Shown here in pieces: positions 1-64,000 of a stretch of DNA of 64,000 nucleotides. The stretch is from Brachionus manjavacas (Eukaryota > Rotifera > Eurotatoria > Ploima > Brachionidae), in contig JAHQIY010000007.1 in the NCBI GenBank assembly GCA_019054805.1, forward strand, positions 501,501 to 565,500, read 5' to 3'. The first letter of the stretch is position 1, and each line of letters starts with the position of its first letter. The translations under genes and the position numbers were made by a program. Below the pieces are notes generated by a model. The model was not told the origin of the DNA, did no database searches, and saw only the letters and a list, made by a program, of their open reading frames with translations.

Positions 1-1713
1 GAAATCGGTTTTCAAAAAAAATTGTAAAAGATAATGTTTATTTATGAAAATAAAGCCGTTTTAGATTAATTTAAAATAGATTTATTTAGCATTTTAATAA
101 ATTTAACATATTAAAACACATAATTAAACACTTCTATAAATAATTTTTTTTTATTTTATTTAATTTTTTATAATTAATTAAGACAACATATTTTAAATTT
201 AATCTTGAAGAATCATTTTCAATAAAACCTTAAAATAAATTAATTTTCTATTAAATAAGAATTTCCCAGTCACAAAGAAAGCGATGATTAATCGATGAAA
301 ATTGATTGATGAATCATCAATGAGTTAGGAACCATTTCATCTAGATTCATCGATGAAATTTTTTTTCAATACATAATAATTTATTAAATTATTAAATAAT
401 AGTTTTTTAATTTTTAAGATAATAATAAGCAAAAATTTAATAAGTTTTTAATAATTAAAATCAAAATTCAAAATTAATTTAGACACTTGATTAAGGCAAA
501 ATCAATTCACATTTTTCTCAATAGAAAGACTTAAATTTCTGATTCAATAAGATGCTTAATAATTTAAAAATTACTTAATAGCCCTTTAACTAGACAAAAA
601 GTAGCTTAAGTAAATTTGAAATCAAAGAACAATGTAAGCAATCCAATATATAAATAACGTCTTTTGTTAAGGGCTGATACACTGAATATACAATTGAACA
701 TGAATTATCACTAAATAACGGCTCCCAGAATTATTGCATGTACCAGCTTTATCTCTTTCGGCTACTAGAGTAAGGAATTCTTCTCTAATAGCTGATTTCA
801 TAATTTTTTTATTTTTTTCTTATTATTTCTGTTTTTTACGAAATTTTAGACAGTATCTAAATGAATAAAAATCCAAATTATATTAATGGATTTTTGAAAA
901 TAAAATAAATAAGCAATTTTTCCTTCGAACTTTTCAAAAAAAATCTGAAATTGTTTACAAATGTCAACTAACTAAGTTTGCTTCGTTCAATTTCTATGTG
1001 AAAAACTGAATTTTCTCATGTTCAGTTCTATCGAAAGGGAGAGTCAAAATCGAAACATCTATTTAGTAAATTTAAAAGAAATAAAAATAAAAATTTCTAA
1101 GAAAAATAATACTTCACAATCAAATTAATTAGCTCATGAACTTTTTCTTGGCTTTATATCCAAATAATTCAATCATAAGTTTTTCATGGTTGGGTCATTT
1201 TTTTAATTTTTGGCTAACCGAATTTTTGGTTAACCAAAATATACAATATTGATTAACCAAGCAGTCAATTACGAACATCACTTATTTTAATCCAAAAAAT
1301 TTGTCCTTTTTAAAAGCGTGTTCTATAAGAAAAAAATAATTATTTTGTCTAGCTGCAGAAAAGATTCAGGAGTTATCTTTAGACTTGAGAAAAAAGCGAA
1401 AGAGAGCATGCAAATTTTGAGTTCAAGTTAAAATTTTATACATAAAAAAGCGCATTTTCAATCAAGTAAACTCATCATAACATTGAAATCGCTAAAAAAC
1501 ATGCTTTGAAAATTCTGTGTTCAGGAGGTTGGTTTTGCTCTAAAATGCAGTCAAAGCAATTTTATTCAGCAAAATATGCACAGAGGGCTCACACTTTATC
1601 ATACTTTGTGTATAAGTATAGATTTATTTTGCTCTCTCACTCTTGCTTCGAAAATTTCAATCACATCAAACATATAAAATTCATATGTTTCTTTCCTAAT
1701 AAAGTGAATTAAA
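1..1713. other. A+T-rich flank upstream of eIF4A
   Basis: No secure gene. It contains short inverted motifs (repeated ATCGATGAA/TTCATCGAT around 281-357, GGTTAACC-type repeats near 1205-1260) and one G+C-richer patch at about 660-801 that is open on the minus strand (listed separately). The last 100-200 bases are presumably promoter and 5' UTR of eIF4A. Confidence 0.5.
667..801 (-). CDS. Possible small ORF or first exon, unknown product
   Basis: The minus strand is open for 44 codons from an ATG at 801 to a TAA at 667. The start reads MKSAIREEFLTLVAERDKAG. The patch is visibly richer in G+C than its surroundings, as real exons are in this window. A possible donor (GTACAT) follows the codons for KA, so it could be a first exon of a gene running left out of the window. 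I do not recognise the product, and chance cannot be excluded. Confidence 0.25.
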   Translation of the reverse strand: MKSAIREEFLTLVAERDKAGTCNNSGSRYLVIIHVQLYIQCISP

Positions 1714-4700
1714 ATGAGCGAACAAGAAAACAGGTAAAAAATTTCTCTCAATATTTTCTCTTTCAAAATTTTTCCACGATCTCATAAAAAGCAGAGGATA
1801 ATAAAAAAAGCTAGACACTTTGACTATAAAACTTTGGTACACGTTGTGTATAGATTTCTTAAGGACTATGGAGTATAATAAGCTTAGTAAAACGTGTTTA
1901 AATTTTAAGTGAATACAAAGCCGACAGCGGCCCGCCAGGTATGGAGGTCGATGGCGTTATCGAGGTAAGTCACAGCCATTTACCATTTGAAATAATCTGA
2001 TAATTATTTTTTCTTAACAGAGCAATTGGAATGAGATTGCAGATAACTTCGATGAGATGAATCTACGCGAGGACTTGTTGCGTGGTATTTATGCGTATGG
2101 TTTTGAGAAGCCTTCGGCAATTCAACAGCGTGCTATCATTCCTTGCATCAGAGGTACTAATTCTTCTTATCCTTTCCCAAAAACCTTCAGAAAGAGATCT
2201 TTTTTTATCTAAAAAAAATCTTTTATTCTTTCATAGAAGGAAAATAAACCAAGTTAAAACTGAGTACAAATAACACTTGTTTATATTGTACTAATCAAGA
2301 CTTGAATAATTATTCTTAAATAAAAGTTAAAAGATCTATCCCGTGCAATTGAAATAAATTATCATGATTAATTTTTTAATCATCCTTTTACAAAGTCTCG
2401 TGATTATCTGAAGTGATTTTTATGAGATATTTAAAAAAAAGTAAAAGGAAAAATAAAAAGAAGGTCAAGTGAGATTATGAATCCTCAATATTCATTTGTC
2501 CCAATCCAATCTTCAATAATTTTTTTCAAAAAAGAAAACTGTAGCACATTCAGCTCCAAATTGCATTAAACCCTGATTGCAAGTTTCGGCGTTCCCTAAA
2601 TGTGCCAAATAATCAAATCTGCTTGCTATACTTCATTGTTTTATTTTCTTTTAAATTTTGAAGTACGTAGTATATTGACAAAAAATTATTAAGAAAATTT
2701 TTTTTTTAAAAAGAGGGATATTTAATTTTTGATTTTAAATGTCTTTTTCCATTGCACATTCAGCTCCAAATTGCATTAAACCCTGATTGCAAGTTTCGGC
2801 GTTCCCTAAATGTGCCAAATAATCAAATCTGCTTGCTATACTTCATTGTTTTATTTTCCTTTAAATGTTGGAGTACGTAGTATATTGACAAAAAATTATT
2901 AAGAATAATAATTTTTTTAATATTTCTCTTAATCAAATAAATAAATCTTTTTTTGTAAAATTTTTAAAACGTTAATTGATTTTATAAATTTCTTTTCAGG
3001 CCGTGATGTCATTGCTCAAGCTCAGTCTGGTACCGGTAAAACAGCTACGTTCTCGATTTCAATTTTGCAGCAATTGGACATGTCGATCAAAAGTTGTCAA
3101 GCACTTATATTGGCCCCAACTAGAGAGTTGGCTCAACAAGTGATTAAAAACTTTTTCTCCTAGAACAATTTTGTTACTGTTGGTATATTTAGATCCAAAA
3201 AGTCGTCTTGGCTTTGGGCGACTTTATGGGAGTAACTTGTCATGCTTGTATCGGTGGTACCAATGTAAAAGAGGATGCGCGAAAATTAGAAGTTGGCGCC
3301 CAAATCATTGTCGGAACTCCAGGTCGTGTGTCCGATATGATTAACCGAAAAGCTCTTAGTAAGTCTTTATCGCAAAAATTTCCCCGAACTTTTCTAATCA
3401 AAATATTAAGGTCCTAAGACAATTAAGTTATTTGTTTTGGATGAGGCTGACGAAATGTTGTCAAGAGGTTTCAAGGAACAAATTCATGATGTGTTCACCA
3501 AAATGCCGTACAATATCCAAGTCATTCTTTTATCTGCTACTATGCCAAGTGAGGTATTAGAAGTGACCAAAAAATTCATGAGAGATCCGATCAGAATTTT
3601 GGTCAAAAAAGAAGAGCTTACACTGGAAGGTATCAAGCAATTCTACGTTTTTGTCCAAAAAGAGGTAATTAAATGTTTATATTTTTTTATGTAAAAATTA
3701 AAACCTTTAAAAAATCATAGTCTATTTATAATTTAAAAAATAGATTATTCGAAGCATAAAGGAAAATTAATTTGTAGTAACTCGTTGTAGAGATAATTAT
3801 TTGAAATTTATCTTCAACTAATCAAAACTATAAACAAAATTTTAATCATCCTTTTACAAAGTCTCGTGATTATCTGAAGTGATATTTATGAGATATTACA
3901 AAAATAAGTAAAAGGAATAATAAAAAGAAGGTCAAGTGAGATTATGAATCCTCAATATTCATTTGTCCCAATCCAATCTTCAATAATTTTTTTCAAAAAA
4001 GAAAACTGTAGCACATTCAGCTCCAAATTGCATTAAACCCTGATTGCAAGTTTCGGCGTTCCCTAAATGTGCCAAATAATCAAATCTGCTTGCTATACTT
4101 CATTGTTTTATTTTCCTTTAAATGTTGGAGTACGTAGTATATTGACAAAAAAATTATTAAGAAAATTTTTTTATTAAAAAGAGGGATATTTAATTTTTGA
4201 TTTTAAATGTCTTTTTCCATTGCACATTCAGCTCCAAATTGCATTAAACCCTGATTGCAAGTTTCGGCGTTCCCTAAATGTGCCAAATAATCTAATCTGC
4301 TTGCTATACTTCATTGTTTTATTTTCCTTTAAATGTTGGAGTACGTAGTATATTGACAAAAAAATTATTAAGAAAATTTTTTTTATTAAAAAGAGGGATA
4401 TTTAATTTTTGATTTTAAATGTCTTTTTCCATTGCACATTCAGCTCCAAATTGCATTAAACCCTGATTGCAAGTTTCGGCGTTCCCTAAATGTGCCAAAT
4501 AATCTAATCTGCTTGCTATACTTCATTGTTTTATTTTCTTTTAAATTTTGAAGTACGTAGTATATTGACAAAAAAATTATTAAGAAAATTCTTTTTTATT
4601 AAAAAGAGGGATATTTAATTTTTGATTTTAAATGTCTTTTTCCATTGCACATTCAGCTCCAAATTGCATTAAACCCTGATTGCAAGTTTCGGCGTTCCCT

Positions 4701-5869
4701 AAATGTGCCAAATAATCTAATCTGCTTGCTATACTTCATTGTTTTATTTTCTTTTAAATTTTGAAGTACGTAGTATATTGACAAAAAAATTATTAAGAAA
4801 ATTCTTTTTTATTAAAAAGAGGGATATTTAATTTTTGATTTTAAATGTCTTTTTCCATTGCACATTCAGCTCCAAATTGCATTAAACCCTGATTGCAAGT
4901 TTCGGCGTTCCCTAAATGTGCCAAATAATCTAATCTGCTTGCTATACTTCATTGTTTTATTTTCTTTTAAATTTTGAAGTACGTAGTATATTGACAAAAA
5001 AATTATTAAGAAAATTCTTTTTTTAAAAAAGGGAGATTTTTAATTTTTTTATAATTTGAAAATTAAATTTTTTCCTTTTTTTACTTTAAATGTCTTTTTT
5101 CCATTGCACATTCAGCTCCAAATTGCATTAAACCCTGATGGCAAGTTTCGGCGTTCCCTAAATGTGCCAAATAATCAAATCTGCTTGCTATACTTCATTG
5201 TTTTATTTTCCTTTAAATGTTGGAGTACGTTGTATATTGACAAAAAATTATTAAGAATAATAATTTTTTTAATATTTCTCTTAATCAAATAAATAAAATT
5301 GAATAAATAAATTAGTTTATTTAATTTTTTTTTCTTTAATTTTAATTAATTGATATATTTCAGGACTGGAAACTGGACACCCTTTGTGACATTTACGAAA
5401 CATTGACAATTACTCAAGCCGTAATTTTCTGTAACACAAGACGTAAAGTCGACTGGTTGACTCAGCAAATGCACCAAAAAGACTTTACCGTTTCGGCCAT
5501 GCACGGTGACATGGATCAAAGAGAGCGTGAAGTAATCATGAGAGAATTCAGAACCGGATCTTCTCGTGTTTTGATCACCACTGATTTGCTTGCTCGTGGT
5601 ATTGATGTACAACAAGTATCATTGGTAATCAACTACGATTTGCCCAACAATCGTGAAAACTATATTCATAGGTACTTAATAAGAAAAAAATTTCAGAGAA
5701 TTTTTTTAAATTAAAATTAATTAGAATTGGTCGTGGTGGACGTTTCGGTCGTAAAGGTGTAGCCATCAATTTTGTGACTGATGAGGATAAAAAGAACTTG
5801 CACGATATTGAGACTTTCTATAACACTCAAATTAATGAAATGCCTCAAAACGTAGCTGATTTGCTTTAA
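1714..5869 (+). CDS. eIF4A: Eukaryotic initiation factor 4A, DEAD-box RNA helicase
   Basis: ATP-dependent RNA helicase of the cytoplasmic cap-binding complex eIF4F; it unwinds 5' UTR structure during translation initiation. Exons: 1714-1733, 1928-1964, 2021-2153, 3000-3139, 3193-3358, 3411-3664, 5364-5671, 5725-5869. They join in phase to a complete 400-residue protein, close to the usual size. Visible motifs: Q motif (PSAIQQ), Walker A AQSGTGKT at 71-78, PTRELA 103-108, DEAD 176-179, SAT 207-209, and HRIGRGGR 352-359. The first exon encodes only MSEQENS, and [12 protein letters not shown] in exon 2 matches metazoan eIF4A. Introns 3 and 6 are much longer than the others because they contain repeated 140-nt snoRNA-like units. 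A likely polyadenylation signal lies 54 bases past the stop. The DEAD-box paralogue eIF4A-III is less likely given the N-terminus and the C-terminal VADLL. Confidence 0.97.
2544..2683 (+). ncRNA. H/ACA snoRNA-like unit 1 (intron 3)
   Basis: A 140-nt core from GCACATT to ACA plus three bases. First hairpin: GCACATT pairs with AATGTGC, enclosing TTGCA/TGCAA. The hinge AAATAA fits box H (ANANNA). The second hairpin pairs ACTTCA with TGAAGT. ACA follows near the end. Hosting in an eIF4A intron also fits, since vertebrate EIF4A1 and EIF4A2 host snoRNAs. Folding was judged by eye. Confidence 0.5.
2754..2893 (+). ncRNA. H/ACA snoRNA-like unit 2 (intron 3)
   Basis: Same 140-nt core. The distal stem reads TTGGAGTACG instead of TTGAAGTACG; the A to G change still pairs with ACTTCA through a G-U wobble. 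Confidence 0.5.
4011..4150 (+). ncRNA. H/ACA snoRNA-like unit 3 (intron 6)
   Basis: 140-nt core preceded by the unique opening segment (GAAAACTGTA just before it), exactly as for unit 1 in intron 3. It has the TTGGAGTACG form of the distal stem. Confidence 0.5.
4222..4361 (+). ncRNA. H/ACA snoRNA-like unit 4 (intron 6)
   Basis: 140-nt core. The linker after the hinge reads AATCTAATCTGC rather than AATCAAATCTGC; the distal stem is the GGAG form. Confidence 0.5.
4434..4573 (+). ncRNA. H/ACA snoRNA-like unit 5 (intron 6)
   Basis: 140-nt core with the CTAAT linker and the GAAG distal stem. Confidence 0.5.
4647..4786 (+). ncRNA. H/ACA snoRNA-like unit 6 (intron 6)
   Basis: 140-nt core, by eye identical to unit 5 through both hairpins, which suggests recent amplification or conversion within the array. 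Confidence 0.5.
4860..4999 (+). ncRNA. H/ACA snoRNA-like unit 7 (intron 6)
   Basis: 140-nt core, same variant as units 5 and 6. The spacer after it is longer (next start at +246). Confidence 0.5.
5106..5245 (+). ncRNA. H/ACA snoRNA-like unit 8 (intron 6)
   Basis: 140-nt core with the older-looking AATCAAATC linker and GGAG distal stem shared with unit 2. It has private changes: GATGGCAAG in the first hairpin, and TACGTTGTAT near the 3' end. Confidence 0.5.
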
Positions 5870-5922
5870 ATCCAAGAAAAAAAAAAGCATTAAATTTCTG
5901 AAAAAAAAAATCAAAAAATTTT

Positions 5923-5928
5923 AATAAA
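5923..5928 (+). terminator. Likely polyadenylation signal of eIF4A
   Basis: An AATAAA hexamer lies 54 bases after the eIF4A stop codon, followed by a T-rich stretch. Confidence 0.5.
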
Positions 5929-6996
5929 CTACAAAAAACTTAATTAAAACTTTTATTATAATACTTGATCATTAGGTCTAATTGAGTGGTCTTATCTACG
6001 CTGATTCCTTTATGAGCAGAGCTTAAAACTAAATTCATTTTAGTTTAGATCCGCTTTTTATTAGGTATCGCATAGCTTTTTTAATTTTATTTTCAAATTT
6101 TATTTTTATATAGAGAAAAATAAAAGATAATTAAAACATTTTCTTTACCAATTAATAAAAATTGTAATCGCAGTAGCTCTATTTTTTTTCAACTCACCAT
6201 TTGTTAGATATTTTCAACTCTTTGCTGGCTCTTAATAATCCACCTTACTGATAATTTTATGTCTCCATGAACCTAGAATAATTTTATATTTATTTATTTA
6301 TTTATAGTTTTTGTCCTGTGAAAAAATTGAAATATAATTTATTTATATTAAAGGATGTAAAATTTTAATAGACAATTTATTTTACAATTAAGTATACCAA
6401 ATTCAGTAAACACAAAAATTACTTAGATTATTTAAAATTAAAATTTCAATTAAATAAATTCAGTATTTTATCGGGTTAACTAGTCAAGAATTGTTACATT
6501 CAAAGCACTACTCAATCAAAAAAAGAACTTCAAATAAAAGCCGTGCAAATAATGTAAGTTAAACTCCATATCTACTTTTGAAATTTGCTTGATGAAAGAA
6601 TTATTTTCTAAAGTTGGTCAAGTCATTAGATTTTTTTAAAATTTCTACTTGTATATTTAAAGTTTTCTATCAGAGAATAATTTTACTTATTGAAAGAAAA
6701 GTTTAAACCTGAAATTTTTTTAACTAGATTTAATTTTAATTTATGATGATCTAATTTTTGTGGTCTTGATTATTTTTCATCCTTTTTTTAAGTCCTTTTT
6801 TTAAATGATTGAAAAAAAAGCCAACTCGTTTGAATTGACTTGACTTGGAAAAGATTTTAAAATGACTTTTGTTTCCGATTTTTGATTTTTTCAAAATAAA
6901 ATATTTTTGAATCCTTTCTTAGTGAAAATTTCTTTAATAAATAATAATTATATAAAATTTATCGAGGTTATTTTGATCGCGTAAAAAAAGTAGGAT
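5929..6996. other. A+T-rich intergenic stretch
   Basis: No coding signal, RNA gene or repeat could be supported on either strand between the eIF4A 3' end and the foldback element that starts near 6997. Confidence 0.5.
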
Positions 6997-7428
6997 AATT
7001 CCTAAATAATTATTTGTTGATAATTTTTACATAAGGCTATAGAGAGTTTTTTTTTATTTTGACCTTATTTCTCAAAATAAAATTGCCAAAAACAGTGCAA
7101 AATCGTATATTTTTGTAAAAAGAATTAGTTCAAAGAGTTTAAATGGTTTTTAAGCATAAAAATATCTTATTATTACAAATAAGATAAAAAAATTGAATGA
7201 ACTTAGAAATTTATTTCAAAAAAAAAAACTTAATTTAACTCTAATATGTGTCCATATTATTCTCTTTAAAACCTGTCTCATTATCACTTAAGTTTGAATT
7301 ATAAATTTTTCTATGTATTCTTTTTACAAAAATTTACAATTTTGCACTGTTTTTTGGCAATTTTATATTAGAGAAAAAAGGACAAAATAAAAAAAACTCT
7401 CTTTAGCCTTAAAAATTAATTAGGAATT
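6997..7428. mobile_element. Foldback/MITE-like element with arms over 100 bp
   Basis: The left arm (about 6997-7125) and the right arm (about 7317-7428) are inverted copies of one another. Each contains AAGGCTA, AGAGAGTTTTTTTT, AAAATTGCCAAAAA, CAGTGCAAAAT and TTTTTGTAAAAAGAAT in order. The roughly 190 bases between them carry no ORF. Both ends lie at an AATTCCTAA motif; no clear target-site duplication was seen. This is the structure of a non-autonomous DNA element, but the superfamily is unknown. Confidence 0.65.
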
Positions 7429-7799
7429 CAAATTTTTTAGTTTTAAGATTATAGGACCTACCATGGCTGAGTTATAAGACAATTTCGGGTATTGGTCAAA
7501 AAAATAAGAGTCAAGAACGATTGTGGACACAAAAAATAGAACTTGTCGAAACCAAATCCAGTATCTAATAAAATAACAAAATTGTAAATTGCATTTACCA
7601 AGCCTGAGATATTCAAATTTATCGAATATATTCTAAAAGCAAAAAAATTCTTTAAAGACTTATATCTCCTTTATTATATAAGAAACCTATATAATGTTAT
7701 ATACCATTGATATTAGAATTTCTCTACAAAATGATTTATAGAAATCTGGGAAAAAGTAGCATCGATACGTATTGAATGACTCGCACCTTACTATATGTG

Positions 7800-8056
7800 A
7801 TATAAATACAGGTAATCCAAAACTCAGCTCTTCGATCTTTCCCAAGACTAAAACTTGATAATGTCTCCAACATTTTGCATCACGAGGCCCTAAAACACTA
7901 AATGCTAACAGTCTCGAATTGACTTTTTGAGTTGAGTGAGAGAAATGTTAGGGAAGGACTGAGTAATTCTGTTCCATTGGATTTTAGACTGGTGTAAGAG
8001 TACAAACCGGGTTTCGATTCAAGTTATATCGAATACACGACTCCATTGTGTAAATG
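7800..8056 (+). mobile_element. Decayed retroelement C-terminal coding remnant (copy 1)
   Basis: Read on the plus strand the segment is nearly open, with a few stops. It contains LFELSERNVREGLSNSV and later GFDSSYIEYTTPLCKCYL. The minus strand at about 12390-12560 encodes a sister (FELSEKYVRAGLSHSIS), which lies 3' of a recognisable LINE reverse transcriptase. I infer this is a 5'-truncated copy of the same LINE family. Confidence 0.45.
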
Positions 8057-8181
8057 CTACCTTATTATTTCTTCTTACTTTCTTTTTTAATAAAATCACC
8101 GCTATTTCAATTAAAATTTATCTTAATTATTAGAAACTCAGCTAAATTAATTCAAAAATAGAACTGCTTTATTAATTTAAT

Positions 8182-8364
8182 TGTCCCTTTTCTATCCTAG
8201 CCGATAATGGGGATGCGCTCATCTCCTTTTCTAATACTTTTTTGAGAAACGGTTCCGATCTGGACAGAGGTTACTTTCGCCCCGTTACTACTGCAGAGAT
8301 ATTTTGAAGATTTTTCCCTCCTTAGCGTGTTTTGAACCTTCGATCCTCTGCTTGCATGACTAAC
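8182..8364 (-). mobile_element. tRNA-derived SINE, copy 1 (head truncated)
   Basis: Shares the body GATAATGGGG..GCGCTCATCTCC and the TCCTCTGCTTGCATGACTAAC segment (plus-strand sense) with the copy at 18592-18818, but stops before the A-box region. The SINE therefore lies on the minus strand and has lost its tRNA 5' end. Confidence 0.65.
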
Positions 8365-8826
8365 AAAAAAATCATTATTTACTTATTATTCACATTCAAA
8401 TGAAAAAAATAGAACAGAACATCGGCAAATTCTCTAGATTAGGCATGATTCAAATCAATTTCTAAGAAAAAGTTTCCTAAAAATAAAATATAAGAAAATA
8501 ATTCATACCATTAATGAATACATCAAGGTTCTAAAGCCAAAAAAATATGTAACCTTTAAAAAAAAATTTAATAGAAAACTTGTGATATAGGCAAAAAAAA
8601 AAGTCATTTGACTTGACTTAAAAATTTAAAAATTTATATTAAAGGATTTTTAAAAAAGAGTGAAAAAAAAAGCCTAAAAATCAAAAGTTCAAAATAAAAT
8701 TAAATCTACAGTAGGTTTTTTTTAAATAAAATAACCGTACCATCATCGGTGCCGTAAAAAATAAAAAATGCGTTGCACCGTATCGTGTTGTACCCACTGT
8801 AAATACCCACTGTAAATGAAAAATTC

Positions 8827-9043
8827 GGTTTTAAGGCCAGAGTTGGTCAAAAGTTAAAGTCTAAATTCAAAATTGATTACAAAATCTTAAGATTATTCTA
8901 TAAAATATTTAAAAAAAGAGAAAAACTACAACTAATAAGTTATCACTTTATGCATTGTTTGCAGAATTGGTCGGAAATCATAGACAAAGTCTGACTTGGA
9001 ATTTATAACTTTGACTTTTGACCAAATCCGATTAAGGCTTTCT
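8827..9043. repeat. Imperfect inverted repeat around TTGGTCAAAAGT
   Basis: The left arm (about 8827-8869) contains TTGGTCAAAAGTTAAAGT, and the right arm (about 8999-9043) contains its approximate reverse complement ACTTTGACTTTTGACCAA. The arms also share AAGGC at their outer side. It may be an old foldback element. Confidence 0.4.
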
Positions 9044-9354
9044 ATCTTAGAGTAAAATTATTCTCAGCTTCAAATATTCAAATCAAATGACTTGACTTTG
9101 ACTTTTTTACTTTTGAAAAACTCATTAAATTTATTAAAGAATAAAAGAATTATTGATCGAATATGTGAAATTATTGGAAAAAAATTGGAAAAAAAATAAA
9201 TCAATTTACTTAAAAAAATTTGTATTTTTTAAACGTAAAATACATAAATGTATAATTTATGGAAAATAACAAATTTTTATTTAAAATAATACCCTCAGTT
9301 TTTTAGATTTACATTTAAAAATTAATTTCTTAGATTTTTTCTACCAATATAAGT

Positions 9355-9493
9355 TGATATCAAATGATATTATATGATATCAGCTATTAAGAAGAAATGA
9401 CAAAAAAAACGATCTAACCTGATATCAACTGATAGCTAATATTTTTTGATATCAGATAATATCAGATGATATGATGTGACAAGTTAATTTCCG
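9355..9493. mobile_element. Partial relative of the TA-flanked MITE
   Basis: The segment is rich in GATATC palindromes and ends GATGATATGATGTGAC then AAGTTAATTTCC. This matches the terminal repeat of the complete element at 17100-17339, but the outermost GGCACTG is missing and the other end is not recognisable. It lies upstream of the MULE-like gene. Confidence 0.5.
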
Positions 9494-9831
9494 TAAAAAC
9501 TAAATTATTGATTAGGAAATTAAAATTTCTCTCGCATTTTATGCCTTTAATAACAACAAGAATAAATAAATTAATATAAAAAATTGTTTTATTGACATGC
9601 AAAATAGTCATAAAATGAGAAAATTTGAGACAAAAAAATCAACAATTTTTGCATATAAAGATAATTTATTTTTATTGATATCAAATTTTTTATGCTATCT
9701 ATTACAATATTATTTGATATCAGATGAATATAAATTATTTCTTTATTTATAGCTTATGATAACAGATTTTTTGTTGATACTTGGCGTTTAAAATAAAAAC
9801 CCTGCTTGAAAAGAAAAAATAGCTTCGCAGC

Positions 9832-11856
9832 ATGGCCAACAAGTCACCGGGCACCGAATCGAGCCTAAACTGCTCCAGCCAAGATGAAATTTCAGCGGAC
9901 AAAAAAACCAGAGGCAAAAACAAAAACTACTTCAGCTTATGCTCTTTCCGCGATTACTCAAGCGCCAACAAGGCGCTCAAAGAAACTTTCGATAGCCAAA
10001 AGTGGCGCAAGGGCAACATAAAAGGTGGCGACAAGCGCTACTACTCGTGCAACACCAATGGAGTAAAGTCCGATTGTCCTGTACGGATGTACTTGTTCAT
10101 GCACAGTGACAGCCAAATTTGCACGGTTTACATGTCAACCGACGAGCACAACCATCCTGGTTTGGACACAGAAGCCGACTCAAGCCGTCTCTCTTCCCAA
10201 ATAAGAGAGGAAATAATCAGAATTTACGAAAACGAGACCCACCAGACCAATTTAATAATAGAAAAGCTTCGAATCAAAAATTTCAAAGCCACTAAAATTC
10301 AAATTTACAATCTAATACATCGATACAGAATCAATCAGAGCGAGTCAAAAAACACCACTCTCAACCAGCTCAGAGACTACTGTTCAAATCATAAAAGCAC
10401 ACCACACGACCCGGACCAAGTCTACATTCCGGACACTTATTTCAAGTATGGTCTCAATGCACTGGAAGAATTTCGAATCTTTCTGACAACCAAGCGCTTG
10501 ATACAAATGGCCACCAAAGCCAATTGTGTTCACATAGATGTTACCTATAAGCTTTTGTGGCACGGACTGCCTGTGATCATCATCGGAACCACAGATTGTT
10601 CGCACAATTTTCACCCTTTTGGCTTAACAATTTGCAAGCATGAGAATGAGAATGATTTTGCATTTACATTTCAAGCTGTCAAGCAGCAACTAAAGCTTCT
10701 GTACAACCATGAAATTGAGCCGAGTACTCTGGTTGCCGAAGCTGATCCAGCAATTGAGCAAGCTTTTCGGCAAGTGTTCAAAAATGAATTTGAAAAAGTG
10801 CTCAGCTGGCCTCATGTTTTAAAACAAATTGACACAAAATTGAACATCATCAAAGACAACACAATAAGAAAATCCATCCGCGAAGATATTACCAATGTTC
10901 AGCTGCATGCAGAGGCCAACAATTTCAAGAGTGTAGTGTCTCAAATGCTGAAAAAATGGCAAAATTACCAACTAGATTCAGCCAATTTATTTTTAGATTT
11001 TTTTCGAGAAAATTGGATTGAAAAAAATTTCTGCTGGTTTGAATCTTTTGCTCCAAAAATTGCCAAGACAAGCAATGCTCTTGATCTAATAGATGCTTTA
11101 GTCAAAAAAGAAAACTCATTCCGCAAGCAATTGCCAGCGGCCGATTTTTTGAATATGGTCTCTTCAAAACTTCTGAATCGCTGGTCATCTGAAAGATCTG
11201 AAAGCCAAAATGCTCCTTTGTTGTTCAAAAGTTGCGTTGAGCCTAGTCTGGACAATTGGAGGTCTGCATGGCAATGGGAACTTTTGCATAATAATTCGAG
11301 AATTTCAGAAAAGTCTATGGATACCTGCAGTATATTTTATATTCCATCAGAAAAACTAGAAAATCTTGACGATCAATTGATAGAAAATTATGAAAAGTAC
11401 ACTAAATCGAGTGATGTGCCCGGGTTCGATACTTGGCTCGAATTAGTGACAAGTGTTTGGACCGTGACATTGGATCACATCGACTTCTACAAAAGTACTT
11501 GCACTTGTCCCTATTGGAGAAAAATGAATATATGTAAGCATACTGTTGCGCTAGCTTGTCGCCAGGGTTATTTGGAATGGCACCCGAACGCCAAAGATGT
11601 ACCATTGATTGAGAAAATAAAAAAAGATCGACCAAATAGTTCAAATGCTTTTTTGGCATCTCAAATTGCTGGTGGCGCATTCATTGAAAAGTTTTCTGCT
11701 AATGAAAAAATTCCGCTTTCAAAAGGAGAAAATAATCAGGAAAATTTGGAGCCTGCTTTGAAGCAGAGAAAAAGGGGAAGACCGGCAGGGTCCAAAATTC
11801 AAAGAGCAAGCATAGAAACATCAGAATCGGGTCCTAAAAAAGCTAGAAATCTTTAA
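9832..11856 (+). CDS. MULE transposase-like protein with SWIM zinc finger
   Basis: Uninterrupted 674-codon ORF with an ATG start. Residues about 36-110 form an N-terminal Cys/His zinc-binding module of the FLYWCH/WRKY-GCM1 kind (YYSCN, CPVRMY and a DEHNH motif). About 225-330 resembles the MULE transposase core: an aspartate in HIDVTYKLL, a second in AEADPAIEQAF, then SWPHV. About 556-570 is a SWIM finger, CTCPYWRKMNICKH. Near 645-660 lies an AT-hook-like KRGRPAGSK. The role would be DNA binding and cut-and-paste transposition, or a domesticated nuclear function. No flanking terminal inverted repeats were found, so mobility is unproven. The 5' part is clearly richer in G+C than the surroundings. 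A second, broken relative lies near 47465. Confidence 0.85.
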   Translation: MANKSPGTESSLNCSSQDEISADKKTRGKNKNYFSLCSFRDYSSANKALKETFDSQKWRKGNIKGGDKRYYSCNTNGVKSDCPVRMYLFMHSDSQICTVYMSTDEHNHPGLDTEADSSRLSSQIREEIIRIYENETHQTNLIIEKLRIKNFKATKIQIYNLIHRYRINQSESKNTTLNQLRDYCSNHKSTPHDPDQVYIPDTYFKYGLNALEEFRIFLTTKRLIQMATKANCVHIDVTYKLLWHGLPVIIIGTTDCSHNFHPFGLTICKHENENDFAFTFQAVKQQLKLLYNHEIEPSTLVAEADPAIEQAFRQVFKNEFEKVLSWPHVLKQIDTKLNIIKDNTIRKSIREDITNVQLHAEANNFKSVVSQMLKKWQNYQLDSANLFLDFFRENWIEKNFCWFESFAPKIAKTSNALDLIDALVKKENSFRKQLPAADFLNMVSSKLLNRWSSERSESQNAPLLFKSCVEPSLDNWRSAWQWELLHNNSRISEKSMDTCSIFYIPSEKLENLDDQLIENYEKYTKSSDVPGFDTWLELVTSVWTVTLDHIDFYKSTCTCPYWRKMNICKHTVALACRQGYLEWHPNAKDVPLIEKIKKDRPNSSNAFLASQIAGGAFIEKFSANEKIPLSKGENNQENLEPALKQRKRGRPAGSKIQRASIETSESGPKKARNL

Positions 11857-12389
11857 AATTTGTATTTTATTAGTGAATGTTTTTGATATTTTAAAAAAAA
11901 ATAAAAAAAAGAGAAACTTCAAATTTTTGATTACCGTAATACGTAGCAAAATTCTCCATGGACTTTTGATAAAAAATGATGTAGCACCTATTTTAAAAAT
12001 TTTTCTTACAAATATTCAATGATCAGATCAGGTTGTGAAAAATTATTTTACAAAATAGACTCAAAATAAATAATTTAATTTTGACTACTCTTGAATTTTA
12101 TTAGAGAAAATATTCGAAAATTAAAAAAAATAGGCTCAATTTGAATTAATTAGTATTTTTCTTGATCGAAATAAAATTTACTCATTGATTAACCAAAAGC
12201 TATTATTTATTATTTGTTTAATTGTTCGTCTGTGACGAGCCAAAACTTTTTTTGATTAAAAAAAGTAAAAAAAAGTATAAAACTAAAATTAAAACAATTA
12301 AAATATAAAAAACTAAAATAAATAAATTGAATTAAAAAGTAACAGGTTGTACAAAAATAGAAGAAATTTTAAGAAATGGGGTACTCGAC
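11857..12389. other. A+T-rich spacer after the MULE-like gene
   Basis: No feature supported. I looked for an inverted copy of sequences 5' of the MULE-like ORF and saw none. Confidence 0.45.
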
Positions 12390-14860
12390 AAATCTTGACT
12401 CTAAACCTTCTCTGTATTCATTTACCAGTCAAACGATTAGTGAAATAGAGTGACTCAGTCCTGCTCTTACGTATTTTTCGCTCAACTCAAATATTTTTTT
12501 CAAGTTGGTCTCTGAAAGCGAATTAAGAAAGTGGAAGGAGTGATCTAAAATAAATCATATTAAAGATTTAAAAAGATAACCCAATTTTATTGTGTTTAGT
12601 TCCCACTTTTTATTAAGTTAAGTCGAGTGTTACAACGTTCTTTTATTTCATCTGTCATAGAAGAAAAGTTTAGTCTCGAGTCGAAGAATTACAAGAAATT
12701 TCAAGAATTTACTTTAGTTTTTTAATTAAGATTTATTTTTTTCATAAATTTTGAGATCAAAGTTTAAGTTTTTTTCTTTAAATTTTTGGAAAAGTTCATG
12801 TGGCATGACTTTCATTTACAAAGCAATTTTTCTAGTTCGCTAATCTACTTCTTTATAATATTTTCAAGGTTTACTTTTTAAATAAAAAAAGTAACCAAGT
12901 CATCTGCAAAAATAAGAGAGTTTTGAATGCTTTTTTTGTTTCTTCTGGGAATATTATTTAAGAAAATATTGAACAAGAGTGAACTAATAACGGACCCCTG
13001 TGGTACCCCTGCTGATATTGGATATTGATCACTTAGTTCACCATTTAAATTTAATTTTAAGAAATAATCTGATTCAATTTATTAGATAAGGCGCCAAATC
13101 GACTGCTTTGAATTTAAAATTAAGCCATCGTGCCAAACTATGTCAAAAGCCTTAAAGATATCGAAAAATAAACAGCAAACTTTTTTTTTTTTAAATATTC
13201 AACACTTTTTAAAAAAAAAAGGTTTTCTTTGGTACGTCTGTTTGAGTGTAAATCAATAGTAATGACCCTATGCTCCACAAGGAGTGAATAAGGAAAAAAA
13301 AAGGCACGTATGTGCCTTCTGAATTCTGATTGTTCTTGAATTTATATTTTGTACATTTTTATTCTAAATAAAAAGTTATGATACCCATGCGACCAACTTA
13401 CCGAGGCATCTAGTCATGCTAATTGGATGATAAACAGATGGGTCTTGGGTAGGAGAAGATTTCTTAGGAATCATTGTTATATTAGCTATTTTCCCTGAAG
13501 CTTGGAAAATAGCTACAGTTATTGCAATCTTAATTACCTGTTTAAGCCAATTAATATATTTCATGCATTTTTCTTTCGTTAAGAGTTTTTGGAATTCATT
13601 AATTTTAGCAGAAACTTAAATGAAGTGTTTTTTTATTTTTATAATCGTCTTTTGGCAAAAAAATATAGGTACTTTAATGATAATTGCATTAATTTAAAAA
13701 ATATATCAGAAAATTACATATTATTACATTATAATTATACGTAAAATAATGTAAAAATAAGTAATAAAGTGTAATGTTTTTTTTTCAAAAATTGTTTGAT
13801 AAAATTCAAATATTTTATTAATTTTCCACTTTTTCCACTAAAATTCAGTTTTTTTTGTCCGTAAGCGTTTTCGGCCAAACTAACCTAAACTGGTGTAATA
13901 TTACGTAAACTTCCGAAAGATTATGTTATCTAACATTTTCTTACATACAAGAAATGATATAATATTATGTAAGCTTACATTTTCTGACGTAAAATTACCT
14001 AAAATAGTGTAATCTTGCCCATTATACAGTTTAACTTTTACTACTGTAATATAAAAATAATCCCATTGAAATTTCATTTGTCTTTGTTATACATCTTACC
14101 GTGGTCGGATCTTAAGTTGAATAGATGAATGATCTCTTTAAGAGTTTTTTCTGGCAGTTTTTTTAGATTTTGATTATGAATTAGATCCAGGCCTGTTCCA
14201 GTTGCATATTTGAGCTTGTTTATTGCACAAACAATATAGGAAAGAGTTATAGGCTCTATGATTTGGTTTTTACTTTTAATAAACTTTTAAAATGGTTTCC
14301 TTCAAAGAGTTTACCTTTTTGTTTATCTGTTTTAAAATGGTTTCCAAAATGGTAAAAAAGACAATATTGAATTATTGAATAATTGTAGAAGAATTATAAG
14401 CTGATATCAGTCATTTGAAAGAGGATTTTTCCCATTTTTTATTGAATTCGAGCCAATTTTGGTTCAAGAAACCTTTTAGACTTACCCGTATCTCGGAATT
14501 TAATTTAGTAAATTTTGTTTTTAATTTTTTGCATTGCATTCTATTTTCCTACGTTCTTTTACAAATTTTGGGGAAGAATAGATTTTTTAGGGTGTACTGG
14601 AATGCTTAAATGGACTGCATATAGAATCTTATGAGTAATAATGTCGTTAAGTTCTTCTATGCTTTCTGTGGGTCGAAGTTGTGAGTGATTGTGAAGAAAA
14701 AAATCTATCACTATGCAAACAAATATCTCTTCATCAAAATTTATCAGCACCAAATAAAGACATAAACTTTTTTCCACAAATTTAAATTTTTCAATAAATA
14801 AATAAAAAAGTATATTTTTTAATTTCTTCCAAAATTTCACGTACCCATTCTCGTTCAAAT
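12390..14860 (-). mobile_element. Decayed jockey/CR1-type non-LTR retrotransposon
   Basis: Reading the minus strand from 14860 down: an endonuclease-RT linker (TESIEELNDIITHKIL, 14559-14858); an RT entry segment (LPEKTLKEIIHLFN, about 14100-14300); WKIANITMIPKKSSP-like sequence and YHPIS (13376-13564); the RT motif-A region FDISKAFDIVWHD (13127-13164); GVPQGSVIS (about 12992-13012); the catalytic FADDL (12896-12910); and a C-terminal segment LSETNLKKIFELSEK (about 12410-12560). These are the conserved blocks of a LINE polymerase in the right order. Stops and frameshifts break it, and about 13600-14090 is an extra A+T-rich stretch splitting the RT. It cannot be active. The exact clade needs a database search. 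Confidence 0.8.
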
Positions 14861-15275
14861 GACTAAATCCAGAAAATAATGATTATTTTCTCTCCTTTTG
14901 TGATAATAATAAATCTCTGTGTAGGATAAAAATTGATTTTAGAGATAATCAATCTGGTGGTAGATTCAAAAGGGATCAACTCAAATTAACAAAAAAAAAA
15001 CAAATTCACATTTTGTTGTTTAAATCAAAAATTTTTCATCCATTTTTATTTAAAAATAAATAAAATTTTTATAAAAAAAAATATAAAAGACATTTTTATT
15101 CTCAAAAAAAATCCCATTAACTTTCTTTTCAATTAATTTAACATCTAACATCATTAAAAATAATAAATTACAAATTAAAGTAAAAATTTACAATTTTTGC
15201 CTAAATTTCCTATAATAATTATAATAACAATCACATAGTATGAATAAAAAAATACCAATTCCAACAAAAAAAACT
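14861..15275. other. Spacer and 3' flank of the SH3-type gene
   Basis: Very A+T-rich; presumably 3' UTR of the minus-strand gene that ends at 15276. No other signal seen. Confidence 0.4.
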
Positions 15276-18200
15276 TTACAAAGCAGTAATCTGAGATTTT
15301 CGTCTAGTCTGCTCAAATCGAGCATTCAAATTTTTATTACTGCTATAAATTATCTCCTGTAAGTCAACGGCACAACTTTTCGGTATGATTCCATATTGCT
15401 GTGATAGATTGAGACTAGAATTTTCATAACCCATCAATTTGACATAGAGCATGTCATTAAAATCTCGTATGACAGACACCAGCATTCCGGGACTTACCGA
15501 AATCTCCTGAAAGTTTCTCGCCTCATGCTTTAGTATAACAGTCCAGACCTTTTCATGTTCCTGGTTCCTGTCCACGTCGTTGAGCGAGTCGAGCTCAATT
15601 TTGTTCAGGTCAAGGTCCGGACAATACATCAAATCACTTGAGTTTATTTTCAAGTCATTCGATTTGTCTTTATTCTCGTCCAAATCAATGGAAACAGCAT
15701 AAAAAGACTGAATTCTGTCCGGATCATTTTGACTGCAAGTCAAGTAGGAGTCAAGCGATCTACGAATGTTATTCCGCTTGAACTCGTTCTTTTTGTACCT
15801 TGGCTGTCTGGCGGACATGCGAAAATTGCTGCTGTTACAAAACGGTGCCTTAAAAGCCGCATTACAAAATGAGCTTTGGCTCTCTGGCAGCGTGGTGTCG
15901 TCCATTAGGGTCAGATTGAGGCTACTTCGTATGGATATAGGCAGCCGGCTTCTGCTTTGCATGGACAGCAGACATTTGGAGGATTTGTCTGGCCTTTCTT
16001 GGCTATCATCGAGAATTTTGTAGTTGGTGGAAAAATTGGTCATGTTGTTTTCGATTTCACTGCGGTACCCCGAGTCTCGGTATTTGCACAAAGAGTAGTC
16101 CGGGTTCAAAACAGAGAATTGACTATGGTCATAGCCAGCTAAATAATTGGTGCCAGGTTTTGGTTTTGTGTCATCGCTGGGCTCGACTAGATCGTCATAT
16201 TCGGATTCGATTGATAGCGAGTGATATTTGATTGAGTCGTTGGCTGATTTCTCGTCCGAATAATTGTTCGAGTTTGTGTTTAGGGTGTCGGTGTCACTGC
16301 TGAGGCTCTTGACAGGCCGAAAACCAACCTTGCTATTTGGCTGTTGCTTTCGCACACTTTTCTCATTGCTCGAGATAATTGGTCTGCAGCAGTTTCGCGG
16401 CACATAGCCCTCCAAATCGTCAGCTGTTTTCACATAGATCAAGTCCAAATTGGAAAGATAAAAGATGGCATTTACTGGCACTCCTTTGTGGAGCTCGATG
16501 AGGCGAACATTGAGGCCGCACAGGTTGAATTTGTTGGTGAGCTGGACCCATTTGGGATCGTTTATGCTGAATGAATCGGTGCAAAGAATTGGAATATTTG
16601 CTGGCTTGTCAATTGACGACTTGCTTAGTTTGTCGAAAATTTTGGAATTCAAATCATTGGGCAGATCGGTGGTTTCGTCCATTTTGGAGTTAAGTGTGGA
16701 ATGTTTGAGGATTAAGGGAGATTTTGGTATTTTGAGTTGAAAGTTTTCGCTCTTATTCACGCGGGTATAGCTCTCGAATTCATTGCTGGCCGGCTCCAGT
16801 GAAGACACTGATTCGTATGAGCCGTCGTTTTCTTGGAATATTTTATTCGTATTTTTTGGAAGTTTTACCCAAGACTTTGTCGAACGTATCTCTTTAGATA
16901 AAAAAGAGATAAATTAAAAATTAGGAAAAAAAATATTTTAAAAAAGTGACAAGTTTGATTTTGAATTTTTTATTTTATATTTTTTTTAATTTATAAAAAT
17001 TTTACTCTTCATTATGAGCGATAATACTATCAAACCACATAAATAGTAAATTATACCACTAATTTTTGTATTTTTCTAAATTTTTTGACTAATTAAATAC
17101 AGTGCCGGAAATTAACTTGTCACATCATCTGATATCATTTAATATCATTTTTTTAAACTTTACTCATATCAGCTGATATCAGTTATAATCATTTGATGTC
17201 AGATAATATCAGGTGAATTAAAATGTGAATTTTTTTATGTAAAAATTTTTAAATAATTTTTTTTTCTGATATTAGCTGATATCAGCTGATATCAAATGAT
17301 ATCATATGATATGATGTGACATGTTAATTTCCGGCACTGTAATTAGATAAAAAAATAATTTATTAAATTAGTGGTTCAATTTACTATTATTTTGGTTACA
17401 GTTTACTATCGTCCCTTCATTGCTATCATGATTTTTTCTGAAATAAATAAACTAATGAATCTAAATCATATCTAAAATGATTCAGAGTAAAAAAGTTTTT
17501 CTTTTATTTAACTGTCTAATTAGTCAAAAAAATCAAAAAAAATACAAAAACTCTGATTATAATCTTTTTTTACTAAAAATTGTTGATAATATTTAACAGA
17601 TAATTTTTTTTAAGATTAAATTTTAAAATGGAATATTTTAAAAGCCTGATCTTATATTCAATGTTAAGGGTCTTTTATTATTAAATTAATTAGTGTTAGA
17701 ATAAATCAAGATTATTTCTTTATTTAAAAAAGCCCCAAGAGACACACAAAAGAGTCGTCAAGGCAAAAACTTTTTATAGTCTTTAAAAAAATCATTTATG
17801 AACTTAACGTATGGACAATAAAATGGTCTCCTGAGCTAAATGTGTCAAAATACAAAGCATTGCACATTGGTGCGCATAAGGACAAAACTTGATATCAAGT
17901 TCCAATCACAAACGATGAAGTAACCCAAAAAGAAACTTCTGCCCAAAAGGATCTTGGTATTTTAATGTCTAACGACTTAAAATGGAACAAACAATGCTTA
18001 TCAGCCGCTTCTAAAGCCAATAGGATCCTAGGTCAAATAAGGGACTCATTTGTATGTTTAGATAAAGGAATGATTGTATACAAGACTTGAAAGACGACAT
18101 CTTGAATACGCTGAATGTGTCTGGAACCCTTTCAAAAAAGCTAACATAAACATTATTGAAACAGTATAAAGAAGAGCTAAGAAGCTAGTCAAATGTTTGA

Positions 18201-19294
18201 AACGTAGCCCATCTCAAGAAAGGCGTATGGATTTAGACATGGTAAGTTTGGAAGATTGCAGAACAAGAGGTGAACTTATACAGTTTTTAAAAAAGTCAAC
18301 GGTCATGAAAAGATTATGAAGTGAGGTTGTCTACATGCTTGAATCTGAACTTAAGAAGAAGTGAGAAATTAGCAAACGTGGCACTTTTAGATTTAAAATT
18401 TTTGATTAGCAGGGTGGTTTAATTCTCAATGCTAAAAATCTCAATGGCTTTAAGGCAGGAATAGACAGAGAGATGTTTGGTATGTGACAAAAAAGGATAG
18501 AAAGACTGAAACAGATCCTCTGGAGCTAAATGCCGAAAGGTATTATATATATTATTATACTACGGTCTCACTACCACTACTACTATTATAATTGTCCCTA
18601 TTCTATCCTAGTGGATAATGGGGAGGCGCTCATCTCCTTTTAAAGTACCTTTTTGAGTAACGGCTCCGATCTGACACGGAGGCTACTGAATCCAGTTGAT
18701 CATCTACACCGCAATTATTGCAGAGATATTTTGAAGGTTTTTTTATACTCAGCGGGCTTTGAACCCTTGATCCTCTGCTTGCATGACTAACACGCAAACC
18801 ATTCGGCTATACGCGACTATTACTATTTTAATAGAAATAATTTGTAGTTAAAATTTTTATTTGTTTTGTCTATTCATAAAATTTTCTCAAAATTCAATTT
18901 TAAATTAGCCGAAATAATTTTCTTAAAATTTTAGGTTAATTTTTGGTCCACCAATTTTAAACTCACCAAATAAATTTTATTTATTCTTTAATTTAAAAAA
19001 GACTTAAATTGTTTTAATTGTTTTCAATTAGCAAAATTAAAAAAAAAGTTCAGATAATATTTTTTTAAAAATTTAACTTTAAAATTTAAAATCAACAGAT
19101 ACATCGAACTTTTCAGATGAGTTATGAAATAAAAAAATCTTACTCTTTTTGATAAAATTAACGGGCGATCCGGCTCCATTTTTTGAGTTTGCCAAATTAG
19201 CAAGCTGAACATCGTACAGTCCTGGTTGTGCATTTTCTTTGGGATTTAGAATGTTCCTAATCTTCCGTATCATTTTATTAGATTCTAAAGACAT
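15276..19294 (-). CDS. Protein with two divergent SH3-like domains
   Basis: Exon 1 is 19144-19294 (ATG at 19294, donor GTAAGA) and exon 2 is 16891-15276; together they give 588 residues in phase. Exon 2 alone has no ATG near its start, and its frame stays open upstream only to a pyrimidine-rich acceptor, which supports the join. Residues about 161-223 look SH3-like: a basic-hydrophobic start, LIYVKT, then EGYVPRNCC. Residues about 498-565 form a second: WTVILKHEARNFQE, LVSVIRDF, YGIIPKSC. Neither keeps the tryptophan pair normally used for proline-rich ligands. The middle is serine/asparagine-rich and probably disordered. The protein is likely a cytoplasmic adaptor. Drosophila Dlish has a similar pattern of SH3 domains, but orthology is not established. 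Confidence 0.6.
17100..17339. mobile_element. 240-bp MITE with TA target duplication (Tc1/mariner-like)
   Basis: Complete element inside the SH3-type gene's intron. The ends are inverted copies: CAGTGCCGGAAATTAAC, one mismatched base, then TGTCACATCAT, so 28 of 29 positions match. A TA dinucleotide lies directly outside each end (17098-17099 and 17340-17341). TA duplication with CAGT termini is the signature of Tc1/mariner-related elements. The interior has repeated GATATC/TGATATCA palindromes and no ORF. Confidence 0.85.
17795..18560 (+). mobile_element. 3' fragment of a non-LTR retrotransposon
   Basis: Plus-strand frames encode the C-terminal part of a LINE reverse transcriptase: KDLGILMSNDLKWNKQC, SAASKANRILGQIRDSF, then after a frameshift RRHLEYAECVWNPFKK and RRAKKLVKCLKR. 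It ends NLNGFKAGIDREMF followed by an A/T microsatellite tail, as CR1-like elements do. Several stops make it inactive. It lies in the intron of the SH3-type gene, antisense to it. Confidence 0.8.
18592..18818 (-). mobile_element. tRNA-derived SINE, copy 2 (best copy)
   Basis: On the minus strand the element begins with a tRNA-like head: A-box TAGCCGAATGG (18799-18809), about 33 bases, then B-box GGGTTCAAAGCCC (18754-18766). A tRNA-unrelated body and a simple trinucleotide-like tail beyond 18592 follow. Two shorter copies are at 8182-8364 and 30428-30549. These are the parts of a tRNA-derived SINE transcribed by RNA polymerase III. Confidence 0.8.
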
Positions 19295-22200
19295 TTTAAA
19301 ATATTTGTTTACTAATTCATCTAGATTTAAGTCATAAATATTGAAAATTTAAGGTGATGATGCAAGAATTAAGTATCAGCTTTATGAAGTGCCATGTGTC
19401 AAGCGATCAATCAAATCGTGTCACATAGCGAACAGAAAATATTTCGTAATAATGAACGAGAAGCATCAAAACTAACACGCTTAACAAAATGAGAAAATAT
19501 CACCGATGCAATTAAAATCGTACAAATTAGGTAATTTAAGGGTATTTACCTTTTTAAGACGATTATGCAACAGATTGTTTACTGCAATGGAATTCGATAT
19601 TTACATTAAGTTGTTTTCGATGTTCACTAAACACTTGTATTCCTTATCTATTGATTCTACTTTTAAAATTAAAAAAAATATTGAAATATTCACTTAAGCC
19701 ACGATTAGCTTTATGAATGCTTTAGTTAATTTTTTATTTAAATTTGTAAGTCACATGACGCTTCGAAACGGACACTTTTTTAATTCGAAAAATATGCTGC
19801 TTAACTTGAGTAAATATTTAATTTGTACAAATGCAAGTCATTATTTACAATATTCGATCTTTGTAGTCAAAAATCAATAACAAGGGCCAAATTTCCAAAA
19901 ATCTGCAAAATCTCTTCTAAAATTGATCGATTTTTCTGTCTAAATCTCTTAAATTTAAATTTTAGTTAATTTTAAATTAACATCAACTTAACTTTGCATT
20001 TACATCGCATATTTTTTTTTTCGAGTAAAATTAAGCTTAGATTGTAGACAAAAATGGTTTGTTATAACGAATTAACTTAAATTTCTGAAAAATTGCTAAA
20101 ATTTAATACAAATGATTCAATAAAATAAATCCCTATGAATAGAACAAGTTCATCCATAAGATTAGAGTTTTTAGATAAATATTTTAAAATAACCAACTTT
20201 TGGTTTTCAGCTCATAACAAAATCCAGCATTTATTCTAGAAATTTGTTAAAAAAATCAAACTTTTTAGATTATTATAGCAATATCTTAAGATTAAAAGTC
20301 TGCTTAAAAAAAATATAATACTTTTTTTAATTTTAAAATGAAATATAGTCAAAAATTAAGATTATATTTTTATTAATTTAGAAAATATGAATTATTTCAA
20401 ATAATTTTTTTACTATTCAATAAATTTAAAATCTGAAATAATACCTTGAAAAAAATTGTTAAATCTATCTTATGAACAGTTATTCTTTCTAAACAAGAGG
20501 TCGCCTTTTTTAAATCCTTTTATAGAAAATATTGTATGTAAAAGAGAAAGATATTGAAAAAAATTTTCTCCCCATTAAGTCCAATCTCATTTAAATCTTA
20601 ACTTAAATCTTAAGTTTAGTATTTAGAAAATTTTTGTAACTTGGCCTTCAAATAAAAAACATTCGAATAGTTTTTAGATTATCACAGTGAAAATTGATAA
20701 AAAAATATTTTGTGACAATTATTAATCAGGCAGCTCTTATTATTCCGACTTGATCGGCAAAGACAAAACCTGTAAAAAAATTTTCGAAATTTTCGTTGTG
20801 TACAATTGAATTACATGAAAAAATAAAGGGAACTACTAAGCTTTAGGCATAATATATTAAATTCTGCTAATGAATTTAATGCTCTTAGTGAAAAATTAGT
20901 CATAAAATTTAAAGTAAAAAGCATGAATTTATCTCTTAAGGGAAAAAATAAAAAGCCTTTTCAATATTTAATTTAAGCATCAAATTTGATGACACTCAGA
21001 CAATATTCTGGTAATCGCCTAGCTTTAATCAAAAGCAATAAATGGAAATAAATTAATATTTAATTAAATTAAAAAAATAAAGTCTTTATTTATAAATCAA
21101 ATAACTTTAATTCAATTTTTTTCTCTCTAAAAATAGCAAATTTCTTCATTCAATTGAAATGAAAAATTGATAGATTAAAAAATTTAATAATGTATGTTTA
21201 TTATTTAATATTTAAATCCAAAATCATTTTTAAAAATAAATTTTTTAATTCACTGTATTGAATCTTTCAATAAAATAAAAGTTCATTTTTTTCCTAATTT
21301 CCTATCTATATTAAATATCTATAATAATCAAAAAATTTAGTGCTATTTTCCAACAAATTAATTAATAATGCTATTTGAATACGATTTAAAATAATTTCCC
21401 AGAGATCCTTAAACAAATATGAAGTGAATTATTAATATTTCTATAAGCCTTATTTTTAATAAATAATTAATTTTTTTAAATTATTAAAAACAAGTAAAAT
21501 TCTGCTGGGATTTTTTTTATTTTAAAACTCTGAATTTTTAGAATTAATAAATTTCAATTTTTTTATTAAATGAACCTGAAAAATAATTTTTGTTCAATCT
21601 TCATCGAAAAAAAATCCAATTTTAAAAGCCTACATTAGTTATAAAACATCATGTCTAAACTTAAACCTCAATTAATTTCGTCCAATTTATCTTAATAATT
21701 TTTTGAATAAAAATAAACATTTAGCCACTTAATGAGCTTTTAGTCGATTGTTGTTTTTTTTGTTTATTTATACATTCTTCTACGATATCAACTGTAACAA
21801 AAGCTATTCTCATAAAAGAACGAAAACAAATGCGGAAAGCAAATTAGATTTGGTTGACTCGGTTTATTGCGGATTTTGTGACAAAGCATAAACTATAAAT
21901 CATTACAAATCGCAGATATTTTGAGCTCTTAAAAGCGATTAGTTCAATTGTTTTCAACAATAGATTAAAATTAAAAATCCGAGTTTTGCCCTTTGTTCCA
22001 CTAAAATTGTTTTCATTAATTCAAATTACTTCTGAAAAATTGATCACTAGACTAAAATGAATATCGATTTTCGAGCTAAAATTCCGAGTTCTAATTCAAG
22101 AGAACAAATTCTAAAAATTTTAAAATAGAAGCCTGCATTTCTTAGGTATCTTTTACTAAAAAATAAATTTTTAATTAGAAATTTTGATTCAGTCCTTTAA

Positions 22201-25200
22201 ATAGCTGATAAAAAAGAAAGAATTGAAATCTAATACTAAGATGTTTGACAATGCTCGTAAATTCTTTAAATAAAATAAATTTTTTATTAAAAAATAGCTA
22301 TTTCTAATGATAAAATTATAAATTTTAATTTAAATTAGATAAAACAATGTGAATCCTGAAAATTTAAAAAAAGTAAACCAGGTGAATTGAGATAAAAGCA
22401 ACGGTTTGTAAACGCTTCAATGCTCCTAGGACCAATTCATCCGAAAATATAATTAAAATAAAAAAATGAGTCAATTTTATTGATTAATTATCGATTTACG
22501 ATCGATAAGTAGTATTTTGATGATTCTATTTAATAATTAATTTATCTTGGGGTTCTAAAAATAATCGGTGAAACTTTAATTAAATAGAGATTACTTTAGA
22601 CTAAATGCTTTCCATTTTCTATAAAAATATTTTCGAGATTTTACTTTAGATAAGGTTTTACTTGATGATTTCGATCAGATAGTTTATATGTTTAGCGAAA
22701 AGCTAATCGAAATAAACTAAAGTTTTAGCTTTCTAATTAAAGAGATCTGTTCTTGTGCTAATTTGATCAGATAAAAAGCAGGTCCCTTAAAATTAAATAG
22801 TTTAAAAAACCGCCTTTAATCGTTTGAAATATTTAAGCGAATATTAATTTTTTATTTTAGCCGTAAAGTTAAAACATTTATATCACAATGTTGGATAATA
22901 AATTAATCAAGAAAATTTTTAACCAATTTTTTAAAATAGATTCAAAAATAATTAGCGAAAATTAAAAAAAAAAAAGAAATATATCTAAACTGTTTATTTT
23001 GATAAAAATAATTTGTTCAGTGAAAATATAAAAAACATCATGAGAAATCTATAATCAATTCGTAAAAGTAAATTAGAAAAATACTTGAGATAAATAAATA
23101 AACTGACTTCAAAAACATACTGAATATATAAAATTATATAGATGAAAAAGAATTTTCATTATTTTATTGCATTGAATCAAATAGTTTTGATTATAATGGA
23201 CTAGACAACCTGTGATATATATTTAGGTGCTAGATTTGAATTTTTTAATCAAGAAAACACAAGTTTGTATAAACACAAAACATGGTATAACCAAAAGAAT
23301 GTTAATTCTCTTAAGTATCTTCTTTTTATTTTTTGAAACAAGAAATTAAAAAGTATATACAGAATAATCAAGAAAATTTTTAATTTTCGATACTTTATTA
23401 AGATATTCATTATTTATTTATTTAATTTACGACTGAAACCTTATTGACAGTCAATTTTAAAAAAATGTCTTATAAAAAATGAAATATAAAATGTTCAATT
23501 AAAAATAGATATTTTTTAAATTTCAAAGTCAGCTATAAAAAGATCGTTTAAAATTATGTTCAAATAAAAATTTCTTGATTTGATTCTAATGAATTAGTTA
23601 ACAATTTCTTAACAATATTCTTTAGCAAGAACACAAATCTTTCTATTTGTATTCTTAAAACTTTTTTTAACCAGAACATGGTCATATTTACGCACTTTTT
23701 GCGCATCAGTTGTTCAAAAAATATCTTTTATTAATCAATTTTAATATCACCTACTGAGTTTTATTTTAATCCTTAATAAAATGAGGCTACATGTATGAAC
23801 ATCTTTAATGATTTACCAATAATAAGTTCTACTAGGTGTAAAGATGTTTTCAAGGACTATTTTATTATAATCTATCTCTAAAAATTAGATTACAATTTCA
23901 TTTGAACAAAGCGACCATCAAATTTGTTTTCGGACTGATTATCTTGATCCAAGGTCTTATAATAATTAAAAAAAAATTAACACTAGATTAATTAACTATT
24001 TAAATTTTTTTAAATTGATCAAAAATTAATTTTGAATTTGATCACAAAATTCATTATAATTTTAATTCATTATTTTATTTTTATCCAAAAAAAAAAAGAT
24101 TTCAAATAAAAAAATAATTAAAAAGATTTTTTCAAATAATTTTTCTTCTTTAAAGTGGTCTACAGTGTTTTTTTTTTAGATTTTCTCATTAACTTGACTA
24201 GATAATAATGTTTGAATTTGCTTTAAAGTTTGATTCTGTTTTGATTACTAAAAAACGTTTTAAAAAAGTATCTAAATAAAAGAAAATCACCAAATACTTT
24301 TTTTAAATTCTGTAAATTAAAATATGTCAATAAATTAATTAGACTTGCGAAAAAATTCAGAAAAAAAAGGCCCAATAAAACCCAATATTCAAGCAAGTTC
24401 TTAGAATTTTTGGAAAATTTCAAAAAAAACAAAAAATTTTTTTACGTAATTTACGTAAAATTCAAAATTTTTTAATTGTAAAATTTTGTAAAAAATGGAA
24501 TAATATAGTAAAAATTTTTATTTAATAAATCAGTTTATTTTTAATGTAAATTTTAGTCTCAATTATTTTGAATCACAATTGGGAAAACCCAAAATAAAAT
24601 ATTTTTTATATTTAAATATTTTTTCACAAAAAATACCCTAATAATTTCGTAAAATTACGAAAATTTACGTAAAAAAAAAATTAACGTAATTATGCGAAAA
24701 AACCGATAAAAACGCTAATGTCAAATCACCACTGTAAATCAGATATATTACTTGTTATTTAATGTTAAAATGAGTTTAATAAAAATGGAGAATGGTTGAA
24801 ACTCAAATAGAGCTATATTAGATATTTTTTCAGGTTGCTTTTTTGATGATGAGTTTAAAATTTACAAAAAAAATTTAAAAAAGTAAAAAATTCATAAAAT
24901 ATTGAAACATGCAGAATTTGCAATTTTTTTGTCGTAAAAATTTTATTTTTGTAATTATTTGGGAAGGTTTGAATGAAATTTCACTATGTCAAAAATTGTT
25001 AGAAGCAACCGAATTTTTTTTAATTATTTATATATTTGCGGATGAGTGATATTTTTTTGTCATTTTTTTGAAACTAATGACTTATATAATTCCGAAATGG
25101 TTTGGCTTTCATCATTCACTCTTTAAATTGTTTTTTTCTCAAAAGTACCTTTAGCTCGTTCTCCTAATTAGAAAATTTAAATTTACATAAAAATGGTAAA

Positions 25201-25599
25201 TTTCAATGATTAAATCTTCACTTCAGCAAACTTTATAAGTTGATGGTTAAAAAAGACTATTGAATTTGGAGGATTTTATCCATGTACTACCGAGTTCTCA
25301 AGATTAAATTAAAATTAAAATAAAATGCCGAAGTTACTAATAATTTGAGCTTAAAAAAGGAATTAGATGCGCCATATGGCCCTGGATGTAATCCAAATTT
25401 ATGTGTCCATCCTTAGTTTATTTTGAGAAAGTGGGAAAACATATTATTAATTAAAAAGCATAAATATTAACAAATGAATTAAGAAGTCTTGTTACATGGT
25501 TTTTTCTCAATACAGTAGGGAAATTAATAATCTAAACTTAAGGATAAGAGATTTTTAGGAGCAAGCCTAGAAACCAACATGTCTGGTTTACCGATGTAA
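19295..25599. other. Long A+T-rich gene desert
   Basis: The first 200 bases (19295-19490) are less A+T-rich and are probably promoter or 5' UTR of the minus-strand SH3-type gene. Beyond that I see no supported coding exon, RNA gene or transposon. Short ORFs here are made of Phe/Leu/Lys/Asn codons expected by chance. Confidence 0.45.
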
Positions 25600-25895
25600 G
25601 TGAGTATTAGTTTGGAGCTTTTTCTGGTGATTCAGATTTCAGTTCCAGCCTCAACTGAATCAAGTTTATTTGTGAAGCGGCAGCTTTCGTACTTCCAGAG
25701 GCAGCATGCAACCATCCGGCAATCTTCAAATTGTACATCGACAACCAAGCAGTGATCGAACTCTGGAAAAGAGTGAGAGCGAAATGGAGCAAGTTCTCCA
25801 ATCGACTTTTCGCACAAACTGAGTCATTCCATTCCATCGGTGGTCAGATTTCTAAAGCAATACAAAGTGGGCTTCGAATACCTTACTCCTTTGTG
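25600..25895 (+). mobile_element. Possible retroelement remnant with RNase H-like segment
   Basis: On the plus strand the segment reads CEAAAFVLPEAACNHPAIF then KLYIDNQAVIELWKRVRAKW, which recalls an RNase H block (acidic YIDNQAVI). Its 3' end (TCGAATAC..ACTCC.TTGTGTA..TGCTAC) resembles the end of the remnant at 7800-8056. The match is weak, and the opposite-strand ORF at 25607-25837 is treated as a shadow. Confidence 0.35.
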
Positions 25896-26456
25896 TAGTT
25901 GCTACTATTTCTTTCTTTTCAGAAACATGTAACATCTGTCATTAATTATTTCAATTTATCTCTTTTAGATTTTATTTTGACTTATTTTGCTTTTAATTTT
26001 TTCCCTTTTTTTAGTTTTATAATCCGATTTTTTTTGATAGCTCGGTACAGTCAAACAATTAAATATATAAAAGCATATATTTTTACAAGGTAAAAAAAAG
26101 AAATATCTAGAGGTAAAAGTTTATTTTCACAAAAGAATTAATTCAAATAATATGAACACATATGAATTATATAAACTGATGCTTTTCCAATTAAAAATTG
26201 AACTTTTTTTTAATAAGCTTGCTTATTTTATAAAAATTTAAGCAATTATCCTAGGTACTCTGTTTAAAAGATTTTTGGATTTTTATCTATTGAATAAAAA
26301 ATTTCTACACTAAATTAAAATTTGCTCTTAACTTTTTAGAATGGAAAATTTCCATCTAACATGCCATTAATTATTTTGAGAAATTTAACTTTTTAACATT
26401 GTGAATTTTAGACCAACAAAAAAACAGTGCAAAAATTTAATAATTTAAAATAAATT

Positions 26457-26668
26457 TCTTTAAGTCCTAAATTGATTCTGAAAATTGCATCAGCTGATGC
26501 ATTCAATGTGTCACTAAAATCCAGTTTCTGCAAATACTCTGAAAAGCTATTTTCATTTATCTATTTTAATGTGTGTGCATTTTTTAGAATTTTTGGAGAA
26601 ATCAGAATTCAGTGATGCATTGAATGCATCAGATGATGCAATTTTCAAAACCAATTTAAGGCTTAAAG
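26457..26668. mobile_element. Short foldback/MITE-like element with 58-bp arms
   Basis: Arms 26457-26514 and 26611-26668 are inverted copies with few mismatches; both contain AAAATTGCATCA and GATGCATTCAATG. The loop is about 96 bases. It sits within 100 bases downstream of the stop of the divergent Tubby-like gene, so transcripts of that gene may include the hairpin. Confidence 0.65.
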
Positions 26669-26761
26669 AAAAAAAATTGTGGTTCCAAATTCATGCTGCA
26701 AAGTATTTATTCGAACACAAAATTCAGTTCTTAATTGAATAATTTTATTTACAAAATATTG

Positions 26762-28018
26762 CTAATTATGAGTTAGACATGATACAGCTAAACCAAATGC
26801 AGAGAAAATACTGAATGGATAAGTAAAATCTAAAGTGTAAGTTTTTTCCTTAATTTTTCCGATTTGTAAAACAATGTTCTGATAGGGATCATTTTTGTCA
26901 GTCAATTGAATATTATTAGTTGAAGGCATTTGAGCCCTATCTTTAAAATCCATTGTGTAAGTTTTTGTCTTGGGATCAAATTGGGCATGTTTCGAGACCA
27001 AATATTTTTTCTTGGATCCTTTGTTTGGTCTTAAGGGAGCCAAATTTTCCTTAAACAGATTCAACACAACATTTACATCCTTTGGTTTCATGTTTCCAAT
27101 TAATTTGTTGTTAAAAGTAAGCTCAAAATATTTTTTATGCTTTTGTCTTGGCTCGTCCTCTGCCGTTTTCTCTTCGTCATAAGAATGGTCATGATCGCTT
27201 TCATCCTCTCTATTTTCGTACCATCCAATTAGGTCGTAATTACTCCGCTTCAAATTTGAGTGAAGCTCGCCCAGCTTTACTATTTCATTGTACCTGCTCA
27301 AATCTGTTGTTTTGAATGAATATGCCGAGCTGATTACAGACTTTTTGTGCTTAGTAAAAATTATTGGCTCATTTGGGTCATATTGATCAGATTCCAAGTA
27401 TAAAAAATATTCCGAATACATCCGTTTTTCTACTCGGATGCTACACCGAACTAGGGTTTCTTTGGGACAACATGCAATCAAAAATTTAGCCTGATCTTTT
27501 TGCAAAATTCCGAAATACTTATTTTCAAGGTATCGGTCTTCGTTTGGGTCAAATGAATAAATTTTTGTTTTAAAGTCGTAGCTTTTTTTGGTGCTGGAAT
27601 GAGTTTCAAAGTTCTCAAAGTCATCGTCATCGTGACCATGAGAATTTTTCCTGGTCCTCATTGGTACTGGTTTTACAATAAATGGATTGCTATCTTCTGT
27701 AAAATGAAATTCGGATCTTTTTATGCTTTTTTCACTGTCAGGCTGATTCAAGGCATTTTTATTTTTGAAATAGAATAACTTTTTATCTTTTGAGTTTACT
27801 TTATAATTCGCAGATATATTCTCATCATCTTCGGATGCGAAAGGTAAAATTTTTTTATTGTATTCTTTTGTTTTGGGCCTGACTCCAATAATCTTCTTTT
27901 GGTCAGTTTCTTTTTGACGGCGTTCATATTCAAAAGTTTCTGATAGATTTGCGTATATTAGATCTCTGCTTGAGGCTAGACCCGAGTTTGTCTTGTCGGA
28001 ACGATTAGTGGCGGACAT
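26762..28018 (-). CDS. Divergent Tubby-family protein
   Basis: Single exon, 418 residues, ATG start. The C-terminal half (about 165-418) follows the Tubby domain: YFLYLESDQYDPNEP matches the YFLHL strand region, and the end TYTLDFTYPFSIFSAFGLAV corresponds to the Tubby C-terminal TMDYNYPLCALQAFAIAL. The NVLGxKGPR signature and the basic phosphoinositide-binding segment are not preserved; the latter reads KHKKSVISSAYSF. An acidic/basic loop (DHDHSYDEEK) interrupts the domain. The N-terminus has SSRDLIYANL, close to SGRNLIFADR in the neighbouring Tubby gene at 31678. It is probably a diverged tandem paralogue; membrane or cargo binding is uncertain. Confidence 0.75.
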   Translation of the reverse strand: MSATNRSDKTNSGLASSRDLIYANLSETFEYERRQKETDQKKIIGVRPKTKEYNKKILPFASEDDENISANYKVNSKDKKLFYFKNKNALNQPDSEKSIKRSEFHFTEDSNPFIVKPVPMRTRKNSHGHDDDDFENFETHSSTKKSYDFKTKIYSFDPNEDRYLENKYFGILQKDQAKFLIACCPKETLVRCSIRVEKRMYSEYFLYLESDQYDPNEPIIFTKHKKSVISSAYSFKTTDLSRYNEIVKLGELHSNLKRSNYDLIGWYENREDESDHDHSYDEEKTAEDEPRQKHKKYFELTFNNKLIGNMKPKDVNVVLNLFKENLAPLRPNKGSKKKYLVSKHAQFDPKTKTYTMDFKDRAQMPSTNNIQLTDKNDPYQNIVLQIGKIKEKTYTLDFTYPFSIFSAFGLAVSCLTHN

Positions 28019-30427
28019 GGTAAATTTTAGAAAAGTATAGAACTATTTTTTCATGATAAATTTAAACGTGCTGATTATTAATCAAAAATATTTTGACGAA
28101 TAATTAGAAAATTCTTATCACTTTAATATGTTGACATCATAAATATTTTTGAAGTATAAAATGCTAAAAATTTATCTAGAAATAAAGATATGAAGATATG
28201 ACTTTTTGTAAATTTGGACTTGAGATTATTTGAATTAAATTGTGATAAATTAACTTGAAATTTTTTATTCCTCACCCATTAATAATAGTTTTTTTATTTG
28301 GAATAAAATTAATGATATAAATAGGTTTCAGGTAATTGAAGCAAAAATAACAATTAAATCTTTTAAAATAATAAATGTCATAAAATTTATTAGAAATAAA
28401 ACATATAAACATCTTGATATAATTAGTATAAATGTCTCAAAAATCAAATGAATGTACAATCTTTTCTATTGTTTTTTTTTTCTAAATAATTCGAGGTATT
28501 GCTGAGTCAAAAGAAAAAAAAATTCAAACTAAATATTTGATTGTGATTCTATTGATAATGTGAAAATTGTTTAAATTCCCCTTCGGTGCTACGAATTGTT
28601 TATTTAATCAAAAGGTAAATGGAGCTTTTTGAAACTTTTTAATTGTTTCGACAGAGTGTAACTGAATTCGCTCCTTTTTTTTTGTTTTTATTTTTTATAC
28701 GATTAAATTTACCTAATTTAAAGTTGATAAATTTAAATTTTCAAAACTGCAAAAATTTTTCTTTTTAAATTTTTTTCCCAAAAAATATATAATAATCTCT
28801 TCAAATGGTTTATTGCAAAATTTTATATTTTGTCGGAATTATGTTTCATTTGAAGCCATTAATCTCACTTTTACTCATTTTTGAGGCTGAAATTTTCAGT
28901 AAAATGCAGATGAATGGCTTTGAGAGTAGCAAAATTTCGTCAAAATGAATACAATACATTCTACAGTAGAAAAATTTAGTTAAATTTTTTTGATCCAAAT
29001 AAAAAGCTTCATACTTAATCAGAAAACGACCTGGATAGTCAATTTTATATATGAATTTTAGCAATTTATATTCTTACCTTATCATTACCCATAAATTCAA
29101 ATAAAAAAAACAATCTTTTATGCTTTTACAATTTTTATTTTTCTTTTTCAAGCAATATTTCAAGAATATTTAATTTAATTAATTCAAAATTATTCAATTC
29201 TTTTGTTTAACATTTACTTTTTGCTCTAATTTATGTGTTTTTTCAATTTTTAAAATAATCAAAAATAACTTTTACAAATTCCAAAATTAACGCTAATGTG
29301 GCTGAAAGGGAGAATTAATATTCATTCCAAACAGCCAGGGAATTTTCCCAAATTATTTTTTAAATAAATAAATAAATATTATCATTACCCTATCCCGTAA
29401 AGCGTCTCTAATCTGGATCTTCGCCCCGCCTAATTATCTTGAATATTAATTCCTAACAACACTAAAACTACTCATTCATAGACAATAATTAATTATATGC
29501 AACTTATATTTTTTTAAATCGACTATTCAATTATTCAAATTTACAATTTTTAAATTTTTTCAACTAACCCTTCTATTCAGCTATGATGATCTACTACTTG
29601 GTTTCGTTTTAATTAATTTAACAAATTAGATTTAATAAACAAAATCTAAGATAAAATAAAGGAGTCCGGGGCGTAGCCCTAGGTTGGGGAAATCGGTTCA
29701 GCAAAAATAATGAGCGGATTATGATAATATTCACGATAATACTTGCTGTGAAATTCAAAATATTCTATTGCATTTGTTAACCTAATAGGGAATTTTAAAA
29801 GTTAAACATTAGAAAAAAATTAAAAATATTAAATAAGTTAAATAATTTGAATAATTCAAAAGTTGAAAAATTGAATAGTTGTCCATTAGTCAAACTACTG
29901 AAAGATATAGGATTCTAATAAATGAAATATTCCTTATAAGGTAAAGATAAATATTTCTAAAAGGACTAAAAATAATTTAAATATTTAAAGAAAAAAATCT
30001 CATTTTCTATTGTTTCCTTGATTACAGATAGTTTGTCTAATTTTTATTATTGCTCAATAATTTTGTGTTATTTTTTCAAAAAAAAAGAAAATTAAATTTT
30101 CCAAAAGAAATTTGTATTTAAATTAAAAGTTGAAGTTAAAAGCTTTAAGAAATTAGTCAATCTTAAAATAAAATAATCTATATGCTTTTCAGAAAAGAGT
30201 TTGGGCATTTCTAATATTTTCTTTCAAAACATTTTTTATAATACCTCTTCGGTAAAATTTAAAAATAATTCAATGCAAAATATGGTGACAGTTTAATTGA
30301 ATCGATGAAAAAAAATCAATGAACAAAAGCATTTTAGATTTTTCTATGCAAAATTAACACTACACGACCCAATTATTTTTAAATATTTTATATTTTATTT
30401 TGGTTATTTTTACTATCTAATTTTGTA
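28019..30427. other. A+T-rich intergenic stretch between Tubby-family genes
   Basis: No gene supported. Two short G+C-richer islands stand out: about 29390-29440 (ATCCCGTAAAGCGTC, CTTCGCCCCGCC) and about 29650-29690 (GGAGTCCGGGGCGTAGCC). Neither forms an ORF or an RNA class I can name. Confidence 0.4.
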
Positions 30428-30549
30428 GTGCCTTTTCTATTCTAGCGGATAATGGGAAGGCGCTCATCTCCCTTTCCGACATCTTTTGAGCAACGGCTCT
30501 GATCTGATACATAGATTACTGCATCGAGTTGACCATTTACACCGCAATT
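30428..30549 (-). mobile_element. tRNA-derived SINE, copy 3 (truncated)
   Basis: Contains the SINE body in the same orientation as the other two copies (CTAGCGGATAATGGGAAGG, CGCTCATCTCC, AACGGCTCTGATCTGA) and breaks off at ACACCGCAATTTA, before the tRNA-like head. Confidence 0.65.
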
Positions 30550-31677
30550 TACAATTTTATGCTATAATGAAAATAATATTAATAATAATAATAATTAGCT
30601 ACTGCAAGAAACTTGCGGAGAAGTCTTACACGGAAGACTACTATGGTAGCTATATTAATCAATTAATTAATTTAAATATTTCTAAAATTGTTAAATCTAA
30701 AAAACAAAAAAAAATTAATAAAATTTTTGACAAGCCTAACAAACTTCCCTTTTGTTTTTAAATCAACTTTTTTTTCAAGATTTGTTGAAATTAATTTAGG
30801 GGAAAATTCGATAAATTTTTTTGGATTTTTATTTTATTTGGCTTTTTAAATAGTAAAAATCAGTCTAAAAAACTAGTTAGTATTAAAAAGTTACTCTATG
30901 ATCATAAAATCAATGATAAGTCTAAAAAAAAATTTTAAAAACTTTTGCGTATGCTCATATTTCCTGTTACTTTGGCAGAATTCAAGAAATTCATAGCTTG
31001 AGTTTTATTTTCTTTTTAAATGATAGTAAATTATTTTTCCTTTCAATTATTATTTTTAAAAGCTTTTGCTTATATAACTATTATCCTAACTTTCAACTAA
31101 TCTACTCCTATCTTTAACTTTATTTTTAATTAATATATTTAATCAAAATATATTCAAAAAAAATTTAATTGAAGATATTCAAAAAAAATTGAAGTTCCGA
31201 TCGAAAAAACAGTGAAGCATTCAAAAAAAAAGCATCACATAATCAAAATCTAAAAATTGGACAATTATCCTATCTTGTTTTAAATTTTTTTTTATTATTG
31301 AACAAAAAATATTTGTAAAGAAAATTTACATATTTGATTATTTTTTAAAATTAGGATTAAAACTGAACAAGAAATTAATTTTTCAAACGAAATTCATAAT
31401 GTAAAAATAAATGGTTTTTAAAATATCGGAAAAATGAAATATTTATTTACAATCTAAAAGAAGGCAAATTTAGTTATTTTTATTTTTTTCGATATTTTTT
31501 AATTTGTTATATAAAAAAAACATTTGATTTATAAACTTTCAGCCCTAAAAATGCATAGAAATTTAAATTTTTTTCTGGAGTTAACTATCATGATAGACTT
31601 TGTGAGTATTATCTTTCACTTTTCGTTGATAAACAAGTCTTTGCTTGCTCAAAAGTTAGGACTCAATATTCCACTTG
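30550..31677. other. A+T-rich intergenic stretch
   Basis: Nothing beyond the probable 3' UTR of the minus-strand Tubby gene ending at 31678. Confidence 0.4.
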
Positions 31678-33213
31678 CTAATCGCATCCAATTTTGTTGT
31701 CTAAACTTGACAAAGCTACACCGAAAGCCTGCAGTGCACAAAATGGATAGGAAAAATCACAAGTATATAAATCTTTGTTCACTTTGCCAAATTGTGTCAC
31801 CACATAATCCGGATTTACTTCGTGAATTATTTGATAATTTTTAACTGATGATATAGTAACTCGACCATAAAAATTTAGTGCAAAAGAATTCAAACCACTA
31901 TTCCACTGGGGTGATTTATTAATTAATTTAACAACATTTCTTAAGTTTGATTTCGAATTGGATGCTTGACTCGACGCCGTGTTGGAATAAGCGTCCAATT
32001 TCGAGTTAGAAGTCCTCATACTGTTTTCCTCGGACTCTACCTCTTTATTGCTATCTCTTTTATTAGATTTTTTATTCAACTGGAACAAAGACCTTCTTAT
32101 TCGATTTTTTAAATTAGCCGGCTTGTCATTCGGATTAGTTCTTAAATTTTCCTCAATCCGCTTCCAAGAACTCAACAATGACTCCGATTTATATTTAAGA
32201 ATAAATTCCTCTCTGCAGTATTTATCATCCATGCCAGGTATGACCACATTCATGCTCCTTGGACCTTTAAGGCCCAGAACATTAAATCCGTATGTTATCG
32301 AAACATATTCTCGCCTTGATAAATTGGCATCCAAATTTTGGGCGTCTTCACTCGTTGTTTCCGAAAATTCCAATTCATTTGGACTGGCCTTTAGAAAATA
32401 GCTTTCTGGCGGAATGTCATTTATGGGCTTAATGCCAAAGTCATAGAGCTTAAATTGAGTACCGAATAGATTGGACTTTAGCTTGGCTAATGGCGTCTCA
32501 ATATATTTTTCTATATCATCTAGATCAAATGATATATAATTGATGATATAACAGTTGGTTTTGGTTTTTTTTTTCTTCCTGGCAGTCATTAAGAGAAGTA
32601 GATTTCCGTCAATGTTTTCCAAGTAAAATTTGTATTCCGGATAGAGGCCCTTGAAGCGAAATATTTGACATTTTATGCTAAGGCCTATTGAAGCTGGCTG
32701 TAGGACAAATTTTTTGGATGTTTTGTCTAAAAGGTCAAAAATTTTCAGATCGATTTGGGGAGTTTGATCATTTTGGTCGGATATCGGCACCGTGTCATTA
32801 GGCGCGACTAAAATTCTTGATGAGTCATCTGTGTTATTCGAATCTGTCGGATATTTGGGTAAACTTGGACTTAGGTCACCTTCTGAAGAGGAGTAATCTT
32901 TCGAATGGTCGAGTGTAACTGAATTTATGTTGAGTTTAGCTCCGTTTGTGAGCAAATTGTCTGAAGGTATTGACAGAGAATTTTTGTCGAATTTGCTAGC
33001 AACACCGTAGAATTTTTTTTCTTTCCTTTTTATTAGAAACGACTCGTTTATTGTGATGTTGGCCCGATGTTCTTCATCATCACTGGACGACTGATAGTCT
33101 AGAAAATTTGAATCGTTAGGCCTACCGAATTCAGTGTCCAAGTTGACCAGACCATTTCTGTCAGCAAATATCAAATTCCGACCACTAACTACACTGTTAT
33201 TCAATTCAGTCAT
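31678..33213 (-). CDS. TULP: Tubby-like protein (TUB/TULP family)
   Basis: Single-exon gene, 511 residues from the ATG at 33213; the frame is open a little further but has no other ATG. Residues about 168-511 are a clear Tubby domain: FVLQPASIGLSIKC, TARKKKKTKTNCYIINY (basic phosphoinositide-binding strand), GTQFKLYDFG, FNVLGLKGPRSMNVVIPGM, then PQWNSGLNSFALNFYGRVT and a C-terminal SYPFCALQAFGVALSSLD. Tubby proteins bind PI(4,5)P2 and the ciliary IFT-A complex and bring membrane receptors into cilia. An extra Lys/Ser/Asn-rich loop of about 80 residues (roughly 345-430) lies between the KSESLLSSW helix region and the KSPQWN segment. The absence of introns is unusual for animal TUB/TULP genes. 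Confidence 0.95.
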   Translation of the reverse strand: MTELNNSVVSGRNLIFADRNGLVNLDTEFGRPNDSNFLDYQSSSDDEEHRANITINESFLIKRKEKKFYGVASKFDKNSLSIPSDNLLTNGAKLNINSVTLDHSKDYSSSEGDLSPSLPKYPTDSNNTDDSSRILVAPNDTVPISDQNDQTPQIDLKIFDLLDKTSKKFVLQPASIGLSIKCQIFRFKGLYPEYKFYLENIDGNLLLLMTARKKKKTKTNCYIINYISFDLDDIEKYIETPLAKLKSNLFGTQFKLYDFGIKPINDIPPESYFLKASPNELEFSETTSEDAQNLDANLSRREYVSITYGFNVLGLKGPRSMNVVIPGMDDKYCREEFILKYKSESLLSSWKRIEENLRTNPNDKPANLKNRIRRSLFQLNKKSNKRDSNKEVESEENSMRTSNSKLDAYSNTASSQASNSKSNLRNVVKLINKSPQWNSGLNSFALNFYGRVTISSVKNYQIIHEVNPDYVVTQFGKVNKDLYTCDFSYPFCALQAFGVALSSLDNKIGCD

Positions 33214-36200
33214 TCGATTCAATAAAACAAATTCTTGGTTTAAAAAAATAAGTATTAAAAAAACTAATACGAAAAAGATTTAAATTTAAAATTCTAAAGA
33301 AATTTTCACTTAAATTTATTTCAAAAAATAAAAAAAAATTTCAATAATTAAATCCAATGGGAGATTATGAAAAAAAAGGCATTTTCATATAAATTAAAAT
33401 AAAATAAAATAAAACAAACAATTTGATAACATATTTCTTTTAAAAGCGCTTTTCCTTTGTTTTTTAATCATGAAAATTTAAATTATGCCAATTTAAATCA
33501 TAACAGTATCACAGAAAAAAAATAATATCCTTAGCAAACATTAAAAAATTGCTTTTTTTTTTAGAGAAATTTTAGTCTAATTATACACTTTAATTTTTTT
33601 TTCTTTAATTTTAAATATTGAAAGCGTTCGATTATCATCAAAAAATTTGACTCGTTTTTTGCTTGATATCTTTGCTGTTCCTGAGTATATTTAAATTTAA
33701 ATATTTTTTAAAATTTAAGATTGTAACATGGAAATCAAAATTTCCATTCAGGTGTAAGAAGTACCATGTCAATTTGATTTTAACATCTAGCAGTCATGCG
33801 TTCAGGAAGCTTTTTAAATTTACAGGAACCGATTCTACAAGTAAAACAACTAAATCTTATTTGCATTTAAAACCGATTTAAGCATTCCACTTGATTTAAC
33901 AATGCTGAAGGCCTCCTAGCAAAAATTAAGGATGTTCTGACTCAGTTAATTCCATTATTTTAAATCAGCCAGAAATATACATTTTCAGGGTACTAGCTAA
34001 ACAAATTATTAGACTATATTTTGTTCAGTCAATAATTATCTAAATTATTTATTTGGATTTATTGAAATTGTCGAAGAATGGTGCTAATAAAACTAAATTA
34101 AAGATTAAAATTTCGCTTAAACTCGAAACTAAATACACTAATAGCAAACAAGTTTCTTGTTCGGATCCAAACTAATTTCTTAATTGGATTTTGCAAATTT
34201 ACAAAAACACATCCGGGTACTCTGAAACCCAAAGAAGATTGTTAGATGAGATAAAAAAATAAAAAACAAAAACCTAAATCACAAATTTCGGTACAGTACA
34301 AAAATTTTTTAAAATGCTTTTTGTGTAAAATTAAAAGTTTTAAAATTTTATAATAAAAAAATCACGTTTTTGTTATTTCCTTTATAAGAATGTGGAGTTT
34401 TGCTTAGTAAATTATGATTCATTTTAAAAGCGATCATTGAAAACAGAAATAAATCAACTTTTTTGAATTTTAAAATTACAGTCAATTAGAAAATGTAATT
34501 ATAAAATCAATTTTTTGAATTTGAGGGAATAAATTATTGGAAAATAGATCGATTATTAATTACTTATATTATTTTACTCTTTTAAATGTTGATTCTTTAA
34601 AATCTCTTTAAGTTTCGTTTGCAATAATTGTTTTGTTTAAATAGTTTATCGAATTTAGTTTGTTTTTTTAAATTGCTCTATGTAAAGTATATCCAAATTT
34701 TTGGATATCAGATATTTGAGATAAATGCATGATATTTTTAAAACGCTGGCTAACAATAAATATCTTTAGAATTAACGTCAGCACATTCTTAATTTCTTAT
34801 TACGTAATAAAAAAACATAAATAAAAAGTGACTACGAAATCGGACATTTATGATTCGAATGTTTAATTAAAATTTAAAATTGGAGGAGGAAAAAATTCAA
34901 AAGTGACGTCAAAAAAAACGTAAAAATTCAGAACGTTCGAAAATTGCTAATTTTATCGATTTAATAAAACAATACATTAAATTTTGTTTATTTAATTCAT
35001 TGATCTCAAGTAAATTGGTTTGAAAAATCTTTTAAAATTAACAGATTTTTTGATTTTTATTAAAAAATAGTTAGTTACCTGTTTGAAATTTTTAGTTTAG
35101 AATTTGTTAATAACAATTAAAAAAAATAGATTTATTTTCCATTCAGTTGATAGACTTAACTAAAGAGCAATTATTGTTAATGATATTTCAGATTTTGTCA
35201 AGCACCTGAGACTGTTTAAAAATGCCTCTTGGCAACTTTTGAACAACAAGAATTGACCATTTTTACATTAACAATTCAATAATTTGAAATTAATTACTTT
35301 TTAAACATGGAGACTCCCACTTCTTAAAATTCAATAAAACAATTTAAAAACTTTTGAAATTCATTAACCTTCTTTTTAAAAGGAAATTCTTGTTTTGATT
35401 CCAAAAAATACGCAAATGCCTCTTCGAACCTTTTCTCGGCAACTTTACTCTTTTAAACAACAGTAATTTCAAATTATAAAAGAAAAAATTTAAAATTTCT
35501 TTATTTTTGACTAAAACTACTGTGATCTTCTTCTTAATGCTTTAATTGTGCTAAACAAATTAATAAGTAACTGAAAAAAAAAGTTATTAATTTATTTTTG
35601 GCATTACAACAAACTAAAATTTAAAAATTTCGTTTTTAGTTGCAAAAATTTTAGATTAAAAATAATGAAACGCTTTTACTTCTAAGATTTCAAGCCGTAT
35701 AAACTTGAGACTAAATCATTCCTTAGAAATTTGGCATAAAATTTTTTTTTAATTTTAAAAAAATATTCAAGAAAGCATTTTATTTTTTCTAAAACCCTTT
35801 TTCAGTTTTTTTCTTTTCGTTTAAGAAAGGCAATCAAATCAAATTTTTCCAGAATGAATTTGATTAAACAACTTTTAATTAAGCTTGATTAAAGTGCAAT
35901 TTAATAAAATGCCTGAAAGAGACTTAGGTTTTACATGGTTATAAGAGAATTTAACTGATCAATTTTCAAATTTGGGAATTTAAAGCTGAATTAATTGTTT
36001 TTAAATTCAAAATAGGTATTTTAAATCAAGTGTTTATAGGAACTTGTTCGTAAAAGAATCACATAATTATTCCATTTTTTTTGCATTTTATATTGATCTT
36101 TATTTCTTGCGGAATTTTTTTCATACTTAAATTTATCATGTGAGAAAATATGCTTAAAAAATAAATATTGAAAAAAGAACTTTTATTTATCATAATAAAT

Positions 36201-38695
36201 CTTTTAGAATTTTTTAAAGATTTAAGCCTTGGCTTAACTCAATTAAAATTTTTTATATATTAATACTTAAATTCAAATATACTCATAATATCTCTTCCTT
36301 GTCAATTCGAGTTTTTTTTCAAAAATGTTCATTTTTATTTATCTTTGCTTGAGATAATTTTCCAATTTATTTACGATATTTGAATAACAAAATTTCAAAT
36401 TTATTTGCAATTATTAAATGGGTAATAATAATAAACAGAATTGTAGAAAATAATTATTTATGTTATTACAGCTGCAAACTTTCTTCAAAAAAAATAAATA
36501 CTGTAAGTAAATAAATACTTTTTTAATTTATTTTTTAATTATTTTAATATGTAGAAGCAATCGAAGACATGGTTTTCATAAAAAAAATTTCGTTTATCTA
36601 ACTAGCATTAGTTATTTCAGTTAAAAAGCAAAAATTTAACCTTTGGACCAAAATAATTGCCATGTATTTGATATTTTTTGTAAACTACAAAGTTTACATT
36701 CCATTATAAGACTAAATAATAAAACTTTTTTTTTTTTAAAGGCAAAATGAATCTTTACCAAAAGTCTTTGGAAACTTATTTTATTCTTTGGAAACATTAA
36801 ATACATGTTTAAATCATACATCACCTCAAAGATATAAAATTTTCTTCTAAAAATACATTTTTTTTAAAACAATGAACAAAAAATTTTTGGAATAAAAAAT
36901 CCGAATTCCGGTATAATTTTTGAATTTTTCTTTGACCCTAATAATCCTAAAAAAATTTTAACAGATTTTGAAACAAGAAAAGTTTCAAATATGTAGAGCG
37001 ATATTGTAAATAAATGTTGGTTTTGTACTCATTTTTGTGTAAAGATGATCATATTGAATATCCTCGTAATTATATGAGTGCAACTTAAAATAAAATACCA
37101 ACTGATCAATCTTGACAGAAATTACAATCATTTCTTTAAATCTTTTATTGAATTTATAAAACTAATAAATATTACTAACCTATGCTTTGCTTTTAAAAGC
37201 AATTTTTTAAACAAAATTTAAAAGAAATAAAATTGTACTAAAATTATTTAAAAGCTGTTAAAATTCAATATTTTAAACAAATTTTATAACCTGATGTTTG
37301 AGTCTGAGTAAATGAATCTCATAGGCATAGGAATATTTAGATTTGAAAAAACTGGGTAAAATAGCTTAATATTTTTTTATTAAATTCTTTTGGGATTTGA
37401 ATATTCTTTTTAGTCTCAGTTAAAATTTTAAAAAATAATTAATACCATCGGTGATTCGATTTTTCTATTTCTCTTAGTACAAACTCAAAATTTAATGGAA
37501 GGACCTTTAATTTTACTACCAAAACCTAACATAATAAATAAACTCATGTTTTTGGACTTTTTTTATTAAAATGGAAATGTGGTCTAATACGAGACAGTAA
37601 ATAACCCATTCAAAAAACAAAGCAATAAAAAATTCAGATTTTGTCTAATTAATACAAAGCTAATTTTTCGAGTCTTTTATGTTTTGGCGAAATATGATTT
37701 TCTTTTGTTGCATTTGTCTAAATCAAATTATTAAAATTCATCAAATTAGATTTTTTATTCATAGCCAGATATTTGACCATTATTTACACTCCGATTTCAC
37801 AATCTTTTAAAAAAAGTTTTTGACTAAAACTATTAAAAATTAGAACTTTTCAAAGTAGATTATAACATTTTAAACAGCTGAAAATATATCGATTTGCCAG
37901 ATAAAAATCTGGAAATAAATCATCAAAATTTATTGAAATTTAGTAAATCATCATTTTTAGAGACTTTCATTTTGACCATTTTTAAGTAAAAATAAAATAA
38001 AATACATTAGATTTTAAAATAAATTAAACAGAGAATTTAAGTATTTTAATTCTGGTATTTGAGTATGGGATAAAAACTTTTTTAGCGCCATTTTTGAGAA
38101 AAAACCATTTGAGTCAAAGTTAAGCTTAGAACAATAATAAATTTCCTGGCTTTCTCAAATTAATTCCAATGAATTTTCAGATTAAAATCAGTTTTTTCTT
38201 TAATTACTAAGAAAAGACCACAAAACATGACTGGGGAATAATTCTAAAACTCATATAGAAATCCTGAATTTTAGGAGCAATGATTCTGATTTAATCAATT
38301 CAACGAGATTGTATTATAACATGCTAACAAGAGCTAAAGATTCATAAAGGAAATGCCTTTGTAAGAATGTATGCAATTTTTTAGACTACAATTTAATAAA
38401 AACTAATTTATTTTTAAATAAAGATAAAATTGTCAATATGGATTTGTTTTTTATATCAAAACAATATTGTTACTCTTAAAAAAATTCAAACTTCAAAGCC
38501 TTTTTATTTATTTCTTCAGTTGAATTTAGAAAAAATTTATACAAAAAAATTCTAAAAAAATAATAAATTAATAAAAAAAAAATAAACAAATTTAAAAAAT
38601 AAATTCTGTGAATTTGAGCTTTTAGAACGATTTTTTTGAAAAAATAATCAATATTTCATTTAATCAGTATAAGATCAAAATTTAGATGATAAAAA
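33214..38695. other. Long A+T-rich gene desert
   Basis: No coding exon, repeat family member or RNA gene could be supported on either strand. Confidence 0.45.
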
Positions 38696-38920
38696 TCAAT
38701 CATTGTTTTCATTAAATTTTGTATTTCTAAGAATTCCAGTGTTATCATTTTTGTCTTTACCAAATTGGTCACAATTGCTTTTTGCGATTATTTCAAGTGA
38801 ATTAACAATTACTTTAGAGACAATTTTTGAAGAAACAGATTTAAAAAAATCTGTGTCTCTTTTGTGAAAATCATCGGTTGATGGATCCATTTCGTTGTTT
38901 TTCTCTTTGAATTTGTTCAT
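38696..38920 (-). CDS. Possible 74-residue hydrophilic protein
   Basis: Complete ORF, ATG at 38920, with amino-acid use unlike the Phe/Leu/Lys chance ORFs around it. The middle, SVSSKIVSKVIVNSLEIIAK, is a regular amphipathic helix pattern, flanked by Asp/Lys/Asn-rich ends. The pattern resembles the PKA-RII docking helix of AKAPs, but the resemblance is only in hydrophobic spacing. No family recognised; it could also be one exon of something larger. Confidence 0.4.
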   Translation of the reverse strand: MNKFKEKNNEMDPSTDDFHKRDTDFFKSVSSKIVSKVIVNSLEIIAKSNCDQFGKDKNDNTGILRNTKFNENND

Positions 38921-40693
38921 TTTATTATATCTAAATAGACAACATTAGCAATCCTAAAGAATTTATTAAAATTTAGATAAAAAAGTTTATTTTCTATTCG
39001 CAAATTTATCTTTCTTTTATTTTTGAAAACTGCAGTTGTTGATATTTAAGGCGGATAACAAAGTTTGTCTTGTGACTTTCTATGAAATTGCTTAATAGTA
39101 TTTTAGTATTTACATAAAAAACAAATTTCCTTATTTAAATAGAAATTTACCACAATTTAAGGATACATTCTTTTTATATTTTTTTCAAAAATTTTGGTGC
39201 TATAGAATAATTATTTAAATAATTGAATAGAAATTAATAATATTGAAAACAAATAATTGTCAACGATAAATTTTCGCTAAAAAGTGATCTCAAGTCAGCC
39301 CTAAATTTCCAAAAACTCTAAACAAAGCTTTTTAAAAGCTTAATTAAATAGAATAATAAATTCAAGTTAGCTTTCATGTCTAAATATCAATTTTTCATGT
39401 TTAAGAAAAAAATTAAGTTTTAATTTTGTAGTTCATGAGTTTAATTAGAGCAGTTTTTTTGGGCTTAAGATTAATTATTTTTGAGATTTAATTTGAAAGA
39501 TCATCAATACGAAACTAAATTAGTCTAAATTAAAATTTTGGAAAAAACACTAGAAATCTTAGCTTGTCGAATTTAAAAAAAGGAAATTAGAAAATTTTCT
39601 GATGTGTTAAATTTAATTTTTATGCTAATTAAAGATAAGTGAAAAATACTCCAAAAAAAATTTTCATTAATATTATACAATATTAATTAATAAATGATCG
39701 ATTTTTCTCTAAAAAAATTGAATGTTTCCTAAAAGATCTATCATATTTAAAAATAAAATTATAATATTGAAAATTTGATCCTTTAATAAAAGATTATGGA
39801 GGAAAGACTAAATTTTGCATTATCTATTTTTAATTTGATCTATCTTTGAGATTTTTAGAGTTCATTTTTGCGAAACTAAAAAAAGCATTTACTAAATGCA
39901 TGGCATTCTCGGTAAAATAAAGAAAACTCTTTTAAAACTTTGTCAACAAACTGTTCTAATTTCAAAGTTTATTTAATAATATTTTAAATAACATTTTAAG
40001 GCTAAAATGATTGAAGGAAAATTTCAAGTTTTATTGTGCTATAATTCGCTACAAAAAATAATCAAAACAAATCGTGATTGAGTATCATTTTTATTTTTTT
40101 ATTTATTAATTGAACTTTAAAAATAAAAAATTTAAATTTAATTTTAATTAAAATATGAGGAAATTCATTTTAACTAATGAAGATATTTTATAATAAGATT
40201 TTATTTTCTATTTTACTTAGGTATCAGTTTAATTATACCAATATTTTTCAAAAATATTTCTCTAGAATTCAATTTAAAAATTGAATTTAAAATTAAGATT
40301 ATATTGCCATTGTCATCTCAAAATAGACAATTAAGATATCATCTTGTAAAATTCAGCATTTACATAATGAAAAATCGATAAATTTAGAAATTTATTTCTT
40401 TCTCAATTGTAAATTAAAATTACAAAATTAACATTAAATTCATCTTGCTTAATTCGAATAGATGCAAATTTTCCTTCTATTTTTTTTTTCAAATTCAAAT
40501 AATTTTTTGCGAATAATTTATGTTTTTAATGTGATATTTTTGTTTTAGTAACATATATCAGAAAAACCTATTATCGAGTTTTTCTATTCAAAATTTTATT
40601 TTAAAATTATTTATTTGAATAAATAATTTAAAAAAACTTCATAATTTTTTAATTTTTCGTAAAATTATTTAGATATTTGTTAGTCGAAAAATA
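38921..40693. other. A+T-rich stretch upstream of the FAPP2-like gene
   Basis: No feature supported; the proximal part is presumably promoter and 5' UTR. Confidence 0.4.
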
Positions 40694-43600
40694 ATGGATG
40701 GATATTTGCACAAATGGACAAACTATCTGAAAGGTTATTGTTTGAAATTATTTTCTACTATGCAATGTTCAATCTAAAAAGAATTATTTGATTTATTTTC
40801 GGCTTAGGTCAGAATAAATTGATCTTAAAAATTTTCTTATAAATATTAGTTCAAATTTATAGTTTATTATAATAAAGAATGTTTCTATTTAAAAAAAAAA
40901 TCGTGATCAAACAAAATAATTTATGTTCCCTTCAGGGCATTTTATTATTTTAACATATATTCAACTAAAATCGTCCAAATCTATAGATTTTTTAATAGTT
41001 TTTGCCATCAAAATGGTTTTTATTTAAGGCTGGCAACTACGGTATTTTGTTCTTAAAGACGGAATTTTGTCTTATTTCAATAATGAAAATGACAGCAAAA
41101 ACGGTGATTGTAAAGGTTCCTACAAAATATTCATGTTTGACATAATAGGTATTTTAATTTTTTTCTGATTAAAATAATTGATTAAAATTAATTTAAAAAT
41201 TAAAAAAAATTTTAAAGCTAGTTTATTTTTCTAAGTGAATAAGAGCGATAACACGCGAGTAGATCTTATTTTACCGAATGAGAATAATTTGTATTTGAAG
41301 GCAAGCGATTATAAAGAGAGACAAAAGTGGTTGGTAGCTTTGGCCTCTCAGAAAGCAATTTATCCTTCGAATACAATTCAGAACCATCCGAACGACTCCA
41401 GTGAACACTCAAGTAAACAATCTTTCCAGCACGAAAATACCATGAGTATTAATACAATTGAATTTTAATTGAGTTTAAATTTTTATTCTTTAGCTGGAAC
41501 TTATGACTCAACTTATTTTTTAAAACTAAAACAATCAGAGCTGAAATTGTACTGCGATTTGCTTACTCAGCAGACACATGACTTCAAAAATGTCGTACTT
41601 GCTGTTCGACAATCGCTTCCGACTAACGAAAAACAATCCAAAGAAGATGTTCCGCAGAGTTCAAAAATTGAAGAGACTTCAATTAATTCAAGCATAATGG
41701 AAAAATTTTCTAATTCGGAATTCAGTGAGACTTTTTATAGCGAGCTAGGCTCATTTAAATCCGAACAATGCGAACTTGACAGAAAGCCTGACAGTGTTAA
41801 GGTATTTAATTATAATTTTGAACAACAAGTTTTTTTTATTTTGAATTTTTGTGGTTTAATTTCATAAATATTACTTAACCAAAATAGAATTATACTGTTT
41901 TAACTCAAATTTTTTTTAAGTCTTTATCAGCATTTCATTTACAAAAAAAACGTGAGATGTTTTTCTAGGCACTAAATTAATTTGTCTTTGATTATAAAAC
42001 TTAATTTAAAGCGAAAAAAGAAAATTAAATCTTTCAAAATAAAAGCAAGGTTTGATTTTTTAATTTAAATTAACTGATAATGTAAAACTTTTTTTTTCTT
42101 AATTCATTAATTTTTTTATTAAGTGAGATCATAAATTTAATAGGAGTTATTCTGAAAAAGACCTTTCAGTCTTTCAACACACATAACACTATTTCTATAA
42201 TACATAGACCATAAATATTGCCTTTGTTATCCCAAATTTATTTTATCTACTATTTTAGAATATTAATAATCTCTAAATGTAATGACACTTTTTACTACAG
42301 TGACTCTAATATAGTACAATTAGACCTGATCACTTTATAAATATATAAAAATTAGATGGGATCCATCGCAGAGTCTTGGTTAAGGTATTCGGGTATGTTT
42401 TAGATCAGAGAACTATTAGTTCAAATTGAAATTAATAATTAAGCTTTTTATTAATTAAAATCTTTAATTTAATTATTCATATGAAGTTTTTTTTTTTCAT
42501 ATGACAATTTAATAACTGAAATGACGAGTTAATATACATCCAAAATTAAAGTATATAAAATTATAATACATTTGTCAAATAGTGGTGTAAAATATTTTTC
42601 ATTTAAAAAATTATTATAAAAAAGGCTAAATTTATTTATTTTTTTAAAAAATATCTTTTAGAACTCAAATATTTTATTAAACCGATCATTAGGAATTTTA
42701 ATCGATCAAATGACTCGTTTCGAGATATTTAATTTAAAAATTTGCAATAAATTTTGGTTTACTCAAGAGAATCGTTAAAAAGATTAAGTTCACCTTTTAA
42801 TTAAGTTAAAAATAAAATAAAAGTGATTCGTTTCAGTACTAAACCAAAATGTTTTTTTACATTTTAAACGACAGTCAACTTTTTTTTCTCTTTTATGCAT
42901 TTTAACTTTATCATTTCAAGCTTATTCATTTAGGTTCATCATCATCATAAATGTTGTTGACCATAAGAAATCTGCATAAAATTTCAAAATAGATGCCAAA
43001 AATTATTTAGCAAAAGTAACAGTGAACCGAGTTTGAGCTTGAAGTTGTAATTAATTTTTTGCTAAAAAATCTAAGTTTAAGTGAAAATTTAGATTTTTTC
43101 TAAATTTTCAATTTGTCCATTTAATCAAACATTTAATTACGCAATTAATGTATTAAATTGTTATCAAAACTTATTTTAAAACTAAGAAAGTTAAATTTTA
43201 AATTAAAAAAACTTATATTTAAGTTGTCATATGATTTCATTTTTTTGCTAATGTAGAATGAGGTAGATATTAAAAACGAAAAATGCAGATAGTAATTTCT
43301 TGAAGATTTGAGATATTAAGATTTTAATTTTTTAGACAATAGTCTTTTCGATATTGTTGATTGTGAAAGTCAGATAATAAAATAAGAAATTTTCTAGTTG
43401 TTTTTTTCTCCTAATCTCTTAAGTAAATATTCCACTTAGCAATTTTAAATAAGGAAAATTTAAGGTTCATTTTAATGATATTATTAATATATCATTAAAA
43501 TTAAAATTATTTTAATTTTATTGAATAATAAAAGATTTCAAAAATTAAATATCTGAATTTTTCTAAAATTTCCCAGGCCCTCGAGTGTCAATTGTGTTTT

Positions 43601-46542
43601 TAACAATCAAGGACTTTCAGTAAATATCAAATCATGAAATTTTTAAATAAATGATGTAAATTTTAAATTTGCGTTGCAAGCTTAAAAAATAATTCCTTTT
43701 AAATTGAAAAATTTAATCAATTGTTAAGAAAAAAGCTTCAAATTTATAGAATAAAAATATTAAGTTTTTTTAAAAAAAACATTCTGAAATAACCAAATCT
43801 AAATCATTTTAACAATTTAATGCATTGGCGTTTGTTTAATTTAATTTTTTTGATTTTACGTTCATTCAAGAAATAGGGACTCGATCTTGAAAATGTTTCA
43901 AAATTCCATGATCTATTAACTTTAGTAATTTTGAAAGAAAATCGTAATTTAAAAATATTAGGAATAAAAATTGACTATCTAATGATTTCAGTTTTCACTT
44001 GAACGCCTTTAATAAATGATTTTTTTTACCTTTTAAATTTTGCAAAAAAAATAATCATTTAATTTTAAAAACTTGTTTTCCGCATTTTTTTAACCAGATA
44101 AAAATTAAGCCTTTTTAAATTAAAGAAACTTGACGAGCTTAGCTCGAATATTAATATAACATGTGATATGTTGGTTCAGATAGTGCGCAATTTGGTTATT
44201 TTATCCAACACAAGTTCTAATGTGAGTGCCGAGGCGGTCAAATCTTTGCTAGATGAAACCCAAGAGAGCAAAAATAAAGATAAAGCGGACATAAGCATCG
44301 ATTTAGATCAGTACAAATACCATCTTTATCACCCATTATATTTGAACCAACATTTGAACCAGTACAACACTCAGAGTTTTTCGACCGCAGCATCATCATC
44401 TACCACCTCCAAAGCCCAAAATTTACCAAAGTAACATCTAAAATAATTTTCTAATTGCTATCTAAATTTTAGATAAGCAAATTTATTGATCGATTCAACA
44501 TAATTCCGTTTTTATTTTTTATGAATAATATTTGAATTTTTTTTAAATAAAACAATCGGTATTAAATAATTATTAATCTTAAAACTAATTAGCTCAATGC
44601 CGTCAGACAAACAAAGTGTATGCTCTTCACCATCCAGAATCTCGGTCAAGTCTTTGCCGAGCCGTCCAAACTCATATTTTTATGTAAATAGAAAAACCAA
44701 GCAAAAAATGCATAATCGCTTAGACATGAATAAAATGTCACTTATTTCTTTCAGGTAACAAGAATTGTTTTCAAAGCAAATATTTAATGTAGGCTCACAC
44801 TCACATTTAATGTATAATTAAAATGCTTCAACAAATTCTAATTATATAATTATAAATTTTTTGCTTTTCATATAAAATAATTATTAATTTTTATTTTTTT
44901 CGAATTCAAAATAATGTCGTACTAATTTATATGGAGCTTTAAATTTATTTAATTTTTTATTAACATCTCACTCTGTTTTTGTGGTTCTTTTTGCGTAACT
45001 AAAGCTTTCAATAATCAATAATTTCCAATTTTTAAACACGCTAAATTAGAAATTGTTAAACATTATTTTAATTATGTCTCTGAAAAATGTTTTTGAATCT
45101 CTTATCTTTTTTTTTTTTATTAGACAATATAAAGCTTTATTTGTGATCTTTTTTCTTTTTACTTGGAGCTTTTTAAACTAATTTTATTTTTAATAAAAAT
45201 ATTCACATAAATAGCTTCTTGGTTTTGTTTGTGTTCATGGTGAATTTTAGTTTATGCTTTAGGTTCATTTAAAAGTGAACCAACTTTGTTATTGTTTGGC
45301 TTAATTAACGCTTCGCATCTCAGAATTTAGTCTAAATTAAATTTTCATTTTAAATAATTAATCTTGAATTTAGAAATTATCACATAGAGTATATTAAAGA
45401 GACTGCATTGTTAGCGGATCCTGTTGCCGAGCAATCTTCTCACTATTTACTTGAAACAGCAAATAGCAATACTGAAAGTGGTAAAAAAGGTAAATTTATT
45501 TATACATTTAAGAAATTTCGATTCAATTTTGGCAAAGATTTAAACAATAACATGATCGAAGCCAAGACCGAGGCGATTGGTACCACCGCTAGTCTGTCCG
45601 TAGCAAAAGTTGCTGAGTCTCATAAAACCGGTCACCACCATCACCACCACAATCACGGTCACCATCATCACCACCATCATAGTCATCATCAAAATAAAGA
45701 TCAAAATTCTAGTTTTTTTAGTGTTATTAAGCATAGGTAGATCAAGAATATTTGATTTTTCAACTTTAAATTCTCTAGTTTAAATTAGATTTACTGATAT
45801 TGTCCTTTTGGAAAATAATGGTATTCCGACGGAAAATTTTTTGAATTGCTGTTCAGATGTGTTTTCGATATTAGACAGCTTTGGCTCAACTGCCTTCCTC
45901 CCAGTCAAAATAGATGTTTACGGAAATATAAATGTAAAAAAAAAATAAACAAAATTCTTGGATCTCAAATTAATTTTTTTCAAAGAAAATTAAGCAAAAA
46001 TATTTATTAGACGCAGAAAAATTTAATACTCTTCAATGCATCATTAAGCATGAAATCGATGAAAAAAAAACCCATGCAAAAAATTCGGCCACCGATGCTC
46101 TTATGTGGTTAAGAAGGTTTTTAAAGAATTTTTAGTAATAAATGTTCAATTTTGTTCTTTCAGAGCTGTTTGGTTTTTAAGAGAATTTTTGAGTAATTTT
46201 TCCAAATCGGCCGATTCAGTAATGAGCGAATGTGTTCATTTGAGCTATCAAAAAACTCTGAGACAACATCATAACTTTGTTGTCAGAAGTATTTTTTCTT
46301 TGGCAATGAGATCCCTGCCGAGCAAGGAAGACTTTTATAAAAGACTTGTTTCCGATCATTCAGTGTACTTAGACAATAAAGAGCGATTTGAAAATCAGGT
46401 AAGATTTTAATTAATTTTGAAGAATTTAATTTAAAAATTTCATTTAAAGGTAATTGAAGAAATGAAATTAACTGTCAAGGGCATTGATCGCGTAATAAAT
46501 ATTATCAAAGATTTTTACACAAAAAATAAGCTTGATATTTAA
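40694..46542 (+). CDS. PLEKHA8: FAPP2-like PH and glycolipid-transfer domain protein
   Basis: Moves glucosylceramide-type lipids from the Golgi; the PH domain binds PI4P on trans-Golgi membranes. Eleven exons: 40694-40733, 41029-41148, 41236-41445, 41494-41801, 44126-44430, 44593-44754, 45374-45736, 45789-45933, 45986-46116, 46164-46398, 46450-46542. All phases close, giving 703 residues, longer than human FAPP2 (about 519). The PH domain is residues 1-95 (MDGYLHKWTNYLKGW, RVDLILPNENNLYLKAS). The GLTP domain is about 503-703 (GIPTENFL, KTLRQHHNFVV). The lipid-headgroup residues of GLTP are all present: D545, N549, K552, W592, H631. The exon 9 acceptor at 45985 was chosen because it restores K552. 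The long linker contains a histidine-rich tract at about 469-487. Intron 4 is 2.3 kb; the intron between exons 3 and 4 is only 48 bases. Confidence 0.95.
42362..42430 (+). repeat. tRNA-like sequence, possible SINE head
   Basis: Inside intron 4 of the FAPP2-like gene. TCGCAGAGTCTTGGTTAAGG resembles the A-box/D-arm of a Leu/Ser-type tRNA, and 35-40 bases later TAGTTCAAATTGA resembles a B-box. The cloverleaf is too imperfect for a working tRNA. It differs from the SINE at 18592, so it would be a second family. Confidence 0.35.
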
Positions 46543-47224
46543 AAAAATAACAAGAAAACATCAAATTATTAAATCAAATCAAAAAGCATTAAATATTTTC
46601 TTTGTAAAAATTTGAATCTGTAAAAATTTGGACTTTTTTATCTTAATATTTGATATAAAACTAAATTGAATTATTAAAATTTTCGATTTAAAGTTTTAAA
46701 TTCCATGGATTATTGTTTATACTATTTTAAAATTACATTATTAAAATCAAAAAATTTTAAAAACATAATTTATAAAAAATTTTAAAAATGCTATTTTTTT
46801 TCAAGTTTTTTTATTAAGAATTGAATCTCAAAAATTATCCAAATTTTATAATTTAAATATACATAATTTTATCAATAAATAAGTTTTTTAATGATACGTA
46901 ATTAACAATTTATAAAGCAATCTGAATTGTGTTGCCAAGTGAAAATTTACCTTTAAAAGTATAAATTACATTCAAAAACAAGATATGAGGGATAACAAAT
47001 ATGGAGGTAATTTCGATTATTTTGTAAATAAATTTTTTTGAAGGCATCTAATTAATTGACTATAAAAATTTTTTACATAATCTGTTTTGAATATTTTTTA
47101 TATTTTTTAATTTCTTAATTAAAATTTTGAATTGAAAATTAAATGAGTTTTCGATGAAATTTATCTCAATTTACTGATTCCAAAACAGTTAGAAAAATAT
47201 TATTTAATTTTAAATTTGATATTG
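46543..47224. other. A+T-rich stretch 3' of the FAPP2-like gene
   Basis: Presumed 3' UTR and spacer; no other signal. Confidence 0.4.
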
Positions 47225-47350
47225 CTTTTGTCTAGAAACTGAATCCCATCTCCGATGGCTGTTTTTAAATTTGGCGTATTTGTTTTTGAGCTTGTTAATT
47301 GTTTCAGATGACTCTATTTCACTTGGCAGTGAATTCCAGATTGGTATTGT
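47225..47350 (-). mobile_element. LINE C-terminal fragment
   Basis: On the minus strand it encodes IRTIPIWNSLPSEIESSETI then NKLKNKYAKFK, the typical end of CR1/jockey-like polymerase ORFs (the WNSLP..V..A.S.N.FKN pattern). Only the last 40 or so codons remain. Confidence 0.6.
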
Positions 47351-47464
47351 TCTAATTGTAAAAATATATTCATTAAAATATAGTTATAAAATATATTTGA
47401 GTCGTATTTAAAAGAGATAATAACAGTTTGGATAATTTAAATCAATTAAAATAAGTGGCTTAAA

Positions 47465-47750
47465 CTTGCAAACGTACTTGTAAATTCTGACTTAAAAACT
47501 TCTTTTGCAAACATTTCATAGCGGTGTCCAGTAGGCTATATCTCTGCCGAGTACCTCTACAAGCAAAATGTTTACCAATAGGTCAAAAACGTAAAAGAGG
47601 TCAACCATCAAAAACTAGGCCTGCGTTAAAACGTCAGTCAAGTAAAAAAAGTGAAGATTTTGCGATGAATCAAGATGAAATCATTCCAAACTCGAAACAG
47701 CAACTCTTGAACCTATTTCTCGTAATGAAAATGCAATGAACACAATTCAA
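47465..47750 (+). mobile_element. MULE transposase C-terminal remnant
   Basis: Plus-strand frame: CKF, a stop, then LKNFFCKHFIAVSSRLYLC, which is a SWIM-type C-x-C..C-x-H finger with one stop in it. GQKRKRGQPSKTRPALKRQ, an AT-hook-like tail, follows. The order SWIM then KRGRP-like tail is the same as at the C-terminus of the intact protein at 9832-11856. The catalytic part is missing. Confidence 0.6.
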
Positions 47751-48824
47751 CCTAACCAAGCTTCTCAAAAAATTCCAGTAATGGTTAATTAAAATGAAAT
47801 TTGTCAACTAGCAAAAAAAAAGAGGAAGAATTAATATTTGTCATTTTATGATTCACATTACTTTTTATTTTTTTGTTTTCTAAAAAAATTTTCTGATAAA
47901 AAGCAATTTTCTGTAATTAAATTAGCTGCAAAAAAAAAATATTTAGAGTGTTTTTTTTTCTAATAAAAAAAAAATTAGCTGAATAAAAATATTTACCAGA
48001 TGAAGAGAAATACTCTTGTAATTTAATTTTTGTCAATACTATTAAAAAGACAAGGGTTTAGTGTCTTTATATATGAACTTGGTCATTTATGTTATAAAAT
48101 TGTAATTTTTTTTTTTTTGCAAAAATTTAATCTCTTATATGTACTAATCAAAATTAATTATTTTAATTGAAACTAAATTAACAAAAAAAATCTATATTTC
48201 GTTTTTATTTCTAATTTATCTCATTATTTTTGTCTTACATTTTAATTGAAAATTTTTTTTTTAATATTAATACATCGCCAGAATTGGCGCTAAATGAAAT
48301 AAATAAAAAAATAAAATTGTAAAATAAAATATTGAGATTATTGGATTAGCTTTGGTCATTTAAAAAAACAAATAATTATTTTTTTACATGTTGGATCAAG
48401 ATTTTTTTTCATTCCAATAAATCATCACAAAAATATGATTCAATGATTAATCTATTTTAATCTTTTAATTCACTTTAGAAATTATTACCGTTGTTATATA
48501 TTAGAATGCTAATAATTACATTTTTTAAAAAAAATTTAACTAATTTAAAATGAATAAATATTTGCTTGCAAGTTGAGCTAAAAATAAACAATTTAAATGT
48601 TTATTTTAGATATTATGAAATTTTCAAATAATTGATTTTGTTTAGGAAATGAAATTATTATGCATATGAAAAATACCTAAATTTTGATAAATTAAATGAA
48701 TAACAAAATTTCTAATTTATTTCAAAAAATAAAAAATTTATTAGGCTTAATTATTAATTTAAGTTTTTATTTTTAATTCTCTATCATCTTAATGTTGTAC
48801 AAAAAAAAACATTTAAAAACAACT
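47751..48824. other. A+T-rich spacer
   Basis: Nothing supported; the right end is the 3' side of the minus-strand cluster. Confidence 0.4.
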
Positions 48825-49094
48825 CTAGTCAGTTCCAGAACTAGAAGAAGAGGATGCGGATGACCAATTTTTGGAATCGTCCATTTGTATCGTGTCTCCA
48901 TCATTTATTCCATATCTTTTTATTTTTTTACGTGATTTTAGAACTTTTTCATTAAAAATTAAACGACAACCATTTTCAAATTGAGGAGCAAATTCAGCTC
49001 TAATTTGAGTCTTTATTGCTCCAACTTTGGTGTTAGGATCATAATCGATTTGGAAGGTGCTTCCATCCGATAATCTTAAAATTGTTATCGCCAT
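48825..49094 (-). CDS. Ubiquitin-like protein with serine tail (paralogue A)
   Basis: 89 residues from the ATG at 49094. The frame is open further upstream to another ATG, but its paralogue at 51173 has the same length and begins at the matching residue (MAITILRLSDGST versus MPITVQRLSDGST), so the inner ATG is preferred. Residues 2-73 follow the ubiquitin fold: a first beta hairpin, helix KVGAIKTQIRAEF, strand NGCRLIFNEK, and KRYGINDGDTIQM in place of ubiquitin's DYNIQKESTLHL. There is no C-terminal Gly-Gly; the end is DDSKNWSS plus a serine run and TD. It therefore probably is not conjugated, and serves as a ubiquitin-like interaction domain. A possible splice acceptor (CTTTTTTCAAG) precedes the start. 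Confidence 0.75.
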   Translation of the reverse strand: MAITILRLSDGSTFQIDYDPNTKVGAIKTQIRAEFAPQFENGCRLIFNEKVLKSRKKIKRYGINDGDTIQMDDSKNWSSASSSSSSGTD

Positions 49095-49470
49095 GAAAAT
49101 TCTTTTAGAATGATTTTTGCTTGAAAAAAGTAAAGTCAAAAACAAAAACTGTTCTTTTTATACTCAAAATTTTTATTATTAATTTGTTCATTTTTGAAAA
49201 TTTGACAAAAATTAACAACGAAATTTACATAATTCGTTGAGCTTATTGGAGAAAATACTAATTTATTTTTATAACATTTTTTCTCTTTTAATAAAAACCC
49301 CTTGAAAAGTTTGATATACTCATAACTCAAAGCAAAATTTTATTCTATTACTAAAATGAAGCTAGGTGTAATCAAAAGATTCAACGATAGAATTATTTAT
49401 TTTTTGATATTTTACTCTCTTTAAATATTTTATTTAAAAAATCCAAATATATTATTAGTTTGAATAAAAT

Positions 49471-50057
49471 TTAAGTTTCTTTTTTAAATTTTTCCAAAAT
49501 TTCATCAACATTAAGCTTACAGTTTGATAAAATAAGAATTTTGTTTCGATTTTTTGAACCCTACATTGAAAAATTTAAATAAAAAAAATTAAGTAGAAAA
49601 AATTACTTTTTCCAAGACAACATCACTTGATTTAAGCCCTACAATTTTTGAAATAAACTTAATGAGCTCTTTATTCGCTTCACCATCAATTGGGGGTGCT
49701 CCAATTCTAACATTAATAGCATCTTCATCAATACCTTGCTGGAAATTTCTAATAAAATATTAAATTTTAAATTTGAATTTTTTATTACTCGCAATATCGG
49801 TATCTTTAGCACCTGGTTTTGCAACAATATTTAAACATAATTCTCCATTTTTGTTCATAAAAACTGGTTTCTCAGTATCAACTAAACTTGAGATTGGCTT
49901 TGATTTGAAAACTAAATTATATTTAAACTTAATTGCTTAAATTTACCTGGTTTTCATGTTTTGATTGACCTTTTTTGTTTTTAGACATTGAAGATTTTGT
50001 AAAATTTGGCAAAAAATTAAAATATTTTCGATTCTTGAAAATAGTTTTCATAATCAT
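49471..50057 (-). CDS. UPF0235 / C15orf40-like protein
   Basis: Four exons on the minus strand: 50057-49947, 49897-49793, 49738-49607, 49560-49471; 145 residues. The core matches the UPF0235 (DUF167) family: CLNIVAKPGAKDTDI, DAINVRIGAPPIDGEANKEL, KFISKIVGLKSSDVVLEK and GSKNRNKI, in the order of human C15orf40. The first 23 residues before a second in-frame ATG (49988) are basic and aromatic, as in a mitochondrial presequence; the human protein has the same two-start layout. The molecular function of the family is unknown. The exon 2/3 junction fits the family alignment only if the intron begins with GC (GCGAGT) rather than GT. Confidence 0.85.
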
Positions 50058-50298
50058 TTTGCAATGAATATTAAAAAAAAAAATCTTTAAGAAATTTTCA
50101 ATTTTTTGTCTTAAAAAATTTAATTAAAATTAAGAGAACATTTTCCAAAACAGTTTTCTACAGTTCAAATTTCCTTCTAAAAATTGATTTGAAAATTTTG
50201 CTTTTAAAGAATTTATTGATTTTGCAGACTTTGATAGACAAATCCAAAAAGTTTTAAAACAAGAATTTTACAAAAATTAACAAAAAAACCTATAAAAT

Positions 50299-51044
50299 TC
50301 AGTTTGGTGTTATATAGGCCTTGACTATTTTAACTTCGTCGACAGGTCGATCATCCTTATCAGTTTGCAACAAGCCGATTCGTTGAACAACTTTCATTCC
50401 GGAAGCAACTCTTCCAAAAATTGAATGCTTCCCATTTAACCATTCGCATGGCGCTAAGGTAATAAAAAATTGACTTCCGTTTGTGTTTGGGCCAGCATTT
50501 GCCATGCTTAAAATTCCAGCTCCTTTTAAAATTTTTTATTCATATTTTTTGTATAATCTTTTAAATTGGCTAGTTAATTTTACCCATATGTTTCAGATCC
50601 TGATGAATTTCGTCAGCAAAAGTTTTACCATAAATTGATGCTCCTCCTCTTCCAGTGCCTAAAAATTTTCATTTAAACTTTAACTAATTCAAACAAAAAT
50701 CTTCAACAAAACCTGTTGGGTCTCCTGTTTGAATCATAAAATCTGGAATAATTCGATGAAATTTAACACCTAAAAATTTAAATTTAAATTTAAAAATTAT
50801 TCTTGTTTCTATGTTGTATTCGTAATCTACCATTGTAGTATCCTCTTCTGGATAGTTCGGCAAAGTTTCTACAAGTTTCTGGAGCATGTTTCCAATAAAG
50901 CTCAATAACAATAGGACCTAAACTAAATTAATAATAAAATAACGCTTTTTATCAAATTTTGAAAATTTATACGAACCTTGTTTCTAAAGTAACATTGGGT
51001 GGCTGCCATGTTTTAGGAGGAATCGAGTTAGCTGTGGTTAACAT
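50299..51044 (-). CDS. PPIL1: Cyclophilin, peptidyl-prolyl isomerase like PPIL1
   Basis: Single-domain cyclophilin that catalyses cis-trans isomerisation of prolines; PPIL1 works in the spliceosome with SKIP/SNW1. Five exons on the minus strand: 51044-50977, 50922-50831, 50769-50713, 50658-50584, 50522-50299; 171 residues, against about 166 in human PPIL1. Active-site residues match cyclophilin A: R59, F64 and Q67 in [18 protein letters not shown]106, F117, W125 (CEWLNGKH) and H130. The N-terminal [11 protein letters not shown] and the C-terminal [13 protein letters not shown] are typical of PPIL1 rather than other cyclophilins. It lies between a UPF0235 gene and a ubiquitin-like gene on the same strand with short gaps. 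Confidence 0.95.
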
Positions 51045-51172
51045 TTTGAATTTTATTCGATAAAAAAATTTTAATTTGAAAATTTTATTTCATTCATTTA
51101 ATTTTAGAAAAAAATTATTTTAAAAACTTAACTAAATGTTTAATTTTATTTATTTTATTTTAATATTGGGAC

Positions 51173-51442
51173 TTAGTCTTCAGACGATGAACTTGATGAC
51201 GACGATGACCAATTTTTTCTGTCATCCATTTCAATAATTCCGTTATCTTCAACTTTGTAATGTTTAAGTCTATGCCTTGATTTCATTACTTTACCATTGA
51301 AAATTAATCTGCAGCCATTTTTAAATTGAGGAGCAAATTCTTTTCTTATTTTTCTTTTTACAGAATTTACAAATGAACCTGGATCTATGTCTTCTAATAA
51401 ATAGGTTGATCCATCTGAAAGTCGTTGAACAGTTATGGGCAT
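51173..51442 (-). CDS. Ubiquitin-like protein with serine tail (paralogue B)
   Basis: 89 residues, exactly the length of paralogue A at 48825. Shared blocks: RLSDGST, KIRKEFAPQF, NGCRLIFNGKVMKSR, a Lys-rich turn, then MDDRKNWSS followed by a serine run ending SED. The fold follows ubiquitin, with KVMKSRHRLKHYKVED in the place of KQLEDGRTLSDYNIQ. No diglycine. The tail is a good candidate for casein-kinase-2 phosphorylation because acidic residues follow serines. I do not recognise a named family. Confidence 0.75.
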   Translation of the reverse strand: MPITVQRLSDGSTYLLEDIDPGSFVNSVKRKIRKEFAPQFKNGCRLIFNGKVMKSRHRLKHYKVEDNGIIEMDDRKNWSSSSSSSSSED

Positions 51443-52102
51443 CTTGATTAAACTTTGAAAATTAAAATTTTAAAAAAAAACTCAAGCTTTATTTTTGCTA
51501 TTTATAAAAAATATTAGTAATCTCGAATTTAAAAATAAACTTTTTTACCATTCGATTAAAGATAAAATTTTTATTTAGGAATAAATTATCAATTTTTTTA
51601 AACACCTTTGAAACAGAATAAATGTGAAAAATGGCCATGAAAATTTAAAAATTATAAAAAAAAATGATCATAATTAATTTTTAAAAGTTATCTTTGGTGC
51701 TATAAAAAAAATTTCAATTTTTTGAATGAAATTTAGTATATTTTTTTCTTTTTTTCTTTAATATTAAATTAAAAGCGAAAAATAAAAATTTTCGAACAAG
51801 TTTTTGATTCCAAAATATTTATATTTTTATTTAAATTAAAAAAAAATTTAATTTTGAATTTTTTACTCAAAACAAAACAATAAAAATTTCTCAAAACCAA
51901 AGCGTATTCTAACATTTAAACCTAGCTTTAAAAATATTCTTTTTGAAATTAAACTTTTAAAACCCGGTCACTTTAACATTTATAATGATTGATTTACAAT
52001 TTTAGCATTACACATCAAACAATTAAAAAATAAATTGGCAAAAATTTAGATTAAGGATAAACGTGTATATCTGATCCAAAGATATGACACAAAACTAAAA
52101 GT
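51443..52102. other. A+T-rich spacer
   Basis: No feature supported between the minus-strand cluster promoter side and the small candidate gene at 52103. Confidence 0.4.
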
Positions 52103-52306
52103 CTATTTTAATCGCCGCGAGTATTCGAATGCCAAAATGCAGACCAATGCTTCAAAGCTAATGTCGGGATAGACAAAACTGCGTAAATCATTCAAAATAG
52201 CATTGATGCTGAATAGAAAGAAAATTTAGAATTTTTTTATTTACGACCAGATACAACTGGTTGCACTAAAATTAAAAGTAGCTTTTAGCTCTAGAGAGGA
52301 ATGCAT
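52103..52306 (-). CDS. Candidate 54-residue two-exon gene, unknown product
   Basis: Exon 52306-52248 starts with ATG and encodes MHSSLELKATFNFSATSCI; the terminal exon 52208-52103 encodes INAILNDLRSFVYPDISFEA, then LVCILAFEYSRRLK and a stop. The acceptor (TTTCTATTCAG) is strong, the donor (GTCGTA) is poor, and the phases agree. Base composition and amino-acid mix look coding, unlike the surroundings. The ATG is itself preceded by an acceptor-like TTTTTAAAAG, so there may be further 5' exons. If real, the gene diverges from the Rh gene with about 215 bases between the starts. Confidence 0.4.
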
Positions 52307-52520
52307 CTTTTAAAAAGAAAAGGAATGAGACCTAATTATTTCAGTTTTATTTGGAAAATATCTTCTAATTATAGAAATTTAAGCATCAGTTAAAGGATTA
52401 AATTTTTGCTAGAATCTTTAATTCTATTTTAAATTTAATACGAAATTTTTTTTTTCACTAGATCGAAATAGCCAGATACTGGCAGAAATAAAATTTTGTA
52501 AAATTTAGAAAGTTTAAAAA

Positions 52521-54594
52521 ATGGACCCCGAAAGGCGACAAACGATTGAGTATAAATTTCTACGCCAGAATACTCATCATCCTGTGCCTAAAAAACGCTA
52601 CACATTCGTCATTTATCTGGCTCTATTTCATGTAGCTTTCGTAGTGTTGATGGGCTTCTTTTCCAAATATGACTTGGAGAGCAAAAATGGCACTTCGAAT
52701 TCTTCTGGTTTGTATGCAAGTAAGCAATTATTTTTCATCATAAAACACCTAAACCTGGCATTTAGACTCAAGTCATAAAATACTGTAATAAATAACTGAA
52801 CTTCATATTTACCATGTTTGTGGTAAAAAAAAACCTATTTAAGTCAGACTTCGTTTGAAATTAGATCACTTCAATTTGAATGTGTAGAAATCTTAAATAA
52901 TCACAATGTCTGGTCAAAAGCTAACCAACAAGGCAGTCAAATCAAAAATCTTTCCAATTTTTTTAGTCCTTTTTCATTTTTGTTTTATAATTTTGTTCGC
53001 CTTGTTTACCAAATATGACCCTATATACGGACAGAGTCAAGTTCCTGGTCTTTATGCCAGTAAAAAAGATTCAAATAGATTCGTACAATTTTTTTAATTT
53101 TAATTAAAAAAGTGTTCATGGATGTTCATAGTATGATGTTCATCGGTTTTGGATTTTTGATGACATTCCTGAAGAGATATGGCTATGGTGCAGTTGGCCT
53201 GAATTTTATTATTGCTGCTTTTGTTCTCGAATGGTCCATTTTGGTTCGTGGTTGGCTTGAAGCTGGCATAAACGGAGAAGCCGACTTTACAATTAACATC
53301 AAAAGGTATTGTTTGAATTGAAGTAATTTTTTTTCATCTTTTGTTTAGTTTATTAGTTGCTGATTTTTGTGCTGCCGCTGTCTTAATATCATTCGGTGCC
53401 GTTATAGGCAAAGCAAGTTTATCACAGCTAATAGTTATGGCTACATTTGAGGTAGTTATTCAAGGAGTAAATGAACTTATTGGTCTACATTATTTACAAG
53501 TAATAGGATTAAATTAATTTTTTTCATTTATTAAAAATTAAAAATTAAGGCTTATGATGTCGGAGAGTCCATATATGTACACGTATTTGGAGCTTATTTT
53601 GGTCTAGCAGTTTCAAAGGTTCTTCAAGGAACAAGAGAAATCGAAAGCACCAAAGAAAGTTCGCATTATCATTCAGATCTTTTTGCTATGATTGGTACAA
53701 TTTTTCTCTTCCTCTACTGGGTACCTTTTGCTTAAATAACAAAAGAAATTTTATAAGATTTTTTTATCTATAGCCATCTTTTAACTCGGCTGTGGCGGTT
53801 GACGAAGGACAAACAAGAGCTATTATAAACACCTTCTTGGGAATAGCATCTTCATGTGTAGCCACATTCATTATTTCATTGCTAGTTGGAAAAGGAAGAT
53901 TAAACATGGTTCATGTACAAAACGCGACGTTAGCAGGTGGTGTAGCAGTGGGAGCTGTAGCAGACATGCAAATTGAGCCTTTTGGTGCCATGATAATTGG
54001 AACTATAGCTGGTATTATATCAACTTTGGGCTTTCAATTTTTGACACCTACACTCAACGAAACAGTAGTTCACGACACTTGTAAATAAATTCCTTTAGAT
54101 TAAAAAATAGAATAAAATTTATGTTTCTAGGTGGTGTAAATAACCTGCATGGCATGCCAGGTCTATTATCTGGAATAGCTAGTGCCATTGTAGCTGCTAC
54201 GGCTACTCGCGAAAACTACAATGGAAATAGGTTGTATGTGTTCTACCCGTCCAGAACTCCAATGTCCAATTCAACCGAATATTCCAACTTTTCTCTAGAC
54301 TCGACAGAGTTCTCTCAAGGAGGCATGGGCAGAACAGCAGCTGTACAAGGGGGTTATCAAATGGCAGCTCTTGGCGTGACTCTTGGCATGGCCATAATCG
54401 GAGGTATCATCACTGGCTACATCATGAAATTGCCAATCATTGAACAAATACAGGATATAGAAGAGATGTTTGATGACGAGCCAAATTGGTTAACACCTGA
54501 AGACTACTCATTAAAATTAACTGAGGTTCGAGTCCAAAATCGTGAAAGTGAAGAGGAAATGCAAGAAAAACGAGTCTTGCACACATCTACCTAA
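52521..54594 (+). CDS. Rh50: Rh-type ammonium/CO2 channel, two alternative first exons
   Basis: Rh-family membrane channel for ammonia. Exon 1A 52521-52719 or exon 1B 52906-53059, then 53113-53305, 53349-53499, 53550-53720, 53774-54080, 54131-54594. Isoform A has 494 residues, isoform B 479. Both first exons encode a start, a first transmembrane helix and GLYA, and both end in the same phase. Shared body: [54 protein letters not shown]. The conserved pore histidines are H192 and H347 in isoform A, and D184 corresponds to the conserved aspartate. About 12 hydrophobic segments are expected, and a cytoplasmic Glu-rich tail ends the protein. Isoform A alone has NGT and NSS glycosylation sites in its first loop. 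Confidence 0.95.
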
Positions 54595-54660
54595 ACCAAT
54601 TCTTCATTTTTTTACATTTATTCCAACTACAAAAAAAACAATATATTAATTTCATTTCCC

Positions 54661-54666
54661 AATAAA
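54661..54666 (+). terminator. Likely polyadenylation signal of the Rh gene
   Basis: AATAAA 67 bases after the Rh stop codon, followed by a T/G-rich stretch (TTTTTTTTGGTTATG) like a downstream element. Confidence 0.55.
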
Positions 54667-57600
54667 ACGCTTATTGTCCATAAAAGCTAAACATTTTGGT
54701 TATTTTTTTTGGTTATGTCATCTATTCAAATGTTTTCAGTATGGACAGTCTGCGTTTGTTAATTTTGATTTTTTCTAGTTTTGATAATTTAAATCAATAA
54801 AATTTACAGCCCTTTGTTTAAAATATTTTATTATTTTTTTAAATTCATGTGTTGATTATGAAATTAATATCGTTTATTGCTTTTTGTTTCATTATTGTTA
54901 TCACATAGTGTAATTAAAAATAATTAAGCCGTTTATTAGACTTGAACCTAAAATTCAGATTAATAAATCAATTTATAAATAATTAAACACAGAAATTATG
55001 TTTCTGAAAATTATTTGATTTTTATCTGTTGCCATAAGCTTTACTTTTAATTTTTAGAAAAGATTATTGTAATAAATGCGTCAAAAAATTGTATTAATAA
55101 AATATAAAATTTTATTAAAGTTTTTAAGTCAAATTGAAAAAAATTATCTCTAGCTTTCCACAAGTAATTAAGAGTGCTTTAATTTGAAAAAAAATAATTT
55201 CATGATTTTAATGTTTTTAAGAATTAATGATCAAATCGTAACTTCAACTTTGAAGTCATGGAATACAAATTTAGAGTAAGCGACATCGATTAATAATAAA
55301 TTACGTACTTAATAAATTCTTATATATTAAAAGAAAAATAATTAATGATCAAAACGTTAGTTTTTTATTTTTTAGACCCAAATAATTATGAATATTTATA
55401 AAGCCTAAAGCATCAAGCCAATTGTTAGGTTTTAATTTTCATAACCTCAATTCAAAATTATTTTGTTTTATTCTCATCTATTTGTAAATATCTGGTTTCA
55501 TAATGAACAATAAATAATTATATTTTATTTAACTTTTGTATTTAATAGAGCTTTTTTTGAGTCCAAAAGTTAGAAGATTGGACTGAATAAATTATTATAA
55601 AGTTTAAATTTTAAATTTTTGCTGAAAAATTCTAATAAAAAATTATTGATTTTTCTTTAGAATTATTGTGCGGTACCATACCAATCACGGTTCTTCTCTA
55701 TGCAGTTTTAATCATCATAATTAATAATTCAGGCTAGAAGAATTAAAAAAATTATGTTCACAATGAAAAATTCTCCCCATTTGCATCCTTCTAGTTCGAT
55801 TATTTGAAATTGAAAATTATTATTTTTTCCTCTCAACTAAACTCGAAATTTTCGCCACAATTCTGGTTATTCTGCAAGATAAACTAGATGAATAAGTCAT
55901 ATGTGAGGCATATTCAACACTGGGTGCAATTACACTAAATTAATCATAAAATAATCCGCATAATATAACTAACTAAGGCTTCAAAAAATGCACTACTTAT
56001 GGTTTAAATTTTCCAAATCTTCATATTATAATAATTAATAAATAATTGTTGTAAATTGTTACAAAATATTCCCCTTTACGATTATCTTACAACCAGTGGT
56101 AAAGTCAGCAGCAAGTATTGCTTCGAATTTCTTAAATTGCATCTAGCAAACACGTAAAGGAAAAGTAAAACAAAATTAGTGTTAATCATTAAATTAATTA
56201 TTATGATCACTTTTTTGGTTCAAAGTTTACTTTTTTAAATCGTTGAATAAGAATGCTAAATATGAGAGAAAAGCATTTATTTTTCAGTTGGAGGATATCT
56301 TTAAGAGAGGATCCGGTTAAGCAGTATTAAGGTATTTTTCTGTTTTAAAATTATGCCCTGATTTAAATCAGTCTGACAATTTCCGTGAGTATTTTTTATG
56401 AGTAAATTAGATTTCTTAAGAACCTTTATTTTTGATTTTTGTAATTAAAAGTTAAAAGTAAATAAAAAAATAAAGAAATGAAAAAAATAAAATTCTTTTT
56501 ATAAAATTATGATCAAAAAATGAGCTATGTGTTGCTCAGAATTAAAAAACTAAAAAATAATGATTTAATAATTTTTATTTTTTCCAAAGGTGTAACACTA
56601 TGTGGCAATGTTTTTAATTGCATTTTAATTAAAAAAAACAAACTTGTAAATCATTTTTCTTATTGAATTTTTCTTGTTATATAAAAATATTTATTTTTTT
56701 TTTTCTAATATTTTTGAGAGAATAATCAAATTTTACAAAGTTTTTACAAGATAGAGTTAATAATCAATAATTTTTTTTTTAAATGTTTTAAATATTGTTT
56801 AATTATAAAAACGAAAACATAATAATATTTTTGTAGTAAGCTTTCAATCTGTAACTTAATTATTTATATCAGGAAACTAAAATTTTTTTAAACGCATAAC
56901 ATTTGGTTACTGCTAATTACGCTTCGTTTAACTTCAAATTATGCTACTGTTTTAAACTTAATAATTAAAAAAATCTTTGATAATGATCAAAATTTATGTT
57001 TATGCTTTTAAAAATTAAAATAAGCAAACTCTAATTAGATTTTTTTATTGTTTTTCAGTGTTTTTTTGTTCTAATGAAGTTCAGATGGCTAAAAATTGTT
57101 CAAAACCAAAATAAATTTTTGTTGATTTTTTTAATTTTTTATTATGATCAAACATTTGTGTCAAGAAAACATTGGCGTTGGGCAGGAAACATTAAAAGAT
57201 TAAAGTCACATGTTTTTATGAAAAAAAAAAATCAAATTTTTAATAAAAGTCAACCATTGATTTTCCCCGATCGATTCCATCCTTTAATATTTATGTAGAT
57301 TAAATGTAGAATTTATTTATATTAATTTGTCTATCCTAAAACGCTTTATATTTAGTTCGATCTAATTTTTTTGATTATTTAGCTAAGTTCAGCATCATTT
57401 TTTACCTTTTAATGCCTCAAATTCTAATGATTTATTGCTGGCAATATTTGTCTAAATTTCACTAGCACCATTAATCATTTAACTCCAGGACTGACAATTC
57501 AAACTTGAATAGATGATTGTCATCGATTTAGAAAATAAATATGATGTATCATAGTTTTTCTTTTCTCAAGGGTATCATTTATTCATGAGAAATATTTATT

Positions 57601-59933
57601 CTTTGGCCAAAAGTAATTAATCATTTCAATGCAGAGTTGATTTTTAGCAATTAATGAAAAATAAGCCAAGTGGAGATATCAATCTATTTGAATATTAATT
57701 ATTAATGTTAAAATCTGAGTATACTCTGGTGTATATTTAAATGGCTTTATAATTTTAAATAAGATTTCAAAGTTTGTCAATTTTACCGCAGACAAATTTA
57801 ATAAATTTATATTTTTTTCTAAACCAAGTTGTTGTGCAAAAGATATTTTGCAGTTCAAATCAGACTGAGCTTGTTTGGTAAAATTTCCTTAAAAGCTCAC
57901 AATTGATTTTTAAAATGCATTGCGCAACATATTCCTGTTACCTGTTACCCAACTTTTCCATTTTCATAATTCTAGCTAGATGAAATTATCTAACAAGTAA
58001 GAGATTAAAGATTGATTAATCGATTTTATGATTTGCAAATTATTCTTTTTTACTTAAAAACAGCTTTGCTGAAAGAATTCATTCTAGCCCTTTACTCGGC
58101 TTTTTAAAGAAATTCGATAATTTGAAAAGTTTTTTCCTTCTGCTGGCAATTTTTCGTTTCATTAGAAAAAAAAATCTAGCTAAATCTGCTTCTTGTTTCG
58201 TTTGAACAAAAATATAAAGCAATAAAAAGGAAAAAAAGAAAATAGAAGCAATAGCGCAATAACAGCAACAAAAGCTAGTATTAAGATAAGCTTTTAGCAT
58301 TAAATTAAAGCAATTCGATTTAAATAACATAAAAAGAAAAACAAAAATATGAAATTTTCTGCTAATTGAAATTTAAGTTATTCATTCCATTTTTTTTTTA
58401 ATTTTGTTTAAAGAACAAATGCTGTTTTGGTATCCTTCTCTTCTTAATAGTAAATTTTAGGGCATAATTTTCGATTTTTTAATTTTAAAATAATCAATTT
58501 ATTTCAGAAAAGGAAAAAAGTGAAAAAAATATTGAAATAAATTTAGAATAATATTTAAAAAATCATTTTTGCAATTGTTAATCGGTCGAAATTTTACAAA
58601 GTTTATTAGGATAAATCTGATTTTTTTTTGGTGATTTTTTATTAAAAAAAATTTACTTGGATACTTTCTTTTTCAAAATTTTTGATTCTTTTAAGTTTTA
58701 ATAAATTATTTGATTAAAAATTTTCGAGTTTGAATGTGAGGAGAAATTTATTAAAAAATTATGTTCGTGAGCATAATGTATCTATAATAAAGCTAGAATG
58801 ACGGAAATAGATTTCAGTTTTAGATTTGTGAGCATGAAATAAAAATGATGAAGCAAAGCTCAAGCCAAGTACGCTGGTGTGTGAAAATGACGAACAATTA
58901 AAAAAAAAATTTAAAAAAAAATCAAGGACTAGATAGAAAAAAACTCTAATAAGATGAAAAAGAAATGATTTAAGATTTTTTCGATTCACGAATTACAACA
59001 GAAATTAATTTTTGGAATATTTTTTAAAAAACTTAAATTATAAAAAAAATTTTAAGCTTTTGATTGTTTAATAGATAAAAGTATTCAAAAAAGTCTTTAT
59101 TTTTTTGTTCTTTCTAAAAAAAACAAATATTCCGATCAATTTTCTTTCGAATAAATCACTATTAAATAATGATTTATTTAGGCAGTCCTCCATCAATCTT
59201 TGAATAAGTATTTTTTAATAACTTTCTAACATTTTCCTTTTTAAAAGATTAAACTTTGCTAAAAAGCATAAAAGATTCAGTCATCTCTTCTTTTTTTTTG
59301 TAATTTTCCGAGTTAATAAAAATGATAGTTTGATTTATTTTGGAATATCTAAAATCATAAATCAAAATTACAGCTTTTAGCATTCAGCGTCAAGCATTTT
59401 TCTTATTTATCCAACTATTTGCCAAATGTAATATGATGTTAAATTTACGATATACAATATCAGGATTAAATTTGCTTTTGGGCTGTCAATGCTAAAATTA
59501 GGCTCTTTTTACTTCCCTAAACGAAAAAAAGCTGGATACCTTGTTTGCATCAAATAATTTGAAAGCAAAAATTCTTCCAGTGAAGTCTAATAACACCTAA
59601 TCTATGATTACGAGGAAGTATTAATCGTAAAGGAAAAATGTGGGTGAAAATTTTAACAAAGCTATTAGCGATGTTAGACAAATTGAGTTTTGTTTTAACA
59701 CCTTCGAAAATAAATATATTAGTAGGATTAAATAATTATTTTTAAAATTATTAAGAAATTTAAACATTTATAAAAAAATTCTGAATATGTTTAAAATAGC
59801 AATTCTTTTAGCTCAATCGATTTTTTCACAGAATTTATTATTTTAAATTTAGATAGAGTTTAAAGTCAAAACTCGCATCATTAAGGTTGTTTGCTCAAAG
59901 AGATGAGGTTGGATATGCTGCCAACCTAATAAC
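54667..59933. other. Long A+T-rich gene desert upstream of the calcium-channel gene
   Basis: No coding exon or RNA gene supported. ORFs at 57074-57298 (+), 58079-58330 (-) and 58759-58989 (-) are low-complexity and were not accepted. The right end is presumably promoter of the beta-subunit gene. Confidence 0.45.
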
Positions 59934-62900
59934 ATGTCTAATTTGTATTCATCAGCACAGCTAAAAACAAATCCTTCACAAGACAATTTTTTACTTTATT
60001 CCTTTAATCAAAACACTACGGCTGCAAACACTTCAAATAAGCTCGGACAATCGCAGCATCTGAACGCCAGACAGCTTCCGAATCAAAAGCATTTTTCAGA
60101 CAGCTCATTCTATCGCCAGGGATCAAACGACTCGAACTACAGTGGTCCGTCGAGTGGCGGCGACTTTAGCTACGAAGAAGCCGAGAGAAATAAAATTTCC
60201 AGATTAAATCCCATACCGAGTGGTAGTAGTAGTGCAAACCTAAGTGCTACTGCTACTGCTGGTCGCAATCGAGTAGACAATAAACCGCACCAACAACGAA
60301 GTCAAGATGCCAAACAAGAAATTGAACTATGCAGGGTAAATTTTAGAATTAGTAAATTTTGGATCTAGTTGGTTAGATTAATAAAGTGTTGATATTTTAA
60401 AATAACTAGTGGTATTGAGAAAATAAATTTTTCAAGAGACCATGCACAATCTGGCGGAACGAATTTAGGAATGTTTTTAGCATTCAATCTTGAATTTCTC
60501 AGTAGTACCGCTTTTAACTTAGTCAGGTAGTTCATTCCAAGATGAGTTCTTCTTATTGACCAGTTGGTTCTATTTATGTTATTGCTGTATCTGAAGAATT
60601 GTATCATGTCGAATCTATCGAATCTTTCTTCAATACTTGGCAAATTTAAACCTTGAAGTCTTTCTTTGTAACTTTTTTTCTAAGTTCGCGAATGCTTTTG
60701 ATCACATTTTCTGCAATGGTTTTTGTGTCCTGTTTCTTGTGGGCTGTCCAAAGACTCTCTATTATTATCGCCTTTTTTTCTTCTGTTAACAAAATTCCTT
60801 TCGAAAAAAAATAAAAAAGATAAAAACTAAAAAAATTTGACAACGAGAATTATTTTATTTATATTTAGTAAAATTTAACAGAAAAAAAAACTTTTGTCAA
60901 ATTTTTTTAGTTTATATCTTTTTCATTTTTTTTCGAAAAGAATTTTAAAAACGAAAGATTTTTTGTTGTTGGAACTAAGAGAAATCAGTGGTAAAATTTG
61001 GAGAAAATGGCGTTTGTCAAATCTTGTCAATATAATCAACTCTTCAGGTCTGTTTAAGAAAAATCATGAAGAATACAGGCTTTGCAGAATTCTCTTTAAA
61101 CAATGTTTTATATTTTTTGTTACTTTTTCTTTTCTTGAATTTTAAAATTTTTTATATAAATTATTTTTCTTTTTCTTAACTCCATATTCTGAGGTCCAAA
61201 AGATATCATTAATATGATATGATTAATTACATAAAAAATGATTAAGGGCCCGTTTTAATGACAGGTGTGATCTATAGGCAAAGGTGTTCTAGGTGGCCTT
61301 TTTTTTTAATTTTTCTTAATTATTTAAGTCTTTTAATTATAATACAAAATTTGGTAAAATTCGGTCAATAGGAGCATATTATTTTTAATTTTCAAAATTT
61401 TGAACATTCTTTTTTAAAAACCCGTTAGTTTAGCTATTAATTTGGAACATTTAGAACTAAATATTAAATAATGTAAATAATTTGTAGGTACTTGGTAAAA
61501 ATGACTAGATAAACATTTTCCTAAAAAGTTAATATCACGCGTGAATTTTTTTAAAATGTATAAAACAATATTAAATTTAAAAAAGAATTTTTTAAGATAA
61601 TTTGTAACCTTAAAAGAATCAAGTCATTTATTACCAAAAATTTTGTAATCTGATGTTATTAGCCTAATCAAACGTGAGCTTACTTTAAAATTTTACATTT
61701 AAGATAGTAAATTATTTTATTCTCTAATTTAATGTAAAATCACCGAAAAAATTTTGTGTGAAATGTTTTGTATTGTAAAATATTATTATTTTTCTTTTTA
61801 TCAAACTTTATATTTTTATTTTGCTTCATCATTTTTTAAAGTCTTATTTTCACAAAAATTTTTATTGTCTTCACCAAAATAATAGCGATTGATTTTTGTG
61901 GCAACCAAGCATGTTTTTTCAATAATCTTCGCTATTGTAATCGGAGAACAAAAGATGGTGACATAAATAAATTAAAAGATATTAAGAAAAAAACAGGGAA
62001 AAGAGTAATTTCTATTTCTAAAGTTATGTAAAAGTAGACGCTTTTTTCTTTATTTTGTCTTTGAACTCTATTTTTTTTTATATTATTTAATAACAACATT
62101 AATAAACATTACTGACTAGATCATAATTAAATAATAATTTTTAAATTTTTTTTTATTTATTTCAAGACAAAACCGGTATTATTCGCCGTTCGAACTAATG
62201 TTTCTTATGAACCCACAAAGGAGCATAATGCACCTGTTCCTATGGACATGATTGTCAGTTTTGACGCCAAAGACTACCTTCACATCAAACATGTAAGTTA
62301 AATATGCTTGAAAACAAAAATTTTGCTTTGTCTATTTTATCTAAATAAGTTTTAAAAACCACTTTTAAAATTTCAAAATTTTTGAATATCAAAAAAAATT
62401 TTTTTTTTCAAATTAAATAATCAAATTTTTTTAATATCTTATTTTGAATTATTTTTGATTTTGTTGATTTCTCCTGAATGAAAAATTTTAAACTTAATAG
62501 AATATAAAAAAACAAAACAAAATTAAAGACAAGTAAAAATAAATAAATTTATATTTACTTGTTCTTACAGTTTGTGCTTCGGAAATAACAGGGAAGTAAA
62601 ATTCTTCACTAAAAAATGATTAAAAAAAGAATAAAATCAGTGATAAAATAAATTATTAACAAGGTAATTTATAGAAAAGCGAAAACCCGTCACATCAATT
62701 AGTAAAATGTTATATGAAAATAAATAAAATCGTCATATAGATAATTAAATTAAAGATTTTAATTACTTAACAATTTGATTATTAATTCTAATTTCAACTA
62801 ATACTTCTCTTACCTTCAACATCCGAATTCCTAAAATATAGATCCACTCCGGAACCCATCTAATTTTTGAATGACAATCAATTTTTTGTTTATGACTATT

Positions 62901-64000
62901 TAGAAGACAAATTTAAAATTTAAGAAAAAACTAAATTAATATAAAATTAAATAATTAGTGTATTCAGCTAACATACAATGCTGCTTCGATACGATGAATT
63001 CACGATATTTTACGTGAAAAATCGTAATCTAAAAAACGGTTTTTATCGTAAAATATCGAAAATTATTTTTAAATTCAATGAATAATAAAAATTTCATTCA
63101 AAATTTTTTGAAAACCAAGCCTCATTGGAATTTTAACAGCATTTATTATCAAAAAATTCAGGAAATTTGTGATGTGATAACTTTATTTACTTTTTTTAGA
63201 TTTATCGATTTATTTATCTCTTACATTTTTCAATCGTCATAATAATTTCTAATGATTTGAAATTATTAAATTAAATTAAAATTAGTTGACAAAAAATTAA
63301 TAAAGGAGACATTTTAATCCATTTTTATTGCACTTTTTTATGATCAAATAATATTAACTTAACTTAAATAATTATTTACTGCTTAAATTTGAAATAATTA
63401 TTAAAAAAAGTGATTTTTTATTTAAAATAAGACTTTGATCAAAATATTACCAAAGTGAATTTGGCAGCTTTTTTTTTCTTACTTTTTTGTTCCAAAGAGA
63501 CAAGCTCGAATAATCTTTTCTTAATTGAAGAAATTCAATAATGACTGGTGGATCGGACGACTGGTCAAAGAAGGCTGCGAGTGTGGATTTATACCAAGTC
63601 CGGACAAATTGGAAGCGATCAAAATTCACAACACACTTAAAAACGCCAAATTAGGCAAAAACAACCCTGTACAACAATTGCAGCAATCTGATAAAAACAA
63701 CAAAGCTCCATCGATGTCGAGCCTGGACAACGACCAATTGAACAATGTGGCTGGCAACGGAGACGCGAACGAGGACAGCGAAAGCTTGAACAAGACAAAC
63801 ACGTCAGGCCAAGAGAACAACGCCACTGGAAACGGCTCCAACACGCCGTCAACTTCGGCCAAGCAGAAAAAAAACTTTTTCAACAAAAAAGTGGGCAGCA
63901 TACCAGTCTACGAGGTGGTTCCGTCAATGAGGCCGGTTGTCATTGTCGGCCCATCACTCAAAGGCTTCGAAGTGACCGACATGATGCAAAAGGCTATCTT
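59934..64000 (+). CDS. CACNB: Voltage-gated calcium-channel beta subunit (5' part)
   Basis: Cytoplasmic MAGUK-type auxiliary subunit that binds the alpha-1 AID helix and controls trafficking and gating of high-voltage-activated calcium channels. Exons seen: 59934-60335 (134 residues, Ser/Asn-rich; an in-frame TGA lies upstream of the ATG), 62167-62292, and 63531 to beyond the window. Exon 2 plus the start of exon 3 form the SH3 domain: [27 protein letters not shown], then [20 protein letters not shown] and IPSP. A HOOK-like linker rich in Asn/Ser/Gly follows. [19 protein letters not shown] and [11 protein letters not shown] then open the guanylate-kinase domain, which the window end cuts. Which vertebrate paralogue it resembles cannot be told; invertebrates usually have one. 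Confidence 0.95.
60370..60790 (-). mobile_element. LINE reverse-transcriptase C-terminal fragment
   Basis: On the minus strand: [14 protein letters not shown] and KSIRELRKK, then after a frame change [20 protein letters not shown] and [17 protein letters not shown], then [10 protein letters not shown]. This is the usual thumb and C-terminal region of CR1/jockey-like polymerases (VWxxxxKKDI..IE..QRRATK, then SYxERL..L.LxSLxxRR.R.DMIQ). Frameshifted and truncated; antisense within intron 1 of the calcium-channel beta gene. Confidence 0.65.
60791..60946. repeat. 53-bp inverted repeat beside the LINE fragment
   Basis: 60791-60843 and 60894-60946 are inverted copies with about four mismatches, separated by 50 bases. 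Both contain TTGTCAAATTTTTTTAGTTT and TTTTTTTTCGAAA. The left arm continues directly into the LINE fragment. It could be the terminal hairpin of an insertion, or an inverted duplication of one LINE edge. Confidence 0.6.
62293..63530. other. Intron 2 of the calcium-channel beta gene
   Basis: Donor GTAAGT at 62293, acceptor TTAATTGAAG ending 63530. A+T-rich; nothing else supported. Confidence 0.6.

Follow-up and report, generated by a model that had tools for sequence, protein, structure and literature searches.

Eight copies of a 140-nt sequence lie in two introns of the eIF4A gene of the rotifer Brachionus manjavacas, which raises the question of what these units are and how so many could be accommodated in one gene. 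An original prediction from the sequence alone proposed box H/ACA snoRNAs. We examined the proposal in the window (the whole 64,000-nt stretch of DNA that was analysed) and in the rest of the genome assembly. The units probably encode a ribosome-modifying guide RNA of the H/ACA class that resembles vertebrate E3.

Eight units in two introns of an intact eIF4A gene

The host gene is intact. Its spliced model of eight exons translates into 400 amino acids without a stop, the product carries DEAD and Helicase_C domains, and its best match among solved structures is eIF4A-I. The model places two units in intron 3 (2154-2999, units 1-2) and six in intron 6 (3665-5363, units 3-8), as had been predicted.

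1714..5869, + strand: eIF4A host gene, 8 exons, spliced model
1714-1733, 1928-1964, 2021-2153, 3000-3139, 3193-3358, 3411-3664, 5364-5671, 5725-5869, + strand: eIF4A exons
about 2374..2945, + strand: intron 3 duplicated block (upstream element, two units, 3' flank)
2544..2683, + strand: unit 1 (i3a), candidate H/ACA core, intron 3
2754..2893, + strand: unit 2 (i3b), intron 3; ends 106 nt upstream of the 3' splice site
about 3840..5297, + strand: intron 6 duplicated block (upstream element, six units, 3' flank)
4011..4150, + strand: unit 3 (i6a), intron 6
4222..4361, + strand: unit 4 (i6b), intron 6
4434..4573, + strand: unit 5 (i6c), intron 6
4647..4786, + strand: unit 6 (i6d), intron 6
4860..4999, + strand: unit 7 (i6e), intron 6
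5106..5245, + strand: unit 8 (i6f), intron 6; ends 118 nt upstream of the 3' splice site

Every core runs from GCACATT to three bases past ACA and measures 140 nt, without a single indel among the eight. Six columns of the alignment of the eight cores vary (35, 72, 106, 114, 118 and 126), so that there are five distinct sequences, with 0 to 6 pairwise differences; columns 35 and 126 hold two substitutions private to unit 8. The spacers between cores are of variable length (70, 71, 72, 73, 73 and 106 nt). Start-to-start spacing is 210 nt in intron 3 and 211, 212, 213, 213 and 246 nt in intron 6, in agreement with the periods of 210-246 given originally. The intron 3 block aligns with the intron 6 block at both ends; thus, the arrays and their flanks form one duplicated block. 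Pocket scans of the upstream element (2374-2530) did not rise above noise, with best scores of 11-12, and turned up no ACA.

The genome was searched for further units by DNA similarity and by pattern. The core search returned at least nine matches, namely the eight in eIF4A and one of 71% identity on another contig (C24). A search with the pocket pattern recovered the same nine and two others that have no following stem and box, and a reversed control pattern gave three matches.

Architecture and folding of the units

The elements proposed for the units are given here for unit 1.

2551..2555, + strand: 5' pocket, left guide CAGCT; 5 Watson-Crick pairs with LSU AGCUG
2590..2598, + strand: 5' pocket, right guide CGTTCCCTA; 9 Watson-Crick pairs with LSU UAGGGAACG
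2607..2612, + strand: hinge AAATAA, fitting box H (ANANNA)
2623..2629, + strand: 3' pocket, left guide TTGCTAT; 7 pairs, including one G-U, with LSU AUAGCGA
2665..2668, + strand: 3' pocket, right guide ACGT; 4 pairs, including one G-U, with LSU GCGU
2678..2680, + strand: ACA, three bases from the proposed 3' end

The first hairpin and the upper stem of the second form in all eight cores upon folding. The outer stem of the first hairpin stands as described in the original prediction; the TTGCA/TGCAA helix differs in one detail, as folding places these pairs inside a longer, bulged upper stem. The AAATAA hinge is identical in the eight cores and the C24 copy and matches box H as proposed, and ACA follows the second hairpin in all nine copies, three bases from the proposed 3' end. 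None of the eight cores has lost a guide, box H or ACA. Pair counting bears out the variant of the second hairpin that keeps a G-U pair, and both folding and pair counts confirm that the lower part of the second stem is weak in the eIF4A units, as had been anticipated. Fold z-scores against shuffled sequence were modest at best in the three of eight eIF4A cores examined (-1.8, -1.99 and -0.15); the last value is that of unit 8, which folds no better than shuffled sequence. In H/ACA RNAs the pocket usually lies 14-16 nt from its box, and the distances here, 17 nt (5') and 13 nt (3'), fall just outside that range on either side.

A diverged copy beside RPL7A

The predicted plan of hairpin, hinge, hairpin and ACA is best seen in the diverged C24 copy. 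This copy (71% identity to the core) lies 228 nt past the RPL7A stop codon and adjoins SNORD24-like and SNORD36/27-like box C/D sequences. It retains the strands of the 5' pocket, AAATAA and ACA exactly and folds into two hairpins with a z-score of -3.24, a value matched by none of 500 shuffles. Because MAFFT aligns the C24 arms of upper stem 2 wrongly, stem pairs were counted by a script anchored on flanking conserved letters. Pair 5 of upper stem 2 is U-A in four units, U-G in the other four and C-G in C24, and pair 6 is C-G in the eight units and U-A in C24. In upper stem 1, AA/UU becomes GG/CC in C24 if a bulged C is permitted. C24 lacks pair 7 of stem 2, and the paired changes rest on this one diverged sequence. 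The retained pocket and boxes, the paired stem changes and the snoRNA-like neighbours beside RPL7A together support assignment to the H/ACA class.

The covariance search that the original prediction proposed gave no such support from Rfam. At curated cut-offs the whole window had no matches, and at E values up to 10 no snoRNA family was among the five and two matches obtained. The SNORA63 model matched neither the units in the window nor the C24 copy at any threshold used; therefore, we call the units E3-like and keep them out of that Rfam family. The second hairpin of the C24 copy has a sub-threshold match (27.8 bits, cut-off 43, E 0.018) to the Rfam H/ACA family snoR136 that covers both guide strands.

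Candidate target sites in LSU rRNA

The nuclear 28S of B. manjavacas was not found in the assembly with three probes, and both targets were therefore read from the LSU of other organisms. These eukaryotic LSU sequences came from contigs L050, L072, L099 and L023, and the scan covered 4 of 80 listed loci and L023. One of the 28S probes matched only a bacterial-type LSU on contig C21.

In these LSU sequences the 5' pocket could form 14 Watson-Crick pairs (9+5) at UAGGGAACG-U-G-AGCUG, leaving an unpaired U-N between the two arms as box H/ACA guides do. Its score is 15.8, compared with a maximum of 12.4 for 400 shuffled guides on the rotifer's own 18S, its own 5.8S and one eukaryotic LSU, and at the fixed LSU site none of 5000 shuffled guides scored equally. 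This putative target is conserved universally in LSU rRNA, and the 38-nt LSU stretch that contains it occurs in at least 108 stretches of a collection of genome contigs. The proposal presupposes UAGGGAACGUGAGCUG in the B. manjavacas 28S. We take the U of this site to be U2944, the snR37 site, on the basis of yeast numbering and of a 101-nt spacing to the second site that matches chicken 3976-3875.

Predicted pairing is weaker for the 3' pocket (4+7), which fits an LSU U exactly 101 nt upstream of the 5' target. Two sets of 5000 shuffles yielded 10 and 2 that were as good at this fixed site. The site is the best match of both isoforms in the 595-nt LSU of L072; in the divergent L050 LSU it ranks fourth for the eIF4A copy and second for C24, and the C24 3' guide scores 9.9 on the rotifer's own 18S versus 10.4 at the LSU site. 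Blind scans with the 3' pocket gave no clear winning site, and we accept this target because a chicken table fixed the site and pairing was then scored there. Neither pocket found a convincing target in the rotifer's own 18S and 5.8S. Matching the pockets to rRNA, as originally suggested, gave a fit for each, the weaker one for the 3' pocket.

Comparison with known guide RNAs

Chicken GGgACA30, the cognate of human E3, is listed as a single 130-nt copy in intron 8 of EIF4A2, with 28S-3976 as the site of its 5' pocket (snR37, SNORA82/ACA10), 28S-3875, 101 nt away, as the site of its 3' pocket (E3), and 28S-1612 as a third target (PMC2653536). Human SNORA63 is recorded with EIF4A2 as host and 28S U4390 as its site (PMC7072173). 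Chicken 3875 and human 4390 are taken as one LSU site. The rotifer units resemble GGgACA30 and E3 (SNORA63) in their predicted H/ACA class and their eIF4A-family host (PMC2653536, PMC7072173), and GGgACA30 also in pocket order and in having two candidate targets 101 nt apart (PMC2653536). This correspondence further supports the class. Unlike GGgACA30/E3, given in these sources as a single copy in one intron, the rotifer has eight 140-nt copies spread over two introns, with no Rfam match.

Guides for the site that we equate with the 5' target are also described in yeast (snR37), human (ACA10) and Neurospora (NcACA15) (PMC2780460, PMC8994135), and NcACA15 likewise guides from the hairpin that precedes box H (PMC2780460). 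In contrast to the rotifer units, snR37 is 386 nt long and NcACA15 is 233 nt long and intergenic, and neither is given as an intronic array in the passages cited.

The arrangement is unusual, as the original prediction held, because in animals an intron mostly holds a single snoRNA (PMC11028025, PMC1821038) and up to six copies occupy one intron here. Intronic clusters of rice and Drosophila similarly have several snoRNA genes in the introns of one gene (PMC2780460, PMC1821038). The Drosophila C/D snoRNA DmSnR60 is reported with one copy per intron in introns 6-9 (PMC1821038), whereas the rotifer introns hold two and six copies of what appears to be one H/ACA RNA. Mammalian arrays of the SNORD115/SNORD116 type likewise contain one snoRNA that was amplified head to tail and homogenised, but they are described as box C/D RNAs in repeated introns of non-coding hosts; the rotifer array would be box H/ACA, with several units per intron of a protein-coding host (PMC11028025). 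In sno-lncRNAs such as SLERT, two snoRNAs in one intron can give one RNA with snoRNA ends (PMC11028025); rotifer intron 6 has six candidate units.

Alternative explanations

We are confident in reading the units as box H/ACA guide snoRNAs of the E3/GGgACA30 kind, encoded in introns. A plausible, if less than likely, alternative is that the array records decay, with one functional copy or two (unit 2 or C24, for instance) and the others recently duplicated, unprocessed passengers. Recent duplication alone accounts for much of the similarity, given that near-identity extends from the cores to the spacers. Unit 8 has its two private changes and an unremarkable fold, and one snoRNA per intron is the animal norm. 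Against this, the 8 x 140 core positions contain no indels while the spacers range over 70-106 nt, and guides, box H and ACA are whole in all units.

We consider it unlikely that eIF4A acquired a guide for the snR37/ACA10 site separately from vertebrate E3, which would make the choice of host convergent. The absence of an Rfam snoRNA match to the units and the moderate match of the 3' pocket would fit such an entry, as would the statement that human E3 retains 28S-4390 as its only target (PMC2653536), but host gene, pocket order and the 101-nt target spacing are all shared with chicken GGgACA30.

An array acting mainly in cis, as intronic structure that alters eIF4A splicing or output, appears improbable. 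It has a precedent in the C/D snoRNA SNORD2, which in human cells is reported to control how its host EIF4A2 is spliced, through base pairing to the adjacent intron (PMC10324135). However, the C24 copy, outside eIF4A, has diverged in its stems yet retains both pockets that fit rRNA, which points to a guide acting in trans.

The idea of a dispersed mobile element or a satellite whose structure is fortuitous, which tandem periods of about 211-213 nt might suggest, is rejected with near certainty, as the genome search gave nine places among the matches listed, eight of them in eIF4A, and each pocket has a fitting LSU site.

Proposed origin, processing and significance

For an intron-encoded guide snoRNA of the E3 kind, we anticipate that eIF4A splicing and intron debranching would be followed by binding of H/ACA proteins (for this class dyskerin/Cbf5, Nhp2, Nop10 and Gar1) to the cores, which would block exonucleases, and that the mature RNPs would convert the two target uridines, which lie close to the peptidyl transferase centre, to pseudouridine. 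Most likely, eIF4A already carried the snoRNA in the common ancestor shared with vertebrates and has kept it; amplification would have come through unequal exchange, and the block of one intron would have been copied into the other. Two-ended trimming would release the outermost copies alone; intron 6 would therefore have to be cut between units, yield fewer RNAs than it has units, or leave composite RNAs. We tentatively raise the possibility, itself doubtful, that intron 6 is a multi-snoRNA factory in which six units become H/ACA RNPs on one lariat, to be separated by an endonuclease or kept as a stable composite (a poly-sno-lncRNA), with guide dose tied to eIF4A expression. Such a factory with endonuclease cutting, if true, would break the one-snoRNA-per-intron pattern of animals.

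If the E3-like reading is right, it suggests that the pairing of this guide with eIF4A has lasted across distant lineages, which would contrast with the view that snoRNAs move between hosts. It also suggests that pockets, together with a diverged paralogue, can reveal an H/ACA gene that Rfam misses. With six identical snoRNAs in one intron, the array would serve as a natural experiment on how such an intron is processed and on whether additional copies bring more of a guide for the peptidyl transferase centre.

Organization of the array in the eIF4A introns

As originally predicted, two introns of the eIF4A gene of Brachionus manjavacas hold eight units, all at the expected positions; every core is 140 nt long, with no indels and six variable columns. 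The cores comprise five distinct sequences (zero to six pairwise differences), and the inter-unit spacers are 70, 71, 72, 73, 73 and 106 nt. The host gene is intact (8 exons, 400 aa); its intron 3 contains two of the units and intron 6 the other six, and the arrays end 106 and 118 nt, respectively, before the 3' splice site. Flanking sequences on both the upstream and downstream sides are common to the two introns, which indicates that a single block was copied between them and that copy number was altered afterwards.

Animal introns mostly carry one snoRNA each (PMC11028025; PMC1821038). Intronic snoRNA gene clusters are reported in rice and Drosophila (PMC2780460), the fly members mostly occupying different introns (PMC5932544). 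A pair of snoRNAs in a single intron can give sno-lncRNAs (PMC11028025), and one Plasmodium intron holds two different C/D snoRNAs (PMC2656528). Searches of the mostly open-access literature turned up no intron that carries the same H/ACA snoRNA six times.

Upstream of each array lies another element, predicted to fold strongly into two hairpins joined by an A-rich hinge:

Window 2374-2530, element upstream of the first array
Window 3840-3997, element upstream of the second array

Its folds have z-scores of -4.21 and -4.17 (0 of 200 shuffles as good in each case), and a genome search matched only these two places. Rfam gave no snoRNA match at E <=1, no ACA was seen by eye, and a scan of rRNA for pocket targets gave nothing convincing. 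The element may be a second structured RNA. The window also contains an open reading frame of 674 aa that encodes MULE transposase and SWIM domains (9832-11856, +) and two adjacent single-frame genes of the Tub family (26762-28018, -; 31678-33222, -).

A diverged copy and support for the fold

A one-core query of the genome assembly (G000; 114 Mb, 61 contigs) matched at least nine places, namely the eight eIF4A units and a copy on contig C24 with 71% identity. The strands of the 5' pocket alone gave at least 11 forward and 0 reverse matches, these being the same nine places and two that lack the following stem and box; the reversed pattern, used as a control, gave at least two forward matches and one reverse match. 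The C24 copy begins 228 nt 3' of the stop codon of RPL7A (eL8), a gene within which Rfam barely reaches its cut-offs for SNORD24 (41.2, cut-off 41) and SNORD36 (31, cut-off 30). Two box C/D-like sequences downstream of RPL7A adjoin the H/ACA copy:

L014 (C24) 4390-4459, SNORD36/27-like, Rfam 24.4 (cut-off 30) and 22.4 (cut-off 52)
L014 (C24) 4671-4739, SNORD24-like, Rfam 40.4 (cut-off 41)

These apparently duplicate sequences in the introns of RPL7A. Candidate Tc1/mariner-type transposase open frames, recognized by eye only, lie at L014 7436-8584.

The two-hairpin fold proposed earlier from inspection is borne out by the C24 copy, whose predicted structure is hairpin-hinge-hairpin-ACA (-30.7 kcal/mol, z -3.24; none of 500 shuffles as good), whereas the eIF4A cores that were shuffled give weaker z-scores of -1.8 (unit 1), -1.99 (unit 5) and -0.15 (unit 8); the remaining five were folded without shuffles. 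Pair 5 of upper stem 2 varies among the eight units, four having U-A and four U-G, and is C-G in C24; at pair 6 all eight units have C-G where C24 has U-A, and C24 has lost pair 7. If the eIF4A copies are allowed a bulged C, C24 has GG/CC in place of the AA/UU of upper stem 1; with no bulge, there is a single compensated change, and a G-C pair replaces an A-C mismatch. All seven pairs of the outer stem of hairpin 1 form in each of the eight units, and six of the seven form in C24; CAGCT, CGTTCCCTA, AAATAA and ACA are unchanged. As a single independent comparison, these paired changes support the predicted two-hairpin fold and do not prove it.

Predicted targets in the large subunit rRNA

The guide strands of the 5' pocket, CAGCT and CGTTCCCTA, can form 14 Watson-Crick pairs with UAGGGAACG-U-G-AGCUG while the pocket alone is open; opening the base of the outer stem would add three pairs, two being G-U. 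The score of this pocket, 15.8, exceeds those of all 400 shuffled guides (maximum 12.4) across the organism's own 18S and 5.8S and one eukaryotic LSU, and none of 5000 shuffled guides matches it at the fixed LSU site; with the same boundaries, the best score on the own 18S is 6.3. A 38-nt LSU pattern containing the target occurs in at least 108 stretches among genome contigs, and this part of the LSU is conserved from archaea onward. Four eukaryotic LSUs from other organisms' contigs (L050, L072, L099 and L023) contain the site. Contig C10 (L019, L020, L022) carries two 18S genes and one 5.8S gene; 28S was not found in these fetched stretches, and the rDNA unit looks incompletely assembled. 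Contig C21 (1.22 Mb), with a complete bacterial-type 23S and 5S rRNA pair (L021 409-3416) and a second LSU match ~155 kb from it, is a bacterial contig within the assembly.

We take the target U to be yeast U2944, an assignment backed by its 101-nt spacing to the 3'-pocket site. Published work gives snR37 as the predicted guide for U2944, stated to be without experimental proof (PMC8994135), and NcACA15, the listed counterpart of snR37 and ACA10, works via its box-H hairpin (PMC2780460).

Blind scans with the 3' pocket gave no clear target. A survey of chicken snoRNAs places GGgACA30, the counterpart of human E3, in intron 8 of EIF4A2 and lists its targets as 28S-3976 (5' pocket, snR37), 28S-3875 (3' pocket, E3) and 28S-1612 (3' pocket) (PMC2653536), the first two being 101 nt apart. 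Human SNORA63 in EIF4A2 is listed with 28S U4390 in helix 89 (PMC7072173). At exactly 101 nt upstream of the 5'-pocket site, L072 has a U within GCGU-U-C-AUAGCGA, and this U is the top 3'-pocket site of the 595-nt fragment for both isoforms, the eIF4A core and the C24 copy (9.8 and 10.4); in the divergent LSU of L050 the corresponding site ranks fourth and second. At the fixed site, with the score maximised over pocket boundaries, 10 and 2 of 5000 shuffled guides, respectively, do equally well. The Rfam H/ACA family snoR136 aligns with both guide strands of the second C24 hairpin at a sub-threshold 27.8 bits (cut-off 43, E 0.018).

Probable identity and proposed function

The best identity for the units is probably an E3-like H/ACA snoRNA, since the eIF4A-family host, the pocket order and the 101-nt target spacing are all like those listed for chicken GGgACA30. 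Counting against this are the weak second hairpin, the pocket-to-box distances (17 nt for the 5' pocket, 13 nt for the 3' pocket) and the missing own 28S, the targets being read from the LSU of other organisms. Rfam returned no SNORA63 match for the window units or the C24 copy, which are thus not placed in that family. The eIF4A host may also have been taken up convergently, independently of E3.

For an E3-like snoRNA, known H/ACA biology would extend the observed sequence, gene structure, C24 fold and pocket complementarity as follows: the spliced intron would release the snoRNA, which would assemble into an RNP, and this RNP would pseudouridylate two uridines close to the peptidyl transferase centre.
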